Of a stretch of 57,086 nucleotides of DNA, positions 1 through 57,086 are shown piece after piece (the first letter of the stretch is position 1; each line of letters begins with the position of its first letter). Origin of the DNA: Chloroflexota bacterium (lineage in GTDB: Bacteria; Chloroflexota; Chloroflexia; Chloroflexales; Roseiflexaceae); NCBI GenBank assembly GCA_013388755.1, contig JACAEQ010000086.1, positions 1-57,086 of the forward strand, written 5' to 3'. Made by a program: the position numbers and the translations under genes. The notes beneath the pieces are model-generated. The model was not told the origin of the DNA and did no database searches. It was given only the letters and a program-made list of their open reading frames with translations.

Positions 1-508
1 AAACTGATGATGCCATGCTGGCGGCGCTTATGACGACGGGTTTAATCGCATTCGGCTCGCAGAAGAGCACTGAAACCAGACGTATAGCTCATCATCGTCT
101 CCTAGCTCAGGTGTTTAATCGCATTCGGCTCGCAGAAGAGCACTGAAACTTTGAACTCGTCTACGTCGCGCTGGCGGTTCTCAGTTTAATCGCATTCGGC
201 TCGCAGAAGAGCACTGAAACATAGCTCTTTTGACGCGGCGGTATAGCCGGTTAGGTTTAATCTCATTCGGCTCGCAGAAGAGCACTGAAACGTAAGTGGT
301 CAATAATGTCTGCGGTGGTCAAGCCGAGTTTAATCGCATTCGGCTCGCAGAAGAGCACTGAAACTGATGATGCCATGCTGGCGGCGCTTATGACGACGGG
401 TTTAATCGCATTCGGCTCGCAGAAGAGCACTGAAACGTCCAAACTCATACGTTTTAATCGTGGTCATGACCGTTTAATCGCATTCGGCTCGCAGAAGAGC
501 ACTGAAAC
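1..508 (+). CRISPR. CRISPR array, distal (trailer) end, 7 full repeats
   Basis: Seven 37-bp repeats start at 40, 113, 184, 255, 328, 400 and 472; bases 1-4 are the last four bases of an eighth. Each begins GTTTAATCGC and ends GCACTGAAAC, and contains a short GCTC/GAGC hairpin. Spacers are 34-36 nt: 5-39, 77-112, 150-183, 221-254, 292-327, 365-399 and 437-471. The repeat at 255 has G to T at its ninth base (263); the others are identical. The spacer at 5-39 recurs exactly at 365-399. Because repeats usually end GAAAC next to the 3' spacer, transcription is inferred to run left to right, with the leader and any cas genes before position 1. No cas gene is in this window, so the subtype cannot be given. 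Confidence 0.98.
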
Positions 509-583
509 GATATGATTATGTAGATTACCGGAGATTTTGTGAATGTTATCGCGCTTAACTTGCAGATGAACAGCAACAACTGA

Positions 584-611
584 AGAGAGGAGAGAGGAGA
601 GAGGAGAGAGG
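584..611. repeat. 7-bp microsatellite, 4 copies of AGAGAGG
   Basis: Four exact head-to-tail copies of AGAGAGG lie between the CRISPR array and the 71-bp repeat that flanks the insertion sequence. No coding function is apparent. The purine-only strand could form unusual DNA structure or be prone to slippage. Confidence 0.9.
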
Positions 612-612
612 G

Positions 613-683
613 ATTTACCGCATACAGCGTGCAGCAGAGCAGCGAATACAGCGTGCACCACACAATCAACGCAATCAACACAA
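613..683 (+). repeat. 71-bp direct repeat, left copy, beside the IS
   Basis: This copy matches 1716-1786 at 70 of 71 positions (the difference is at 671, G versus A). It carries two internal copies of ACAGCGTGCA and a tail of CAATCAA-like units. Five bases (684-688) separate it from the left end of the insertion sequence. The right copy abuts the IS end directly. Confidence 0.93.
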
Positions 684-688
684 TCAAT

Positions 689-1715
689 AGACCTTATATC
701 GATTTATGATATACTTCCTGGCGTTATGACCAGGAGGAGCCAATGCCAGTACGCTATGCCGATGAACGTGCCAAAGCTGGGGTGATCCAGCAGTTAACCA
801 GCCTGACGGTCGCTGAATTTGAAACCCTGGCGCCGCTGGTGCAAGACGCCTTTCTCGCCCATATGGCGGAATGGACGTTGGAAGGCAAACCGCGCGGCGG
901 ACGACGCTACAGCCAGTACGCCAACTGCCCATTGCCGACACCCGAGGATCGGTTATTGTTCGTCTTAATGTATCTCAAAGGCGCGCCCTTGCAGACCGCC
1001 CATGCCACCGCGTTTGGGTTGACCCAACCGAAAGCCAATCTCTGGTTGCATGTCTTGTTGACGGCACTCCCGACCGCGCTCGCGACCAGCGGTGATCTGC
1101 CGACCCGTACCGCAGCCACGCTCCAGGAGCGACTGGATGCCTTGATCAGTGCGCGAGCCGATGGGGATGCGCCAGGAGCGTCCCCCTTGTTCACGACGGT
1201 ACCGAACGCGCCATCCCGCGCCCCGCGGACGCAGGTGATCAGGCCGACTATTACAGCGGCAAGAAAAAGCGCCACACGATCAAAAACCTGATCCTGGCGA
1301 CCGCTGATGGGTTGGTGCAGTTTCTGAGCGATACGTACGAAGGCAGCGTGCATGATAAAGCGATAGCCGATGATGTTCCCTACCCGTTGCCCCCAGGCAG
1401 CGAGTTGGTGGATGACCTGGGTTTTGTGGGTTATGCCCTGCCGGATGTCATCCATACCCGTCCCACCCGCAAGCCGAAAGGCGGGACATTGACCGATGCG
1501 CAGCAAACCGCCAATCAGGCGATTGCCCGGCGACGGATCACGATCGAACACGTGATCAGCGGCATCAAACGCTGCCGGATCGTCAAAGATACCATCCGGC
1601 TGTGGAAAGACGGCGTGCGTGATCTGGTGATGGAAATCTGTTGCGCGTTGCATAATCTTTGCGTTCGTTCACGGGCATAACCGGCGATACGATAGTATAA
1701 ATCGGTATTAAGTCT
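689..1715 (+). mobile_element. IS5-type insertion sequence, complete, about 1027 bp
   Basis: Imperfect terminal inverted repeats define the ends. The left end begins AGACCTTATATCGATTTAT at 689; the right end, read on the minus strand from 1715, begins AGACTTAATACCGATTTAT. About 18 of the first 24 positions match, with further matches inward. Between them lies one transposase split by a frameshift. No short target-site duplication is visible at the junctions. Instead 71-bp direct repeats (613-683, 1716-1786) flank the element, either an old tandem repeat into which the IS inserted or an unusual long duplication. Confidence 0.85.
743..1680 (+). CDS. IS5-family DDE transposase, two frames joined by -1 frameshift
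   Basis: The upstream frame starts at ATG 743, after an AGGAGG-like site, and carries a helix-turn-helix segment (about residues 55-110) of the kind that precedes DDE_Tnp_4 domains. It would lose the family signature after the C-run at 1182-1186. In the -1 frame from about 1186 the sequence reads HDGTERAIPRP, then YYSGKKKRHT, SVHDKAIAD and ITIEHVISGIKR. These supply the expected DDE residues (D of HDGTE, D of VHD, E of IEH). Stop is TAA at 1678-1680. The joined product is about 312 residues, normal for IS5-type transposases. Peptidyl-tRNA on CCC (1184-1186) could re-pair one base back, so programmed frameshifting is plausible. An inactivating frameshift mutation is the alternative. Confidence 0.85.
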
Positions 1716-1786
1716 ATTTACCGCATACAGCGTGCAGCAGAGCAGCGAATACAGCGTGCACCACACAATCAACACAATCAACACAA
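1716..1786 (+). repeat. 71-bp direct repeat, right copy, abutting the IS end
   Basis: Nearly identical to 613-683 and offset by 1103 bp. It begins at the first base after the right terminal inverted repeat of the insertion sequence. Just beyond it, 1797-1807 matches the last 11 bases of the CRISPR repeat (AGCACTGAAAC), which may be a relic of the array or chance. Confidence 0.93.
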
Positions 1787-1833
1787 CTCACAGGCAAGCA
1801 CTGAAACGACATGCAACGTGCAATCTACAACGC

Positions 1834-4047
1834 TCAACGTTCCACGTCCGCGACCCGCATGTTCATGCCGCGCACGACCAGAATACGTCGTTCGCCGTCG
1901 CGTAATTCCTGTATGAGGTAACCGCCGGCGGAAAAGCGGTCAACGACAGCATGCAGGGTAGGCAGGTCGTAGGGCAGCATGTCCAGGTTGGCAAAGCGGT
2001 ACGGCCCGATCGCATCCACGAAGTTTGGTTCCGGTGGCTCACGCCGTACCACCAGTTGCGCCTGGGCCTCGGCCGCTGGCAGTGGGCGCGCCGCCAGCAG
2101 GTAGATATAGGGCCTCCCGATCGAGTCGGTATCGAACCAGGCTTCATCGAATGCCGGTGCCTCGGCAATCGCCAGGCGCATGGCATCGTCAATGGCGCGC
2201 TCGGCGAAAAACCAGGTCGGCGCAACGATCCGTGGGTAGGTCGTGAGCAGTTCGCGGTACCAGCTCCCGCACTGCCAGGCCATGGCGCCGGCCAGTGCCG
2301 CCACCGCTGCGCCGCGCGCCAGTGTGCGCCAGCGCGCGTGCCCGATGCGCCCGAGCGCGTTCCATGCAACGGCTGCGCCCGCTGCGATAACGACGGCATA
2401 CATGAAGGCAAGCGGGGCCGCGCGATAGGCGTTCGGATGGCGCTCGGTCAGGCTGCCGGGAAATGGCGCGATCAGAAGCGCGAGCAGCGCCAGTAACCAG
2501 GTAGCATGTGTTCCGTTGCTGGTGACGCCGCTCTTCCGGTGCGACCATGCAGCCTGAAGGGCAAGCGCCGCCAATCCGGGTAGCGCCAGTGCTGCCTCGA
2601 CCGGCAGCGCCAGCGGCCGGCCAGGGATCCCCTGGATCGCCTTCGTCAGCCCGCCGCTGAGATACCAGAAGTCTGCGCCGAAATAGACGCGATAGTTCCC
2701 CCACCAGGCGGCCAGCCACGCTGCCGGCGAATCGGCGCGCAACGCGATCTGCGCCAGCCGCCGCCCGCTATCGGTGTTGAAGAGTGTATCGGCGATGAAC
2801 GGTAACCAGAGTGCGCCGAGTAAGACCCCCGCTGGCCACCAGGCCGCGATGGTGGCACGTACCGATCGCTGCGTGCATGCCAGCAGTGCCGTGGCCACCA
2901 CAAGCAATGGCACGCCAAGTTTCAGCGGCGGGTACGCGTACAATGCCACCCCCGCCGCCAGCGCCAGCACAAGGGCGTCACGCCGGGCGCCACCGGCAAC
3001 CAGGCGCAACCCGGCAAGCAGGCACACGCCCCAGCACGTCGGTGCCAGCGAGGGTGGCATGGCGATCCGGCCCAGGAAGATCTGCCATGGTGAGAGCGCC
3101 GCGACCAGGGCGCCGGTAAACGCCGCCGCGCGCGGCAAGTGCAATTCACGCGCGACCGCATACACAACCGGCACTGCCAGCGCGCTGATCACGGCCGTCG
3201 TACCACGCGCGGCGCCGGGTTCCGGCCCGAGGATCGCAACTGCCGGGATTTCCAGGTAGGTCAGGAGCGGCGCGATCCAGTCACCGAAGGCTTCAAAGGC
3301 AGCCAGGGGCAGGATGTGGCCGTAGTGATCACGCCCGGTTGTCAGAACATGCCAGGCGTCTACCAGGCTCACAACCTCGTCGCGGTGCAGCCCGGGCGGC
3401 GAGTCGCCCATCCATGCGAGGCGCAACGCCAGCGCAATGCCGAAGAGTGTCACCGGCGCAGCGTGGCCGCGCGCCGCGAACCATGCGGCCGCGCCCATCA
3501 GCGGCGCACTGGCCAGCGCCAGGAGCAGTGCCTGCCACACCAGGTGCAGCGGCAGACCCGATGCGTGCGCCTCGGCGGCGTACAGTTGCACCCCCAGCCA
3601 GCGCCAGTCGCCGGCCGGGCGCGCAACCGGCGCCTGGATGACCACCTCGCCGGCGCCGGGCGGCAGCAGGAGCACGTACCGTCGCGGCTGCGGGCCAACC
3701 ATGGCCGGGATGCGCCAGCCGCCACCGCCAAGGCGCACATCAAGCGCCTGGACGCCATCCCATGGTACGCGCCCGAGGGTCAGCCGTACCTCGGTTGGCC
3801 CGTCGCGCGACGCCAGCGGCAATCGCGCCTCGCTGTCCGTCCAGCGGAAGGCGCGCGCGCCGCCTTCGGCGGCATACAACCCGCGTGCCTGTGGCACGTC
3901 AATCGCAGGCCGGGTCAGCAGCCAGATCACGACCCCGGCCCATGTGCCCAGCGTCGCCAGCGCCGCCAGCACAGACCAGGCGCGTGCGGCAGGCGCACGT
4001 CTCATGCTCTGCTTGTTCTGGATTGGCCGGGAGATATCATCGCGCAT
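1834..4047 (-). CDS. GT-C family membrane glycosyltransferase (GT39/PMT_2-like)
   Basis: A 737-residue polytopic protein. One N-terminal membrane helix (about residues 27-45) is followed by an extracytoplasmic beta-rich segment (about 55-160), then about ten more hydrophobic segments. The loop after the next helices carries GLHRDEVVSL with an acidic pair near D223-E224. That is the place where GT-C enzymes of the PMT/ArnT type hold their catalytic acidic residue. Family knowledge suggests transfer of a sugar from a polyprenyl-phosphate donor outside the membrane; donor and acceptor cannot be read from sequence. A final soluble tail of about 150 residues is present. It starts nine bases after the stop of the phosphotransferase-like gene at 4057, so the two are probably cotranscribed. 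Confidence 0.8.
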   Translation of the reverse strand: MRDDISRPIQNKQSMRRAPAARAWSVLAALATLGTWAGVVIWLLTRPAIDVPQARGLYAAEGGARAFRWTDSEARLPLASRDGPTEVRLTLGRVPWDGVQALDVRLGGGGWRIPAMVGPQPRRYVLLLPPGAGEVVIQAPVARPAGDWRWLGVQLYAAEAHASGLPLHLVWQALLLALASAPLMGAAAWFAARGHAAPVTLFGIALALRLAWMGDSPPGLHRDEVVSLVDAWHVLTTGRDHYGHILPLAAFEAFGDWIAPLLTYLEIPAVAILGPEPGAARGTTAVISALAVPVVYAVARELHLPRAAAFTGALVAALSPWQIFLGRIAMPPSLAPTCWGVCLLAGLRLVAGGARRDALVLALAAGVALYAYPPLKLGVPLLVVATALLACTQRSVRATIAAWWPAGVLLGALWLPFIADTLFNTDSGRRLAQIALRADSPAAWLAAWWGNYRVYFGADFWYLSGGLTKAIQGIPGRPLALPVEAALALPGLAALALQAAWSHRKSGVTSNGTHATWLLALLALLIAPFPGSLTERHPNAYRAAPLAFMYAVVIAAGAAVAWNALGRIGHARWRTLARGAAVAALAGAMAWQCGSWYRELLTTYPRIVAPTWFFAERAIDDAMRLAIAEAPAFDEAWFDTDSIGRPYIYLLAARPLPAAEAQAQLVVRREPPEPNFVDAIGPYRFANLDMLPYDLPTLHAVVDRFSAGGYLIQELRDGERRILVVRGMNMRVADVER

Positions 4048-4056
4048 TCCGGTTCT

Positions 4057-5046
4057 TCACGAGTCTTCCAGCGCCCTGAGCCGTGCCATCACTGCCCCGG
4101 CAAGCCCGGCCAGCACCGGCGGGTCGGCGCTGGCCAGCGCATCAGCGACATCGCACAGCAGGCGTAGCCGGTTGATGCGCTCGTGCTGCGCGGCGGTGAG
4201 CGCGCCGGCCATCTCGTATCCCTCCAGGATGCCCTGGCGAAACGCAGAAGGCCACCGCGACGCAAGCCCATGCGCCAGGTCGAACATCGGGTCGCCGCCC
4301 ACCGGTGGTTCCGGGCGTATCAGCGCCTCCAGGTAGACCGATTCGCCCGACGTGACGAGTATGTGCGCAGGATCGGGCGCGCCGTGCAAGACGCGCGGCT
4401 GCGGGCATGCACACGCAGGGTGATCGAGCGTTGCGGCGCGCAGGGCCGTCGCAACCTCTGCCCCCAGCGCCTCCTCGGCACGATCGGCGACACCGCGCGA
4501 TTCAAGCCAGGCGGCCAGCGCCTCGGGCCACGTTCGTACTGGCCAGCGACCGGATGGCGTCGGCGCGCCATACCCTGGCGCTTCGATCTGGTGCACGCGC
4601 CTGAGCGTTCTCCCTGCCTGGCGCGCCGCAACCCGCAAGAGCGCAGCATCAGGCACGCGGTCGAGCGTGACGCCTCCCAGCGAAGACAGGATGGCATAGG
4701 TGAAAGGAACCGTGGTACAGCTCAGATCGTGCGCGATCAGGCGCGGAGCCGGCAGCGCTTTGTGTGCCATGGCACGGAGAACAAAGACTTCGTGCGCGAG
4801 ATCGGACTCGGGCGCAATCACCAGCAGGATGTTACTCGTCTGCGTGGCGATGCGCACCTCGATCCGTTGATTGGTTGCTGTGACCAGTGCCGCACCAATT
4901 GGCAGCGCTTTAAGCGGTTCGATCAACAATGCAGCATAGTCGCCTAATCGCGCCATCACGCGTCGCAGCGCATCGGAGCATGATGGATCGTCCGGGTCAG
5001 GGTTCTGGCTCAAGTGCGACCACATAGGCGCAAGATACCACGGCAC
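4057..5046 (-). CDS. APH-fold phosphotransferase-like protein, catalytic motifs lost
   Basis: The 329-residue length and layout match the aminoglycoside phosphotransferase (APH) kinase fold: an N-lobe with HEVFVL around residue 85 and a C-lobe ending in DPMFDLAHGL near 252-260. The catalytic loop, normally HGDxxxxN, reads HGAPDPAHI here (H221, G222, A223, H228), so both the catalytic Asp and the metal-binding Asn are replaced. The following metal-binding IDWE-type motif reads LEAL. No N-lobe Lys stands in the usual place. This looks like a pseudokinase conserved as a full-length frame, not a decayed gene. An internal Met at residue 8 is an alternative start. It precedes the GT-C glycosyltransferase in the same operon, but its role is unknown. 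Confidence 0.7.
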   Translation of the reverse strand: MPWYLAPMWSHLSQNPDPDDPSCSDALRRVMARLGDYAALLIEPLKALPIGAALVTATNQRIEVRIATQTSNILLVIAPESDLAHEVFVLRAMAHKALPAPRLIAHDLSCTTVPFTYAILSSLGGVTLDRVPDAALLRVAARQAGRTLRRVHQIEAPGYGAPTPSGRWPVRTWPEALAAWLESRGVADRAEEALGAEVATALRAATLDHPACACPQPRVLHGAPDPAHILVTSGESVYLEALIRPEPPVGGDPMFDLAHGLASRWPSAFRQGILEGYEMAGALTAAQHERINRLRLLCDVADALASADPPVLAGLAGAVMARLRALEDS

Positions 5047-5096
5047 CGGCTATGATGCAACCTATCGGCAGGCACACAACCTGCTCGAAGTCAGCT

Positions 5097-5966
5097 TCAG
5101 CCCAGACGGTACACGCGCCGCGCATTCTCCACCCAGAAGCCGCGTTGCGCATCCGGCCCCATGTCCGCCGTCAGTGTGGCGAGTGTCTCAACCCAGCGGC
5201 GATAGCTCGTCGCCAGCAACGCCACTGGCCAGTCGCCGCCAAACATCACCCGATCGGAGCCGAATACATCGAGCGCGTGCTGGATATACGGCGCAATCTG
5301 CTCCGGCGTCCAGTGTGCATGGTCGGCTTCGGTGACAACACCGCTGATTTTGCATGCGACGTTCGGCAGGCGCGCGAGGGCCTCCAGGTTGGCGCGCCAG
5401 GGATCGAGCGCGCTGCCGCGAATGTCCGGCTTGGCAATATGATCAAGAATGAACCTCGTTCCGGTGCAGCGCCGCACCAGCTCGATGATCGCCGGCAACT
5501 GATGGTGAACGATGCAGATATCGAACGAGAGACCATACTCCGGTAAGAGTTCGACACCCCGCACGAATGACGGGTGCAGGCAGAACGCCGGGTCAGGCTC
5601 ACCCTGGAGCAGACGCCGCACGCCTTTGACGAGCGGGCCGATCGCAACCAGCGACTCAAGGATCGAGCGTACACACTCGCCGTCTTCAAGTGGCGCGTAG
5701 GCAACGATTCCCTGGATGCGTGGATCGTCGGCTGCCAGCCGGGCGACGTGCTGCGCCTCGAGCAATCCATACGCCGGTGCGACATCAACCTGCAGGTAGA
5801 CCATCGCCGTGATGTTCAACCCGGCCGTATGCTCGCGATACTCGGTAAGGCCGAATGGCCGGTTGAGGAGATCATTGCCGTCGAGCCACGGCATGCGCAT
5901 GCGCCGCGGATCCCAAAGATGCAGGTGCGCATCCACAATCTCGCGGCTGCCGGTTGTCGTCGTCAC
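5097..5966 (-). CDS. Amidohydrolase-family lactonase (fuconolactonase-like)
   Basis: The protein belongs to the amidohydrolase-2 superfamily, COG3618-like. It has VDAHLHLWDP near the N-terminus (H14, H16 metal ligands), KGVRR, an ILDHIAKPD segment with the metal-binding His, KISG and a late FGGDWPV carrying the catalytic Asp. Relatives hydrolyse aldonolactones such as L-fucono- or L-rhamnonolactone; substrate is not determined here. I chose the GTG at 5966 because GGAG lies six bases before it and it places VDAHLHLW at the usual distance from the start. The longer frame from 6059 would add 31 atypical residues and run into the divergent promoter region. Length is then 289 residues, normal for the family. 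Confidence 0.8.
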   Translation of the reverse strand: MTTTTGSREIVDAHLHLWDPRRMRMPWLDGNDLLNRPFGLTEYREHTAGLNITAMVYLQVDVAPAYGLLEAQHVARLAADDPRIQGIVAYAPLEDGECVRSILESLVAIGPLVKGVRRLLQGEPDPAFCLHPSFVRGVELLPEYGLSFDICIVHHQLPAIIELVRRCTGTRFILDHIAKPDIRGSALDPWRANLEALARLPNVACKISGVVTEADHAHWTPEQIAPYIQHALDVFGSDRVMFGGDWPVALLATSYRRWVETLATLTADMGPDAQRGFWVENARRVYRLG

Positions 5967-6070
5967 AGGTCGCTCCAGTCTGTAGTTGCCGATCGGGCGG
6001 GTGTGCCCTATTATAATCCAGGGCAAACAACACGAAATTGCAGAACCTTTGGTTATCATTATAGCGAGGC

Positions 6071-7705
6071 ATGCCCATGTCGTGTCCAGACATTCCCCCC
6101 ATCACCGGCGAACGTTTTCGCTCGCGGCGTTCGGTCGTCGTCACAACGCGCGGTGTCGTCGCGACCAGCCAGCCGCTGGCGGCGCAGGCTGGTCTGCGCA
6201 TGTTGCTGGCGGGGGGTAGCGCCGCCGACGCGGTGATTGCAGCCGCCGCTGCGTTGAACGTTGTTGAACCCATGAGCACCGGTATTGGCGGTGATGCCTT
6301 TGCGCTGGTGTATGATGCGCCGACGCGCACGGTACGCGCATTGAACGGCAGTGGCCGCGCACCGGCAGTTCTCTCGCGCGAAACGTTTGCCGCGCGCGGG
6401 TTGACCGCGATCCCGACGACCGGCATGCTGCCGGTGACGGTCCCTGGCGCGGTGGATGCATGGATCGAACTGCTGGCGGCGCACGGGCGCCTGCCGCTGG
6501 CAGAGGTACTGGCACCGGCGATCGAGTACGCCGAGCAGGGCTTTCCGGTCAGCGAAATCATCGCGCGTGGCTGGAAGCTGGCCGAGCCGAAACTGGCGGC
6601 GCACCCGGATGCCGCACGCACCTATCTGCCGGAAGGGCGCGCGCCGCGCGCCGGCGAACGCTTCCGCCAGCCGGGGCTGGCCCGGTCGCTACGGCAGATT
6701 GCCGCCGGTGGGCGCGATGCATTCTACCAGGGGCCAATCGCCGCGGCGATCGTCGCAACCTCGGCGCGCGACGGCGGCGTGCTCACCGCCGCAGACCTGG
6801 CGGCGCATCGCTCGACGTGGGAAACGCCCATCAACGTCGCGTATCGTGGCTATACCGTGTACGAGATCCCGCCCAACGGCCAGGGAATTACGGCGCTGAT
6901 GGCGCTCAATATCCTTAACGGCTTCGACCTCGCCGGCCTGGCGCCGGCTTCGCCGCAGGCGCTCCACCTGCAGATCGAGGCGCTGCGCCTGGCCTTCGCC
7001 GATGCCGCAGCCTACGTCGCCGACCCGGCGCATGTCGCCGTGCCAACCGGATGGCTCCTCTCACCGGAACGCGCCGCTGCACGCCGCGCCCTGATCGATC
7101 CGGAACGGGCGCTGCCCGTGGTTCGCTCGATGCCACTCCCCGGTGGCCACGATACCGTCTACGTCACGGCCGTTGATGCCGAGGGGAACGCCGTGTCATT
7201 CATCAATAGCCTGTACATGGGGTTCGGCTCGGGGGTGGTGGCGGGCGATACTGGTATCTGCCTGCAGAACCGCGGCGCGGGATTCGTGCTCGACCCGGCG
7301 CACCCGAATTGTGTTGCGCCCGGGAAGCGACCGTACCATACGATTATTCCGTGCATGGTGACGCGCGGCGACCGGCTGTGGGCCAGTTTTGGCGTGATGG
7401 GCGGCTTTATGCAACCGCAGGGGCACGTACAGGTGCTGGTCAATATGATCGACCACGGCATGAACCCGCAGGAGGCGCTCGACGCGCCGCGGTTCGAACT
7501 GATCGACCCGTATCTGCGGCAGGAGGCGGTTGCGCTGGAGCACGATCCGGCGGTGGCGGCCGCGCTGGCGGCACGTGGCCACGTCATCGCCGCACAGCAG
7601 GGCATGTTCGGCTTTGGCGGTGGCCAGGTGATTGTGGTGGACGAGGCAGGCGTGCGCCACGCCGGTTCCGATCCGCGAAAGGATGGCTGCGCCGTCGCGT
7701 ATTGA
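6071..7705 (+). CDS. ggt: Gamma-glutamyltransferase family Ntn-hydrolase
   Basis: A 544-residue single-chain precursor of the gamma-glutamyltranspeptidase family. It has VVEPMSTGIGGDAF (about 64-77), which contributes to the gamma-glutamyl pocket. The autoprocessing site is GGHDTVYVTAVD, where T362 would become the N-terminal nucleophile of the small subunit, and GNAVSFINSLYMGFGSGVV follows. No signal peptide is seen, so it is probably cytoplasmic like YwrD-type members, acting on glutathione, other gamma-glutamyl compounds or possibly a cephalosporin-type amide. A second ATG lies at 6077. It is divergent from the lactonase-type gene and convergent with the MFS gene. The exact substrate is uncertain. 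Confidence 0.9.
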   Translation: MPMSCPDIPPITGERFRSRRSVVVTTRGVVATSQPLAAQAGLRMLLAGGSAADAVIAAAAALNVVEPMSTGIGGDAFALVYDAPTRTVRALNGSGRAPAVLSRETFAARGLTAIPTTGMLPVTVPGAVDAWIELLAAHGRLPLAEVLAPAIEYAEQGFPVSEIIARGWKLAEPKLAAHPDAARTYLPEGRAPRAGERFRQPGLARSLRQIAAGGRDAFYQGPIAAAIVATSARDGGVLTAADLAAHRSTWETPINVAYRGYTVYEIPPNGQGITALMALNILNGFDLAGLAPASPQALHLQIEALRLAFADAAAYVADPAHVAVPTGWLLSPERAAARRALIDPERALPVVRSMPLPGGHDTVYVTAVDAEGNAVSFINSLYMGFGSGVVAGDTGICLQNRGAGFVLDPAHPNCVAPGKRPYHTIIPCMVTRGDRLWASFGVMGGFMQPQGHVQVLVNMIDHGMNPQEALDAPRFELIDPYLRQEAVALEHDPAVAAALAARGHVIAAQQGMFGFGGGQVIVVDEAGVRHAGSDPRKDGCAVAY

Positions 7706-7749
7706 TCGCGCAGCGTAGGGACGCCCCGGCGGGACGCCTCCGGAGACTC

Positions 7750-8991
7750 TCACGCCAGGCGGCGCAATCCCGGCACGGCGACAAACACCAGCAGCGCGGC
7801 GAACAGGCAGACCAGCGCCCCGCTGAGCACCGCCGCCGGCTCGCCGGCAGCCTCGGCGATCAATCCGACCCACAGTGCGCCAACCGGCATCATGCCGAAA
7901 AAGATCATACTGTAGACGGCCATAACCCGCCCGCGCAATGCATCGGGAACCAGCGTCTGCACCAGGGCGTTGGCCAGGTTCATGATCATGATCACCGCCA
8001 GGCCGGCGCCGACCAGGATCGCCAGCGTGAGCGGCAGCCAGTCGGTAAACGTCAGCAGGATCAGCAGCGCCGGGAACGCAAAGGTGCCGGCGGTCAGCAA
8101 CCGCCCTTTGAACTCGAACCGCCCAAGCGAAGCAATGACCAGCGCGCCGCACAGCGCCCCCAGGCCGCGCGCCGATTGCAGCAGGCCGGTCGTGGCGGCG
8201 TCGCCGCCCAGGATCCGCACCGCCCACGCAGGGAAGAGCGTCGCAAACGAGATGCCGAAACAACTCGTCACGCCGACCAGCGCGATCAGCGTGCGCACCG
8301 ACGGCTCGCGCACGATATAGCCGAACCCTTCCTTGATATCGTTCCACGCCGACGCGCCGCGTGGCGCCGGTGGCCGGGACGCGATCCGCATCTGCAGCAG
8401 CGCGCCGATCACGGCGAGAAACGAGATGCCATTTAGCGTAAAGCACCATGCCGGCCCGATCAGGTTATAGGTCAGCCCGGCAACTGCCGGGCCGGTGGTT
8501 GTGGCCAGGTTGAACATCGTGGCATTCAACGCGATGCCATTCGTCAGATCGTCTTTGTCCACCAGTTCGCGTACAAACGCCAGGCGTGCCGGCGCATCAA
8601 ACGCATTGGCGACTCCCAGCAACAGCGACAGGCCGACAATGTGCCATGGTTGCACCAGGCCAGTAAAGACCAGCGCCGCAAGCGCGAAGGCCAGCAGCAT
8701 CTGGACCGTCTGTGTCACCAACAACAGGATGCGGCGCGGAACGCGATCGGCAACCACCCCGCCATAGAGGGTCAGCATCCAGGTCGGTAGACCCGCAGCA
8801 AAACCGACGTAGCCGAGGTAGGCCGGCGAACCGGTTAACTGGAAGACGAGGAATCCCTGAGCTGTAGCCTGCATCCAGGTGCCGAACAACGACACCATCT
8901 GGCCAGCGAACCAGAGACGGTAATTGCGATACCGCAATGCCGCGAACGTGCGGGAGGCGAAGGTGCCGCGTTGTGATGATGTCGCAGCCAT
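7750..8991 (-). CDS. MFS efflux transporter (MFS_3/EntS-like)
   Basis: A 413-residue protein with about twelve hydrophobic segments. The start FAALRYRNYRLWFAGQ and the ADRVPRR loop between helices 2 and 3 are typical of the MFS_3 (EntS-like) exporters. ATG at 8991 follows the TAG of the upstream gene without a gap, so translation is probably coupled. It is the last gene of a three-gene minus-strand operon with a small helical protein and a C39-like peptidase. Exported substrate unknown; small siderophore-like or drug-like molecules are typical for the family. Confidence 0.85.
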   Translation of the reverse strand: MAATSSQRGTFASRTFAALRYRNYRLWFAGQMVSLFGTWMQATAQGFLVFQLTGSPAYLGYVGFAAGLPTWMLTLYGGVVADRVPRRILLLVTQTVQMLLAFALAALVFTGLVQPWHIVGLSLLLGVANAFDAPARLAFVRELVDKDDLTNGIALNATMFNLATTTGPAVAGLTYNLIGPAWCFTLNGISFLAVIGALLQMRIASRPPAPRGASAWNDIKEGFGYIVREPSVRTLIALVGVTSCFGISFATLFPAWAVRILGGDAATTGLLQSARGLGALCGALVIASLGRFEFKGRLLTAGTFAFPALLILLTFTDWLPLTLAILVGAGLAVIMIMNLANALVQTLVPDALRGRVMAVYSMIFFGMMPVGALWVGLIAEAAGEPAAVLSGALVCLFAALLVFVAVPGLRRLA

Positions 8992-9426
8992 CTATTGCGG
9001 GAACAGACTCAAATCGTTCTTCAGCACAAGCCCATACCGATAAGGATCGATCATGTCGGCGGTGACCCCCAGACCTTCAACGATGGCGCGATAGCGATCG
9101 TGCGACTCTGGCCGTTCGCCAGCAGAAAGCACGGCATCCAGCAGGTTGAGCGCCAGGCAGCGCAGTTGATCACGATTGAGCAGCGCCCGCGCTTCGGCAA
9201 GAAACGCGTCGAACGGCACATCGGTGAGATATCGTTCCGCCCGGTCGAGCAGGTCGCGATCTGGCACGAGACCGCGACCGGGATGCGGCACGAAGCGTGC
9301 GAGCGCGCCATTGTCGTCATAGAGGCGGGTAACGCGGTGCAGGTGCGCATGCGCAATCACAAACGCCGCGCCGGGGGTCAGCGCACCCGGTGGATAGACC
9401 GCGTCCAGTTCGATCCATGAGCCCAT
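8992..9426 (-). CDS. Hypothetical helical protein, possibly TerB-like
   Basis: A 144-residue soluble protein with no signal peptide or membrane segment. The N-terminal 55 residues look beta-rich. Residues 60-135 look helical and read LLNRDQLRCLALNLLDAVLS followed by a Leu-Gly-Val turn, vaguely like TerB-type acidic helical domains; this likeness is weak. ATG at 9426 has AAGGAG six bases upstream, which supports it as a real gene. It sits between the peptidase-like gene and the MFS exporter and its stop abuts the exporter's start codon, suggesting the three work together. Confidence 0.7.
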   Translation of the reverse strand: MGSWIELDAVYPPGALTPGAAFVIAHAHLHRVTRLYDDNGALARFVPHPGRGLVPDRDLLDRAERYLTDVPFDAFLAEARALLNRDQLRCLALNLLDAVLSAGERPESHDRYRAIVEGLGVTADMIDPYRYGLVLKNDLSLFPQ

Positions 9427-9515
9427 GGTATGCTCCTTCGACAGCGTGAGGTTGGCGATGACGGATCGCCGCCGCGATACCTGTAAACGGAAACGGTATG
9501 CCGCATAGCCACGGA

Positions 9516-10274
9516 TTATACCACCGGCGCAGGGGGGCTTTCGTCGCGCACGCGATCGTCGCTGCCGAACAGCAGACTCTGCCCGATCCAGCCGGCAACC
9601 GGTGGGCCCGGCGCGCGGCGCATCGTCGCGCGATACCAGGCGTCGTGTTCGGCGGAGGTGCGAAAGACCGGGCAGTAATTGCGCGAACTCCAGAGGCGCA
9701 GAAATTCGTGCCGGCTCAGGGTGCGATTGCCGGGGTAGCGTTCCGGCACCCCATCCCCGTCTCGGTCAACATCATTGAACGCCAGATCGAAGCGCCCGAG
9801 TTCGGGCCACTGGGCATCCACCAGATAATACTCCTCGTGGAACGCGCCGGTGGCGTCGCGAAACGGCAGACTATACCCGACCAGCACCGTGGCATGCTGG
9901 CCCCAGAGGCGCAATCCGCCGATCTGCAATGCCGCGTAGATATCTACAATGGTCGGGACACCGCGATCGACCAGGCCCTTCAGTACCCGTTCGGCATCGG
10001 TGTGCGACAGGTTGCCGAAGTGTGTGCCATAGCCGCGCCGGCGCAACTGGACCGCCTTGAGCGGTGGAAAGGTTCCACCCAGTTTCGGCTGGAACAGCGG
10101 CCCCAGTTCGCGGATGAACGCTTCTCTGGTGTACCGCGCTTCGCCATGCAGCAGGTTGAGCGCATTGGCAAGCGACGTAAAACTGCACTCATTGAACCCC
10201 TGGCCGCTCACCGGCCATGCTGCGGGATCGGCGCTCGTAACGACGCTACGGACATATGGAGGGAATCGGTTCAT
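9516..10274 (-). CDS. C39-like cysteine peptidase-fold protein
   Basis: A 252-residue protein with the papain-like order of catalytic residues: GFNECSFTSLANAL (Cys30, with Gln25 as oxyanion candidate), GQHATVLVGYS (His127) and EYYLVDAQWPE (Asp153). This matches the peptidase C39-like_2 fold. There is no obvious signal peptide. The gap to the downstream gene is 89 bases. The association with an exporter recalls C39 domains that trim leader peptides before export. However, no precursor peptide gene or ABC transporter is next to it, so this role is only a suggestion. Confidence 0.65.
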   Translation of the reverse strand: MNRFPPYVRSVVTSADPAAWPVSGQGFNECSFTSLANALNLLHGEARYTREAFIRELGPLFQPKLGGTFPPLKAVQLRRRGYGTHFGNLSHTDAERVLKGLVDRGVPTIVDIYAALQIGGLRLWGQHATVLVGYSLPFRDATGAFHEEYYLVDAQWPELGRFDLAFNDVDRDGDGVPERYPGNRTLSRHEFLRLWSSRNYCPVFRTSAEHDAWYRATMRRAPGPPVAGWIGQSLLFGSDDRVRDESPPAPVV

Positions 10275-10350
10275 GTTGCGTTCCCTGGAATCAGGAGTTG
10301 AGAACTGGAAGTTGGAACGTTAAAGCCTTTTGCCCGAGCAAATGTACCAT

Positions 10351-11733
10351 TCATCGTTTCCTTTGCCACACCCGCCACAACGCGCCGATCTCAACCGGGC
10401 CGGTAAAAAGGTACGCCAGCCACACCGCCCACAGCGCCGGCCAGGGAACGACCAGCGCGAGCGCAAGACCAACCGCAGTCCAGCCAAGGATACCAGAAAT
10501 GATCATCGGCGTGTGCGTATCGCCCACACCGCGCAGCGCGCCGCCAATCACGAACGTGCCAGCCCACAACGGTTGCGCCAGGGCCACCACCTGCACCGCC
10601 GCCGCACCGATGGCGATCAATTCCGGGTCACTGCTGAACACGCCGACCAGATGCGGCGCAAACAGGATGAAGAGCGCCCCCAGGCCACCCATCCAGAACA
10701 CTGACCAGCGCAGTGCTACGTTCGTTGTCGCACGCGCCTCGTCCATCCTGCCGGCCCCGACCGACTGGCCGACCAGCGCCGTTGTTGCCAGACTGAACCC
10801 GATCCCCGGCATGAACGAAAGCGAGAGCACATTGAGCGCCACGCGGTGAGCCGCGAGCGCCACGGTGCCGAGGCCGGCAACGATGGGCGTGAGTGCGGCG
10901 AACGATGCAATGATGATGATCTCTTCCAGCGCGGCGGGTGAACCGATCTGCAGCACCTCGCGCGCCGTACGCCAGCGCGGGCGCCAGGTTCCCGGCCCGC
11001 CGACCCGTAACGCACCATTACCGCGCAGGAGTACGCCGGCCAGCAGCGCCGCGCCCATGACACGTGCCATCACCGTGCCCCAGGCGCTGCCCGCCACGCC
11101 GAGCGCCGGGAACCCCAGGTGGCCATAGATCAGCGCCCAGGAGAGTGCCAGGTTCAGCAGATTGGCAAGCGCCGTCACCAGCATTGGTGTCCGGCTGTCC
11201 CCCGCGCCGCGCAGCACCCCGCCGCCAATCAACATGACCGCCAGCATCGGGATGCCGGCGGCGCTGATCACCAGGTACTCGGCGGCAACCGCCGTTGCAT
11301 CCGCGTCCATGCCATACAGCGCAACGGTCGGCCCGGCCAGCGCCAGGCCAGCAAGCGTGATCGGCAACGAAAGCGCGATGCTCCAGAGCAGCGACTGCCC
11401 GGCGACATGGCTGGCCCGCTCCATGTCGCGCGCGCCGATCGCGTGCGCCACCAGCACCGATGCCCCGACCGACAGCGAACTCAACGCCGCCATGATCAGA
11501 AACAGTACATTGAGCGCCGCACCAACCCCCGCCAGCGCAACAATCCCGATCCCGGCGACAAGCAGGGTATCGGCGATGCCGAGCGCCGTCTGCAACAGGT
11601 TTTCGCCAATCGCTGGTAGCGCCAGGCCCATAACGCGGCGGCGCAACGACTTCGGGCTGCGCGCTTCAGCCGATAGGGATGCCGGCGTTGCCGTGGCGGT
11701 TTCTGCCGCAGCCGACATAGTTTCCATCGTCAT
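10351..11733 (-). CDS. MATE family efflux transporter
   Basis: About 460 residues and twelve hydrophobic segments in two homologous halves (PAIGENLLQTALGIADTLLV near the start, MPGIGFSLATTALVGQSVGAGR in the second half). These are typical of multidrug and toxin extrusion antiporters coupled to Na+ or H+. I chose ATG 11733 because GAGG lies eight bases upstream and the length then matches the family. The longer open frame to 11865 adds a Cys-rich tail with no support. It is transcribed away from the LacI-family gene; the 480-bp gap between them contains the LacI promoter and operator. Confidence 0.9.
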   Translation of the reverse strand: MTMETMSAAAETATATPASLSAEARSPKSLRRRVMGLALPAIGENLLQTALGIADTLLVAGIGIVALAGVGAALNVLFLIMAALSSLSVGASVLVAHAIGARDMERASHVAGQSLLWSIALSLPITLAGLALAGPTVALYGMDADATAVAAEYLVISAAGIPMLAVMLIGGGVLRGAGDSRTPMLVTALANLLNLALSWALIYGHLGFPALGVAGSAWGTVMARVMGAALLAGVLLRGNGALRVGGPGTWRPRWRTAREVLQIGSPAALEEIIIIASFAALTPIVAGLGTVALAAHRVALNVLSLSFMPGIGFSLATTALVGQSVGAGRMDEARATTNVALRWSVFWMGGLGALFILFAPHLVGVFSSDPELIAIGAAAVQVVALAQPLWAGTFVIGGALRGVGDTHTPMIISGILGWTAVGLALALVVPWPALWAVWLAYLFTGPVEIGALWRVWQRKR

Positions 11734-12129
11734 GACATTATCCTCTGCACCCACAACACAACAGCGCGCCGCCGTACAACGGCATCGGTACAGCTGGAAG
11801 CATACCACACTTTGCGATGCTGCTGCTCCATCGCTCTGCGTAGTACGCCCCTCGATGCTACGCACAGCACGGCGTCATGGTTTTGTTCCTCTGGCGATCG
11901 CCCTGTGGCGCAACACGCCGGGTAGGGTGCAGCCGATCAGCCGCCGGATCGAAGCCGACTCGGAAGGAGTGGTGCGATACGATGTGCTGACCGCCGGATG
12001 ACGCCCCGGTGCGTACAGCCCTGGTGCTCTCCGGCATCAACAGTAGCCTGGTCGGCGCTGGCGGGTTCCTGGTAACATAGGGGCGCCGAACCGTCATGTC
12101 GGCATCCTGTGCGGCACGCGCGCCACCCC
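11734..12129. other. Intergenic region between MATE and LacI genes
   Basis: About 400 bases without a supported gene. Open frames here lack ribosome binding sites and recognisable residues. I see no repeat or hairpin of note until the LacI-gene promoter at 12130. Confidence 0.6.
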
Positions 12130-12158
12130 TTGACAAAGAAAGGTTTCTTTGCGACAAT
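12130..12158 (+). promoter_or_regulatory. Sigma-70-type promoter of the lacI-family gene
   Basis: TTGACA at 12130-12135 and GACAAT at 12153-12158 are separated by 17 bases. The spacer holds a second inverted repeat, AAAGAAA-GG-TTTCTTT (12135-12150). The 34-bp operator begins five bases after the -10, covering the expected start point. Confidence 0.75.
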
Positions 12159-12162
12159 CATC

Positions 12163-12196
12163 ATAACGTTTCCGGTAATGTTACCGGGAACGTTAT
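12163..12196. promoter_or_regulatory. 34-bp near-perfect palindromic operator
   Basis: Outer arms ATAACGTT/AACGTTAT are perfect. Inner arms CCGGTAA/TTACCGG are perfect. Only single mismatched positions separate them, plus a central TG. It lies between the -10 of the lacI-family promoter and its ATG at 12212, the standard place for autorepression by a LacI-type dimer or tetramer. AACGTT is the sort of half-site core this family recognises. Confidence 0.85.
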
Positions 12197-12211
12197 CTCC
12201 GAGAACGCTCC

Positions 12212-13246
12212 ATGAAAAGACGCCCAAAAACCATCACCATCCAGGATGTGGCCAGGAAGGCTGGCGTCTCGGTCTCGACTGTCTCACGGGTGTTGAACTG
12301 GAAAAGCGACGTCTCTGAGGAGACCATCGAAAAAGTACGCGCCATTGTCCGCGAACTGGGCTATGCCTCCAGCCTGGCCGCGCGCGGGATGCGCAGCCAC
12401 CGTACCAACGTCATTGGTCTCATCATGCCCGATGTGGCGTCTCCCTATGGGCATGAGGTGATGCGTGGCGTGAATCGAGCAATCGCCAACCTTGACAAAG
12501 ACTTGCTGATCTACACCAGTGGGAGCTGGGAAAAAGAAGACATTGATTACTATGAGCGTTCGTATGTCATGCTGCTGAATGGCGGGATTACTGATGGCGC
12601 GATTGTGGTCACGCCAACATCCACGCATTTCAGGACGCACGCTCCACTGGTCATTATTGACCCGAATACTGAGACTCCCGATTTTCCGGCGGTCATCTCC
12701 ACCAATCGCGAGGGCGCGTTCGCAGCGATGAACTATCTCACTGGTCTCGGTCATCGCCGCATTGGCTTTATCACCGGGCGGTTGATCCTTGCCAGCGCCA
12801 ACCAGCGCTTGCAGGGTTACAAGGATGGCCTGGCAGCAGCCGGCATTCCCCTCGATGAGGAATTGATTGCGATTGGCGACTATAGCACGGAAGTCGGCAT
12901 CACATGCGCCCGCCGTCTGTTATCGCTTGCTGATCGCCCGACGGCGATTTTTGCAGCCAATGATATGTCGGCGATGGGTGTGTATCAGGCCGCCAGAGAG
13001 TTGGGTTTACACATCCCACGGGATGTTTCGGTCATCGGGTTTGACAATCTGCGCGAGGCAGTGTACCTCAACCCGCCGCTGACGACCGTCGATCAGTTCC
13101 TGGAGAAGACTGGTATGGTGGCAACGGAAATGCTGGTGAAATTGGCGGCAGGAGAGCCCCTTTCGCTGGAGAATAATCTGTATACCATTCCTACGCAGCT
13201 TGTCATCCGGGATTCCTGTGCACGCCCCTTGCCATGCGCCGGATGA
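12212..13246 (+). CDS. LacI-family transcriptional regulator
   Basis: A 344-residue regulator. It has an N-terminal LacI helix-turn-helix (ITIQDVARKAGVSVSTVSRVLN, about residues 8-30), a hinge helix (YASSLAARGM) and a periplasmic-binding-protein-like effector domain (NVIGLIMPDVASPYG, HRRIGFITG, FAANDMSAMGVYQAARELG, DVSVIGFDN). The 34-bp palindrome just upstream is probably its own operator. It is followed after 148 bases by the binding protein and transporter genes, so it probably controls that uptake operon in response to a sugar. The ligand cannot be read from sequence. Confidence 0.95.
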   Translation: MKRRPKTITIQDVARKAGVSVSTVSRVLNWKSDVSEETIEKVRAIVRELGYASSLAARGMRSHRTNVIGLIMPDVASPYGHEVMRGVNRAIANLDKDLLIYTSGSWEKEDIDYYERSYVMLLNGGITDGAIVVTPTSTHFRTHAPLVIIDPNTETPDFPAVISTNREGAFAAMNYLTGLGHRRIGFITGRLILASANQRLQGYKDGLAAAGIPLDEELIAIGDYSTEVGITCARRLLSLADRPTAIFAANDMSAMGVYQAARELGLHIPRDVSVIGFDNLREAVYLNPPLTTVDQFLEKTGMVATEMLVKLAAGEPLSLENNLYTIPTQLVIRDSCARPLPCAG

Positions 13247-13394
13247 ATCACCTGGTCATTCCTGGCGACCAGAGAGCGATGAAACGTTGTAAAGGGTAGG
13301 AGGTTGCCTATTGCGAATGAATGACATCATGTTTCTCCCCAGATCTGGTTAGCTAGGTCAGACAGCAAATCATAAAGAGACTCAGGAGGACGCA

Positions 13395-15425
13395 ATGTCG
13401 CGCATACTCAGTCGCCGTGATTTCTTGAAAGCACTGGCTGCCAGTGCCAGTGGAGCCTTGCTCGCAGCGTGCGGTGCAACGTCAACCACGCAACCGACCG
13501 CGCAACCCGTGGAGATCGAGGTCACCCGTGTCGTAGCGGGCACCCCCGTGGTAGAAAGGATCGTGGTCACCGCCGTCCCCGAACCTACACGGGTGCCTGA
13601 AGCGGTGGCTGATGTTCTGGGCACGTTCCCCCGCCGGGAGACGCTGATCGTCAGGCAGCTCACCGGTCGTGTCGGTACACCCGACAACATGAATCTGTGG
13701 GTTGGCTGGAAGTGGCAAGATCGTGGCCTGCAGAACCTGGCTGACGAACCGTTATGGTCGGTCGACTTTGCCACAGGCAACATTATCAATGGCCTTGCGG
13801 AAGGTGATCCGAAATATAGCCCGGATTTCACGAGCCTCACGATTCCACTGCGCAAGGGGGTCGCCTGGAACGACGGCACGCCATTTACTGCTGCCGATGT
13901 GGTCTATACGATCGAAACCCATATCAAACATAGCGGTCTCAACGGTCATACCTTCTTCGTTGACAATGTGGATACCGTCACGGCTCCTGATGACCACACG
14001 GTCGTTTTCAAATTGAAGCAGCCCAACTCTCGTTTCCATACCACCTTCCTCGATCGCTGGGGCTGCACCCGGATCATGCCCAGACACATTTTCGAGAAGG
14101 AAGCGGATCCGGTCCAGTTTACCTTCAATCCGTATGTGGGGTGTGGACCGTACAAACTGCACAGCTATGATCCGCAGGGGTTCTGGACCGCCTGGGTGAA
14201 GCGCGACGACTGGGACAAGAGCCCGACCGGCATGATGTATGGTGAGCCACAGCCCAGGTACATCATCATCCAGGCGTTTGACAACGAAGGTGCACAGATT
14301 CTGGCGCAATTGACGCACCAGCTGGATGTGGCCGAACTCTCGGCCGACGGTCTCAAAGCGCTGTTGGCCCAGTCGAAGACGTCCCGCGCCTACCAGCCGA
14401 CCTTCCCCTTCGTGGTCAACAACGATCCGTGTATCACCGGCATCCTCTTCAACACCGCGCGGCCTCCGTTTGACAATGTGGATGTCCGCTGGGCCCTGAC
14501 GCTGGCGATCGATATCGTTGAATATACCAGCATTGCCGTCGATTCCTCAGGCACGCTGAGCCCGGTGCACGTCCCGCATCTTGGCCCGTATCCCAAGGAT
14601 TACATCGCGCCAATGCAGGATTGGCTGAAGGAATTCACCATTGATATTGGCAATGGCGAGACCTTTGCAGTGTATGATCCAGACGCGCCGAAGCGTGTTG
14701 CGGAATACGCCAGGAGCCGCGGCTATGTCTTCCCCGACACGCCGGAGTTCCAGGCTCAGGCATTTGGGCTGGGCTGGTACAAGTACGCGCCCGATGTCGC
14801 CGCCAGGCTGCTCGAAAAGAATGGCTTTAAGCGCGATGCCAACGGCAAGTGGCTGTTGCCTGACGGGAAGCCCTGGAAGATTGGTTTCGTCTGCGGCACA
14901 ACGCTCACCAACCATGATGCCCGCAATGCCGCAGCGGCGGTACAGCAGTGGAAGAAATTCGGCATTGATGCCGAAGTACTGGCGATTGCCGATAATGATG
15001 GCCTGCAGGCCACCGGCGACTTTGATGTGAGCGGCAACTGGCCGGCGCAGGAGCCGTGGGGTGCGGGTCCGGATCTGTATCGCGTGCTCGACCGGTGGAA
15101 CTCCGCGTACAAGCGGCCTGTCGGCGAGCGCACCCAGGGTATCTACTCGCGCTGGTCGAGTGATGAGATGGATGCGATCATTAAGGACCTGCGCGAGACG
15201 GATCCCTTCAATGCCGAGAAGACCATCGAGATTGGCATCGCGGGCCTGAAGGAAGCGGTCAAGAACATGCCCGGCATCCCAACCTACGGCTATATCGGCT
15301 TTGTCGGCTGGGACGAGTATTACTGGACCAACTGGCCTGGCAGCGAAAATGCGTATTGCCAGCCGTATACGCACTGGCCCAACTTCAAGTACTTTACGCC
15401 GTTCCTGAAGTCCACTGGCGCATAA
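13395..15425 (+). CDS. ABC transporter substrate-binding lipoprotein, family 5
   Basis: A 676-residue extracytoplasmic solute receptor. The N-terminus SRRDFLKALAASASGALLAAC carries a Tat-type RR motif and a lipobox ending in C26, followed by a Pro/Thr/Val linker. The SBP_bac_5 domain follows (LTIPLRKGVAWNDGTPFTAADVVYTIE region, residues about 135-180, and IGFVCGTTLTN later). AGGAGG lies five bases before ATG 13395. The family is called oligopeptide/dipeptide-binding. But large members under LacI-family control commonly bind oligosaccharides such as cello- or xylo-oligomers, which I favour here. It is the first gene of the importer operon. Confidence 0.9.
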   Translation: MSRILSRRDFLKALAASASGALLAACGATSTTQPTAQPVEIEVTRVVAGTPVVERIVVTAVPEPTRVPEAVADVLGTFPRRETLIVRQLTGRVGTPDNMNLWVGWKWQDRGLQNLADEPLWSVDFATGNIINGLAEGDPKYSPDFTSLTIPLRKGVAWNDGTPFTAADVVYTIETHIKHSGLNGHTFFVDNVDTVTAPDDHTVVFKLKQPNSRFHTTFLDRWGCTRIMPRHIFEKEADPVQFTFNPYVGCGPYKLHSYDPQGFWTAWVKRDDWDKSPTGMMYGEPQPRYIIIQAFDNEGAQILAQLTHQLDVAELSADGLKALLAQSKTSRAYQPTFPFVVNNDPCITGILFNTARPPFDNVDVRWALTLAIDIVEYTSIAVDSSGTLSPVHVPHLGPYPKDYIAPMQDWLKEFTIDIGNGETFAVYDPDAPKRVAEYARSRGYVFPDTPEFQAQAFGLGWYKYAPDVAARLLEKNGFKRDANGKWLLPDGKPWKIGFVCGTTLTNHDARNAAAAVQQWKKFGIDAEVLAIADNDGLQATGDFDVSGNWPAQEPWGAGPDLYRVLDRWNSAYKRPVGERTQGIYSRWSSDEMDAIIKDLRETDPFNAEKTIEIGIAGLKEAVKNMPGIPTYGYIGFVGWDEYYWTNWPGSENAYCQPYTHWPNFKYFTPFLKSTGA

Positions 15426-15464
15426 GCTAGCCTGAAGCCGATCGCACCAATGTGATACCATGCT

Positions 15465-15492
15465 CCGGGCGGGCGTTCCGCAGTCCGCCCGG
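15465..15492 (+). promoter_or_regulatory. GC-rich hairpin after the binding-protein gene
   Basis: CCGGGCGG (15465-15472) and CCGCCCGG (15485-15492) form an 8-bp stem with a 12-base loop. No T-run follows. Its place between a binding-protein gene and the first permease gene suggests an mRNA stabiliser or partial attenuator. That would give more binding protein than permease. Confidence 0.55.
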
Positions 15493-15630
15493 GGAACATT
15501 GCATGTCATTGTGCTGGAGCAATGAGCAACAACCTGGCGCCCCGGTGAGGCGCGCGGTGAGCAGAAACGGCAGCGCGTTCGCGGATGACGGTTTCTGCTC
15601 GTGGCTGTAAAAACATGCGAGGGTGCAATC

Positions 15631-16638
15631 GTGGCATTTCTGAAACGCTATCTCATCCCCCGTCTGATCCAGTACGTGCTCGTCGTGTGGCTGGGCATTA
15701 CCGTTGTGTTTCTCATCCCCAGACTCACTCCCAATGATCCGGTCATGGCGATGATCGGGATGATACGAGCGCGTGGTTCAACACTCGAACCTGGCTCGAT
15801 GGATGGCATCATTGCTGACCTGACCGAGATGTATGGCCTGCAAGGGTCCTGGCTCGATCAGTACTGGGCGTTCTGGGGCCGGTTGTTCCGCGGCGATTTC
15901 GGCGTATCCTTCTTCCAATTCCCGGCCCGCGTCAGCGACCTGATTGCCAATGCGATGCCCTGGACGCTGGGGCTCCTGCTGACGACCACCGCCATCTCAT
16001 GGGTCGTCGGGAATATCATCGGCGGATTGGCGGGCTACTATACGCGCAAGGGCTGGTCGCGAACCCTCGACGCTATTGCCATGGTAGTTCGCCCCCTGCC
16101 CTATTACATCTTCGCTTTTGCCTTGCTCCTGCTTCTTGCCGGGTTCATGCGCTGGTTCCCGATTACGGGCGGGGCGTCGTTAGGCGCCATACCCAGCTTC
16201 ACCTGGGCCTATATCAAAGATGTGCTCTGGCATGCGTTTTTACCCGCGCTCTCCCTTGTCGTGCTGGGAGGGGCCGTCAATTTCCAGATCATGAAATTGC
16301 TGGTGCAGAACGTCAATGCCGAGAGTTTCGTCCAGTACGCCAAGCTGGGTGGCGTTACCGAAGGGCGCATTGTACGTAAGTATGTCATTCGTAACGCCCT
16401 GCTGCCACAAATCACCGGCCTGGCGCTTTCGCTTGGGCAAATCTTCAGCGGGGCACTGATTACCGAGATCGTGTATGGCTACCCCGGCCTGGGGATGCTG
16501 CTGTACAACTCGATTGTCCGGGCCGACTACAACCTGATTATGGGGATCACCATCTTTTCAATTGTCGGTATTACCACGGCGATCCTGATCGTTGATCTGG
16601 CATATCCCTTGTTTGATCCACGAGTGAGATACTACTAG
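15631..16638 (+). CDS. ABC transporter permease, DppB-type
   Basis: About 335 residues and six membrane helices, with an N-terminal cytoplasmic start FLKRYLIPRLIQYVLVVWLG, GDFGVSFFQFP and the EAA-type loop YAKLGGVTEGRIVRKYVIRNALLPQITG that contacts the ATPases. This is the first of two permeases of the family-5 importer. I chose GTG 15631 because GAGGG lies seven bases upstream. GTG 15601 is open but has no ribosome binding site. A 234-bp gap containing a dispersed repeat separates it from the second permease. Confidence 0.9.
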   Translation: MAFLKRYLIPRLIQYVLVVWLGITVVFLIPRLTPNDPVMAMIGMIRARGSTLEPGSMDGIIADLTEMYGLQGSWLDQYWAFWGRLFRGDFGVSFFQFPARVSDLIANAMPWTLGLLLTTTAISWVVGNIIGGLAGYYTRKGWSRTLDAIAMVVRPLPYYIFAFALLLLLAGFMRWFPITGGASLGAIPSFTWAYIKDVLWHAFLPALSLVVLGGAVNFQIMKLLVQNVNAESFVQYAKLGGVTEGRIVRKYVIRNALLPQITGLALSLGQIFSGALITEIVYGYPGLGMLLYNSIVRADYNLIMGITIFSIVGITTAILIVDLAYPLFDPRVRYY

Positions 16639-16740
16639 TACACTGGCAACTACGTTTTCTTGCCAATCGCCGGGGCGAGGGCGTCGCGCCCGCGCACGCT
16701 GCTGAGGGCGTCCCGCCCTCACTCCCGGCGTGACGGCATA

Positions 16741-16793
16741 AGGAGATTGCGTCGCTTCGCAATGCCATCCAACCATCCGTTGTTCGGACAGGC
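16741..16793 (+). repeat. Dispersed MITE-like repeat, family 1, partial copy A
   Basis: The segment from AGGAGATTGCGTCGCTTCGC to TTCGGACAGGC resembles the reverse complement of 21035-21092 and the right end of 27670-27875. Shared words are GATTGC.TCGCTTCG, CATCCAACCAT and TTCGGA.AGG. It lies between two permease genes of one operon. An unrelated GC-rich inverted repeat (GAGGGCG...CGCCCTC) is just upstream at about 16704-16721. Confidence 0.7.
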
Positions 16794-16872
16794 TGTGGGC
16801 TCTGGCTCGCCAGAATGCGACGCGCGACAGCGCAACGTCTACGCTTGAGCGTACCAGAGAGGCTGGTTCCCC

Positions 16873-17724
16873 ATGAACGTGCTCCGAGATCTGTTCAGAG
16901 ACTATCGCTTCTTCTTCAGTTTCATCGTCCTGATGCTCGTTCTGATCCTGGCCTTCATGTCGATCTTTTCGCCGTACGATCCAACGTTATGGAATGTCGT
17001 CCCGCGCGATATGAAACCATCGGCGGAATACTGGTTCGGCACCGATTCGAACGGGCAGGATATCTTCTGGCAGGCTACCTTTGCGGTGCGCAATTCCCTG
17101 ATTATCTCCACTATCGCCGCACTGGTGTCGCGGGTGATCGCCATCCTGGTCGGCATGGTTGCTGGATACACCGGGGGAACGACCGACCGGGTATTGATGT
17201 TTATCAGCGACAGCCTGCTGGTCATTCCGCTCTTCCTGATCATGGTGATGTTGGCCATGCTGGTGCGACAGTATATGAATCTGGTTGTTTTAGGATTGCT
17301 GTTGTCGTTCTTCGGCTGGGCCTGGGACGCGCGCCTCATCCGCTCGACCATTCTGAGCCTGCGCGAGCGTGAGTTTACCAGGACCGCCGTCCTTTCAGGA
17401 ACCGGGACGGTCCGGCTGGTGCTGAATGAGTACATTCCCTTTACGATGCCGTTGATCTTCTCGACATTGATCAATAACATCTCCTGGGCAATCGGGTTGG
17501 AGATCACGCTGGCATTCCTCGGACTGGTCAATCTCAATATTCCCACCCTGGGCACGATGCTGAATTGGGCGATCACATACCAGGCGATGTTTCTTGGCCG
17601 CTGGTGGTGGATTCTGACACCGGTGTTCTTGTCATTGTTCCTGTTTATCGCACTCTACTGGCTCTCGGTCAGTATCAGCGAATACCTCGATCCTCGAACA
17701 CGCATCCAGCGGGTCGGCGCATAG
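16873..17724 (+). CDS. ABC transporter permease, DppC-type
   Basis: A 283-residue permease with an N-terminal helix, HWFGTDS-like segment (YWFGTDSNGQDIFWQ, about 55-70), five further helices and the EAA loop region REREFTRTAVLSGTGTVRLVLNEYIPFTMP. It pairs with the DppB-type protein to form the membrane channel of the importer. Stop at 17724 is 13 bases before the first ATPase gene, so it is cotranscribed with that. The 234 bases upstream hold a repeat, so expression could differ from the first permease. Confidence 0.9.
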   Translation: MNVLRDLFRDYRFFFSFIVLMLVLILAFMSIFSPYDPTLWNVVPRDMKPSAEYWFGTDSNGQDIFWQATFAVRNSLIISTIAALVSRVIAILVGMVAGYTGGTTDRVLMFISDSLLVIPLFLIMVMLAMLVRQYMNLVVLGLLLSFFGWAWDARLIRSTILSLREREFTRTAVLSGTGTVRLVLNEYIPFTMPLIFSTLINNISWAIGLEITLAFLGLVNLNIPTLGTMLNWAITYQAMFLGRWWWILTPVFLSLFLFIALYWLSVSISEYLDPRTRIQRVGA

Positions 17725-17737
17725 CGGAGAAGCGATC

Positions 17738-18754
17738 ATGACCGCAATGAAACAGACCATCCTGCGAACCGACCAGCTCCAGGCGTTCTACGTTCTGGAT
17801 ATGCAGGGTGCGCAGAAGATCGTAAAAGCCGTCAATAACGTGGAAATGCGGATTTACGAAAATGAAATCTACGGCATTGCCGGGGAGAGTGGTTGCGGCA
17901 AAACCACGCTACTGAAAACACTGTTCAATGACATTGTGCCGCCGTTGCGCCTGGTTGGCGGGAAGATTTATTACCGCATCGGCTCGGAGGAAGTGGATGT
18001 CACCACGTTGAGCCCGGAAGAAAAGCGTAAACTGCGCATGGAGTACATCTCCTATATTCCGCAAGGCTCGATGAGTGTGTTCAATCCGGTGCTCAAGCTG
18101 AAAGAAACCTATGAGGACTTTGTACGCAGCCATGTCAGCGGGCAAAGTCGAGAAGCGATCTTCGAACTGGCCTACAAGCAGATCCTGACGCTGGGTTTAC
18201 CCAGAAATATCCTTGAGGTCTACCCGCACCAGCTCTCGGGTGGAATGCGCCAGCGCGTGACGATTGCGCTCGCCTCGCTGTTACAGCCACGCATCATGAT
18301 TGGCGATGAGCCTACCACGGCGCTGGATGTCGTGGTGCAGCGTGGCGTGATCCAGATGCTGAAAGATATCCAGCAGAATCTCCAGAACACGATCATTCTG
18401 GTCACACACGATATGGGTGTGCACGCCAATATCGCCGACCGGATTGGCATTATGTATGCCGGGAAGATCGTCGAAGAGGGAACCACCGGGCAGATCTTTA
18501 GCCGGCCACAGCATCCCTACACCCGCTTCTTGATCGACTCACTCCCCCGGTTTGGCGATAAGAATATGCGCAGCAGCGTGCCCGGCAGCCCTCCCTCCCT
18601 GGCGGACCTGCCGACAGGATGCCCCTTTCACCCGCGTTGCCCGCATGCTCAGGACATCTGCACTCGTCAGATGCCGGACTTCTCGCATATCGATGAGAAC
18701 CATAAAGTTGCCTGCTGGTTCGTTGGAGAAGGACACCATGGACAGGTTGCTTGA
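17738..18754 (+). CDS. ABC transporter ATP-binding protein, DppD-type
   Basis: A 338-residue ATPase with Walker [10 protein letters not shown] (about 50-58), Q-loop region, signature LSGGMRQR (about 168), Walker [13 protein letters not shown] and switch His in THDMG. The C-terminal oligopeptide/dipeptide transporter extension has four Cys ([15 protein letters not shown] and a later C), a cluster that can bind an Fe-S centre in this family. It powers uptake with the DppF-type subunit. Its last 17 bases overlap the start of that gene. Confidence 0.93.
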
Positions 18755-19706
18755 GGTAAACCAGCTGACTAAACGGTACGCTCAGGGCAACGTGCTTGCC
18801 AGAATTGTCATTACCGCTGTGGACAATATCAGCTTTGATATTAAACCGGCCGAAATCTTTACCCTGGCCGGTGAAAGCGGTTGTGGCAAGACCACGACGG
18901 CCAGGATGGTCCTGGGGTTTGAGGAAGCCACCTCCGGGACGATCCTCCATAACGGAAAGCCGCACACACGCAAGGAGAAGGTCTGGATCACCGAAGGCGT
19001 GCAAGCCATATTCCAGGACCCGTTCAGCACGTTCAACCCGCTGCGCACCGTCGATTCGTATTTCCACGAAACGGTGCAGAACTACCGGCTGGCCAGGAGA
19101 AAAGAAGAAGCGATAGCATTGATCGATCAAAAATTACGCCTGGTGGGCCTGACCTACCAGGAGTTTGCCGGCAAATACCCGAATGAGTTTTCCGGCGGGC
19201 AGTTACAGCGTATCTCGATCGCCCGGGCGCTGGTCACCGACCCCAGACTGATCATTGCTGATGAACCGGTTTCGATGGTCGACGCCTCCCTGCGTATGTC
19301 AATTGTCAATCTGTTCAAAAAGCTCAGGGATGAACTGGGGGTGAGTATTCTCTATATCACGCATGACCTGGCAACGGCGTATTATGTCAGTGATCGTATC
19401 GCTATCATGTTCCGCGGTAACATTGTTGAAATGGGACCGGTGGAACAGGTGTTGATGAACCCCAGGCATCCATACTCGCGGCTGCTGCGCGATTCCATTC
19501 CTCAGGCGGACCCCAGGCTACGCTGGCGCGATACCGTGACCCTGGCCGAACTGGAACAGGAGGAATATCTGCGCAAGGGATGTAAGTTTGCCGGGAGATG
19601 CCCGAAGGTGATGGAGATCTGCAAGCGCGATGTCCCCGCCGATATTGTCATCGACGATGTACTGGTCAAGTGCCATCTGTACAACGAATCAGGGGGTGGC
19701 TCGTAG
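18738..19706 (+). CDS. ABC transporter ATP-binding protein, DppF-type
   Basis: 322 residues from ATG 18738 (preceded by GGAGAAGG). Walker [10 protein letters not shown], signature FSGGQLQR, Walker B LIIADEPVSMVD and switch THDLA are all present. The C-terminal Cys-containing extension (CKFAGRCPKVMEICKRDVP, then a late Cys) is kept. A longer frame open to 18552 only reads through the preceding gene. Last gene of the LacI-controlled importer; a tRNA on the opposite strand follows 20 bases after its stop. Confidence 0.93.
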   Translation: MDRLLEVNQLTKRYAQGNVLARIVITAVDNISFDIKPAEIFTLAGESGCGKTTTARMVLGFEEATSGTILHNGKPHTRKEKVWITEGVQAIFQDPFSTFNPLRTVDSYFHETVQNYRLARRKEEAIALIDQKLRLVGLTYQEFAGKYPNEFSGGQLQRISIARALVTDPRLIIADEPVSMVDASLRMSIVNLFKKLRDELGVSILYITHDLATAYYVSDRIAIMFRGNIVEMGPVEQVLMNPRHPYSRLLRDSIPQADPRLRWRDTVTLAELEQEEYLRKGCKFAGRCPKVMEICKRDVPADIVIDDVLVKCHLYNESGGGS

Positions 19707-19726
19707 GCAGGTGTTTCGGTTGGAGG

Positions 19727-19823
19727 TGGCGCGAACGCGTGGGAGTCGAACCCACCGGCGAAGCTCGTCACCCCGCCCACTCGTTTTGAAGACGAGAACG
19801 GCCACCGGGCCGCATCCGTTCGC
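19727..19823 (-). tRNA. selC: tRNA-Sec (anticodon UCA), selenocysteine
   Basis: Read on the minus strand, this 97-nt gene folds as a selenocysteine tRNA. The acceptor begins GCGAACG and pairs with CGTTCGC. A long 6-bp D-stem (GCGGCC/GGCCGT) follows. The anticodon arm CTCGT-CTTCAAA-ACGAG has the UCA anticodon. The long variable arm GGCGGGG/CTTCGCC closes a six-base loop. The T-arm is GTGGG-TTCGACT-CCCAC, with a T-loop identical to E. coli selC. CCA is encoded after discriminator G. The eighth acceptor pair, paired in most bacterial tRNA-Sec, is an opposed G/G here. No selA, selB, selD or in-frame-UGA selenoprotein gene is seen in the window. Confidence 0.93.
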
Positions 19824-19829
19824 GGCGGC

Positions 19830-19858
19830 ATTGTAGCGTGCAGATGCACGGGTGTCAA
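19830..19858 (-). promoter_or_regulatory. Consensus sigma-70 promoter of tRNA-Sec
   Basis: On the minus strand, TTGACA (19858-19853), a 17-base spacer and TACAAT (19835-19830) precede the tRNA. Only six bases lie between the -10 and the mature 5' G at 19823, so the expected transcription start falls at or within a base or two of the tRNA's own first base. Confidence 0.85.
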
Positions 19859-19999
19859 CGAGCGAGCCGTTGCGGGTACGCCCTGCCACGGCATTCTGCA
19901 CATGCGCAAGGCGTGCTGTGGCGAAGGGCAGAATCATTGAACCATGGGCGTGCTGGGAGCGTGGGCGTCATGCGCGCAAGATGGGCACGATCCCGGCGA

Positions 20000-21030
20000 T
20001 CAACGCGACGTTGTTCCACCCGACTGATCCGGGGCGCTACGGCTGGCGAGCATTGCAAGAAACGTCTCAACGATCTGTGGGTCAAAGTGTGTACCGGCAA
20101 GTGAACTCAAATAGGCGATCGTCTGTTCTTCCGACCAGGCCGCGCGATATGGCCGGCTCGAACGCAGGGCATCCCAGACGTCAACGACCGCAAAGATCCG
20201 CGCTGCAAGCGGTATCTGGTCACCATGCAGGCCACGCGGGTAGCCACTGCCATCCCAGCGTTCATGATGCGCATAGGGAATAGCCAGTGCCGGCCGGAGG
20301 AACGGGATTGGTGCCAGCCAGCGAAACGCGTGAACCGGGTGCTCACGCATGATCGCCCATTCATCAACGCTGAGCGGACCAGGTTTGAGGAGAATATGGT
20401 CCGGAATGCCCATCTTGCCGATGTCGTGCAGCAAGGCGCCGCGCCGGATATGATCAAGCTCCTCGGCAGGAACCTGGAGACGCCGGGCAAGCTGCAGGGT
20501 GAGTTCGGTGACGCGCTCACTGTGGCCTTCCGTTGAGCATATCAAGGCTGGCCTCGTACCGATCAAGCATCATGGGCTGGATGTATGCCACCAGGCTCTG
20601 GCCCACCAGGCCTGCAGCATCGTCGACGTCGAGTAGCCTGCCGAGCGCCGGGTTCACCAGCAACAGGGTGCTCGCCGCGTTGACGATCGCGACGCCTTCC
20701 GGCGAAAGTTCGATCAGGCGCTGGAAACGCTCGCGCTCGGATAACAGGCGCCGGTAGCGGTTCAGGCGCATGATTGTGCGAACATGCGCCAGCAGTTCGG
20801 CACTGTCGCATGGTTTGCTGATAAATCCATCAGCACCAACGCTCAGCCCGCGAACACGTGACTCCTGGTCGTCAAGCGATGTGATCATGATGATCGGGAT
20901 CTCGCGCAACCGGGAATGTTCACGCAACCGCAGGCAGACTTCAAAGCCGTCGAGTTCGGGCATCAGTACATCAAATGGGTCAGCCTGCTCAAACCGGTGC
21001 CGCCGGAAATAGTGACGCCTGTCCCGATCC
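20000..21030 (-). pseudogene. Response regulator-PAS-HD-GYP protein, frameshifted and 5'-truncated
   Basis: Two frames make up one former gene. Codons from about 21030 to 20517 encode the second half of a REC domain (FDVLMPELDGFEVC with the phospho-Asp, IIMITS, KPCD) and a PAS segment (FQRLIELSPEGVAIVNAAS). The HD-GYP domain follows in another frame to 20000 (EGHSERVTELTLQLARRL, HDIGKMGIP, HHERWDGSGYP). The reading frame shifts by a net one base within about 20530-20560. The REC N-terminus is missing: the frame meets a stop at 21039-21041, inside a dispersed repeat, with no start codon in between. HD-GYP proteins degrade cyclic di-GMP; this copy is probably inactive unless the shift is a sequencing error. 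Confidence 0.8.
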
Positions 21031-21034
21031 CTTA

Positions 21035-21092
21035 GTGCCTATCCGAAGCACGAATGGTTGGATGTCATTGCGAGCGAAGCGAAGCAATCGAC
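21035..21092 (-). repeat. Dispersed MITE-like repeat, family 1, copy B
   Basis: Read on the minus strand it gives CGATTGCTTCGCTTCGCTCG, then CATCCAACCATTCGT and TTCGGATAGGC, matching copy A at 16741-16793. It sits exactly where the REC domain of the minus-strand regulator is cut off and just before the truncated plus-strand PAS fragment. Confidence 0.75.
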
Positions 21093-21129
21093 CGGCGCGA
21101 ATGGTAGCATATAGTCTGACGATTGGATT

Positions 21130-21602
21130 GTGAGTGCTGTGCTTGAACAGATTACTGCCGAATATGGCCTCGCCTACATAATCGTTGATCGCTCCTATCG
21201 TGTGCGCCAGGTAGGTGGCCATACGGCAGTGCTTCGTACCGGTTCGCCCTCGCCGGGCGACATGCTCTTTGAGTTCCTGCCCGAACTGCTGGGCAACGAA
21301 ACGCTCCTGGAAGAGATTCTCACGGGAAGGCGCGCTCGTTTGCGCCTTCCAAACATCAACCGGGATGATCGTGAACGATGATTGTGGACTTGCGCCTGCG
21401 TGGTATGGATGGCCTGGAGGTCATCAGGCACATGCGTGCCGACATCCCTACGCGCACCACGCCGATTATTGCACTGACGGCACTGGCGATGCCTGGCGAT
21501 CGTGAACGATGCCTCGAAGCAGGCGCAAATGTTTACCTCAGCAAACCGGTACGGCTACGGCAACTGGCAGGCACCATTGCCGTGTTGCTTGATCAACAGT
21601 AA
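21130..21602 (+). pseudogene. Degenerate PAS fragment plus truncated REC domain
   Basis: Frame 21130-21381 encodes an 83-residue PAS-like fragment (YGLAYIIVDRSYRVRQVGG, FLPELLGNETLLEEIL). It overlaps by four bases a second frame, 21378-21602. That one gives the last 74 residues of a receiver domain: [18 protein letters not shown] with a possible phospho-Asp, then ALTALA and the conserved KP. The REC N-terminus with its acidic pocket is absent, so neither part should function as in intact proteins. They are most simply remnants of a larger sensor/regulator lost by deletion. Confidence 0.65.
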
Positions 21603-21620
21603 CCGGCAGCCTGCAACGAC

Positions 21621-23678
21621 ATGCCAGGAACAGTGAGACCCATGCGCAGGATCGTTGATCGATATCTGGCGCTTCCCGCATTTCCGAACGATGAAGCGCG
21701 TTCCCATGCGCGCCTGCTGCAAACGCTCTGGCTGCATACCCTGCCATTGCTGTTGATTACGCTGGTCGTTCTACCGTTTATCAGCGAACGTACGACAGCC
21801 ACTTTCGTTGTGGTATTCGTCATACTCGCCGCGCTGCTGCCGGTGCCTGCCCTGTTGCGGCGCGGTAATGTGCTCGCGGCAAGTATCCTGTATGTTGGAA
21901 CGTTGTGGCTGGCAGCCGCGTTCATGCTGGTGCTGTCCAGCCCTGTCACCAGTGCCGAGGCAGTCGTGCTCGCAATGATCACTATCATTTCGGGGCTGCT
22001 ACTCGGCCGCCGCGTGTCTATCGGGCTGGCCATTCTCAGCAGCGTGCTGGTACTCGGCATCGCCATCCTGGATAGCGCCGGCTACCCGTTGCCGCGCTAT
22101 TTCTCGGCGTCACCGCTGGTCTATGCAATCATTCTCGTTCTCGGATTGTACCTGACACTCGTTGCCGTCAACCAGGCACTACGCGTGGTCAGCGACGCGC
22201 TGCACACTGCGCGCCGCGAACTGCTCGATCGCCGGCACGCCGAGAGCACGTTGCGCCTGACGATCCAGCAGATGGGCGCGATTGTGTGGACCACCGATAC
22301 GCACATGTGTTTCACTTCGTTCCAGGGCGCTGCACTCGCCGATCTACGTCTTCAGCAAGATGAGACGATCGGGCTCAGGATGGACGAATACTGGCGCGAT
22401 GACGCGCCGCAACTGATCCATGCCGTGGACAGGGCGCTCCATGGCGATTCGGCAACGGTCGAGCATACCTGGGCCGGGCGTTACTATACGACCCGTATCG
22501 AGCCATTGCGCGCCACCAGCGGGCAGATTGCGGGATCCGTCGCAGTAATGCTGGATACCACGGTGAGCAAGCGTGCCGAAGAGGCGCTCCGCGAGAGCCG
22601 CGCCAAATATGATCAGCTGGTTGAGCTGGGGATGGAGGCGATCGTGCTGATTGACAACGAGACCGGACGCATCCTGGAAGCCAACGGCGCGACCACGGAA
22701 ATGTACGGTTACAGCCACGATGAATTACTGGCACTCCGGAACGTTGATCTCTCCGCAGAGCCTGAAGCGACACAACAGGTGACGAGGACAACACCGGTCG
22801 GCACCAGCCGAATCGTCCTGCTCCGCTACCATCGGCGCAAGAACGGCGAGGTCTTTCCCGTTGAGATTACCGGGCGATTCTTTGAATGGCAGGGGCGCGG
22901 CGTGCACGTTGCCGCGATCCGTGACATTACGGAACGCCGGCGCGCCGAGGCTGAACGCGAAGCAATGATCACGGAACTCCAGCGAAAAAACGATGAACTC
23001 GAACGCTTCACCTATACCGTTTCGCACGATCTCAAGAGCCCGCTGATTACCATCCGTGGCTTCCTCGGCTTCCTCAAACAGGATGTGCTACGCGGCAACA
23101 CTGAGCGGCTGATCCAGGACATCGAGCGCATTCATGATGCCACCAGCCGCATGGAGCGTATGCTGACCGATCTGCTGCACCTCTCACGCGCGGGGCGGCT
23201 TGTCAATCAGCCGGAACGAGTTGCGTTTGCCACGATCGTTCGCGATGCCCTGACGCTGGTTCATGGTCAACTGGCCGAACGCGGCGTCCGCGTCGAGGTT
23301 GCGCCAGATCTTCCCGAGGTCTTCGGCGACCGCACCCGCCTGGTGCAGGTTGTGGCGAATCTCGTCACCAATGCGGTCAGGTTCATGGGTGACCAGCCCG
23401 CGCCCTGCATCACGATTGGCGTGTGCCAGCGGAACGGTGAACGTGTCTTTTTTGTTGCCGATAATGGGATCGGGATTGCGCCGCAATATTTCGAGACGAT
23501 CTTCGGCCTGTTCGAAAAGCTTGACCGCCAGAGTGAAGGAACCGGCATCGGTCTGGCACTGGTCAGGCGCATTATCGAGGTGCATGGCGGGCGGGTGTGG
23601 GTCGAGTCGCAGGGCCCGGGTACCGGCAGTTGCTTCTACTTTACACTGCCAGATGCCCCGTCTCAGCCATATTTGTAG
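21621..23678 (+). CDS. Membrane PAS sensor histidine kinase
   Basis: A 685-residue kinase. Residues 35-190 hold about six hydrophobic segments with short loops (a membrane sensor module). Two PAS domains follow (about 210-325 and 335-450, the second ending in RDITERRRAE). A HisKA dimerisation helix contains the phospho-acceptor His469 (FTYTVSHDLKSPL), and a HATPase domain has N-box NLVTNAVRF, DNGIGI and GTGIGLALV. ATG 21642 is an alternative start. Its stop overlaps the convergent fixX stop region by 16 bases. No intact partner response regulator is adjacent; the neighbours are decayed. Confidence 0.9.
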   Translation: MPGTVRPMRRIVDRYLALPAFPNDEARSHARLLQTLWLHTLPLLLITLVVLPFISERTTATFVVVFVILAALLPVPALLRRGNVLAASILYVGTLWLAAAFMLVLSSPVTSAEAVVLAMITIISGLLLGRRVSIGLAILSSVLVLGIAILDSAGYPLPRYFSASPLVYAIILVLGLYLTLVAVNQALRVVSDALHTARRELLDRRHAESTLRLTIQQMGAIVWTTDTHMCFTSFQGAALADLRLQQDETIGLRMDEYWRDDAPQLIHAVDRALHGDSATVEHTWAGRYYTTRIEPLRATSGQIAGSVAVMLDTTVSKRAEEALRESRAKYDQLVELGMEAIVLIDNETGRILEANGATTEMYGYSHDELLALRNVDLSAEPEATQQVTRTTPVGTSRIVLLRYHRRKNGEVFPVEITGRFFEWQGRGVHVAAIRDITERRRAEAEREAMITELQRKNDELERFTYTVSHDLKSPLITIRGFLGFLKQDVLRGNTERLIQDIERIHDATSRMERMLTDLLHLSRAGRLVNQPERVAFATIVRDALTLVHGQLAERGVRVEVAPDLPEVFGDRTRLVQVVANLVTNAVRFMGDQPAPCITIGVCQRNGERVFFVADNGIGIAPQYFETIFGLFEKLDRQSEGTGIGLALVRRIIEVHGGRVWVESQGPGTGSCFYFTLPDAPSQPYL

Positions 23679-23998
23679 GCGACACCATACCCGCCACGCG
23701 GCAGCTGCCACTCCACATTGTGAAACGGGCACGCAATCCGGCAACTACCACACTCGATACACGCCTGGTAGCTGACCATGATGTGACCGTGCCGATCCAC
23801 TTCGAAAACATGTGCCGGGCAGAACGCCAGACATGGCTTCGGATCACACTCGGCGCAGATGTGCTGATCCTTGATACCGATATGGGCCTGTGTCTCGTCA
23901 ACGTAATACTTGAGACAGACGATCAGGTCATCTACATTGACGTGCGGCAGGCTGGCCTCGATGGCGGGATCGAGCGGTTGATGCTGGCGTTCGCTCAT
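23663..23998 (-). CDS. fixX: Ferredoxin-like protein FixX
   Basis: A 111-residue ferredoxin of the FixX type. Cysteines at 48, 51, 56 and 60 (CAECDPKPCLAFC) and 80, 83, 86 and 90 (CIECGSCRIAC) can bind two Fe-S clusters, with the tail LPRGGYGVAYKYG typical of FixX. It passes electrons between FixC and a quinone or ferredoxin pool in the FixABCX complex. It starts six bases after the fixC stop and is the last gene of the operon. It overlaps the convergent histidine kinase gene by 16 bases. Confidence 0.93.
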   Translation of the reverse strand: MSERQHQPLDPAIEASLPHVNVDDLIVCLKYYVDETQAHIGIKDQHICAECDPKPCLAFCPAHVFEVDRHGHIMVSYQACIECGSCRIACPFHNVEWQLPRGGYGVAYKYG

Positions 23999-24004
23999 TG
24001 GACA

Positions 24005-25321
24005 CTATCCTCTCATCGCACGCATCAGTTTGAGCATGTCCCACGCGATACCGGTAAACGAACGGCGTTCACGCAGCAAGCTGACGATCTCTCGTTCCAT
24101 GCTGCGCTTGGGGATCCCGTGCGCCGTAAAATACCGGAGCGCTGCATCATTCAACAGGTTGGCATACGTGCCCATAAAGCCGGGAGTGCTGTCGAGGAAA
24201 TCGGTCATGTGCCGGTATTGCTTCATGTCTTTGAGAACGAAGCTCGCCTCCAGGTCGCGACGGTAGCGGCTGAGAAAGGCGGCGGAGAAGTCACCCTGCT
24301 CATGGGCCGCCAGCGCGGTCTCGGCCGCGGCCTTGCCAGCAATGATTGCGAGGTTCGTCCCTTCACGGTGCAGTGCATCAACCATGCCGGCAGCATCACC
24401 CGCCACCATGACACCGTTGCCAGCAAGTCGTGGCATGCGGTCGTACCCCATTTCCGGGATGAGATGCGCGCCATACTCACGCGACTCGCTGCCCTCCAGG
24501 TATGGCCGGATGACAGGGTGATTCTTGAAGCGTGCCAGGACATCATACGGCCGTAACCGGTGACAAACGAATTCCTCCAGCAACATGCCGACACCGATCG
24601 AGATACCGGCCTGGTCGGTGTACAGGAACGCGGTACCGGGAAGCCCCAGGGTCGCGTCGCCAAAGATGTCAATGGCCACACCTTCGCGTGGCCCGGCGAG
24701 CCCAAAACGCGCCTGTAACTCCTTCGGCGGCATACTGAGATATTCCTTGACCGACAGGGCCACGTACCGCGGCGGTAGATCCGACGCGATCAACCCTGCC
24801 TGACGGGTCAGCAGATTGTTGACGCCCTCAGCAATGATGACGATCGGTGCATACACCTGGCCATCCGGGCGATCGGTGTCGACACCGATGACAAACCCGC
24901 GCGCATCCTTCAACAGCCGGGTCACCGTGGTACGTGTAATCAGCAGGGCGCCAGCCTCCACGGCCTGTGCGGCGAACCAGGGGTCGAAGCGCGCGCGCAG
25001 CACGGTGTATGCGCCGGCCGGTTCCTGACGATACTGCTCACTCTTGTGCATGATGCGCAATGCGCTGTCGGGCGAGAGCATCCAGTACCCCTGCTCGGTG
25101 ACCGGGCGTTCAAACGGTGGCTTACGCTCCCAGTAATCGGGCAGCACGTCCGCCAGGGCATGGGTGTAGAACACGCCACCGAAGATATTCTTGGCGCCGG
25201 CGAACCGGCCACGCTCAATCTGTATGACGCTCAGGCCACCGCGCGCCATGACCAGCGCCGCTGCGGTACCGGCAGGTCCACCGCCAACCACGATCGCATC
25301 ATAGCTGAGCCTGTCGGGCAT
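24005..25321 (-). CDS. fixC: FAD-dependent oxidoreductase FixC (ETF-quinone oxidoreductase-like)
   Basis: A 438-residue flavoprotein. The Rossmann motif VVGGGPAGTAAALVMARGG (about residues 12-30) ends in an acidic residue after beta-2 (IQIERG), and a late GDAAGMVDALHREGTNLA segment binds the flavin diphosphate. The family is related to ETF:quinone oxidoreductase and reduces quinone using electrons from FixAB. Its start overlaps the fixB coding end by 23 bases; AAAGGA lies seven bases before ATG 25321. It forms a membrane-associated complex with FixX. Confidence 0.93.
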   Translation of the reverse strand: MPDRLSYDAIVVGGGPAGTAAALVMARGGLSVIQIERGRFAGAKNIFGGVFYTHALADVLPDYWERKPPFERPVTEQGYWMLSPDSALRIMHKSEQYRQEPAGAYTVLRARFDPWFAAQAVEAGALLITRTTVTRLLKDARGFVIGVDTDRPDGQVYAPIVIIAEGVNNLLTRQAGLIASDLPPRYVALSVKEYLSMPPKELQARFGLAGPREGVAIDIFGDATLGLPGTAFLYTDQAGISIGVGMLLEEFVCHRLRPYDVLARFKNHPVIRPYLEGSESREYGAHLIPEMGYDRMPRLAGNGVMVAGDAAGMVDALHREGTNLAIIAGKAAAETALAAHEQGDFSAAFLSRYRRDLEASFVLKDMKQYRHMTDFLDSTPGFMGTYANLLNDAALRYFTAHGIPKRSMEREIVSLLRERRSFTGIAWDMLKLMRAMRG

Positions 25322-26345
25322 CGGAGTATCCTTTCACCTGGCGGATCATTTCGGGAATGACATCGAACAGGTCGCCGACAATGCCCAGGTCGGCAATCTG
25401 GAAGATTGGCGCATGGGGATCACTATTGATCGCCAGGATGACACCTGCGCCGCTCATACCCACCCGGTGCTGCACTGCCCCGGAGATGCCCGCGGCAATA
25501 TACAGCTTTGGCCGCACCGTTTTGCCGGTCTGGCCGATCTGGTGGCCAGGATCGATCCAGCCGGCATCGACCACTGGCCGGCTGGCGCCTACCATGCCTC
25601 CCAGCGCCAGTGCCAGCTCCTCCAGCAGCACGAACCCTTCCGGCCCGCCGACGCCACGCCCGCCGGCCACGATGACATCGGCATACTCGATGTTGGGGCG
25701 CTCTTCGGCGCGAATGAGCCGTAGCCGCTTCACCGGCACATCATCTTCGCACATGGCGAACGGCACACGAACCAGATCGCCCGGTCCTGTATCCAGCGGT
25801 GCGGGCATCGGCAGCACGCGTGGCCGCACCGTCGCCATCTGTGGCCGGTGGCGGCGACAGAGGATGGTTGCCATCAGGTTGCCGCCAAAGGTCGGGCGCG
25901 TGGCTGCAAGAATCTTACCGGCCGGATCGATCGCCAGTTCCGTACAGTCGGCGGTCAATCCCGTGCCGACCCGTGTGGCGATGGCACCTGCCAGGTCACG
26001 ACCACGCGTGGTCGCACCGATCAGAAATATCTCTGGCTGATATGTTATGACGAGTTGACTGACCGCCACAGCATACGGCAGGTTGCGATACGGCGCCAGC
26101 ACCGATTCGTCAATCAGATAGACACGTTCGGCGCCATAGCGAAACACCTGTGCTGCAAGCGATTCCACCTGGTAGCCAGGCAGTACTGCCTCAACGATAC
26201 TTCCCGGCAGATCCGCGGCGAGGCGGCGCGCTGCGCCGAGCAGCTCCCAGGAGACAGGATGCACCTGTTGTTCCTGCTGCTCAATCAATACCCAGATACG
26301 CGGGATGGCGGGTTGATCGCCGTTGTTCATGACTTCCTCGCTCAC
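25299..26345 (-). CDS. fixB: Electron transfer flavoprotein alpha subunit FixB
   Basis: A 348-residue EtfA-type protein. An N-terminal alpha/beta domain (RIWVLIEQQ) is followed by a C-terminal FAD domain with DVIVAGGRGVGGPEGF, SRPVVDAGWIDPGHQIGQTGKTVRPKLYIAAGISGAVQH and ILAINSDPHAPIF. It forms the FAD-binding half of the bifurcating flavoprotein with FixA, 24 bases upstream. The start could also be the Met five residues in (26330). It is a different lineage from the second EtfA at 42631-43617. Confidence 0.95.
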   Translation of the reverse strand: MSEEVMNNGDQPAIPRIWVLIEQQEQQVHPVSWELLGAARRLAADLPGSIVEAVLPGYQVESLAAQVFRYGAERVYLIDESVLAPYRNLPYAVAVSQLVITYQPEIFLIGATTRGRDLAGAIATRVGTGLTADCTELAIDPAGKILAATRPTFGGNLMATILCRRHRPQMATVRPRVLPMPAPLDTGPGDLVRVPFAMCEDDVPVKRLRLIRAEERPNIEYADVIVAGGRGVGGPEGFVLLEELALALGGMVGASRPVVDAGWIDPGHQIGQTGKTVRPKLYIAAGISGAVQHRVGMSGAGVILAINSDPHAPIFQIADLGIVGDLFDVIPEMIRQVKGYSDARQAQL

Positions 26346-26369
26346 AAGGTGGCTACGGACAACAGAGCG

Positions 26370-27221
26370 TCATGCTACTTCGACCCCGGCAGAAGCAGCC
26401 ACGGAAGACCGGACTGTATCGAGTATTCCCATCACCTCCAGCGCCCGCGCCACCGCCGCCTCCACCCCACAATCTGCCACCGTCACAATGGCGCCACCGG
26501 CGCGCGGTGCCGGTGTGTAGGCCTTGCCAACAACCGTCGGCGAGCCTTTCAGGCCAATCTGGCGCGGATCGAAGGCCACCGGTGTCTCGGCGGTCCATAC
26601 CTCGGGTTGATAGCGTGCCGCGGTGATCATGCGCGGCAGCGGCGCCCGCCGTACCGGCGCAATCTCCTTCTCGACGGTTAACAGCACGGGGAGCCGGGTC
26701 TGCAGCACTTCGACCCCCTGTTCGATGCGGCGATGCACGACCGCAGTTCGCGCCACCGGGTCAAACGACTCGATCGCAATCGCATAGGTAATCAGCGGAA
26801 TCTGCAGGCGCACCGCCACCCCTGGCCCGACTTGCGCCGTGTCGCCATCAATCGCCTGCTTGCCGAACAGAATGATGTCGGCCGGCCATTCCGCATTCAG
26901 CGCCTCAATGGCATGCGCCAGGACATAGGATGTCGCCAGCGTGTCGGCGCCGCCGAATTTGCGATCGGTGAGCAGAATTGCGCGATCCGCGCCCTGCTCG
27001 ATGCACTCGATCAATGCCTCAGCCGCCTTCGGCGGCCCCATGGTGATCACAGTGACTCGCCCGCCAAACTGTTCTTTGAGCTGCACCGCCGCTTCCACAG
27101 CGTGAATGTCGTATGGATTGATGATGGCGGGGACGCCCTCCCGAATCAACGTACCGGTTTCCGGGTCGATCCGCACGTTTGATGTGTCGGGGACCTGTTT
27201 GATGGCCACTATCGCGTGCAT
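26370..27221 (-). CDS. fixA: Electron transfer flavoprotein beta subunit FixA
   Basis: A 283-residue EtfB-type protein, with N-terminal HAIVAIKQVPDTSNVRIDPETG and FGKQAIDGDTAQVGPGVA (about 121-138). The DGDTAQVGP loop is characteristic of FixA and bifurcating EtfB proteins, where it helps bind the extra FAD. It is the promoter-proximal gene of fixABCX. The complex takes electrons from NADH and splits them between quinone and a low-potential ferredoxin or flavodoxin. No nitrogenase gene is in the window, so the low-potential acceptor here is unknown. Confidence 0.95.
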   Translation of the reverse strand: MHAIVAIKQVPDTSNVRIDPETGTLIREGVPAIINPYDIHAVEAAVQLKEQFGGRVTVITMGPPKAAEALIECIEQGADRAILLTDRKFGGADTLATSYVLAHAIEALNAEWPADIILFGKQAIDGDTAQVGPGVAVRLQIPLITYAIAIESFDPVARTAVVHRRIEQGVEVLQTRLPVLLTVEKEIAPVRRAPLPRMITAARYQPEVWTAETPVAFDPRQIGLKGSPTVVGKAYTPAPRAGGAIVTVADCGVEAAVARALEVMGILDTVRSSVAASAGVEVA

Positions 27222-27669
27222 GGCGCGTTTCTTTCACTCGTTACTATGCACACGCGACATACGCTTTCACACTATGGTGCTTCTCCACGCTGCGCAGGGG
27301 CACCGTGCGTACAATCGCTCACATCGTGCTGCGGAGTAGAGGTCTATCGCGCCTATCATAGCAGTCTTGCAGGCGCACATGCGGATCGAAATCTCAACCT
27401 GTGGTGTTATGGTCGCACCCATAATCACCGCTGCAGGGAACCATCGCTCGGTACGCTGAAGCCGGTGGCGCCATCCTGCACGATGAACCCTCACGGTTCA
27501 TCATACATTGCATCACGTGGCAGTGCTGTACCGAAGTGTGTCCGGCGGGGGGATCAATTTCCTTCCAGGGGGTGACACGTCCGAATCAAGGTGGTGCGAC
27601 ACGGCAGCCAGGCCACCGCACCGCACCACGTAACACATACCACCCCGGAGGATGCCGGAGCTATGGAGA
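27222..27669. other. Gene-free region upstream of fixA
   Basis: About 450 bases without a supported gene. The only distinct structure is the perfect hairpin at 27482-27502. The fixA promoter should lie here, but I could not identify convincing -35/-10 boxes. Confidence 0.6.
27482..27502. terminator. Short perfect hairpin upstream of fixA
   Basis: GATGAACC-CTCAC-GGTTCATC: 8-bp perfect stem, 5-base loop. No U-run follows on either strand, so it is more likely an RNA or protein-binding structure than a full intrinsic terminator. Confidence 0.4.
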
Positions 27670-27875
27670 GCCTGTCCGAAAAACGATACGCCTCCCGTCA
27701 TTGCCACGACGTACAGGGTCAATCATCCGGCGGCGGGAAGGCGGTCGCAACGCGGAAAAGAACGCCGTCCCGCCGGTGGGTGGGCCCTGGCATGCGCCCG
27801 GCTGGCCGATGGTGCGCGATCAGGAGATTGCTGCGCTTCACGCACACTGAGATTCAGCCATCCGTTTTCGGATAG
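27670..27875 (+). repeat. MITE-like repeat, family 1, full copy C
   Basis: A 206-bp element. Its left end GCCTGTCCGAAAAACG and right end CCGTTTTCGGATAG are imperfect inverted repeats. The inner 27722-27812 is nearly the reverse complement of 47331-47424. The right part (GGAGATTGCTGCGCTTC to TTCGGATAG) matches copies A and B. Confidence 0.75.
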
Positions 27876-27884
27876 AAACTGAGA

Positions 27885-28038
27885 GCCTCTCCGAACACCA
27901 GATGGTCACTGTCATGGCGAGCGCGCGCGAAGCACTCTCCGCTCGCACCGGTAGAGTGCGTCAGCCACGCTGCGCTCGCTGCACGCGGTCGCTGGCGCTC
28001 CGCGCAATGACCGCATGCCCATGGGTTTTCGGAGAGGC
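27885..28038 (+). repeat. MITE-like repeat, copy D, 11-bp perfect terminal inverted repeats
   Basis: The left end GCCTCTCCGAA (27885-27895) and right end TTCGGAGAGGC (28028-28038) are perfect inverted repeats. The ends resemble those of copy C with one base change. It lies ten bases after copy C and ends two bases before the stop codon of the DUF4342-like gene. Confidence 0.75.
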
Positions 28039-28040
28039 AC

Positions 28041-28361
28041 TCAGTGTACACCCTCAGGCAAAGGCGCCACGCCGATCCATTGGAACGCGGGCAACTCCGG
28101 ATCATGCTCGATGAACGGGGATTCAGGCGTGCTGCGTTCAATCTCAATCGTGCAATCGGCCAGAGCGATTGCCAGTGCGCCGATTGCAGATTGAACCGCC
28201 GCCGAGAGGACGCCTCCAATTGCCGGAAACGCCGCGATAGGTCGCAGCCCCTGTTTGATGACAACCTGCTGGACATTGCTTTCCCTGATGCGCCGGCGCA
28301 GTTGTTCGACGATGGCGCCCCCATCAACGGTGATGGTCTCGGTTGCTGACTGCAGTGTCAT
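28041..28361 (-). CDS. DUF4342-like small protein
   Basis: A 106-residue protein. ITVDGGAIVEQLRRRIRESNVQQVVIKQ followed by FPAIGGVLSAAVQSAIGALAIALADCTIEIER fits the layout of DUF4342: a short helical segment, a beta strand with basic residues, then a hydrophobic stretch near residues 48-72. Function of the family is unknown. The TGA stop at 28041 is directly against repeat D, so the C-terminal tail may have been altered by the insertion. Confidence 0.65.
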   Translation of the reverse strand: MTLQSATETITVDGGAIVEQLRRRIRESNVQQVVIKQGLRPIAAFPAIGGVLSAAVQSAIGALAIALADCTIEIERSTPESPFIEHDPELPAFQWIGVAPLPEGVH

Positions 28362-28595
28362 GAACGGCCTCCTGATCCTTGTGATGAGGTCCAGTTACGA
28401 AATGGCGCACTCGATAACGCGCTGCGCCATGGTATTATTATACTCCCGCCAGTTACGACAGTGTGTGTGCATTGGCTGTGCAACCATAGACAATCGTGCG
28501 TGTGGAGCGTCTACCGGTTTTCATACCTGAGAGCTGGTGTGTTCACCGGCGGTGCGCTTACCCGGGGGCGCACCTGAACCTCTGACGGCACGTGG

Positions 28596-29561
28596 TTACT
28601 CCGTCGCGGGTTGTACCGCGTCTTCGAGGCCGTAGGCCATGGCCCGGATATAGGCTGCATTGCAGCCACAACATCCCCCCAGGTAACCGATCCCCTCGGC
28701 ACGGGTCTGCTGTGCAAAAGTGGTGAAATCAGCGCGCGCGATCTGAATCGTCTCAAGTGCATCGGGGAACTGCGGCAGTCGGGTGAAGCACGGAATCTCA
28801 TCTGTTGTGCGGAAGGCGGCCGGCTGAGCGGCGATCGGTACATCAACCGCCGCGCGCATCTCGCGCAGGATGGGCAGCATACGTGCTGGTTCCTGCTCGC
28901 AATTCGCGCCCACGGCGCATGCGCCAGCATCCACCATGGCGCGCGCACAGGCTGCCGGTGCGTACCCATCATGACTCTCGGTTGTTTTCGGGCGGAAGCT
29001 GAGCGTTGCAATAACCGGCAGGCCGCTGGCACGCGCACAATCCAGGGCGATCAGCATCTCGTCAAGGCGGAAGAAGGTTTCGCAGATCAAGAAATCAACG
29101 CCAGCACTCTGCAGCAGGCGGATCTGCTCGGTGAACAGGTCACGCACATGGCCTGCCGCCGATGGCCCTTCGCGCTCGAAGAGTTGCGTGCGCGACACGG
29201 ACCCGGCCACCAGTGTGCGATCATCGGCAACCTGGCGTGCAATCTTCACCGCCGCCTCATTGATCGCTTCCGTCTGCGCGCCATACCCGGCACGCGTCAG
29301 TTTTTCGCGTGTGCCGAAGAAGGTCAACGCCTGCAACACCTGCGAACCAGCATGGAGGAATTCGCGATGCAATTCGCGTAATGCGTCGGGATTTTCGATC
29401 GCCACTTCGGGCGTATACTGGCCGCTGCCGCGCCCGGTGCCAACCTTTTCGCGTCGCGAACCGCTATCAACATAGCCACGGCGCTCCAGTTCAATCAGAT
29501 AGCCGCCATCACCCAGTACAACGCCCTGTTCTTTCATGCGCGCGACAATGTCACGACTCAT
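28596..29561 (-). CDS. Homocysteine S-methyltransferase family protein
   Basis: A 321-residue TIM-barrel protein. It has LGDGGYLIELERRGY at the N-terminus, QALTFFGTREKL, then FLICETFFRLDE, and the zinc ligands C in VGANCEQEP (about 219) and the vicinal CC of YLGGCCGCN (about 300). These are the signature of the BHMT/MHT/MetH-N family, which moves a methyl group to homocysteine from betaine, S-methylmethionine or a similar donor. It is the last gene of a sugar-uptake operon, 68 bases after an oxidoreductase gene, an unusual place for it. The methyl donor is not known. Confidence 0.88.
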   Translation of the reverse strand: MSRDIVARMKEQGVVLGDGGYLIELERRGYVDSGSRREKVGTGRGSGQYTPEVAIENPDALRELHREFLHAGSQVLQALTFFGTREKLTRAGYGAQTEAINEAAVKIARQVADDRTLVAGSVSRTQLFEREGPSAAGHVRDLFTEQIRLLQSAGVDFLICETFFRLDEMLIALDCARASGLPVIATLSFRPKTTESHDGYAPAACARAMVDAGACAVGANCEQEPARMLPILREMRAAVDVPIAAQPAAFRTTDEIPCFTRLPQFPDALETIQIARADFTTFAQQTRAEGIGYLGGCCGCNAAYIRAMAYGLEDAVQPATE

Positions 29562-29629
29562 GGTGCACGGTTCCTTTCAGTTTGCATGCGGTGCAATGAT
29601 TCGTCTGATCGACGCCGATGCCATCACTG

Positions 29630-30766
29630 TCACGCGCCCGGCACGAATGTGCTGCGTAGTTCCTGCGTCTGCCCGGTACGCGCGGCGACACGGGCCGCCT
29701 CAATGATTTCCACCACGTGGCGCGCCTGCTCGCCACTGGCACGCGGCGGGCGATCCGCCACAATTGCGTCAGCCAGGTCCATGATGTCGGCATAGACATG
29801 TGGTTCTTCGATAACCAGGTGTTCGTGGCGCAGGTACGGCTGGTGCGCCAGGGTCAGCGATACGTCGCGATGTTCGCGCCCGCGCACCGAAAACTGGAGC
29901 GGATACCCGCTTGCCGGATCAACATCGGTCACCTCCAGGACGCCATGGGTACCATAAAGGTCGAGGGCTCCCCAGGGCGCGCGTGAACCGCCGCGCACAT
30001 CGGCGCCGATCACCGTCGCCAGCGTACCGCATGCGAATTCAAGTAGCACCAGGTTGTTGTCTTCGATCTCAATGTGGATCTGCCGGTCACGCCAGGCGCG
30101 TAGCGGCATCAGGCGGTTCGCCAGCGCCGTCACGCGGCATACCGGGCCGAGAACGCTGGTGGCAAGTTGCAACGCATACACCGAGACATCGGGTAACGGG
30201 CCAGCGCCTGGCCGGTAGTACCAGCCTGGATCGATGGCGGCAAGCGCGCCCTCGCCGGCACGGATTGGTTCATGCTCATGACCAAAACCCATGGTGTAGG
30301 TATAGGCCACGCCAACCGCACCAAGCGCGCCACCTGCCACAATCTCGCGCATCTGCGCCGTCGCGGGAAATAACTCATACCCCGGCGCAGCCGCCAGCTT
30401 CACACCGGCGCGATCGCGCGCCGCCAGCAATGCGTCGGCCTCATCCAGCGTGACGGTCATGGCCTTCTGCACATAGACGTGCTTACCGGCGGCAATGGCT
30501 TTCATCGCCTGCTCGAAGTGTTGCGCGATCGGCGTAATCACCAGGACCATGTCAGGGTCGGTGGCGGCCAGCATGGCGTCAATATCGGTGAACCACGCCG
30601 GCACGCCATAGCGCAGGGCAGTGAGCCGCGCGCGCTCTTCCACGACATCGACGACCGCAGCAAGATGGATGCGCTCGCGCGCATCAGGTTCGTTCAGGTG
30701 CGGTAGAATGCCGCGTTGTGAAAGGCTGCCGCAGCCCACCAGGCCGGCGCGCAGGATCGTGCTCAC
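29630..30766 (-). CDS. Gfo/Idh/MocA-family oxidoreductase
   Basis: A 378-residue NAD(P)-dependent dehydrogenase. The Rossmann segment RAGLVGCGSLSQRGILPHL is followed by VITPIAQHFEQAMKAIAAGKHVYVQKAMTVT, where EKP is replaced by QKA. The C-terminal half is the GFO_IDH_MocA_C-like beta sheet. It is expected to oxidise or epimerise a sugar or inositol derivative. GTG 30766 has AAAGGA seven bases upstream. Its start overlaps the stop of the epimerase-like gene by four bases (GTGA). The change of the usual catalytic Lys-containing EKP motif is worth noting. Confidence 0.88.
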   Translation of the reverse strand: MSTILRAGLVGCGSLSQRGILPHLNEPDARERIHLAAVVDVVEERARLTALRYGVPAWFTDIDAMLAATDPDMVLVITPIAQHFEQAMKAIAAGKHVYVQKAMTVTLDEADALLAARDRAGVKLAAAPGYELFPATAQMREIVAGGALGAVGVAYTYTMGFGHEHEPIRAGEGALAAIDPGWYYRPGAGPLPDVSVYALQLATSVLGPVCRVTALANRLMPLRAWRDRQIHIEIEDNNLVLLEFACGTLATVIGADVRGGSRAPWGALDLYGTHGVLEVTDVDPASGYPLQFSVRGREHRDVSLTLAHQPYLRHEHLVIEEPHVYADIMDLADAIVADRPPRASGEQARHVVEIIEAARVAARTGQTQELRSTFVPGA

Positions 30767-31626
30767 TGGTTGTTCCTTTCATCCAGCCATGAGTACCTCG
30801 GCTCATAGCCGATGGCTGCACGGGCCGCCGCACTACTGAACACCGACTCGCGCCCGCGCATGTTGATTGCCTTGCCGGCCAGCATGGGGTAGTAACGCAC
30901 CAGGAGATCGGCTGTTGGCTCGGCAGCCATGGTGTCGGCAGCATTGATATAGAGGGGAACACACGCCGGCACGGCCATCGGCGGCGCATGCAACGCCTTG
31001 CGAAATGCCTGGGCGACGTCGCGCATATCAACATAGGCCCAGAAGCCGCCGGCGTGCGCCGCAGCATCGAATGGCTTCTCGAAGCGCCAGCGGTACTCTT
31101 CTGGCCCCCAGCACCATGCCAGGCGCAGGGCATAACTCTCGATGCCATAGCCACGTGCGAAGGCGGCGAGCGTCTCTTCGTTCACCAGTTTCGACAGACC
31201 ATAGTTGTCTTCACAGCGGCTCGGGTGCGTCTCGTCAATCGGCACATCATCCGGGATAAAGGGCCCGCTGATGCGCGCACAATGGCCCAGGGCGCAATTG
31301 CTCGACGCGAACACCATGCGCTTCACGCCAGCCTCACGCATTGCCTCAAGCAGGTAGTACGTACCGAGCGTATTGTTACGGAACGTATCCGGGCCGATCC
31401 AGTTATTGGCGCCGATGTGCAGCACGGCATCCACACCTTCAACAGCGCGGCGCGCGTCATCGGGGTTCGTCAGGTCACCACGCACGAAGGGTGCCGTGAC
31501 GTTTCGACCGCGCGGTACCTCGCTCGGGTGACGGCGACTGAACAGTACCAGATCGTGATCCGGCGCCAGATCCTCGATGACGAACATACTGACATAGCCG
31601 CTTGCGCCGGTAATCAGAATCTTCAC
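30763..31626 (-). CDS. NAD-dependent epimerase/dehydratase-fold SDR
   Basis: An extended-SDR protein of about 287 residues. ILITGASGYVSMFVIEDL is the nucleotide motif with the third Gly replaced by Ser; FASSNCALGH and DNYGLSKLVNEE hold the Ser and Tyr-x3-Lys of the active site. Related enzymes include UDP-glucose 4-epimerases and uronate dehydrogenases; the lack of an obvious nucleotide-sugar-binding end favours a free sugar acid or aldose substrate. GTG 31626 (AAAGG nine bases upstream) places the motif at the usual start; the open frame to 31662 adds 12 atypical residues. Confidence 0.82.
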   Translation of the reverse strand: MKILITGASGYVSMFVIEDLAPDHDLVLFSRRHPSEVPRGRNVTAPFVRGDLTNPDDARRAVEGVDAVLHIGANNWIGPDTFRNNTLGTYYLLEAMREAGVKRMVFASSNCALGHCARISGPFIPDDVPIDETHPSRCEDNYGLSKLVNEETLAAFARGYGIESYALRLAWCWGPEEYRWRFEKPFDAAAHAGGFWAYVDMRDVAQAFRKALHAPPMAVPACVPLYINAADTMAAEPTADLLVRYYPMLAGKAINMRGRESVFSSAAARAAIGYEPRYSWLDERNNQ

Positions 31627-31692
31627 GCCCGTGCACCTTTCTATCACGTCGCAAAGTCGCATCGGATGGCATGAGTGCGCGCCTGATAAGTT

Positions 31693-32415
31693 TCAGTCTC
31701 CCCACGCGGCGCGATCTGCCAGCACCGTCACATGCGGTGCGGTTTGCAGATAGGACGCGGGGATGTCAGGCGTCACTGGCCCGCGCACGACGCGATACAG
31801 AATATCACGCTTATGTGCCCCGGAAACGACCAGTAACGTGCGGCGCGCCGCAAGCAACAGGTCCATACCACAGGTGAGCGCACGGCGCGGTACCTGGTCC
31901 GTGCCACCCCAGTAGCGCGCATTGCTCGCGATACTTTCCGGCGTCAGGTCAACGATCCGCGTAGGCGCATCAGGCGGCGACGGTGGCTCATTGAACCCCA
32001 GGTGACCGTTGGGGCCAAGGCCAAGGATCGACAGGTCGAACCCGCCGGCACAGCGCACCGCCGAGTCATATGCGGCACACACGGCCCCGGGATCAGACGC
32101 GTCTCCCGGTAGACGGACGACATTCACCTCTGGAATGCCGAGCGGCTCAATAAACGACCGGTACATCCAGCCATACAGCGAACGGCGATCGTCCGGCGCG
32201 AGGCCAAGATATGCGTCGAGCTGGAAGACACGCAGGTGAGTCGTCTCAAGCAACCCGCGCGCCCGGCGCGCCGCCAGTTCACGGTACACGCCCATCGGGG
32301 TGTCACCAGTTGCAACGACGATGGTCGCGTCCGGTTTTGCTGCAAGCGCCGCGGCCATCCAGTCGGCGCCAGCGCGACCCAGCGCTTCATAGTCATCAAC
32401 AATCAGCAGTTCCAC
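31693..32415 (-). CDS. nagB: Glucosamine-6-phosphate deaminase (NagB) family
   Basis: A 240-residue isomerase-fold protein. It has VVATGDTPMGVYREL (about 33-47, phosphate site), RVFQLDAYLGL (D67 corresponds to the ring-opening base) and ILGLGPNGHLGFNEP (about 130-144, with H138 and E143). NagB converts glucosamine-6-phosphate to fructose-6-phosphate and ammonia. With the ROK kinase gene in the same operon this suggests amino-sugar catabolism. No NagA deacetylase is in the window, so the imported sugar may not be N-acetylated, or NagA lies elsewhere. A 6-phosphogluconolactonase-like role is less likely given the GHLGFNEP motif. Confidence 0.85.
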   Translation of the reverse strand: MELLIVDDYEALGRAGADWMAAALAAKPDATIVVATGDTPMGVYRELAARRARGLLETTHLRVFQLDAYLGLAPDDRRSLYGWMYRSFIEPLGIPEVNVVRLPGDASDPGAVCAAYDSAVRCAGGFDLSILGLGPNGHLGFNEPPSPPDAPTRIVDLTPESIASNARYWGGTDQVPRRALTCGMDLLLAARRTLLVVSGAHKRDILYRVVRGPVTPDIPASYLQTAPHVTVLADRAAWGD

Positions 32416-32504
32416 GATTCGCCTTTATCATCTCAAGAGCCGTTCAGGCAGATACTGCCGGCGCGCTGGCGCCATCAGCACGGATGGCTGGATGTCAGTG
32501 TGCG

Positions 32505-33626
32505 CTAATCTATCCTCCCCGATGTCCGGTCGTGCACGAGGTGGGCAGCGCGTTGTTCACCCTCCTGAAAGAATGTCGGCGGCGTGAACGTGCTCTCAAT
32601 CGTCTGGGCCTGGCCGGTACGGCCGGCGTCCATCGCCTTGAGCATGATTTCGAGCACGTGAAACCCATGTTCCGGCGTAATGATCGGGCGCGTGCCGGCC
32701 TGAACGCACGCAACCAGGTGACGCAACCCGTCGGTCCAGGGCCAGTCGGGATCGGTTTCATCATAGATCTGCCAGGCGCCGGTGCTATTCTGCCAGAGCT
32801 CATAGCCATCCGGATCCCAGTCGTCGCCAAGCATCTGGATCGTTCCTTCGCTACCATAGACCTCGATTGCCGGTACACGATAGCGCTGGTAGGTAAAGCC
32901 GGTCGAGACAACCGACAGGACGCCGCCATCGTGCTCCATGAGCACATGCGCCGAGTCTTCGGTCTCGATCCGGATCATTTCGCCATCAACAATCCGCTCG
33001 GGCCGGGCCTGTGCCGTCATGGCCGTCACGCGCCGTGCCGGGCCGAGCAATCCGGTCAGGCTGGTAACGTTATAAACGCCAAGGTCAAACAGCGGGCCAC
33101 CGCCTTTGCGGTAGAACCACTGGCCCCAGGATGGGCCGTTCCAGCCGTAGAAGGCGCGCGCCTGCAGCACCTGGCCGATATCGCCGCGATGGATACGCCG
33201 CCAGATCGTCTGGTAGGTCGGGCTGAGGAGCACATGCGGCGCCGGATGCAGAATGGCCTGGCTCTGCCGCGCCAGCGCCAGCAACTCGGCGCCTTCTTCG
33301 AGGGTCGGTGCCATCGGCTTTTCGACAAGGCAATGCTTGCCGGCGCGAAGCGCCGCCTTTGCGATCTCGCCATGCGATTGCATGGCCGTCAATACCAGCA
33401 CGAGGTCAACGTCGCCTGCCTCGACCACCTGACGATAGTCGGTACTGAACGGAATGTCGCCAAACCGCTCGCGCACCGCCTGCGCGCGGTCAGCCATGGC
33501 ATCGCAGGCGCGGGTCACCTCGACCTGCATACCGGCGGCTTTCATGCGCCGAATCTGGTTGGTATACGGCCCGCGCATCACACTGCCGCAACCAACGATA
33601 CCGATCCGGACCGGGACAGTTGTCAT
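32505..33626 (-). CDS. Gfo/Idh/MocA-family oxidoreductase (second copy)
   Basis: About 373 residues: RIGIVGCGSVMRGPYTNQI Rossmann motif, VLTAMQSHGEIAKAALRAGKHCLVEKPMAPT with the canonical EKP (unlike the paralogue at 29630), and the GGGPLFDLGVYNVTSLTGLLG segment of the substrate domain with the catalytic His replaced by Tyr/Asn surroundings. ATG 33626 has GAAGG nine bases upstream; an open frame to 33668 is less likely. It lies between the permease and NagB genes, so it is probably an early step in catabolism of the imported sugar. Confidence 0.87.
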   Translation of the reverse strand: MTTVPVRIGIVGCGSVMRGPYTNQIRRMKAAGMQVEVTRACDAMADRAQAVRERFGDIPFSTDYRQVVEAGDVDLVLVLTAMQSHGEIAKAALRAGKHCLVEKPMAPTLEEGAELLALARQSQAILHPAPHVLLSPTYQTIWRRIHRGDIGQVLQARAFYGWNGPSWGQWFYRKGGGPLFDLGVYNVTSLTGLLGPARRVTAMTAQARPERIVDGEMIRIETEDSAHVLMEHDGGVLSVVSTGFTYQRYRVPAIEVYGSEGTIQMLGDDWDPDGYELWQNSTGAWQIYDETDPDWPWTDGLRHLVACVQAGTRPIITPEHGFHVLEIMLKAMDAGRTGQAQTIESTFTPPTFFQEGEQRAAHLVHDRTSGRID

Positions 33627-33694
33627 GATCACTGGCCTTCTGCTAAAAGAGTACACAGACGAACGCACGACTTCAGCGTGTCACGATCGATGGC

Positions 33695-34594
33695 TCAGGC
33701 GCCTTTCAGCCCGGTGAGCGTCACACCTTCGACGAAATAGCGCTGCGCCACGAAAAAGAGCACGATAATCGGCGCAATCACCGCCATCGAAGCAGCCATC
33801 ATCAAGTTCCACTCTACCGAGCCGCCGAAGCGACCACGGAAGGTATATAACCCCAGCACCAGCGGGAACTGCGCCGAGTCGCTGAGATAGATCAACGGAC
33901 CCATGAAATCGTTCCACGACCAGAGGAACTGGAACAGCGCCACCACCATCAGCGCCGGTTTCATCAGCGGAACCATAATGCGCCATAGAATCACCGCGTC
34001 GCTCGCCCCGTCCACCCGTGCGGCATCGGTCAGGTCCAGCGGAATGGTCATCATGAACTGGCGCAACAGGAAGATATTGAATGCCGTGCCGAACCAGAGC
34101 GGCACGATCAGCGGGGCATAGCTCCCGATCAAGCCCATGGTGCGGAACAGAACATAGGTCGGAATCAACGTGACGATGCCCGGCAGCATCATGGTGGCGA
34201 GTGTGATGCTGAACAGCAGGTCACGGCCACGAAACTCCATCCGGCCGAACGCATATGCCACAATCGTGCAGGAGATCACCGTCCCGGCAGTCGAGAGCAC
34301 AGCATAGAAGAGGGTATTGCCGAGCAAGACGGGGTAGTTGAAGCCTGGACTGGTAAGTGCGCGCGCATAATTCTCCCACATCACCGGGTCGGGGATCCAG
34401 ATCAGCGGATCGGTAAAAATCTGGTTTTTGACCTTGAGCGACGTTATTACCAGCCAGATGAAAGGAACCACAAAGATGACGCCTACGATGATCAGTAACG
34501 CGTGACTGACACTGGCGCCCATGATGCGTCGTAGGCGCGCCATCGTGCGGCGACGGGGAGTAGCAACGCTTTGCCGGGCAAGCGAATGATCCAT
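33695..34594 (-). CDS. Carbohydrate ABC transporter permease, MalG-type
   Basis: A 299-residue CUT1 permease with six membrane helices. It has WVPDPVMWENYARAL-like entry (residues about 65-80) and the EAA loop DLTDAARVDGASDAVILWRIMVPLMKPALMV (about 200-230) that docks to an MsmX/UgpC-like ATPase. Its partner permease and binding protein are the next two genes upstream. No ATPase gene is present in the operon, as is common when one shared MsmX-type ATPase serves several importers. Confidence 0.93.
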   Translation of the reverse strand: MDHSLARQSVATPRRRTMARLRRIMGASVSHALLIIVGVIFVVPFIWLVITSLKVKNQIFTDPLIWIPDPVMWENYARALTSPGFNYPVLLGNTLFYAVLSTAGTVISCTIVAYAFGRMEFRGRDLLFSITLATMMLPGIVTLIPTYVLFRTMGLIGSYAPLIVPLWFGTAFNIFLLRQFMMTIPLDLTDAARVDGASDAVILWRIMVPLMKPALMVVALFQFLWSWNDFMGPLIYLSDSAQFPLVLGLYTFRGRFGGSVEWNLMMAASMAVIAPIIVLFFVAQRYFVEGVTLTGLKGA

Positions 34595-34620
34595 GGCGTG
34601 CTCTCTTCGATCAGGTGCTG

Positions 34621-35583
34621 TTACTTCCGCGCCCCCACTTCATAGTAGACCCAGTAGTTCGAGGTTCTCACCACCAGCAACGTCAGCAATACCAGCACCA
34701 GGAACAGTACCAGCGCAAGCGCCGAGGCGTATCCCATGTTGAAGAAACGGAACGCATTGCGGTAGATCAGCACCAGGTACATCAGCAGCGAGTTCAGCGG
34801 GCCGACCTGGCCACCGCTACCACCGCTGACCAGCACCTGGCCGAACACCTGGAACGATCCGATGATACCCATGATCAGATTGAAGAAAATCGTCGGTGTG
34901 ATGAGCGGCAGTGTGATGTGGCGAAAACGCTCCCAGCCATTTGCACCATCAATCATCGCTGCATCGACCAGCGATTGCGGCACGTCCTGTAGCCCGGCGA
35001 GAAAAATCAGCATCGCGCCGCCAACGCCGGTCCAGAGCGACATGAGAATCAGGCCAGGCTTTGACCAGTCCGCACTCTGCAGCCAGCCAGGGCGCGGCAG
35101 CCCTATCGCTTCGAGACCGGCATTGACCAGGCCCAGGCGTGGATTGAGCAGCACCAGCCAGATGAGCGTACTGGCCACCACGGGAACCAGGCTTGGCAGA
35201 TAGAAGATCGTACGATAGATGCCGATACCGCGGACGCTGAAATTGAGCAGGATGGCAAGGCCCAGCGACACCGCCAGGCCCAGGGGCACCGAGATCAGCG
35301 TATAGTAGATTGTGTTGTATACGGCGATCCAGAAGAGTGGATCGCCCCGCAGCATCTCATCGAAGTTTGCCAATCCGACAAATTCGGGCGGGTTGAGGAT
35401 ATTGTAGCGCGTCAGCGCAAAATAGAACGACGCCAGCATCGGGTAGGCAGTAAACACCAGCAATGAGACCAGCCAGGGTGAGAGGAACAGGTACGCCCGC
35501 AGATCCTGGCGTAACTGCCTGCTCAACACAGGCCGGCGCGATGGTCCGGCCTGTGATCCTGACGATGGAACAGCATTCGACAT
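34621..35583 (-). CDS. Carbohydrate ABC transporter permease, MalF-type
   Basis: About 320 residues with six helices. It begins AYLFLSPWLVSLLVFTAYPMLASFYFALTRYNIL, typical of CUT1 MalF/UgpA permeases. The EAA loop reads VPQSLVDAAMIDGANGWERFRHITLPLITPT. ATG 35583 has GAGG five bases upstream; the longer frame to 35646 runs into a dispersed repeat. It is separated by about 110 bases, holding part of a family-2 repeat, from the binding-protein gene. Confidence 0.93.
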   Translation of the reverse strand: MSNAVPSSGSQAGPSRRPVLSRQLRQDLRAYLFLSPWLVSLLVFTAYPMLASFYFALTRYNILNPPEFVGLANFDEMLRGDPLFWIAVYNTIYYTLISVPLGLAVSLGLAILLNFSVRGIGIYRTIFYLPSLVPVVASTLIWLVLLNPRLGLVNAGLEAIGLPRPGWLQSADWSKPGLILMSLWTGVGGAMLIFLAGLQDVPQSLVDAAMIDGANGWERFRHITLPLITPTIFFNLIMGIIGSFQVFGQVLVSGGSGGQVGPLNSLLMYLVLIYRNAFRFFNMGYASALALVLFLVLVLLTLLVVRTSNYWVYYEVGARK

Positions 35584-35617
35584 GACATCCTCGGCATGAC
35601 GATCGGGTGCTAAGTGC

Positions 35618-35691
35618 CAATACGTTTCAACTACGCCCGTCACCACCCTGGCCCTCCCCCGCTGGGAGAGGGAGTCCGACTCCGCTGGGGA
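35618..35691 (-). repeat. MITE-like repeat, family 2, truncated copy
   Basis: CCAATACGTTTCAACTACGC followed by CCGTCACC, GGCCCTCCCCCG and GGGAGTCCGAC matches the left part of 47644-47776. The matching right terminal repeat is missing. It fills the gap between the binding-protein stop and the MalF-type gene, where it could form an mRNA hairpin. Confidence 0.7.
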
Positions 35692-37131
35692 CTAACCCTG
35701 ACCTTTCAACGTTTCATCCAGCTTGGCCTGACAGAGTGCCTGTGCCTCCGCTAACGCCTCCTTCGGCGACTTGCGCTTCGCCAGGACTTCCCCGACGGCA
35801 GAACCCAGCGTGTCGTTGGCGAATGTTTCGATCGGCGAGGTCCACATCTCGACTGCATCGTTCAGATAGTTTGCGAAGAAGTCATTATAATCCTGCGCCT
35901 TCTCCTGGCCGACGGCATTGACCAGTCTGGTCGTCAGAACCGTCGGTGGAAACGCCTTCCAGGACGGCGTATCCATAATGTATTCATACCAGATCTGCCA
36001 GCCCGTGGTTGCGATGTACTCGACGAGCTGAAAGGCCGCCTCGGGGTTCGTTGTTCCTTTTGGAACGACCCACCAGTTTGGCCAGAAAGCAGTCAGCGAG
36101 CGGTTCCCGCCCGGCCCGAATGGAAGTTTCGCCACATCGAACTCAAACGGAATTTCGGCATCGGTCGTTGACCAGCTTCCCTCGGTTGCCATCGACGCCC
36201 GGCCGAGGTTGAACGCTGTCTCAGGGTAGGTACCGGCCCAGTTGCCGGCAACATTCAGTTGTTCAATATCGCCGCCAAAGTCCTCATTGAGCCACCTGAC
36301 CCAGTAATCAAGCCAGGCGACATTCGCATCGCTGTCGAGGGTATAGCGTGTCCCGGCGCTGTCGTACAGCTGACCGCCATTCATTGCGCTCCATGCCGGG
36401 TAGATCCAGCTGTTGCCAAACGGTACGAACCCGGCCTGCTGGAGCTGGCCGTTGTCGATAACGACGAACTCACGAGAGAGGGCCCGGATCTCATCCCAGG
36501 TTTTCGGGAACGTGTCGCGGCTGAATGAGATACCTTTCTCACGGAACATCTCCGTATTGACATACACCGCAGCAGCACCCGCCGACGAGGGCAGACCGTA
36601 GGTCTTCCCCTGCCACTGGCATGACTTCAGCGGTGCCTCATAGATCGCGTCAGGCCTCGCCGTCCTGGCCGATTGCAGATAGTCGTCAATCGCAAGCAGC
36701 GAACCGCGCGCAGCAAACTCGACTGGCGGCTCATACAGTGTGGCGACATCGGGCGGGTTACCACCGGCGATCCGCGACAGTAAGGTCTCAATGTACCCTT
36801 CGCCGTTGCCGGGATTCTGATACTGAACCTTGATCGTGGGGTTCTGCTTTTCAAACTCGCCAATCATCAACGGCAGGACTTCCTGGGTCGTCGGTGTGGT
36901 ATAGCGATTGAACCACTCAATGGTCACCTGTTTCGTCGACTCGACCTGCGCGGGCGCTGTTGTGGGCGCAGCAACGCCGGGCGCCGCCGTGGGCGGCGGC
37001 GCAGGTTGCCGGGTGGTGGGGGCGCCGCCGCACGCGGCAATCACTGCCGCACTGGCGGAGATGGCTGTCGCGCGCAAGAACGCGCGGCGGCTGACAACGG
37101 TTCGACGCACTTCGCTGTCCTCGGTTCGCAT
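35692..37131 (-). CDS. ABC transporter sugar-binding lipoprotein, family 1
   Basis: About 479 residues. RRTVVSRRAFLRATAISASA carries a Tat-type RR motif, and the lipobox AVIAAC sets the lipidated Cys near residue 34. A Pro/Ala linker and the SBP_bac_1 domain follow (TIEWFNRYTTPTTQEVLPLMIGEFEKQNPTIKV). I chose ATG 37131 because AAGGAG lies six bases upstream. ATG 37152 and 37185 lack such a site. It delivers a sugar to the MalF/MalG-type permeases encoded downstream. Confidence 0.92.
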   Translation of the reverse strand: MRTEDSEVRRTVVSRRAFLRATAISASAAVIAACGGAPTTRQPAPPPTAAPGVAAPTTAPAQVESTKQVTIEWFNRYTTPTTQEVLPLMIGEFEKQNPTIKVQYQNPGNGEGYIETLLSRIAGGNPPDVATLYEPPVEFAARGSLLAIDDYLQSARTARPDAIYEAPLKSCQWQGKTYGLPSSAGAAAVYVNTEMFREKGISFSRDTFPKTWDEIRALSREFVVIDNGQLQQAGFVPFGNSWIYPAWSAMNGGQLYDSAGTRYTLDSDANVAWLDYWVRWLNEDFGGDIEQLNVAGNWAGTYPETAFNLGRASMATEGSWSTTDAEIPFEFDVAKLPFGPGGNRSLTAFWPNWWVVPKGTTNPEAAFQLVEYIATTGWQIWYEYIMDTPSWKAFPPTVLTTRLVNAVGQEKAQDYNDFFANYLNDAVEMWTSPIETFANDTLGSAVGEVLAKRKSPKEALAEAQALCQAKLDETLKGQG

Positions 37132-37190
37132 AGTCAGCTCCTTGATACTCATTGAGCAACAAACGACTCTGTCGCTGTCGGGCAACCTTG

Positions 37191-38123
37191 CTACACCTGC
37201 GTCGCGGCGGCGGCGCCAATCAATCCGGCATCCGATCCAAGTGCAGCTGTGATAACTGGCAGATCGCGCCCGCCATCTGCCCAGATATGCGCCCTGGCAG
37301 ATGCAACCATGCAGTCCTGGTAGAGGCCGCTGGCTGTCCCCAACCCACCACCGACAATCACGGCCTCCGGGTCGAGCACATTCACCAGCCAGCCGATGCT
37401 GACGCCAAGCGCCTCACCGGCGCTCCGCACAACATCGGTCGCGATCACGTCGCCGGCATGCGCCGCCGCCAGCACCTCTTCACCACGTGTCAGAGAGGCA
37501 GATGCCAGCGCATTGTACCGCGCGACAAGCGCCGGCCCCGACGCATAATCTTCAAGAACGAAGTGCTGACGCGCACCACACTGCGCGCAGGTGAATGTGT
37601 AGGGACTGCTGGCAAGCACCAGGGCGTTGCCGCGCGCCCCGGCAAGGGGACGGCCACCCTGGACCAGACAGGAACTGATGCCCGTGCCGACAGTGACAAA
37701 CACGAAGAGTTGAAACGGGCGGCCTGCACCGTAACGTGCCTCGGCCAGTGCATGCACACGCACATCGGCATCGACAACCGCCGGCGCCAGACGCGCCAGG
37801 CGCTCGCGTACCGGCAGGCCGTGCCAGGCAACGGTATGGGCGCTGGTCACGTTACCCTGCTGATCGACCAGTTCGCAGACGCCAATGCCGATGCCGCAGA
37901 CACTGATGCCGGATACCGCCGCCTCAAGCTGGAGATCCGTCGCCAGGCGCACCGTATCTTCCAGAATGGCACCACCGCCGCGCGTCGCCACGGTCAGTTG
38001 CTCGCGCCGGGCCAGCACCCGGCCAGATGCAAGCGCAACCAGGCCAGCGGCGATTTTGGTGCCGCCAACATCAATGCCAATCGCGTGCTCCCCGGCGACA
38101 ACGACTGAACCTGGATCAGTCAT
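37191..38123 (-). CDS. ROK-family sugar kinase
   Basis: About 310 residues: AIGIDVGGTKIAAGLV phosphate-binding motif (about residues 13-28), VDADVRVHALAEARYG (catalytic Asp in the ND-A-N region), FVTVGTGISSCLV, and CAQCGARQHFVLEDYASGPAL in place of the usual zinc motif CxCGxxGCxE. Here the third Cys and the upstream GH are replaced, so zinc binding is altered. It should phosphorylate a hexose or hexosamine entering through the adjacent importer; with NagB this points to glucosamine-type sugars. ATG 38123 has GAGG seven bases upstream. First gene of the long minus-strand operon. Confidence 0.85.
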   Translation of the reverse strand: MTDPGSVVVAGEHAIGIDVGGTKIAAGLVALASGRVLARREQLTVATRGGGAILEDTVRLATDLQLEAAVSGISVCGIGIGVCELVDQQGNVTSAHTVAWHGLPVRERLARLAPAVVDADVRVHALAEARYGAGRPFQLFVFVTVGTGISSCLVQGGRPLAGARGNALVLASSPYTFTCAQCGARQHFVLEDYASGPALVARYNALASASLTRGEEVLAAAHAGDVIATDVVRSAGEALGVSIGWLVNVLDPEAVIVGGGLGTASGLYQDCMVASARAHIWADGGRDLPVITAALGSDAGLIGAAAATQV

Positions 38124-38190
38124 TGCCTGTCCTCTCGCTTCATTGCGCTGAACCGGCGCTGCCCTGTGGCCAGGGGCCAGCGCTGTTCGC

Positions 38191-38218
38191 ACGATAGAGG
38201 TCTATACCAGTGCGTCAA
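38191..38218 (-). promoter_or_regulatory. Candidate promoter of the sugar operon
   Basis: On the minus strand TTGACG (38218-38213), a 16-base spacer and TATCGT (38196-38191) lie about 70 bases before ATG 38123. The -10 is a weak match, so this is a moderate call. Confidence 0.4.
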
Positions 38219-38323
38219 TCCTAGGCGATCATGCGTGGTTTGTCAATTGCCGGAGAACAGGGCGAAAGTACTGGCCAGAGCGACCGTGGAACCTGTCTGA
38301 ATTGCCGCCTGGCGGTGGGGATG

Positions 38324-41065
38324 CTAGACGGCCGGCAGGACGAAACTGAACGTACTGCCTTCGTTGATCTGGCTTTCGACCCAGATGCGCCCGCCGAGCA
38401 GTTTGATGAGCGGCCTGACCAGCGACAGCCCCAGGCCGGTGCCGCCGGCTTCGACTTTAAGAGGGTTTTCGGTGCGGTAGAAGCGTTCGAAGATTCGCTC
38501 GATTTCTTCCGGTGCAATACCAACGCCGGTATCGCGCACCTCGATCTGTACATAGCGTCCCGGGCGCAGGCCATCGCGCAACGTTTCCGGCACCGCATCA
38601 GCACCCACTTCGCGCGCTTCAATCGCGATCTTGCCGCTGCGCGGCGTATACTTGACCGCATTGGAGACCAGGTTGAACAGAATCTGGTTGAAGCGCCGTG
38701 CATCCGCGCGCACCAGCGGCAGACCGGCAGGAATGCTCAACGAGAGCGCCTGTTGTCGTTCGATCACTTTTGGCTGCAATTCAAGCATGACCCCACTCAG
38801 TGTCTCGGCCACGTGCAACGGCCGCAGCTCCAGTTCGACACTGCCGGTCTCGATCTTGGTAATATCCAGCAGGTCATTGATAATTGCAATCATGCGCTCG
38901 GCGTTCGTCTGAATGATCTCGAGAAACTCCTTCTGCGTCTCGTTGACCGGCCCCAGGCTTCCCATAGCCAGCAACTGCGTGAACCCCTTGATCGAGGTCA
39001 TGGGTGTGCGTAACTCGTGCGAGACCGTGCCGATGAACTCGGTTTTCAATCGATCAGACTCGATCTCGCGCGTGCGATCGCGAAACACCGCCACCGCGCC
39101 CATCAAGGTATCCTTGCTCGAGATCACCGGGTCCAATGTGATACTGATCGTCCGCGTGCTGTACTCGAACGTTGTTGACAGTGTCCGTGGCTGGTTGCGC
39201 TCGTCCCATGGATTGGCGAGCAGATCGTCAAGGGCCAGTTCACCGGCGCGCTGCCCCAGCAGCCGCTTCAACAACTCGCCCAGGTGCCAGATCACCAGTT
39301 CTTCGATCGGCCGGTCAAGAATGCGCTCAACTGCCAGGTTGGCGGTCAGGACGCTGCCGAACTGATCGCACACAATCACGCCATCGGAGAGGCTCTGGAG
39401 GATGGCGGTGCTCTGGCTGACTGCCGCTTCCTGGCGTTGCTGCATTTCGTAGCGATGCATCAACTGTTGTTCGACCTCGCGATAGATCTGGGCATTGTGA
39501 ATACCAATGGCGATCTGGCTGGCCGAGGCATTGAGCAGCCGCATATGCTCATCGCGAAAGTACCCGGTCGCTTCGTGCGATAGCACCAGGACGCCCTGTA
39601 CTTCGTGGTGAGCGATCAAGGGGACGGCGATCATCGAACCATGCCGCTTGGACGACGGATCATCCAGCGGCGGCGGCACCCAGCGCGGATCGGCGGCGAC
39701 ATCAGGGACATTCAGCGGTTTGCGGTGCTGCGCCACCCAGCCGACCACCCCATGACCTACCGGGAAACGCACGAACCCGACATCGTGATGACTGCCCAGC
39801 ATCGCGCGATCAACCAGTTGATCCGTCTCGCGATCAATCAGCATGATGGACCCGTGTTCAACCCCAATCAGTTGTGCAAGCGTACTGAGCGAGTTCTGCA
39901 TGATCACATCTTCGTCAAGCGTACTGCTGACTTCGAGTGCGATTGCATTGAGGGTTTCGAGCGTATCGCGTTCGATCTGCAACTCGCGCGTGCGTTCAGC
40001 AATACGCTCCTCGAGCATGGCGTTGAATTCGCGAACCTCGGCGTAGAGACGGGCATTCTCCAGTGCAATCGCCGCCTGGCCGGCAACCGAACGAACAAAC
40101 TCCTGCTCGGAACGATCGCTGAGCATAGTCCCACTGCCCTGGCACACGATCACGCCAGCATTGCCAGCCTGGGTCACCAGCGGCACAGCAAGCGCCGCAC
40201 TGCCAGGCAGCGACCAGCCACTCTGCCTATCATCGGCGAGGTCCAGCTCAAGCATCGGCTCAGCCTGCCGCAGCGCGCGCACAACCAGATCGTCAGGGCA
40301 CGCGGACGGGACGATCTGTTGCACGGCTGGTTCGGCGCCAAGCCGTAACGCCAGGTTCAACTGGCCGGTCGTCGAGTCGATCAGCCAGATATCAACAATA
40401 ACCGCTGCCAGCGCCTCGGACAGCGCTGCACCAACCCGGGCCAGGTGCCGTTCGCGATCAAACGTTGCTGAAAGCTCACGAGCCAGCAGATTGAGGCGCG
40501 ACACGTGCAACGTGGTCCGGTCGGTCACCTCGGCGTCACGGTAGAGACTTTCGACCAGCAGGCGCGTTTCATTGAGCTCATGCGCCACTTTGTGAGCCGC
40601 AGCCACCCAGCGTTCCGCCGAGGTTACAATGACATGCTCCATCAGCTCATCAAGCGCGCCAACCAGCACGCGACGGCTATCAGCCTCAGGCGCATGCCCA
40701 TTGCTTGTGGCGCCATCCTCAGACAGAGCATCCACGGCCAGGCGACGCAGGCGATAGAGCAGCGCAAGGTAGTGCGGCAGATCGTCGTCGCCGGCACTGC
40801 TGCGCAATGCGCGCAACATGCTCAGGCATTCGTCCAGTGGTGCGCCATCACCTTCAGAAGCAGCGATCAGGCCATCGTAAATCGAGGTCAGCAGCACGCG
40901 CCGCTCATCGGGATGGACGATGACCTCTGCACCTTGCTCGCCGCCCGGGCCGGCGCCGTTTCGTGCAGTGAATACCTCGTCACCAGCGGCGATCCAGCGT
41001 GGCAAGAGCACCGTACGGTTGGCGTTCAACCATTGTGTGAGCTGTGTTGGCATCGTCTGTTGCAT
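38324..41065 (-). CDS. Soluble multi-domain histidine kinase (GAF-GAF-PAS)
   Basis: A 913-residue kinase without membrane segments. The N-terminal 170 residues are helical and recall the RsbRD_N/RsbR sensor fold. A GAF domain (about 200-345) and a coiled coil (about 345-385) follow, then a second GAF (about 385-540), a PAS (about 565-670), HisKA with His683 (FIGTVSHELRTPM) and HATPase (NLVSNAVKYTP, DTGVGI, GTGLGLSLV). It is immediately downstream of RsbT- and RsbX-like genes. It could therefore report stress or redox/light signals in the same pathway. No response regulator is adjacent. Confidence 0.9.
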   Translation of the reverse strand: MQQTMPTQLTQWLNANRTVLLPRWIAAGDEVFTARNGAGPGGEQGAEVIVHPDERRVLLTSIYDGLIAASEGDGAPLDECLSMLRALRSSAGDDDLPHYLALLYRLRRLAVDALSEDGATSNGHAPEADSRRVLVGALDELMEHVIVTSAERWVAAAHKVAHELNETRLLVESLYRDAEVTDRTTLHVSRLNLLARELSATFDRERHLARVGAALSEALAAVIVDIWLIDSTTGQLNLALRLGAEPAVQQIVPSACPDDLVVRALRQAEPMLELDLADDRQSGWSLPGSAALAVPLVTQAGNAGVIVCQGSGTMLSDRSEQEFVRSVAGQAAIALENARLYAEVREFNAMLEERIAERTRELQIERDTLETLNAIALEVSSTLDEDVIMQNSLSTLAQLIGVEHGSIMLIDRETDQLVDRAMLGSHHDVGFVRFPVGHGVVGWVAQHRKPLNVPDVAADPRWVPPPLDDPSSKRHGSMIAVPLIAHHEVQGVLVLSHEATGYFRDEHMRLLNASASQIAIGIHNAQIYREVEQQLMHRYEMQQRQEAAVSQSTAILQSLSDGVIVCDQFGSVLTANLAVERILDRPIEELVIWHLGELLKRLLGQRAGELALDDLLANPWDERNQPRTLSTTFEYSTRTISITLDPVISSKDTLMGAVAVFRDRTREIESDRLKTEFIGTVSHELRTPMTSIKGFTQLLAMGSLGPVNETQKEFLEIIQTNAERMIAIINDLLDITKIETGSVELELRPLHVAETLSGVMLELQPKVIERQQALSLSIPAGLPLVRADARRFNQILFNLVSNAVKYTPRSGKIAIEAREVGADAVPETLRDGLRPGRYVQIEVRDTGVGIAPEEIERIFERFYRTENPLKVEAGGTGLGLSLVRPLIKLLGGRIWVESQINEGSTFSFVLPAV

Positions 41066-41098
41066 ACCGGTGCCTGCCCTGTTCCTGACTACGACCTG

Positions 41099-41674
41099 CT
41101 ACGTCTGCACGACGACAACGGTTGCATCGTCGGAATGCTTGCCGTAGTGTTCCAGGATCTGCTCCGCCAGCGTCTGGGGGGGCTGGCGGATGTCAAGACG
41201 CAAATCCTGGGCGAAGTGTGATGAAACGCCATCGCTATACAACACGAAGAGATCGCCCGGATCGTAGGTGTAGTGGAGCTCCAGCAAGTTCGGCAGGCGA
41301 TAGCCAAGAATACCATTCTTGGAGATCGGCTTGATTGGTTTGCGGCTATAGACATAGATACCAATATTGCCGACCCCGATGTATGATGCGCTGTTTTGCG
41401 ACGGGTCGATCCGCAGCAATCCTGCCACCGCACCACGCGTCGTATGTAACGCCTCGTGCGACAGGCGGATCAACTCGGGCAGCGGGCGCCCGGCACGTTC
41501 ACGGAACACCCCTTCGGCGAGGCGCGCAGCACGCGCAGCTTCTTCACCGCCACCCAGACCATCGACAACGGCCACAAGCATGCCGCTGCCGTTCACTGTC
41601 TCCACCATCCAGACATCGCCCGAGACATGCTGGCCCTGTTTGGCGCGATTGACGGCTCCCCAGAGCATATTCAT
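41099..41674 (-). CDS. PP2C-type phosphatase, RsbX/SpoIIE-like
   Basis: About 191 residues. GDVWMVETVNGSGMLVAVVDGLGGGEEAARAARLA holds the first metal-binding Asp and the DGLGGG motif; LFVLYSDGVSSHF and HSDDATVVVVQT carry the other metal Asps. This short PP2C form matches RsbX, which dephosphorylates RsbS/RsbR-type antagonists in the partner-switch pathway. ATG 41674 overlaps the stop of the RsbT-like gene (ATGA), indicating coupling. No RsbS or RsbR gene is nearby. Confidence 0.83.
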   Translation of the reverse strand: MNMLWGAVNRAKQGQHVSGDVWMVETVNGSGMLVAVVDGLGGGEEAARAARLAEGVFRERAGRPLPELIRLSHEALHTTRGAVAGLLRIDPSQNSASYIGVGNIGIYVYSRKPIKPISKNGILGYRLPNLLELHYTYDPGDLFVLYSDGVSSHFAQDLRLDIRQPPQTLAEQILEHYGKHSDDATVVVVQT

Positions 41675-42132
41675 CGGCGGACCTTTCCAGGCCAGCCGTC
41701 GCCGTAGCGCTTGCTCGGCCATTTCACCGCGCGAACCCGCGTGCCTGTACCGACTGTGGAGTCAATGTGAAAATCATCCATCAGGCGCTGAACGCCAGGG
41801 AGGCCGGCGCCAAGCGTATGAGCCGTACTGTACCCATCACGCATCGCCAGCGCGATATCGGCAATGCCCGGCCCACGGTCACGCGCCTCGACAGCAATAC
41901 CGCGCCGTCCGCCATCCTCCACCAGCTCAACAATCAATTCACCACTGCCGGCGTGTACAAGGATGTTGCGTGTCAGCTCCAGCACCGCGATCTCGATGCG
42001 TGTACGATCGATCTCATCGAACCCCACCAGCGTCGCCAGGTCACGCGCTCGCCCCATGGCGACATAGACATCAACATCGCGTGCGACGGGACAGACCACC
42101 GACTGCATCAGAGTGTACTCCTGTGCGTGCAT
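41671..42132 (-). CDS. RsbT-like serine/threonine kinase
   Basis: A 153-residue GHKL ATPase: RIEIAVLELTRNILVHAGSG (N-box, Asn56), ARDRGPGI (metal/ATP motif), GYSTAHTLGAGLPGVQRLMD (ATP lid) and GTGTRVRAVKW. The N-box containing ELTRNILVHA and the GLPGV lid are closest to RsbT, the switch-protein kinase of stressosomes, not to anti-sigma RsbW. It should phosphorylate STAS-domain partners; those are not in the window. Upstream genes of a standard rsbRST cluster are missing. Confidence 0.85.
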   Translation of the reverse strand: MHAQEYTLMQSVVCPVARDVDVYVAMGRARDLATLVGFDEIDRTRIEIAVLELTRNILVHAGSGELIVELVEDGGRRGIAVEARDRGPGIADIALAMRDGYSTAHTLGAGLPGVQRLMDDFHIDSTVGTGTRVRAVKWPSKRYGDGWPGKVRR

Positions 42133-42319
42133 GGCGGCTAGCGCGCAGTGTTACAGTTCGCTGACACGGCAGCAGGCGCGAGGTATGCGGGTAGAGGTGA
42201 TTACCGTGTCATATCCATGCAACAACGCGCGCTATGGGAACACCTGCGCCCGGGTCAAGTATAGTTGAGGTGCTGCGCGCAAGTTGGATCGAAATGCGCT
42301 CAATATCGGTGCGGTTTGA
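42133..42319. other. Intergenic region upstream of the RsbT-like gene
   Basis: With the flanking 42551-42630 this makes a region of about 500 bases holding only the weakly supported small frame at 42320-42550. No clear promoter, hairpin or repeat could be assigned. Confidence 0.5.
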
Positions 42320-42550
42320 TCAGCTACGACCGAGGCGCCAGGCGGCAAGCGAGCGCCGGAGTTGTTCAGCGTCACGGCTCGAGGGCAGCATGGTACCGTC
42401 GGCCATGAACACGACCGCGCGCACATTCCGCGGCACACGACCAAAGGAGGCGCTGATACGCGCATCAAGCGCCGGACGGTAGTAGAGGATCGCCATCACC
42501 CCGGCGCAATGCACCGAGAGATCATCATAGCCGAGCCAGAGCTGATCCAT
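42320..42550 (-). CDS. Small protein, possibly DUF370 (RemA/RemB)-like
   Basis: A 76-residue frame: GVMAILYYRPALDARI, then RNVRAVVFMADGTMLPSSRDAEQLRRS. The order (short hydrophobic AIL strand, basic loop, AVVFMADG strand, SP/SS turn, AEQLRR helix) recalls DUF370/RemB proteins such as the B. subtilis matrix regulators, but the likeness is weak. No good ribosome binding site is seen upstream of the ATG. It may be a real small gene of unknown role or a chance frame. Confidence 0.35.
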   Translation of the reverse strand: MDQLWLGYDDLSVHCAGVMAILYYRPALDARISASFGRVPRNVRAVVFMADGTMLPSSRDAEQLRRSLAAWRLGRS

Positions 42551-42630
42551 GAGCGGACCAGAGCAAACGGGTCACGCAGGTAGCGGCCTGCCGCTCCCGT
42601 GACCCGTTCAGCCATTCGATACCCAGCCAG

Positions 42631-43617
42631 TTATCGCCCGATACGCTTCTTGAGTTCCTCCGTCAGCAGGGGAACGATTTCATTGGCATCGCCGACAACG
42701 CCGTAACTTGCCACGCGAAAGATGGGGGCCTCTGGATCCTTGTTGATCGCCACAATGGTGCGCGACGAGCGCATACCCGCAAGATGCTGGATGGCGCCAG
42801 AAATGCCAACCGCCATGTACAACCTGGGGCTGACCGTCTTGCCGGTCTGGCCGACCTGGTGCTCATACGGCACCCAGCCAGCGTCCACGATCGCGCGCGA
42901 TGCGCCGTAGGCGCCGCCAATCGCTTCGGCAAGAGCCGGGATGAGCTTGTAGTAGTTCTCCTGCGAGCCAAGGCCGCGCCCACCCGACACAATGATCGCC
43001 GCATCGGCCAGGTTGACAGCGCCCTGCTTCGGAGCGACACTCACCACCTTCGCGCGCATCGGCACCGGTGGCACGGCCTCGGCCACTACCGTGCCGGCAC
43101 GCGCCGGGTCGGCTTTCGGCTCGGGGAAGCTCTGTTTGCGCACGGAGACCACCGCCGGCTTACCGGCGGCGAAGGTCAGCGTGTTGATGACATTGCCGCC
43201 GTGCGAACTGCGCACGGCGCTCACGACGCCACCCGTGATCGACACACTCGTGGCGTCGGCCACGACGCCGGTATCGAGTTCTGCCGCCAGCGCCGCGCTG
43301 AAATCGCGCATCTGAAAACTCGCGCCGGTAAGGATCAGCATCGGCTGGTACTTCTTCGCCAGCGCTGCGGCCGTTCCCACATAGCCATCGGTGGTATAAT
43401 GCGTGAGCGCGCCATCATCCACAAGATACGCTTTATCCGCCCCATAGCTGAAGGCCGCGGCCGGCACATCGCCAACGCTACCGCCCAGGATCAGCGCGCC
43501 AACGCTACCGCCGCTGGCATCAGCCAGTTCACGCGCCTTGCCAAGCAGTTCCCTCGACACACCGACGATTTCGCCCTGCGCTGTGCGCTCAATATATACC
43601 CAGATTTCGTTCGACAT
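42631..43617 (-). CDS. etfA: Electron transfer flavoprotein alpha subunit
   Basis: About 328 residues. [21 protein letters not shown] starts the N-domain; [60 protein letters not shown] and [13 protein letters not shown] form the FAD site. ATG 43617 fits the family start, with AGGAG nine bases upstream; ATG 43623 is three bases from the same site. It follows etfB by 16 bases. Unlike the fixAB pair, this is the classical ETF that accepts electrons from acyl-CoA dehydrogenases. Confidence 0.95.
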
Positions 43618-43633
43618 ATGCATGCTCTCCTGA

Positions 43634-44410
43634 TCAGATAACCTGCGCTTCCATAAGTTTGTCGACCAGTCTGGCGGCTTTCTCGGCAGCACTCGCGCCG
43701 TCGATCATCTCGCCCTTCGGGCGTGGCGGCGGCGGCACGCGCCCGGCCAGATTCAACACCGGCGCCAGATCAGCGGATGTGAGACCAAGATCGGCTGCTG
43801 ACCAGGCCGGGATTTCTACTTTGGCGACCTTGCGGATGCGCAGGAGGGATGGGTAGCGTGGCTCGTTGATACCCTTGATCACCGAGGCGACGGCGGGCAG
43901 GCTGGCCTCAACCGTTTCGATGACCTCCTCCAGGTGGCGCTCGGCAACGATCTTGCCGGCTTCGAGCGCCGGAATCTTGCCGACATATGTCAGCTGCGGC
44001 CAGCCGAGAAGGCGGGCCAGCGCGGGCGCAAACGCGGCACTTTCATCATCGGTCGAGTTGCGACCGCATAGCACCAGATCAACATCGCCCAGCTTCTTGA
44101 TCGCGGCGGCAGCGACACGCGCCGCGCCCAGCACGTCCAGCGCAGCAAAGGCCGGGTCGCTGAGCAGGAGCGAATCGGTGGCGCCCATCGCCAGGGCGCG
44201 GCGCACCTGCTCCTTCCAGTCGTCGGGGCCGATGGAAAGCACAGTGACCTTTCCACCCAGCTTTTCGTTCCATTGCAGCGCCTCTTCGACGGCGTACTCG
44301 TCGAACAGGTTCATGATCTGCTCGATCCCGTCGGCATTGATCGTCAGATCGGCATTGATCTTGACCGAGTTATCACGCGGGACCTGCTTCATACAAACGA
44401 CGATGTGCAT
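43634..44410 (-). CDS. etfB: Electron transfer flavoprotein beta subunit
   Basis: A 258-residue Etf[22 protein letters not shown] at the N-terminus, [19 protein letters not shown], and [25 protein letters not shown] in the AMP-binding loop. The bifurcating-type DGDTAQVGP loop seen in FixA is replaced here by [10 protein letters not shown], consistent with a non-bifurcating ETF. It lies 249 bases downstream of an acyl-CoA dehydrogenase gene on the same strand and directly before etfA. Confidence 0.95.
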
Positions 44411-44659
44411 GGCGCCTCCCTCTGGAGCCGTCTGTCTGTGAGCGGCTCAACCTTTCGTCCGTGTACCACGATGATACCACAGCGCGCCTGGTAGCGCGCA
44501 ACATGACACGCCGCATTATAGCATGACCACCAGCCGGAGCCGTTCCGGGCGCGCATGCGAGGCACCGGGCAACCGGTTGCCGCTCCAGAACCTCCTACGC
44601 GAAGCAGGTGTTCCAGCGCGGCGGCGCGGCCCCGCATCATCCGGCCAGCACGCGGAACA

Positions 44660-45904
44660 TCACGTCCACGCCTCGGGATCATACGCCGGCAACTCGCGCC
44701 GCAACGGGCGATTCTCACGATTACCGAGCGCGAAGTCGGCCTGGAGCAATTCCTGCAACTCGCGGGTGCCTTCGTAGATGATGGCGCCGCGCGCGTTGCG
44801 CAGGTAGCGTTCCACCGGGTATTCATCGCTATAGCCATAGGCGCCATGGATCTGGATGGCATCGTCAGCGGCCTCAAAGCTGTTGACGGTTGCATGCCAC
44901 TTGGCCAGCGTCGTCTCGCGGGTGTTCCGGCGGCCCTGATTTTTCATCCAGCCGGCGCGGTACACCAGGAGCCGGCTGGTGTCGAGCTTCCGTACCATGT
45001 GACTGATCATGCGCTTGACCAGCTGATGCTCGGCGATCGGCACCCCAAATGTCTGGCGTTCGCGCGCGTACCGAAGGCTCGCTTCAAGGCTGGCCTGAAT
45101 CAGGCCGGTAGCACCGGCGGCGACGGTATAGCGCCCATTGTCGAGCGCCGCCATAGCGATCTTGAACCCTTCGCCTTCCTCACCAACGCGATTGGCGGCG
45201 GGCACGCGCACATCCTGCAGTACCACCGAGCCAGTGTTGCCGGCGCGTACCCCGAGTTTGCCATGGATCGGATGGCTGCTGAACCCGGGCATGCTCCGCT
45301 CAACGATAAAGCATGAGATGCCGCGGTTGCCCTTCGACGGGTCAGTTTTGGCAAACACGAGAAAGTTGTCGGCAACATCTGCCAGGCTGATCCAGGTCTT
45401 TTCGCCATTGAGGATGTACGAGTCGCCGTCGCGCCGCGCGGTGGAAAGCATCGCGCCGGCATCGGTGCCGCTGTTGGGTTCGGTCAGGCAGTAGGCAGCC
45501 AGTTGCTCGCCCTTTGCCTGCGGCACGAGATACTTCTGCTGTTGTTCCTCGCTCCCCCACTGGAACAGCGTCAGCGAGTTCAGCCCGGTATGCACGCTCA
45601 TAACCACACGCAGGAAACTATCCACCCGTTCCAGTTCTTCACATACCACTGCCAGCGCCAGGTAGTCCATCCCCGCGCCGCCAAGCCGTGCCGGCAGACA
45701 GATCCCCAGCAGGCCCAGCGCACCCATGCGCTTGAGCACAGGCAGAATATGCTGCCGGGTTTCGGGGCCATCCAGCGCTGCACCGCTCCGATCCCACGCG
45801 CGAATATGCGGCGCGACTTCTTTCTCGGCGAAGTCGCGCACAGTGCGGCGCAAGATGTCATGTTCCGCAGTGAGAAACATATCGTAGTTTGCAGTGAAAT
45901 CCAT
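44660..45904 (-). CDS. Acyl-CoA dehydrogenase
   Basis: A 414-residue flavoenzyme of the standard three-domain form. It has AYCLTEPNSGTDAGAM (about 130-146) and GEKTWISLADVADNFLVFAKT near the flavin. At the C-terminus QIHGAYGYSDEYPVERYLRNARGAIIYEGTRELQ contains the catalytic Glu of IYEGT. It makes enoyl-CoA from acyl-CoA and passes electrons to the ETF encoded next door. Chain-length preference is not evident. Cotranscription with etfBA is likely but a 249-bp gap separates them. Confidence 0.94.
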   Translation of the reverse strand: MDFTANYDMFLTAEHDILRRTVRDFAEKEVAPHIRAWDRSGAALDGPETRQHILPVLKRMGALGLLGICLPARLGGAGMDYLALAVVCEELERVDSFLRVVMSVHTGLNSLTLFQWGSEEQQQKYLVPQAKGEQLAAYCLTEPNSGTDAGAMLSTARRDGDSYILNGEKTWISLADVADNFLVFAKTDPSKGNRGISCFIVERSMPGFSSHPIHGKLGVRAGNTGSVVLQDVRVPAANRVGEEGEGFKIAMAALDNGRYTVAAGATGLIQASLEASLRYARERQTFGVPIAEHQLVKRMISHMVRKLDTSRLLVYRAGWMKNQGRRNTRETTLAKWHATVNSFEAADDAIQIHGAYGYSDEYPVERYLRNARGAIIYEGTRELQELLQADFALGNRENRPLRRELPAYDPEAWT

Positions 45905-45922
45905 TATGCGTCTCCTTTGACT

Positions 45923-47284
45923 TCATACTCTTGCCGGGGGCGTATTGCCGGCCTCCAGAATGGCGCGGCGTGCATCTACACGCACAAGCAGCGCGATGCC
46001 GGCAATGAAGAAGACCAGCAACAGCAAAATCGCCACGCGATAACTGCCAGTGAACTGGAGCGCCAGGCCAAACACCAGTGGCCCGAGCCAGCTGGTGCCG
46101 CGCTCGCTGACTTCATACAGGCTGAAATATTCCGATTCCTGCCCCGGCGGAATCATCTGTGAAAAGAGCGAACGGCTGATTGCCTGGCTCCCACCCAGTA
46201 CCAGCGCAATGACCGCGGCCATCAGGTAGAACTGGGCCGGGCTCCCCGGCTGCACCAGCGCATACGCCCCGATAATCACCGTCGTCCAGATGACCAGGCT
46301 GGCCAGGATAGCGCGTCTGGCGCCCAGCCAGCCGGCAATGCGACCAAAGGCCAGCGCGCCGGCAAATGCGACGAACTGCACCATCAGGATGGCCGTGATC
46401 AGGGTTGACTGTTCGAGCTTCAATTCCTCGGCACCGAACTGCGACGCAAGCGCGATGACCGTCTGGATGCCGTCGTTATAGAGCAGGTATGCGCCGAGGA
46501 ACAGCAACGTCTGCGGATAATGGCGCGCCTTACGCAACGTCTCCCATAGTTGCCGGAAGCCAATCGTCAGATAATGCTCACCCGCAGGAATGCGCTTCAC
46601 CGGGTCGCGCCGTTGCAGCGCCAGCAGCGGGATCACGGTGAAGATCGCCCACCACATGCCGGCAGAAATCAGGCTGATACGCACCGCATCATCGGATGAT
46701 ACGCCAAATGACCCGGCATTCTGAAAGAACAACAGATTGGCGACGAGCAGCAAGCCGCCGCCGAGGTACCCGAGCGCCCATCCCTGTGACGAGACCGCGT
46801 CGCGCCGGTCAGGGCTGGCGATCTCCGGCAGAAACGCATTGTAAAAGACAATCGAGGCACCAAAACTCAGATTCGCGACCAGGAACAGGATCCCGCCAAA
46901 CAGATAGTTCACGCCGTCAAGGAAATAGAGCCCGATGGTCGCGATCGCACCCACGTAGGCAAAGATGCCGAGGAGATTCTTTTTCAGGTGGGTATAGTCG
47001 GCAATCGCGCCCAGCACCGGCAGGAAGAGCACCTGAAGCAACACCGAAAGGGAGACCATGTAGGGGAAGAATGCGCCTGCTGCAACTGGAATCCCCAGCG
47101 GATAGACAAACCCGGCGGCATCTGCGGCGCGACGCGTGACCGAGGTGAGGTATGGCCCGAGAAACACCGTCACAACGGTGGTGGAGAACGCGGAGTTGGC
47201 CCAGTCGTAGAAATACCAGCCGATCTGTTCACGCCGGTTGTTGGTCGTGGCGACGTTGCGCCCACTCACAATCTCGACACTCAT
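45923..47284 (-). CDS. UMF1-family (Atg22-like) MFS transporter
   Basis: About 453 residues and twelve hydrophobic segments. QIGWYFYDWANSAFSTTVVTVFLGPYLTSV is the family's strong N-terminal signature; IPPGQESEYFSLYEVSERGTSWLGPL is the conserved loop before helix 11. Atg22-like proteins export amino acids in fungi; bacterial substrates are unknown. I chose ATG 47284. The frame open to 47389 only reads through dispersed repeat E. It is encoded just upstream of the acyl-CoA dehydrogenase gene on the same strand. Confidence 0.9.
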   Translation of the reverse strand: MSVEIVSGRNVATTNNRREQIGWYFYDWANSAFSTTVVTVFLGPYLTSVTRRAADAAGFVYPLGIPVAAGAFFPYMVSLSVLLQVLFLPVLGAIADYTHLKKNLLGIFAYVGAIATIGLYFLDGVNYLFGGILFLVANLSFGASIVFYNAFLPEIASPDRRDAVSSQGWALGYLGGGLLLVANLLFFQNAGSFGVSSDDAVRISLISAGMWWAIFTVIPLLALQRRDPVKRIPAGEHYLTIGFRQLWETLRKARHYPQTLLFLGAYLLYNDGIQTVIALASQFGAEELKLEQSTLITAILMVQFVAFAGALAFGRIAGWLGARRAILASLVIWTTVIIGAYALVQPGSPAQFYLMAAVIALVLGGSQAISRSLFSQMIPPGQESEYFSLYEVSERGTSWLGPLVFGLALQFTGSYRVAILLLLVFFIAGIALLVRVDARRAILEAGNTPPARV

Positions 47285-47330
47285 GCGTTGCCGTGCTTTC
47301 AGTAACTGGAATTGCGCGGTCACACACGCA

Positions 47331-47424
47331 ATCGGCCAGCCGGGCGAATGCCAGGGCCCGCCCGCCGGCGGGACGGCGTTCCTTTCCACGTTGCGACCGC
47401 CTTCCCGGCGCCGGATGATGGACT
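47331..47424 (-). repeat. MITE-like repeat, family 1, partial copy E
   Basis: Its reverse complement is about 88% identical by eye to 27721-27812. Both give the same translated remnant (RRSQRGKERRPAGG) in one frame. It lies just upstream of the UMF1-family gene. Confidence 0.8.
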
Positions 47425-47493
47425 CTGGAGGGCGTGCCGCCCGCCAGGCCGCCCTGCTGGTACACCACCGCGTACGTTGTGTCAGTAATACGA

Positions 47494-47527
47494 GTTACGC
47501 GGTCGTCTTGCAGACGACCCGCGTAAC
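47494..47527. terminator. Strong hairpin, 14-bp stem with one bulge, then TTTT
   Basis: GTTACGCGGTCGTC (47494-47507), a five-base loop and GACGACCCGCGTAAC (47513-47527) form a long stem with one bulged base. AGCTTTT follows on the plus strand. It could terminate transcription reading rightward, but no plus-strand gene precedes it. Confidence 0.55.
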
Positions 47528-47573
47528 AGCTTTTCTAGCCTTCGGCAGAGCGGTATTTCTCTCTTATTATGAT

Positions 47574-47602
47574 GGTGTTTGCCGGCTGCGCCGGCAAACA
47601 CC
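47574..47602. terminator. Perfect 13-bp hairpin with 3-base loop
   Basis: GGTGTTTGCCGGC and GCCGGCAAACACC with loop TGC. It lies between minus-strand genes and is likely to end the enoyl-CoA hydratase transcript, although no clear U-run follows on that strand. Confidence 0.55.
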
Positions 47603-47643
47603 ACCATCTTGATCGTGCATACCATGCTGCCGCAGGCTATAAC

Positions 47644-47776
47644 CAATACCTTTCACATACGCCCGTCACCCCCACCCCGGCCCTCCCCCGGGGGGGGTGG
47701 GAGTCCGACCCCCCCCCGCGGGGGGAGGTTGGGTGCGGGGCTGTGCGGTACAGAACGCCTTATTTGAAAGGTATTG
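47644..47776. repeat. MITE-like repeat, family 2, complete, 12-bp perfect inverted ends
   Basis: A 133-bp element bounded by CAATACCTTTCA (47644-47655) and TGAAAGGTATTG (47765-47776). The interior has opposed C- and G-runs (47671-47735) able to fold on themselves. The left half resembles 35618-35691. It is not coding. Confidence 0.85.
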
Positions 47777-47804
47777 AGGCTAGAACCGGCGGAGTTCGCG
47801 CCAG

Positions 47805-48590
47805 CTATCGCCCCTGCCACGTGGGCTGGCGTTTCTCGAGGAACGCCGCCGTGCCTTCTTTTGCGTCGTCGGTCGCGGCAATTGCGCCGAAGAGTGCCGC
47901 TTCGTACATGCACCCTTCCACCAGCGGCATATCCAGGCCGCGGTTGATCGCCTGTTTGATCGCGGCAATGGCCAGCGGTGCCCTGGTGGCGATCTGCAGC
48001 GCCAGGGTCCGCGCCGCATCCATCAACTCGGCAGCCGGCGTCACCCGCTCCACCAGGCCGAGCCGCAGCGCCTCATCAGCCGTAATCATGTCGCCGGTCA
48101 TGCAGAGCAAACGTGCCGCTGCCGGCCCGACCAGGCGTGGCAGGCGTTGTGTGCCGCCCCATCCCGGAATGATGCCAAGATTGATCTCGGGCTGGCCGAA
48201 CTTGGCCGTATCGGCGGCAATGCGAATATCACAATTCATGGCAAGCTCCAGCCCGCCGCCGAGCGCAAAGCCGTTGATCGCGGCGATCACCGGCTTGCCC
48301 ATCTGGCGCATGAACAGGCCAAGTTCATGGGCGGCCTCGCTGAAACGCCGCGCCGCATCCGCGCCCGGCAGAACGTTTAACTCACTGATGTCGGCGCCGG
48401 CGGCAAAGGCGCGGTCACCGGCACCGGTGATCATCGCCACACGTTGCGCTGCATCGGCTTCGAATGCCTGTAACGCGGCGCGGATCTCGGCGATCGTGGC
48501 CTGATTGAGCGCATTGCGCACGCGCTCACGGTTGATCGTGATTGTCGTCAGCGGCCCATCAACGGCCACGACAATGTGCTCGTGTGACAT
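47805..48590 (-). CDS. Enoyl-CoA hydratase/isomerase family protein
   Basis: A 261-residue crotonase: GAGDRAFAAGADISELN (oxyanion Ala-Gly-Ala-Asp), then GFALGGGLELAMNCDIRIAAD and FGQPEINLGIIPGWGGTQRLPRLVG with the two catalytic Glu residues (E in GLELA and E in QPEINLG). It hydrates the enoyl-CoA made by the nearby acyl-CoA dehydrogenase. The upstream side is divergent from the HSD10-like gene (192 bases), suggesting joint control. Confidence 0.94.
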   Translation of the reverse strand: MSHEHIVVAVDGPLTTITINRERVRNALNQATIAEIRAALQAFEADAAQRVAMITGAGDRAFAAGADISELNVLPGADAARRFSEAAHELGLFMRQMGKPVIAAINGFALGGGLELAMNCDIRIAADTAKFGQPEINLGIIPGWGGTQRLPRLVGPAAARLLCMTGDMITADEALRLGLVERVTPAAELMDAARTLALQIATRAPLAIAAIKQAINRGLDMPLVEGCMYEAALFGAIAATDDAKEGTAAFLEKRQPTWQGR

Positions 48591-48781
48591 GGCGTACTCC
48601 TTCTCACCTGGGCGCGGCTATTGTACCATGTGTTGATGTCCCGGCCACGGTGTATAATGACACGCGTTACTCGGATAGGCACATAGAAATGCGCTACCAC
48701 TCGATGGCAGGCACCCCCTGATCGTAGTACAGGGTCGTGCCGGGAACTGATGGCAGCGGAGCGATACAGGACTGGTGCAGC

Positions 48782-49549
48782 ATGCAGATCGCAGGATGTG
48801 GCGCGCTCGTCACGGGCGGCGCGTCGGGACTGGGCGCAGGAACGGTGCGGCGCCTGGCCGCACTTGGCGCGACCGTGACCATCGCCGATGTGAACCAGGA
48901 AGCCGGAGCCGCGCTGGCTGCCGAACTCGGCGAGCGGGTGCACTTCATCGCCACCGACGTGACCAGCGCCGAGCAGATGCAGGCCGCGGTTGCACATGCA
49001 ACTGCGGTGGCCGGCGCACTGCATGTCCTCGTCTGTTGTGCCGGGGTGGCAACGGCTGAACGCACGCTGGGGAAGGAAGGGCCGTTACCACTGGAGCGCT
49101 TTGCGCGGGTCATCGCCGTCAACCTGACGGGCACGTACAATGCGGTTCGCCTCGCGGCGGCTGCGATGGCGCGCAACATGGCGAATGACGAGGGCGAACG
49201 CGGCGTCATCGTCTGTACTGCCTCGATCGCAGCATTCGACGGGCAGGTCGGTCAGGCAGCCTACAGTGCCTCAAAGGCCGGTGTTGTGGGGATGATGTTG
49301 CCCCTGGCGCGTGAACTGGCGCGGCACGGCATCCGCATCGCCAGTATCGCGCCCGGCATGTTCGACACGCCGATGCTTGCCAGTTTGCCGGAAGCGGCGA
49401 TTGCGGCGCTGGCGGCGCAGGTGCCGTTTCCGCCGCGTCCTGGCCGCCCGGCGGAGTATGCCGCGCTGGCGCAGCATATGATCGAGAACCCGATGCTGAA
49501 CGGCGAAACCATCCGCCTTGACGGCGCATTGCGGATGGCGCCGCGCTGA
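48782..49549 (+). CDS. SDR dehydrogenase, 3-hydroxyacyl-CoA dehydrogenase type 2-like
   Basis: 255 residues from ATG 48782. [19 protein letters not shown] is the cofactor motif, VTIADVN gives the NAD-preferring acidic residue, [12 protein letters not shown] is the NAG-type segment, and the active site is Ser in [23 protein letters not shown] with Tyr-x3-Lys. The N-terminus, [24 protein letters not shown] and [15 protein letters not shown] are close to HSD17B10. It would oxidise 3-hydroxyacyl-CoA, completing three of the beta-oxidation steps in this region. GTG 48737 is a longer, less likely start. Its TGA abuts the convergent sat-cysC stop with no spacing. Confidence 0.9.
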
Positions 49550-51268
<1,719 letters not shown>

Positions 51269-52672
51269 TTACAGGCTCAGGTCCTTGCCGCGCAACCCAT
51301 CAGGAACGGGCAGACCGAACCGTCGCAACAATGTCGGCAGGAGATCATAGATCCGGGCGCCATCATACCGCCGGCCACCAGCCGGTCGCTCCGGATCGTG
51401 CCAGATCCAGAGCCCGTGTTGCGCGTGGTTGGCGTCGTCGGGGCCGGTGTCATTTTCCTGGGTGAAGATGCCCGCCCCACCGACCGTGCCCACCGAGCGC
51501 CAGCCAAGATCGCCAAAGTAGACGATCAGGTCCGGCGCGATGCCGCGCACGGCACGATAGAGGTGCTGTGGCGTGAAAACCCGGTTGCCAAGCGGCGTGC
51601 CATCCGGGCCGGGCATCTCCTCCAGGCGCGCGGCCAGGTCAGCGCGTACGGTTTCATACTGCGCCGGCGCGATGGTCCCCTGTGGTTCACGGCCGCGCAC
51701 GTTCAGAAAGATGCGCCCATAATACCCGCCGGCACCCCAGGCGCGCGTGCGCGGCCAGTCTATTTCGATCTGGTCCAGGGCGGTCGGTTCACCGGGCATG
51801 GTCGCAAGCACCAGATCTCCCTGCTCCGCCAGCCACTGATTGAGACGCACCCCGCCCAGCAATGGGCGCGCGCCATGATCCGAAACCACCAGCACCGCTG
51901 TATCCGGCCCACAGCGCACCAGCAACTCGCCGATTCGCGCGTCCACATAACGATAGTACTCCTGGATGGCGCCAGCCAGCGGCGAGCCGGGCACATACGC
52001 AGGATGGCGTGGATCCATGTGCTTCCACAAGGCATGCTGGATGCGATCAACGCCCATATCCACCAGCATCAACAAATCTGGCCGTTCCTCGTCGAGGATG
52101 CCATGCGCGACCGCAAAATGCTGATCGCACATGGCATAGATATCGCGCACGATACGTTGCTTATCTGCGGAACGAAACTCCGGCACATCGAGCAGAAAGG
52201 GCCGTCCCGGCGTGGCGGCGGCCGTCCAGGCGGCCACACGATCCGCCAGTGCCGCGGGGTAGGTATACCCGGCATCAATCGCCGGCGCGAGAAAACAGGA
52301 GACGAGCGCGCCATTGACCTGCGCTGGGGGGAACGTTCCCGGCACGCCAATCACGGCCACGCGCCAGCCAGCATCGCCCAGCAAGTTCCACAACCGTGGG
52401 AAACGGATAGCTCGACTATCAGCGACCACCATGCGGCCGTAGGTACGGTCGGCGCGGTTGCGAAAACCGTAGACACCAAGCTCGCCAGGATCGCGGCCGG
52501 TCATCATGCAGCTCCATGCCGGCACCGTGATCGCGGGAACACAACTCTCGAGACGGCCGTAGACGCCGTGCGCCATCAGACGCGCCAGCGTCGGTAGCTC
52601 CGAGCGCCAACGGTCGAACACCAGCGACGGCTCCGCGCAATCCAGGCCGATGATCACGAGCCGCAGGTTCAA
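51269..52672 (-). CDS. Alkaline-phosphatase-superfamily hydrolase (type I phosphodiesterase-like)
   Basis: A 467-residue enzyme. VIIGLDCAEPSLVFDRW carries the first metal Asp; PAITVPAWSCMMTGRDPGELG provides the nucleophile (Thr of ITVPAW) in the position used by nucleotide pyrophosphatase/phosphodiesterases. LLMLVDMGVDRIQHALW and LVVSDHGARPL supply further metal ligands. No signal peptide is evident, so it is probably cytoplasmic or its substrate is a nucleotide-type ester. Its start overlaps the lgt stop by four bases. The gene is 12 bases upstream of sat-cysC on the same transcript. Confidence 0.85.
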   Translation of the reverse strand: MNLRLVIIGLDCAEPSLVFDRWRSELPTLARLMAHGVYGRLESCVPAITVPAWSCMMTGRDPGELGVYGFRNRADRTYGRMVVADSRAIRFPRLWNLLGDAGWRVAVIGVPGTFPPAQVNGALVSCFLAPAIDAGYTYPAALADRVAAWTAAATPGRPFLLDVPEFRSADKQRIVRDIYAMCDQHFAVAHGILDEERPDLLMLVDMGVDRIQHALWKHMDPRHPAYVPGSPLAGAIQEYYRYVDARIGELLVRCGPDTAVLVVSDHGARPLLGGVRLNQWLAEQGDLVLATMPGEPTALDQIEIDWPRTRAWGAGGYYGRIFLNVRGREPQGTIAPAQYETVRADLAARLEEMPGPDGTPLGNRVFTPQHLYRAVRGIAPDLIVYFGDLGWRSVGTVGGAGIFTQENDTGPDDANHAQHGLWIWHDPERPAGGRRYDGARIYDLLPTLLRRFGLPVPDGLRGKDLSL

Positions 52673-53526
52673 CGTTCAACCTCCGCATCTTCAACGTTCA
52701 ACCCGGAGTTGTGCCGGCGCCGGAGATACAGGAGCGTGGCTGCACCTGCAACCGCAATCAGGGACAGGACATGGACCACGTTGAATGGTGTGCCGGGGAA
52801 AAACCACGAGTCAGTACGCAGAAACTCGATAAAGAATCGACCCGCTGGATACCAGATGAGGTACATCAACAGCACATCGCCATCGCGTAGCCGGTCACCG
52901 TAACGGCGCCAGATCGCATAGATCAGCGCGAAACCGACAGCGTTCCAGAGCGACTCATAGAGAAACAACGGGTGAAACCGCGTCGTCTCCGGAAACACCA
53001 GCAAATCGCGGTACGGCCCGATCCGGTGCTCCGCGTCAATACGTAGCCCCCAGGGCAATGTTGTTGGCGGGCCGTAGAGTTCCTGGTTGATAAAGTTCGC
53101 CAGGCGCCCGATCGCCTGACCCGGCGGCAGGCCAAGCGCGATCGCGTCAGCGTACACCAGCAAGGGCACCCTGCGCACGCGTGCAAACGCCCACAGGCCG
53201 AGCGCGCCAGCAAGGAACGCGCCGAAGATATGCAATCCGCCTTCCCAGACGGCCAGAATGCTGAGCGGGTTGTCGAGGAAGCGCCCCAGACCATCCGGGC
53301 CGCGTGGCGACTGAATGAACACATAGTAGAGACGGGCGCCAATCAGGCCCGGCACAAGCACCCAGATGAGCAGATCCCACAGCGACTCGCGATCCATCCC
53401 GCGCCGCTCGACGTGACGCGCGCCAATCCACGCCGCCAGGATCACGCCGGTCATAATAAGCACACCATACCAGCGCAGCGTCAGCGGCCCGAGCTGAACA
53501 ATCACCGGATCAACAGGAGGATACAT
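52669..53526 (-). CDS. lgt: Prolipoprotein diacylglyceryl transferase
   Basis: About 285 residues with seven membrane helices. It has PLTLRWYGVLIMTG near the N-terminus, GARLYYVF, WEGGLHIFGAFLAG and the Lgt signature GLPPGQAIGRLANFINQELYG (about 150-170). It transfers diacylglycerol to the Cys of lipoprotein precursors; the two binding-protein lipoproteins in this window are natural clients. The His in GGLHIF replaces the E. coli HGG order, as in many non-proteobacterial Lgt. ATG 53526 fits the family start. The stop overlaps the next start (ATGA); the upstream gap is four bases. Confidence 0.95.
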   Translation of the reverse strand: MYPPVDPVIVQLGPLTLRWYGVLIMTGVILAAWIGARHVERRGMDRESLWDLLIWVLVPGLIGARLYYVFIQSPRGPDGLGRFLDNPLSILAVWEGGLHIFGAFLAGALGLWAFARVRRVPLLVYADAIALGLPPGQAIGRLANFINQELYGPPTTLPWGLRIDAEHRIGPYRDLLVFPETTRFHPLFLYESLWNAVGFALIYAIWRRYGDRLRDGDVLLMYLIWYPAGRFFIEFLRTDSWFFPGTPFNVVHVLSLIAVAGAATLLYLRRRHNSGLNVEDAEVER

Positions 53527-53530
53527 AGCG

Positions 53531-55069
53531 CTATTCCAGGTACCCCAGCTCTTTGAGCCGGCGCTGAACGATCGGGTCATCGGTATCGGCAGCGGGCCGC
53601 AAGGATGGGGGAGGCATGTCCGCAGCGTGTGTCACCATGCTGATGCGCTCCTGCAGTTCCTCAACTCGCTCCGGCAACAATGCCACCAGGTTCGTCAACT
53701 CATGCGGATCGTTGTCGAGATCATAGAGTTCTACGTCATCGGCGCCGGTCTGGATCAGTTTGTACGCACCGCTGACCACCGCGCGACGCGGCTGATCGAA
53801 CCGGCGCGCGCGCGCCAGATCCGGCCGGCGGCGCAGCATAATGCCCAGCACATTCTGCAACGGCTCAGCCTCGACAAAAACCGTGCCGCCGTCGGGATCG
53901 GCAGCAGGCGACTGCGCCAGCGACAGATCGCGCTCTCCCGAGGTCGCGAGGCCGGCGGCGCTCAGCAGGGTATGAAACACCCGGCGCAACGAGACCGTAT
54001 GATCGAGTGTCGCGCCGCGTGCGAAGTCACCGCGTGGATCACGCACGAGCAACGGCACATGCACCAGTTCGTTATATGCGGAGACCGTATGCCCGACCAG
54101 ACCTTTTTCACCAAGATGATCGCCGTGATCGGCGCAGATCAGCAGGAACGTGTGGTCCAGCGCGCCACTGCGGCGCAGGCGATCGATGAACGCGCCGACG
54201 TGCGCATCCTGGGTCGCCACCTCGGCGTCATACACATCGCTGAGGACGTGGTGATAGCGCTCGCCAGCAGCGGAGAATGGCGCGAGCCAGCCGAACACAT
54301 CGCCATTGAAACGACGCAGATAGCGCGCCGCCTCGCGATCGCGCAGCACATCCGGCGCAAACCGCTCGAGCGCCCGGCGCGCAGGATGGTACGGGGTATG
54401 CACCCCCATCACATTGATGAACGCGAAGACGGGCTGGTCACGTGCCACGCCACGACGTTCGATAAGGAGCCGCGCCGCATCGTTGAGCGATCGCGGTGTA
54501 TTCCCCTTAAAACTGAGCGCTGTTTGCCACAGCGGCACCATCAACGGCGTGAAGGCAAACTCCAGCATCGCCTCTGAACGCGCAAAGGAGTTCTGCACCT
54601 GATTGAGTGCCTCGGCAAGGCGCCCCTTGAACCACTGGCGATACCGCCCGATCGGGCCAGGACGGGCTCCCGCCTGGTTTGGACGGGACGTCAAGAGGCC
54701 GCTGTAGTTAAGGAAACTCTCAAACCCGCGGCGCAGCCCGTTATTCACCACGCCAACCAGCGGATTGTTGCAGAACGCCGCCGTCATATAGCCACCGGCG
54801 GCCAGGCGCTCCGCCAGGGTCGGGATACTCACCGGCAGTGCCGCCGACGACTGGCGCGTTGCGTGCGCCGAGGGATAGAGCCCGGTAAATAGCGACGCAT
54901 GCGATGGAATGGTCCACTGTGCCGTAGCAAATGCACGCCGGAACATGGTCGACTCCGCCGCCAGCGCGTCGAGGTGCGGCGAGGTTGGGCGCGCATACCC
55001 ATAACACGAAAGCCGATCGCGCCGCTGGGTATCCAGTACCAGAAGCACAATGTCAGGACGCCGGCTCAC
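53531..55069 (-). CDS. Sulfatase-superfamily enzyme with Thr nucleophile
   Basis: About 512 residues. DIVLLVLDTQRRDRLSCYGY gives the first metal site (D13), and FINVMGVHTPYHP, LLICADHGDHLGEKGLVGH and YNELVHVPLLVRDP are typical sulfatase-fold segments. The catalytic segment reads AQWTIPSHASLFTGLYP, with Thr53 where classical sulfatases have a Cys or Ser in CxPSR that becomes formylglycine, and His for Arg. So it is more likely a phospho- or alkyl-transferring relative, or a different hydrolase. GTG 55069 has AAGGAGG seven bases upstream. First gene of the lgt/AP/sat-cysC cluster. Confidence 0.85.
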   Translation of the reverse strand: MSRRPDIVLLVLDTQRRDRLSCYGYARPTSPHLDALAAESTMFRRAFATAQWTIPSHASLFTGLYPSAHATRQSSAALPVSIPTLAERLAAGGYMTAAFCNNPLVGVVNNGLRRGFESFLNYSGLLTSRPNQAGARPGPIGRYRQWFKGRLAEALNQVQNSFARSEAMLEFAFTPLMVPLWQTALSFKGNTPRSLNDAARLLIERRGVARDQPVFAFINVMGVHTPYHPARRALERFAPDVLRDREAARYLRRFNGDVFGWLAPFSAAGERYHHVLSDVYDAEVATQDAHVGAFIDRLRRSGALDHTFLLICADHGDHLGEKGLVGHTVSAYNELVHVPLLVRDPRGDFARGATLDHTVSLRRVFHTLLSAAGLATSGERDLSLAQSPAADPDGGTVFVEAEPLQNVLGIMLRRRPDLARARRFDQPRRAVVSGAYKLIQTGADDVELYDLDNDPHELTNLVALLPERVEELQERISMVTHAADMPPPSLRPAADTDDPIVQRRLKELGYLE

Positions 55070-55133
55070 ACCTGATCCTCCTTGCAGCGCGCGACACGCA
55101 ACAACATGCCTGTGCATCACACAACACACCCGA

Positions 55134-55245
55134 GTAAGTGTTCACACCTGGGGTAACACACGCGCCTGGGAGCGCGAGCGTCCTGCCCTCGGTGCATCTA
55201 TGCGGGCAAGATGCCCGCGCTCCCGGGAGACATGTGAACACTTAC
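55134..55245. repeat. MITE-like repeat, family 3, 13-bp perfect inverted ends
   Basis: A 112-bp element bounded by GTAAGTGTTCACA (55134-55146) and TGTGAACACTTAC (55233-55245). Inner segments CTGGGAGCGCGAGCG and GCCCGCGCTCCCGGG are also largely complementary. It fills most of the gap between the sulfatase-superfamily gene and fumarase, and the 380-bp interval otherwise shows nothing clear. Confidence 0.85.
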
Positions 55246-55449
55246 CACACCCGGTTGTCGCGCCTGCTCCAGCATTGGAAGGCGCACCGCCTCGCGCAAG
55301 GAGGTAACGGCGCACATCTCGTCGTGACTCAGTGGCGCTGCGCATGATAGTGCAAAACACGACGCACGTCCAGTGATACCTTGCAGCCAGCGACTGATTT
55401 CATGCTACCATAGCGCGACGGTTGATCCCCGAAGGAGAGGAGCAAGCCC

Positions 55450-56901
55450 ATGCCACAGAGCTTTCGTATCGAGAAGGACTCGCTTGGCGAGATGCAGGTG
55501 CCAGCGACCGCGCTGTATGGCGCACAGACCCAGCGTGCCGTGCTCAATTTCCCGGTGAGCGGCATGCGCCCGTACCCGGCGTTCGTCTGGGCGCAGGCCA
55601 TGATCAAACGCGCCGCCGCCGAAGTGAACCGCGATCTTGGTCTGTTCAATGATGTCACGATCGGCGAGCGCACCATCAGCGGCCACCAGATCGCTGACGC
55701 CATCATCCAGGCCGCCGATGAGGTACTCGACGGCAAGCATGCAGACCAGTTCGTCGTTGACCCGTTTCAGGCCGGCGCCGGCACCAGCCACAACATGAAT
55801 GTCAATGAGGTGATTGCCAGCCGCGCCAATCAGATCCTGGGGTTCACGCTCGACGACCCCAAAAAGCCGGTCAATCCGAACGATCACGTAAACATGGCGC
55901 AGAGCACCAACGACACCATTCCGACCGCCATCCGGCTCGGATGCCTCTGGCGGCTCGACGAACTGCTGGGCGCCATCGACGGCCTGGCCGACGCGCTTGA
56001 TGACAGGGCCACCGAGTTCGATCCGATCGTCAAGTCGGGCCGTACGCACCTGCAGGACGCAGTGCCGGTACGCCTGGGGCAGGAGTTTGGCGCCTACGCA
56101 CTGGCAGTGCGGTACGATCGTGAGCGCATCGCCACGGCCGCCAGCCGGTTGCGCCGCCTGGGTATCGGCGGCACGGCGACCGGTAGCGGGCTGAATGCCC
56201 ACCCGGAGTACCATGGGCGCATGGTACGGCGGCTCGCGGAACTGACCGGGCAGGAGCTCCGCTCTTCCGGCAACCTGTTTGAGTCGATGCAGAGCATGGC
56301 CGACCCGGCGGACTTCTCGGCGGCATTGCGCACCCTGTGTATCACGCTGACGCGCATCGCCAACGACCTGCGCCTCCTGGCATCCGGCCCGACGACTGGC
56401 CTGGACGAGATCCGCCTGCCGGCAGTGCAGCCTGGTTCCAGTATCATGCCCGGGAAGATCAACCCGGTTCTGGCCGAGATGTTGAACATGACCTGCTTCC
56501 ATGTGCAGGGGTGCGACCTGACCGTCTCGCTTGCGGCGCAGGCCGGCCAGCTCGAACTCAATGTGATGATGCCGATCATCGCGCACAATCTGTTTGAAAT
56601 GATGCACGTATTGATTGGCGCGATCAAGGCGTTTACCGAGAAGTGCGTGGTGGGCATTACCGCCAACCCTGAGAAGGCCACCGGCTGGCTGGCGAAGAAC
56701 CCGATCCTGGTGACCGCGCTCAACCCGGAGATCGGCTATCTGAACGGCGCCGCCGTTGCCAAAGAGGCGCTGGCCAGCGGCAGGACGATTAAAGAGGTGG
56801 TGGTGGAGAAAGGGCTGCTGGCGGCGCAGCGGGTTGATGAGCTCCTCGACGTGCGCGCAATGACCGAAGGCGGTATCATGGGCATCGGTGGCGGCGGGTA
56901 A
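55450..56901 (+). CDS. fumC: Class II fumarate hydratase
   Basis: A 483-residue member of the fumarase/aspartase superfamily. The region GRTHLQDAVPV (about 198-207) keeps the FumC His in THLQD (H200); aspartases have TQLQD here. GGTATGSGLNAHPEY and GSSIMPGKINPV (329-340, flexible loop with catalytic Ser) follow. Some segments (AAQAGQLELNVMMP, KCVVGITAN) lean toward aspartase, so activity should be treated as fumarase with some doubt. It would convert fumarate and malate in the citric acid cycle. AGGAG precedes ATG 55450 by seven bases. Its end overlaps the convergent aldo/keto reductase. Confidence 0.88.
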   Translation: MPQSFRIEKDSLGEMQVPATALYGAQTQRAVLNFPVSGMRPYPAFVWAQAMIKRAAAEVNRDLGLFNDVTIGERTISGHQIADAIIQAADEVLDGKHADQFVVDPFQAGAGTSHNMNVNEVIASRANQILGFTLDDPKKPVNPNDHVNMAQSTNDTIPTAIRLGCLWRLDELLGAIDGLADALDDRATEFDPIVKSGRTHLQDAVPVRLGQEFGAYALAVRYDRERIATAASRLRRLGIGGTATGSGLNAHPEYHGRMVRRLAELTGQELRSSGNLFESMQSMADPADFSAALRTLCITLTRIANDLRLLASGPTTGLDEIRLPAVQPGSSIMPGKINPVLAEMLNMTCFHVQGCDLTVSLAAQAGQLELNVMMPIIAHNLFEMMHVLIGAIKAFTEKCVVGITANPEKATGWLAKNPILVTALNPEIGYLNGAAVAKEALASGRTIKEVVVEKGLLAAQRVDELLDVRAMTEGGIMGIGGGG

Positions 56902-57086
56902 GCGCTGCCGGCATCACAGCATGCCCGGGCTCGTCGGGCAAGGCGCCGGTCCCCGCCATCATGTTCTCGCGCACGTGATCAACGCGTGTGGTGGCGGGAA
57001 TTGCGCACGTAACAACCGGATGAGAGATAATGAACTTGAGTAGGAACTGCGCCCAGCTCGAAGCCTCCATCTCGGAGGCCCAGCCG
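56876..57086 (-). CDS. Aldo/keto reductase, C-terminal part (runs off the window)
   Basis: The last 70 residues of a longer gene whose start lies beyond the right edge. SWAQFLLKFIISHPVVTCAIPATTRVDHVRENMMAGTGALPDE is the typical aldo/keto reductase C-terminus: IP(G/A)T NADP-binding segment, then the variable tail. The frame overlaps the end of fumC by 26 bases in the opposite direction, and its last 20 residues look atypical. A late frameshift is possible. Confidence 0.8.
   Translation of the reverse strand, partial: GWASEMEASSWAQFLLKFIISHPVVTCAIPATTRVDHVRENMMAGTGALPDEPGHAVMPAALTRRHRCP

Follow-up and report, generated by a model that had tools for sequence, protein, structure and literature searches.

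A selenocysteine tRNA gene of Chloroflexales with a conserved promoter placed for a predicted start at the mature 5' end

A stretch of 57,086 nucleotides from a Chloroflexota bacterium (the window; contig C74 of a 5.08-Mb genome in 145 contigs) carries on its minus strand a selenocysteine tRNA gene (tRNA-Sec, selC) with a sigma70-type promoter directly in front of it. Our reading, which the comparative data make probable, is that this is a functional, stand-alone selC and that selection places the promoter for a start at the first base of the mature tRNA (G1), or at most one nucleotide upstream, so that the transcript would have a mature, triphosphate 5' end and no need of RNase P. We see about an even chance that this extends across the order Chloroflexales and several other Chloroflexota families, i.e., that tRNA-Sec, and in some genera a few others such as tRNA-Lys-CTT, arises there without RNase P as a 5'-triphosphate transcript from G1. 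The features are as follows.

19853 to 19858, minus strand: -35 element TTGACA (sequence and scans; conserved in the order)
19830 to 19835, minus strand: -10 element TACAAT after a 17-bp spacer (scans; 54 of the order's 57 tRNA-Sec loci keep a distance of 6-7 bases)
19824 to 19829, minus strand: 6-nt discriminator GCCGCC with C at -1 (sequence; pyrimidine at -1 in 54 of 54 loci of the order)
19823, minus strand: predicted transcription start, G1 of the mature tRNA-Sec (deduced from where the promoter elements lie and from the conserved -1 pyrimidine and +1 G)
19727 to 19823, minus strand: tRNA-Sec (selC), 97 nt with encoded CCA (ARAGORN, Rfam, fold)
19816, minus strand: G8, 5' member of the eighth acceptor position, an opposed G/G (fold, class-wide comparison)
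19787 to 19789, minus strand: anticodon TCA, which reads UGA (ARAGORN, tRNA nt 35-37)
19738, minus strand: G86, 3' member of the eighth acceptor position (fold, class-wide comparison)

The tRNA-Sec gene and its genomic setting

The sequence and ARAGORN agree on a gene of 97 nt, encoded CCA included, running from 19823 to 19727. The Rfam covariance model RF01852 matches it at 71.5 bits (gathering threshold 47, E 1e-12), and the traits of that family are present: a UCA anticodon, G73, a 6-bp D stem with a 4-nt loop, and a long variable arm. This is a bona fide tRNA-Sec. The initial annotation had proposed the same identity from the length, anticodon and variable arm, and had named a failed covariance search as a possible refutation; the match above the gathering threshold settles that point in its favour.

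An opposed G/G at the eighth acceptor position had also been noted, and G8 (19816) and G86 (19738) indeed form no pair in the minimum-free-energy fold. The acceptor and T stems have 8+5 length with 12 standard pairs rather than 13, which makes this tRNA-Sec a 12-pair variant of 8/5 length. Thirteen standard pairs are typical but not obligatory in bacterial 8/5 tRNA-Sec, and 12-pair forms have been published (PMC5330540). The G/G opposition is a lineage-wide trait: within Chloroflexales, the eighth position is G/G in 27 of 52 scored loci and C/G in 20, and loci of the class outside the order have G/G in 38 of 43 cases. It is found in most tRNA-Sec loci of the class, for instance among L021-L104. 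We considered the G/G as a cause of leaderlessness and rejected it, since it has no association with leader length; within the order, genes of either type, G/G or C-G, show the short promoter distance of 6-7 bases, and elsewhere the G/G type also comes with longer distances.

The immediate neighbours of tRNA-Sec are an oligopeptide ABC-transporter operon and, upstream, a broken response-regulator/HD gene that ends at 20000. Between 20000 and 20963 on the minus strand, response-regulator, PAS and HD-domain segments are spread over two overlapping frames and the receiver domain is truncated, so that this looks like a broken gene, either a natural pseudogene or an assembly error. None of selA, selB and selD was found in the 57-kb window, as the initial annotation had stated; absence of these genes from the whole genome would have spoken against its view of tRNA-Sec as a stand-alone marker of UGA decoding, and a genome search recovered all three on other contigs, each over its cut-off. 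selA is on C86 (556 bits), selB on C127 (335.8 bits; 359.5 bits for the translated SelB ORF), and selD on C97 (G000:C97:576-1505, L124; 372 bits). The selD frame contains one in-frame TGA, MHNRDEVRLTDLAGCAG-[TGA]-ASKMGPGAL, i.e., between AGCAG and ASK, which is the active-site position at which selenocysteine is known in SelD proteins. The selenophosphate synthetase is thus itself a predicted selenoprotein. Sec decoding looks intact in this genome even though no sel gene lies near tRNA-Sec and, given the presence of selA, selB and a selD with an in-frame TGA, the tRNA-Sec most likely serves as the active selC of an organism that decodes Sec.

Two side observations concern relatives. Five near-complete genomes of genus g4 in the organism's own family, f1 (G003, G009, G012, G015 and G017), have no strong tRNA-Sec match, and G009 and G017 have only weak matches of 51 bits, which suggests that the Sec trait was lost in part of the family. 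In six Chloroflexaceae loci (L053, L054, L060, L061, L062 and L086), where tRNA-Sec has no encoded CCA, TGCAATAGACTT or a near variant directly follows G73. A mobile element is disfavoured as its source, as the flanks stay similar from one of these relatives to the next and no other sampled locus has the motif; it looks to be where a conserved, convergently oriented neighbour ends.

Promoter distance at tRNA-Sec and at other tRNA genes

TACAAT ends six bases before G1 (19823) and is separated from TTGACA by 17 bp, at the positions implied by the initial annotation (19858-19853 and 19835-19830). In the whole window this is the sole sigma70-type site with at least 11 of 12 consensus matches, and five mononucleotide shuffles yielded none; a local scan of 19600-20100 found one sigma70-type site against a shuffle mean of 0.1. 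The whole-window scan, together with conservation across the order, leads us to reject a chance match.

To assess conservation, we collected 100 tRNA-Sec genes of the class with their flanks, and scored the 57 loci of Chloroflexales (families f1-f4) for the gap, defined as the number of bases between the end of the -10 element and G1. Scoring was by a simple weighted consensus, which may misplace weak promoters, especially at low scores. A recognisable promoter is present at 54 of the 57 loci, and the gap is 6 in 16 of them and 7 in the remaining 38, with no other value. All 54 have a pyrimidine at -1 and a G at +1. The three loci without a promoter are L034, L105 and L116, the last of which looks degenerate. 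Shared ancestry was discounted in part with a de-replicated set of 39 loci whose 40 upstream bases are less than 75% identical, although these relatives are not independent. In this set, position -1 carries 1.11 bits and positions -2 to -6 carry 0.04-0.35 bit; the spacer columns from -27 to -15 hold at most 0.2 bit, and both hexamers stand out. Among strong promoters, a 17-bp spacer goes mostly with a gap of 7 (27 of 42 loci) and an 18-bp spacer with a gap of 6 (9 of 42), so that the distance from the -35 element to G1 is mostly constant.

A tRNA-Sec pattern of the order matches named genomes of Chloroflexus, Oscillochloris, Chloroploca, Viridilinea, Kouleothrix and Roseiflexaceae, and several loci of the organism's own family f1 recur under Roseiflexaceae and Kouleothrix names, which places the organism in Chloroflexales, on the side of Roseiflexaceae. 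The close promoter is found in Chloroflexus islandicus, Candidatus Chloroploca asiatica and Candidatus Viridilinea mediisalina, among others. In a wider sample of the phylum, the tRNA-Sec gap is 6-7 in f19, f52 and part of f10 and 5-6 in f7; in the majority of the remaining families the gap is wider or no promoter can be recognised.

Other tRNA genes served as controls. In the organism's own genome, the median gap over the 34 other tRNAs whose promoter was scored is 12, and only one of them (Lys-CTT) is at 7 or less; their gaps cluster at 8-13, i.e., leaders of approximately 2-7 nt. Short leaders thus prevail in this organism, but the data reject the idea that its tRNAs are all leaderless to the same degree. 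A second genome assembled as one contig (G045, 5.26 Mb) has a median gap of 13.5 for other tRNAs, with 2 of 28 at 7 or less. For tRNA-Cys, 47 loci of the order have gaps of 9-33 and never 8. The tRNA-Lys gap varies from 6 to 48 (loci gathered with a generic tRNA-Lys query and re-identified by ARAGORN before use) and reaches 6-7 in genera g16 (Chloroflexus) and g4. The -10 element lies 6-7 nt from the mature 5' end of tRNA-Lys(CTT) at L218, L262, L263, L243, L248, L250 and L251, and at L133 of the organism's own genome; tRNA-Lys(CTT) is a possible second leaderless tRNA. In genome G188, of the distant family f19, the Sec gap is 7 and 21 further tRNAs whose promoters are strong lie at 9-30 (median 16), an independent replicate of the Sec-only pattern. 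The close promoter is Sec-biased rather than general. Because short leaders are common in the organism's own genome and tRNA-Lys(CTT) has gaps of 6-7 in two genera, Sec appears as the extreme of a trend and not as wholly unique.

Predicted start at G1 and the alternatives

With a 6-nt discriminator, a sigma70 promoter usually starts transcription at the seventh base after the -10 element, and a purine preceded by a pyrimidine is preferred. At a gap of 6, the seventh base is G1, which is then the predicted start. At a gap of 7, the -1 pyrimidine occupies the seventh position and G1 the eighth, so that G1 is again favoured; a start one base upstream, with a 1-nt leader, is possible in this case. 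Our best prediction from promoter geometry is a start at G1 with a leader of 0-1 nt. The earlier suggestion that transcription begins at or next to the first base of the tRNA gains support from the gap of 6-7, from the invariant bases at -1 and +1 in 54 of 54 loci, and from the apparent bias towards Sec. As a point on the other side, a pyrimidine at -1 also precedes 55 of 76 other tRNAs here and is common on RNase P substrates.

RNA polymerase would thus start at the mature G1 or at most one nucleotide before it, and the primary transcript would be made with its 5' end in the mature position, bearing a triphosphate, and would require no RNase P cleavage. An organism that lacks the enzyme is not supported as an explanation: an RNase P RNA core lies at G000:C37:39457-39557 (L290 1501-1601; 63.8 bits, E 8e-19), its score staying below the Rfam gathering cut-off of 100 with an alignment limited to model positions 111-207. 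The helices that flank this core diverge from the Rfam class A model. The genome very probably has the enzyme, on which the majority of its other tRNAs, having leaders, depend. For these two reasons, the arrangement, if it works as predicted, would be a bypass specific to certain tRNAs. The likely reason would be the long, 13-position acceptor-T helix, an abnormal RNase P substrate, and a start at G1 would guarantee the exact 5' end of tRNA-Sec. The acceptor stem of tRNA-Sec has 8 bp, and its precursor is cut by bacterial RNase P in an abnormal way (PMC11143913), as is also stated where PMC3874170 cites Burkard and Soell 1988. Avoidance of RNase P on account of this abnormal substrate is plausible.

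The generally compact leaders of the organism's other tRNAs, the Lys-CTT gaps of 6-7 in some genera and the RNase P RNA core would all suit an ordinary, very short leader, in which most cells begin the transcript 1-3 nt ahead of G1 and leave the mature end to RNase P, as part of a compact tRNA promoter style of the phylum. However, the Sec gap is fixed at 6-7 in every one of the 54 loci, whereas Cys varies from 9 to 33 in the same order; the usual start at a gap of 6 is G1 itself, and the base before G1 is never a purine. We consider such a leader unlikely. An equally low probability attaches to a start at G1 that has no functional meaning, the placement being ancestral and kept by descent with no selection for skipping RNase P. 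The loci of the order do share ancestry, and promoter strength alone could be what is conserved, but spacer and discriminator bases have been randomised while the distance and the identity of -1 and +1 were kept, and spacer length mostly trades against the gap. The same position also recurs in the distant families f7, f19 and f52, and is Sec-specific in f19.

Local scans detected no intrinsic terminator downstream of tRNA-Sec and none between the gene remnant ending at 20000 and tRNA-Sec, so that read-through precursors with a leader may occur. That tRNA-Sec is expressed in this way, with normal 5' processing and a near promoter that is a chance match, is very improbable: the promoter is the only one of its quality in 57 kb, it is conserved in 54 of 57 relatives, and the upstream gene is a broken remnant. 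We favour a promoter that selection has placed for a start at G1, a prediction that is directly testable in cultured Chloroflexus and Herpetosiphon.

Comparison with known tRNAs

The tRNA-Sec described here and E. coli K-12 selC belong to the same 95-97-nt class and have in common the UCA anticodon, the long variable arm, the 6-bp D stem with its 4-nt loop, G73, and the GGTTCGACTCC T arm. They differ at the eighth acceptor pair, which is C-G in E. coli and G/G here, and in promoter distance: the E. coli -10 element lies 31 nt upstream, giving a leader of roughly 25 nt, versus a gap of 6 nt here. An acceptor stem of effectively 7 rather than 8 bp recalls the 7/5-fold bacterial tRNA-Sec of the Cloacimonetes type and others (PMC5330540). 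Those forms have a missing nucleotide or a bulge and 7 residues between the T stem and G73; here, by contrast, all 8 residues are kept and only the eighth opposition is non-Watson-Crick.

Maturation of tRNA 5' ends by RNase P is treated as nearly universal, and leaderless tRNAs have been described for an archaeon that lost the enzyme. Nanoarchaeum equitans has no RNase P, and all of its tRNAs are leaderless with a 5'-triphosphate (PMC10100707, PMC10941002). The likeness lies in promoters that let transcription begin with the first mature base (PMC10100707): the promoter here is placed in the same manner, with a gap of 6 and a conserved pyrimidine at -1 and G at +1. Unlike in N. equitans, the promoter is of the bacterial sigma70 type, an rnpB core is present (on C37), and most other tRNAs have leaders. 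A search of the open-access literature brought up no account of bacteria that have RNase P and yet conserve a leaderless tRNA, and nothing relevant on mapped bacterial leaderless tRNAs or on start-site maps of Chloroflexus or Chloroflexales. Such a tRNA, if real, would be a natural case of one substrate opting out; the long acceptor helix of tRNA-Sec would then seem to carry a cost, one that a suitably placed promoter can spare the cell.

The selenocysteine tRNA of vertebrates has been reported to start at its first nucleotide and to retain its 5'-triphosphate, in contrast to the other tRNAs of the same cell. It has a 9/4 fold and is made by RNA polymerase III from an upstream promoter, a system unrelated to the one described here, so that the likeness is at most a convergence. 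An RNase P-free tRNA-Sec in bacteria that use RNase P would, if confirmed, be a tRNA-specific bypass that parallels the vertebrate case.
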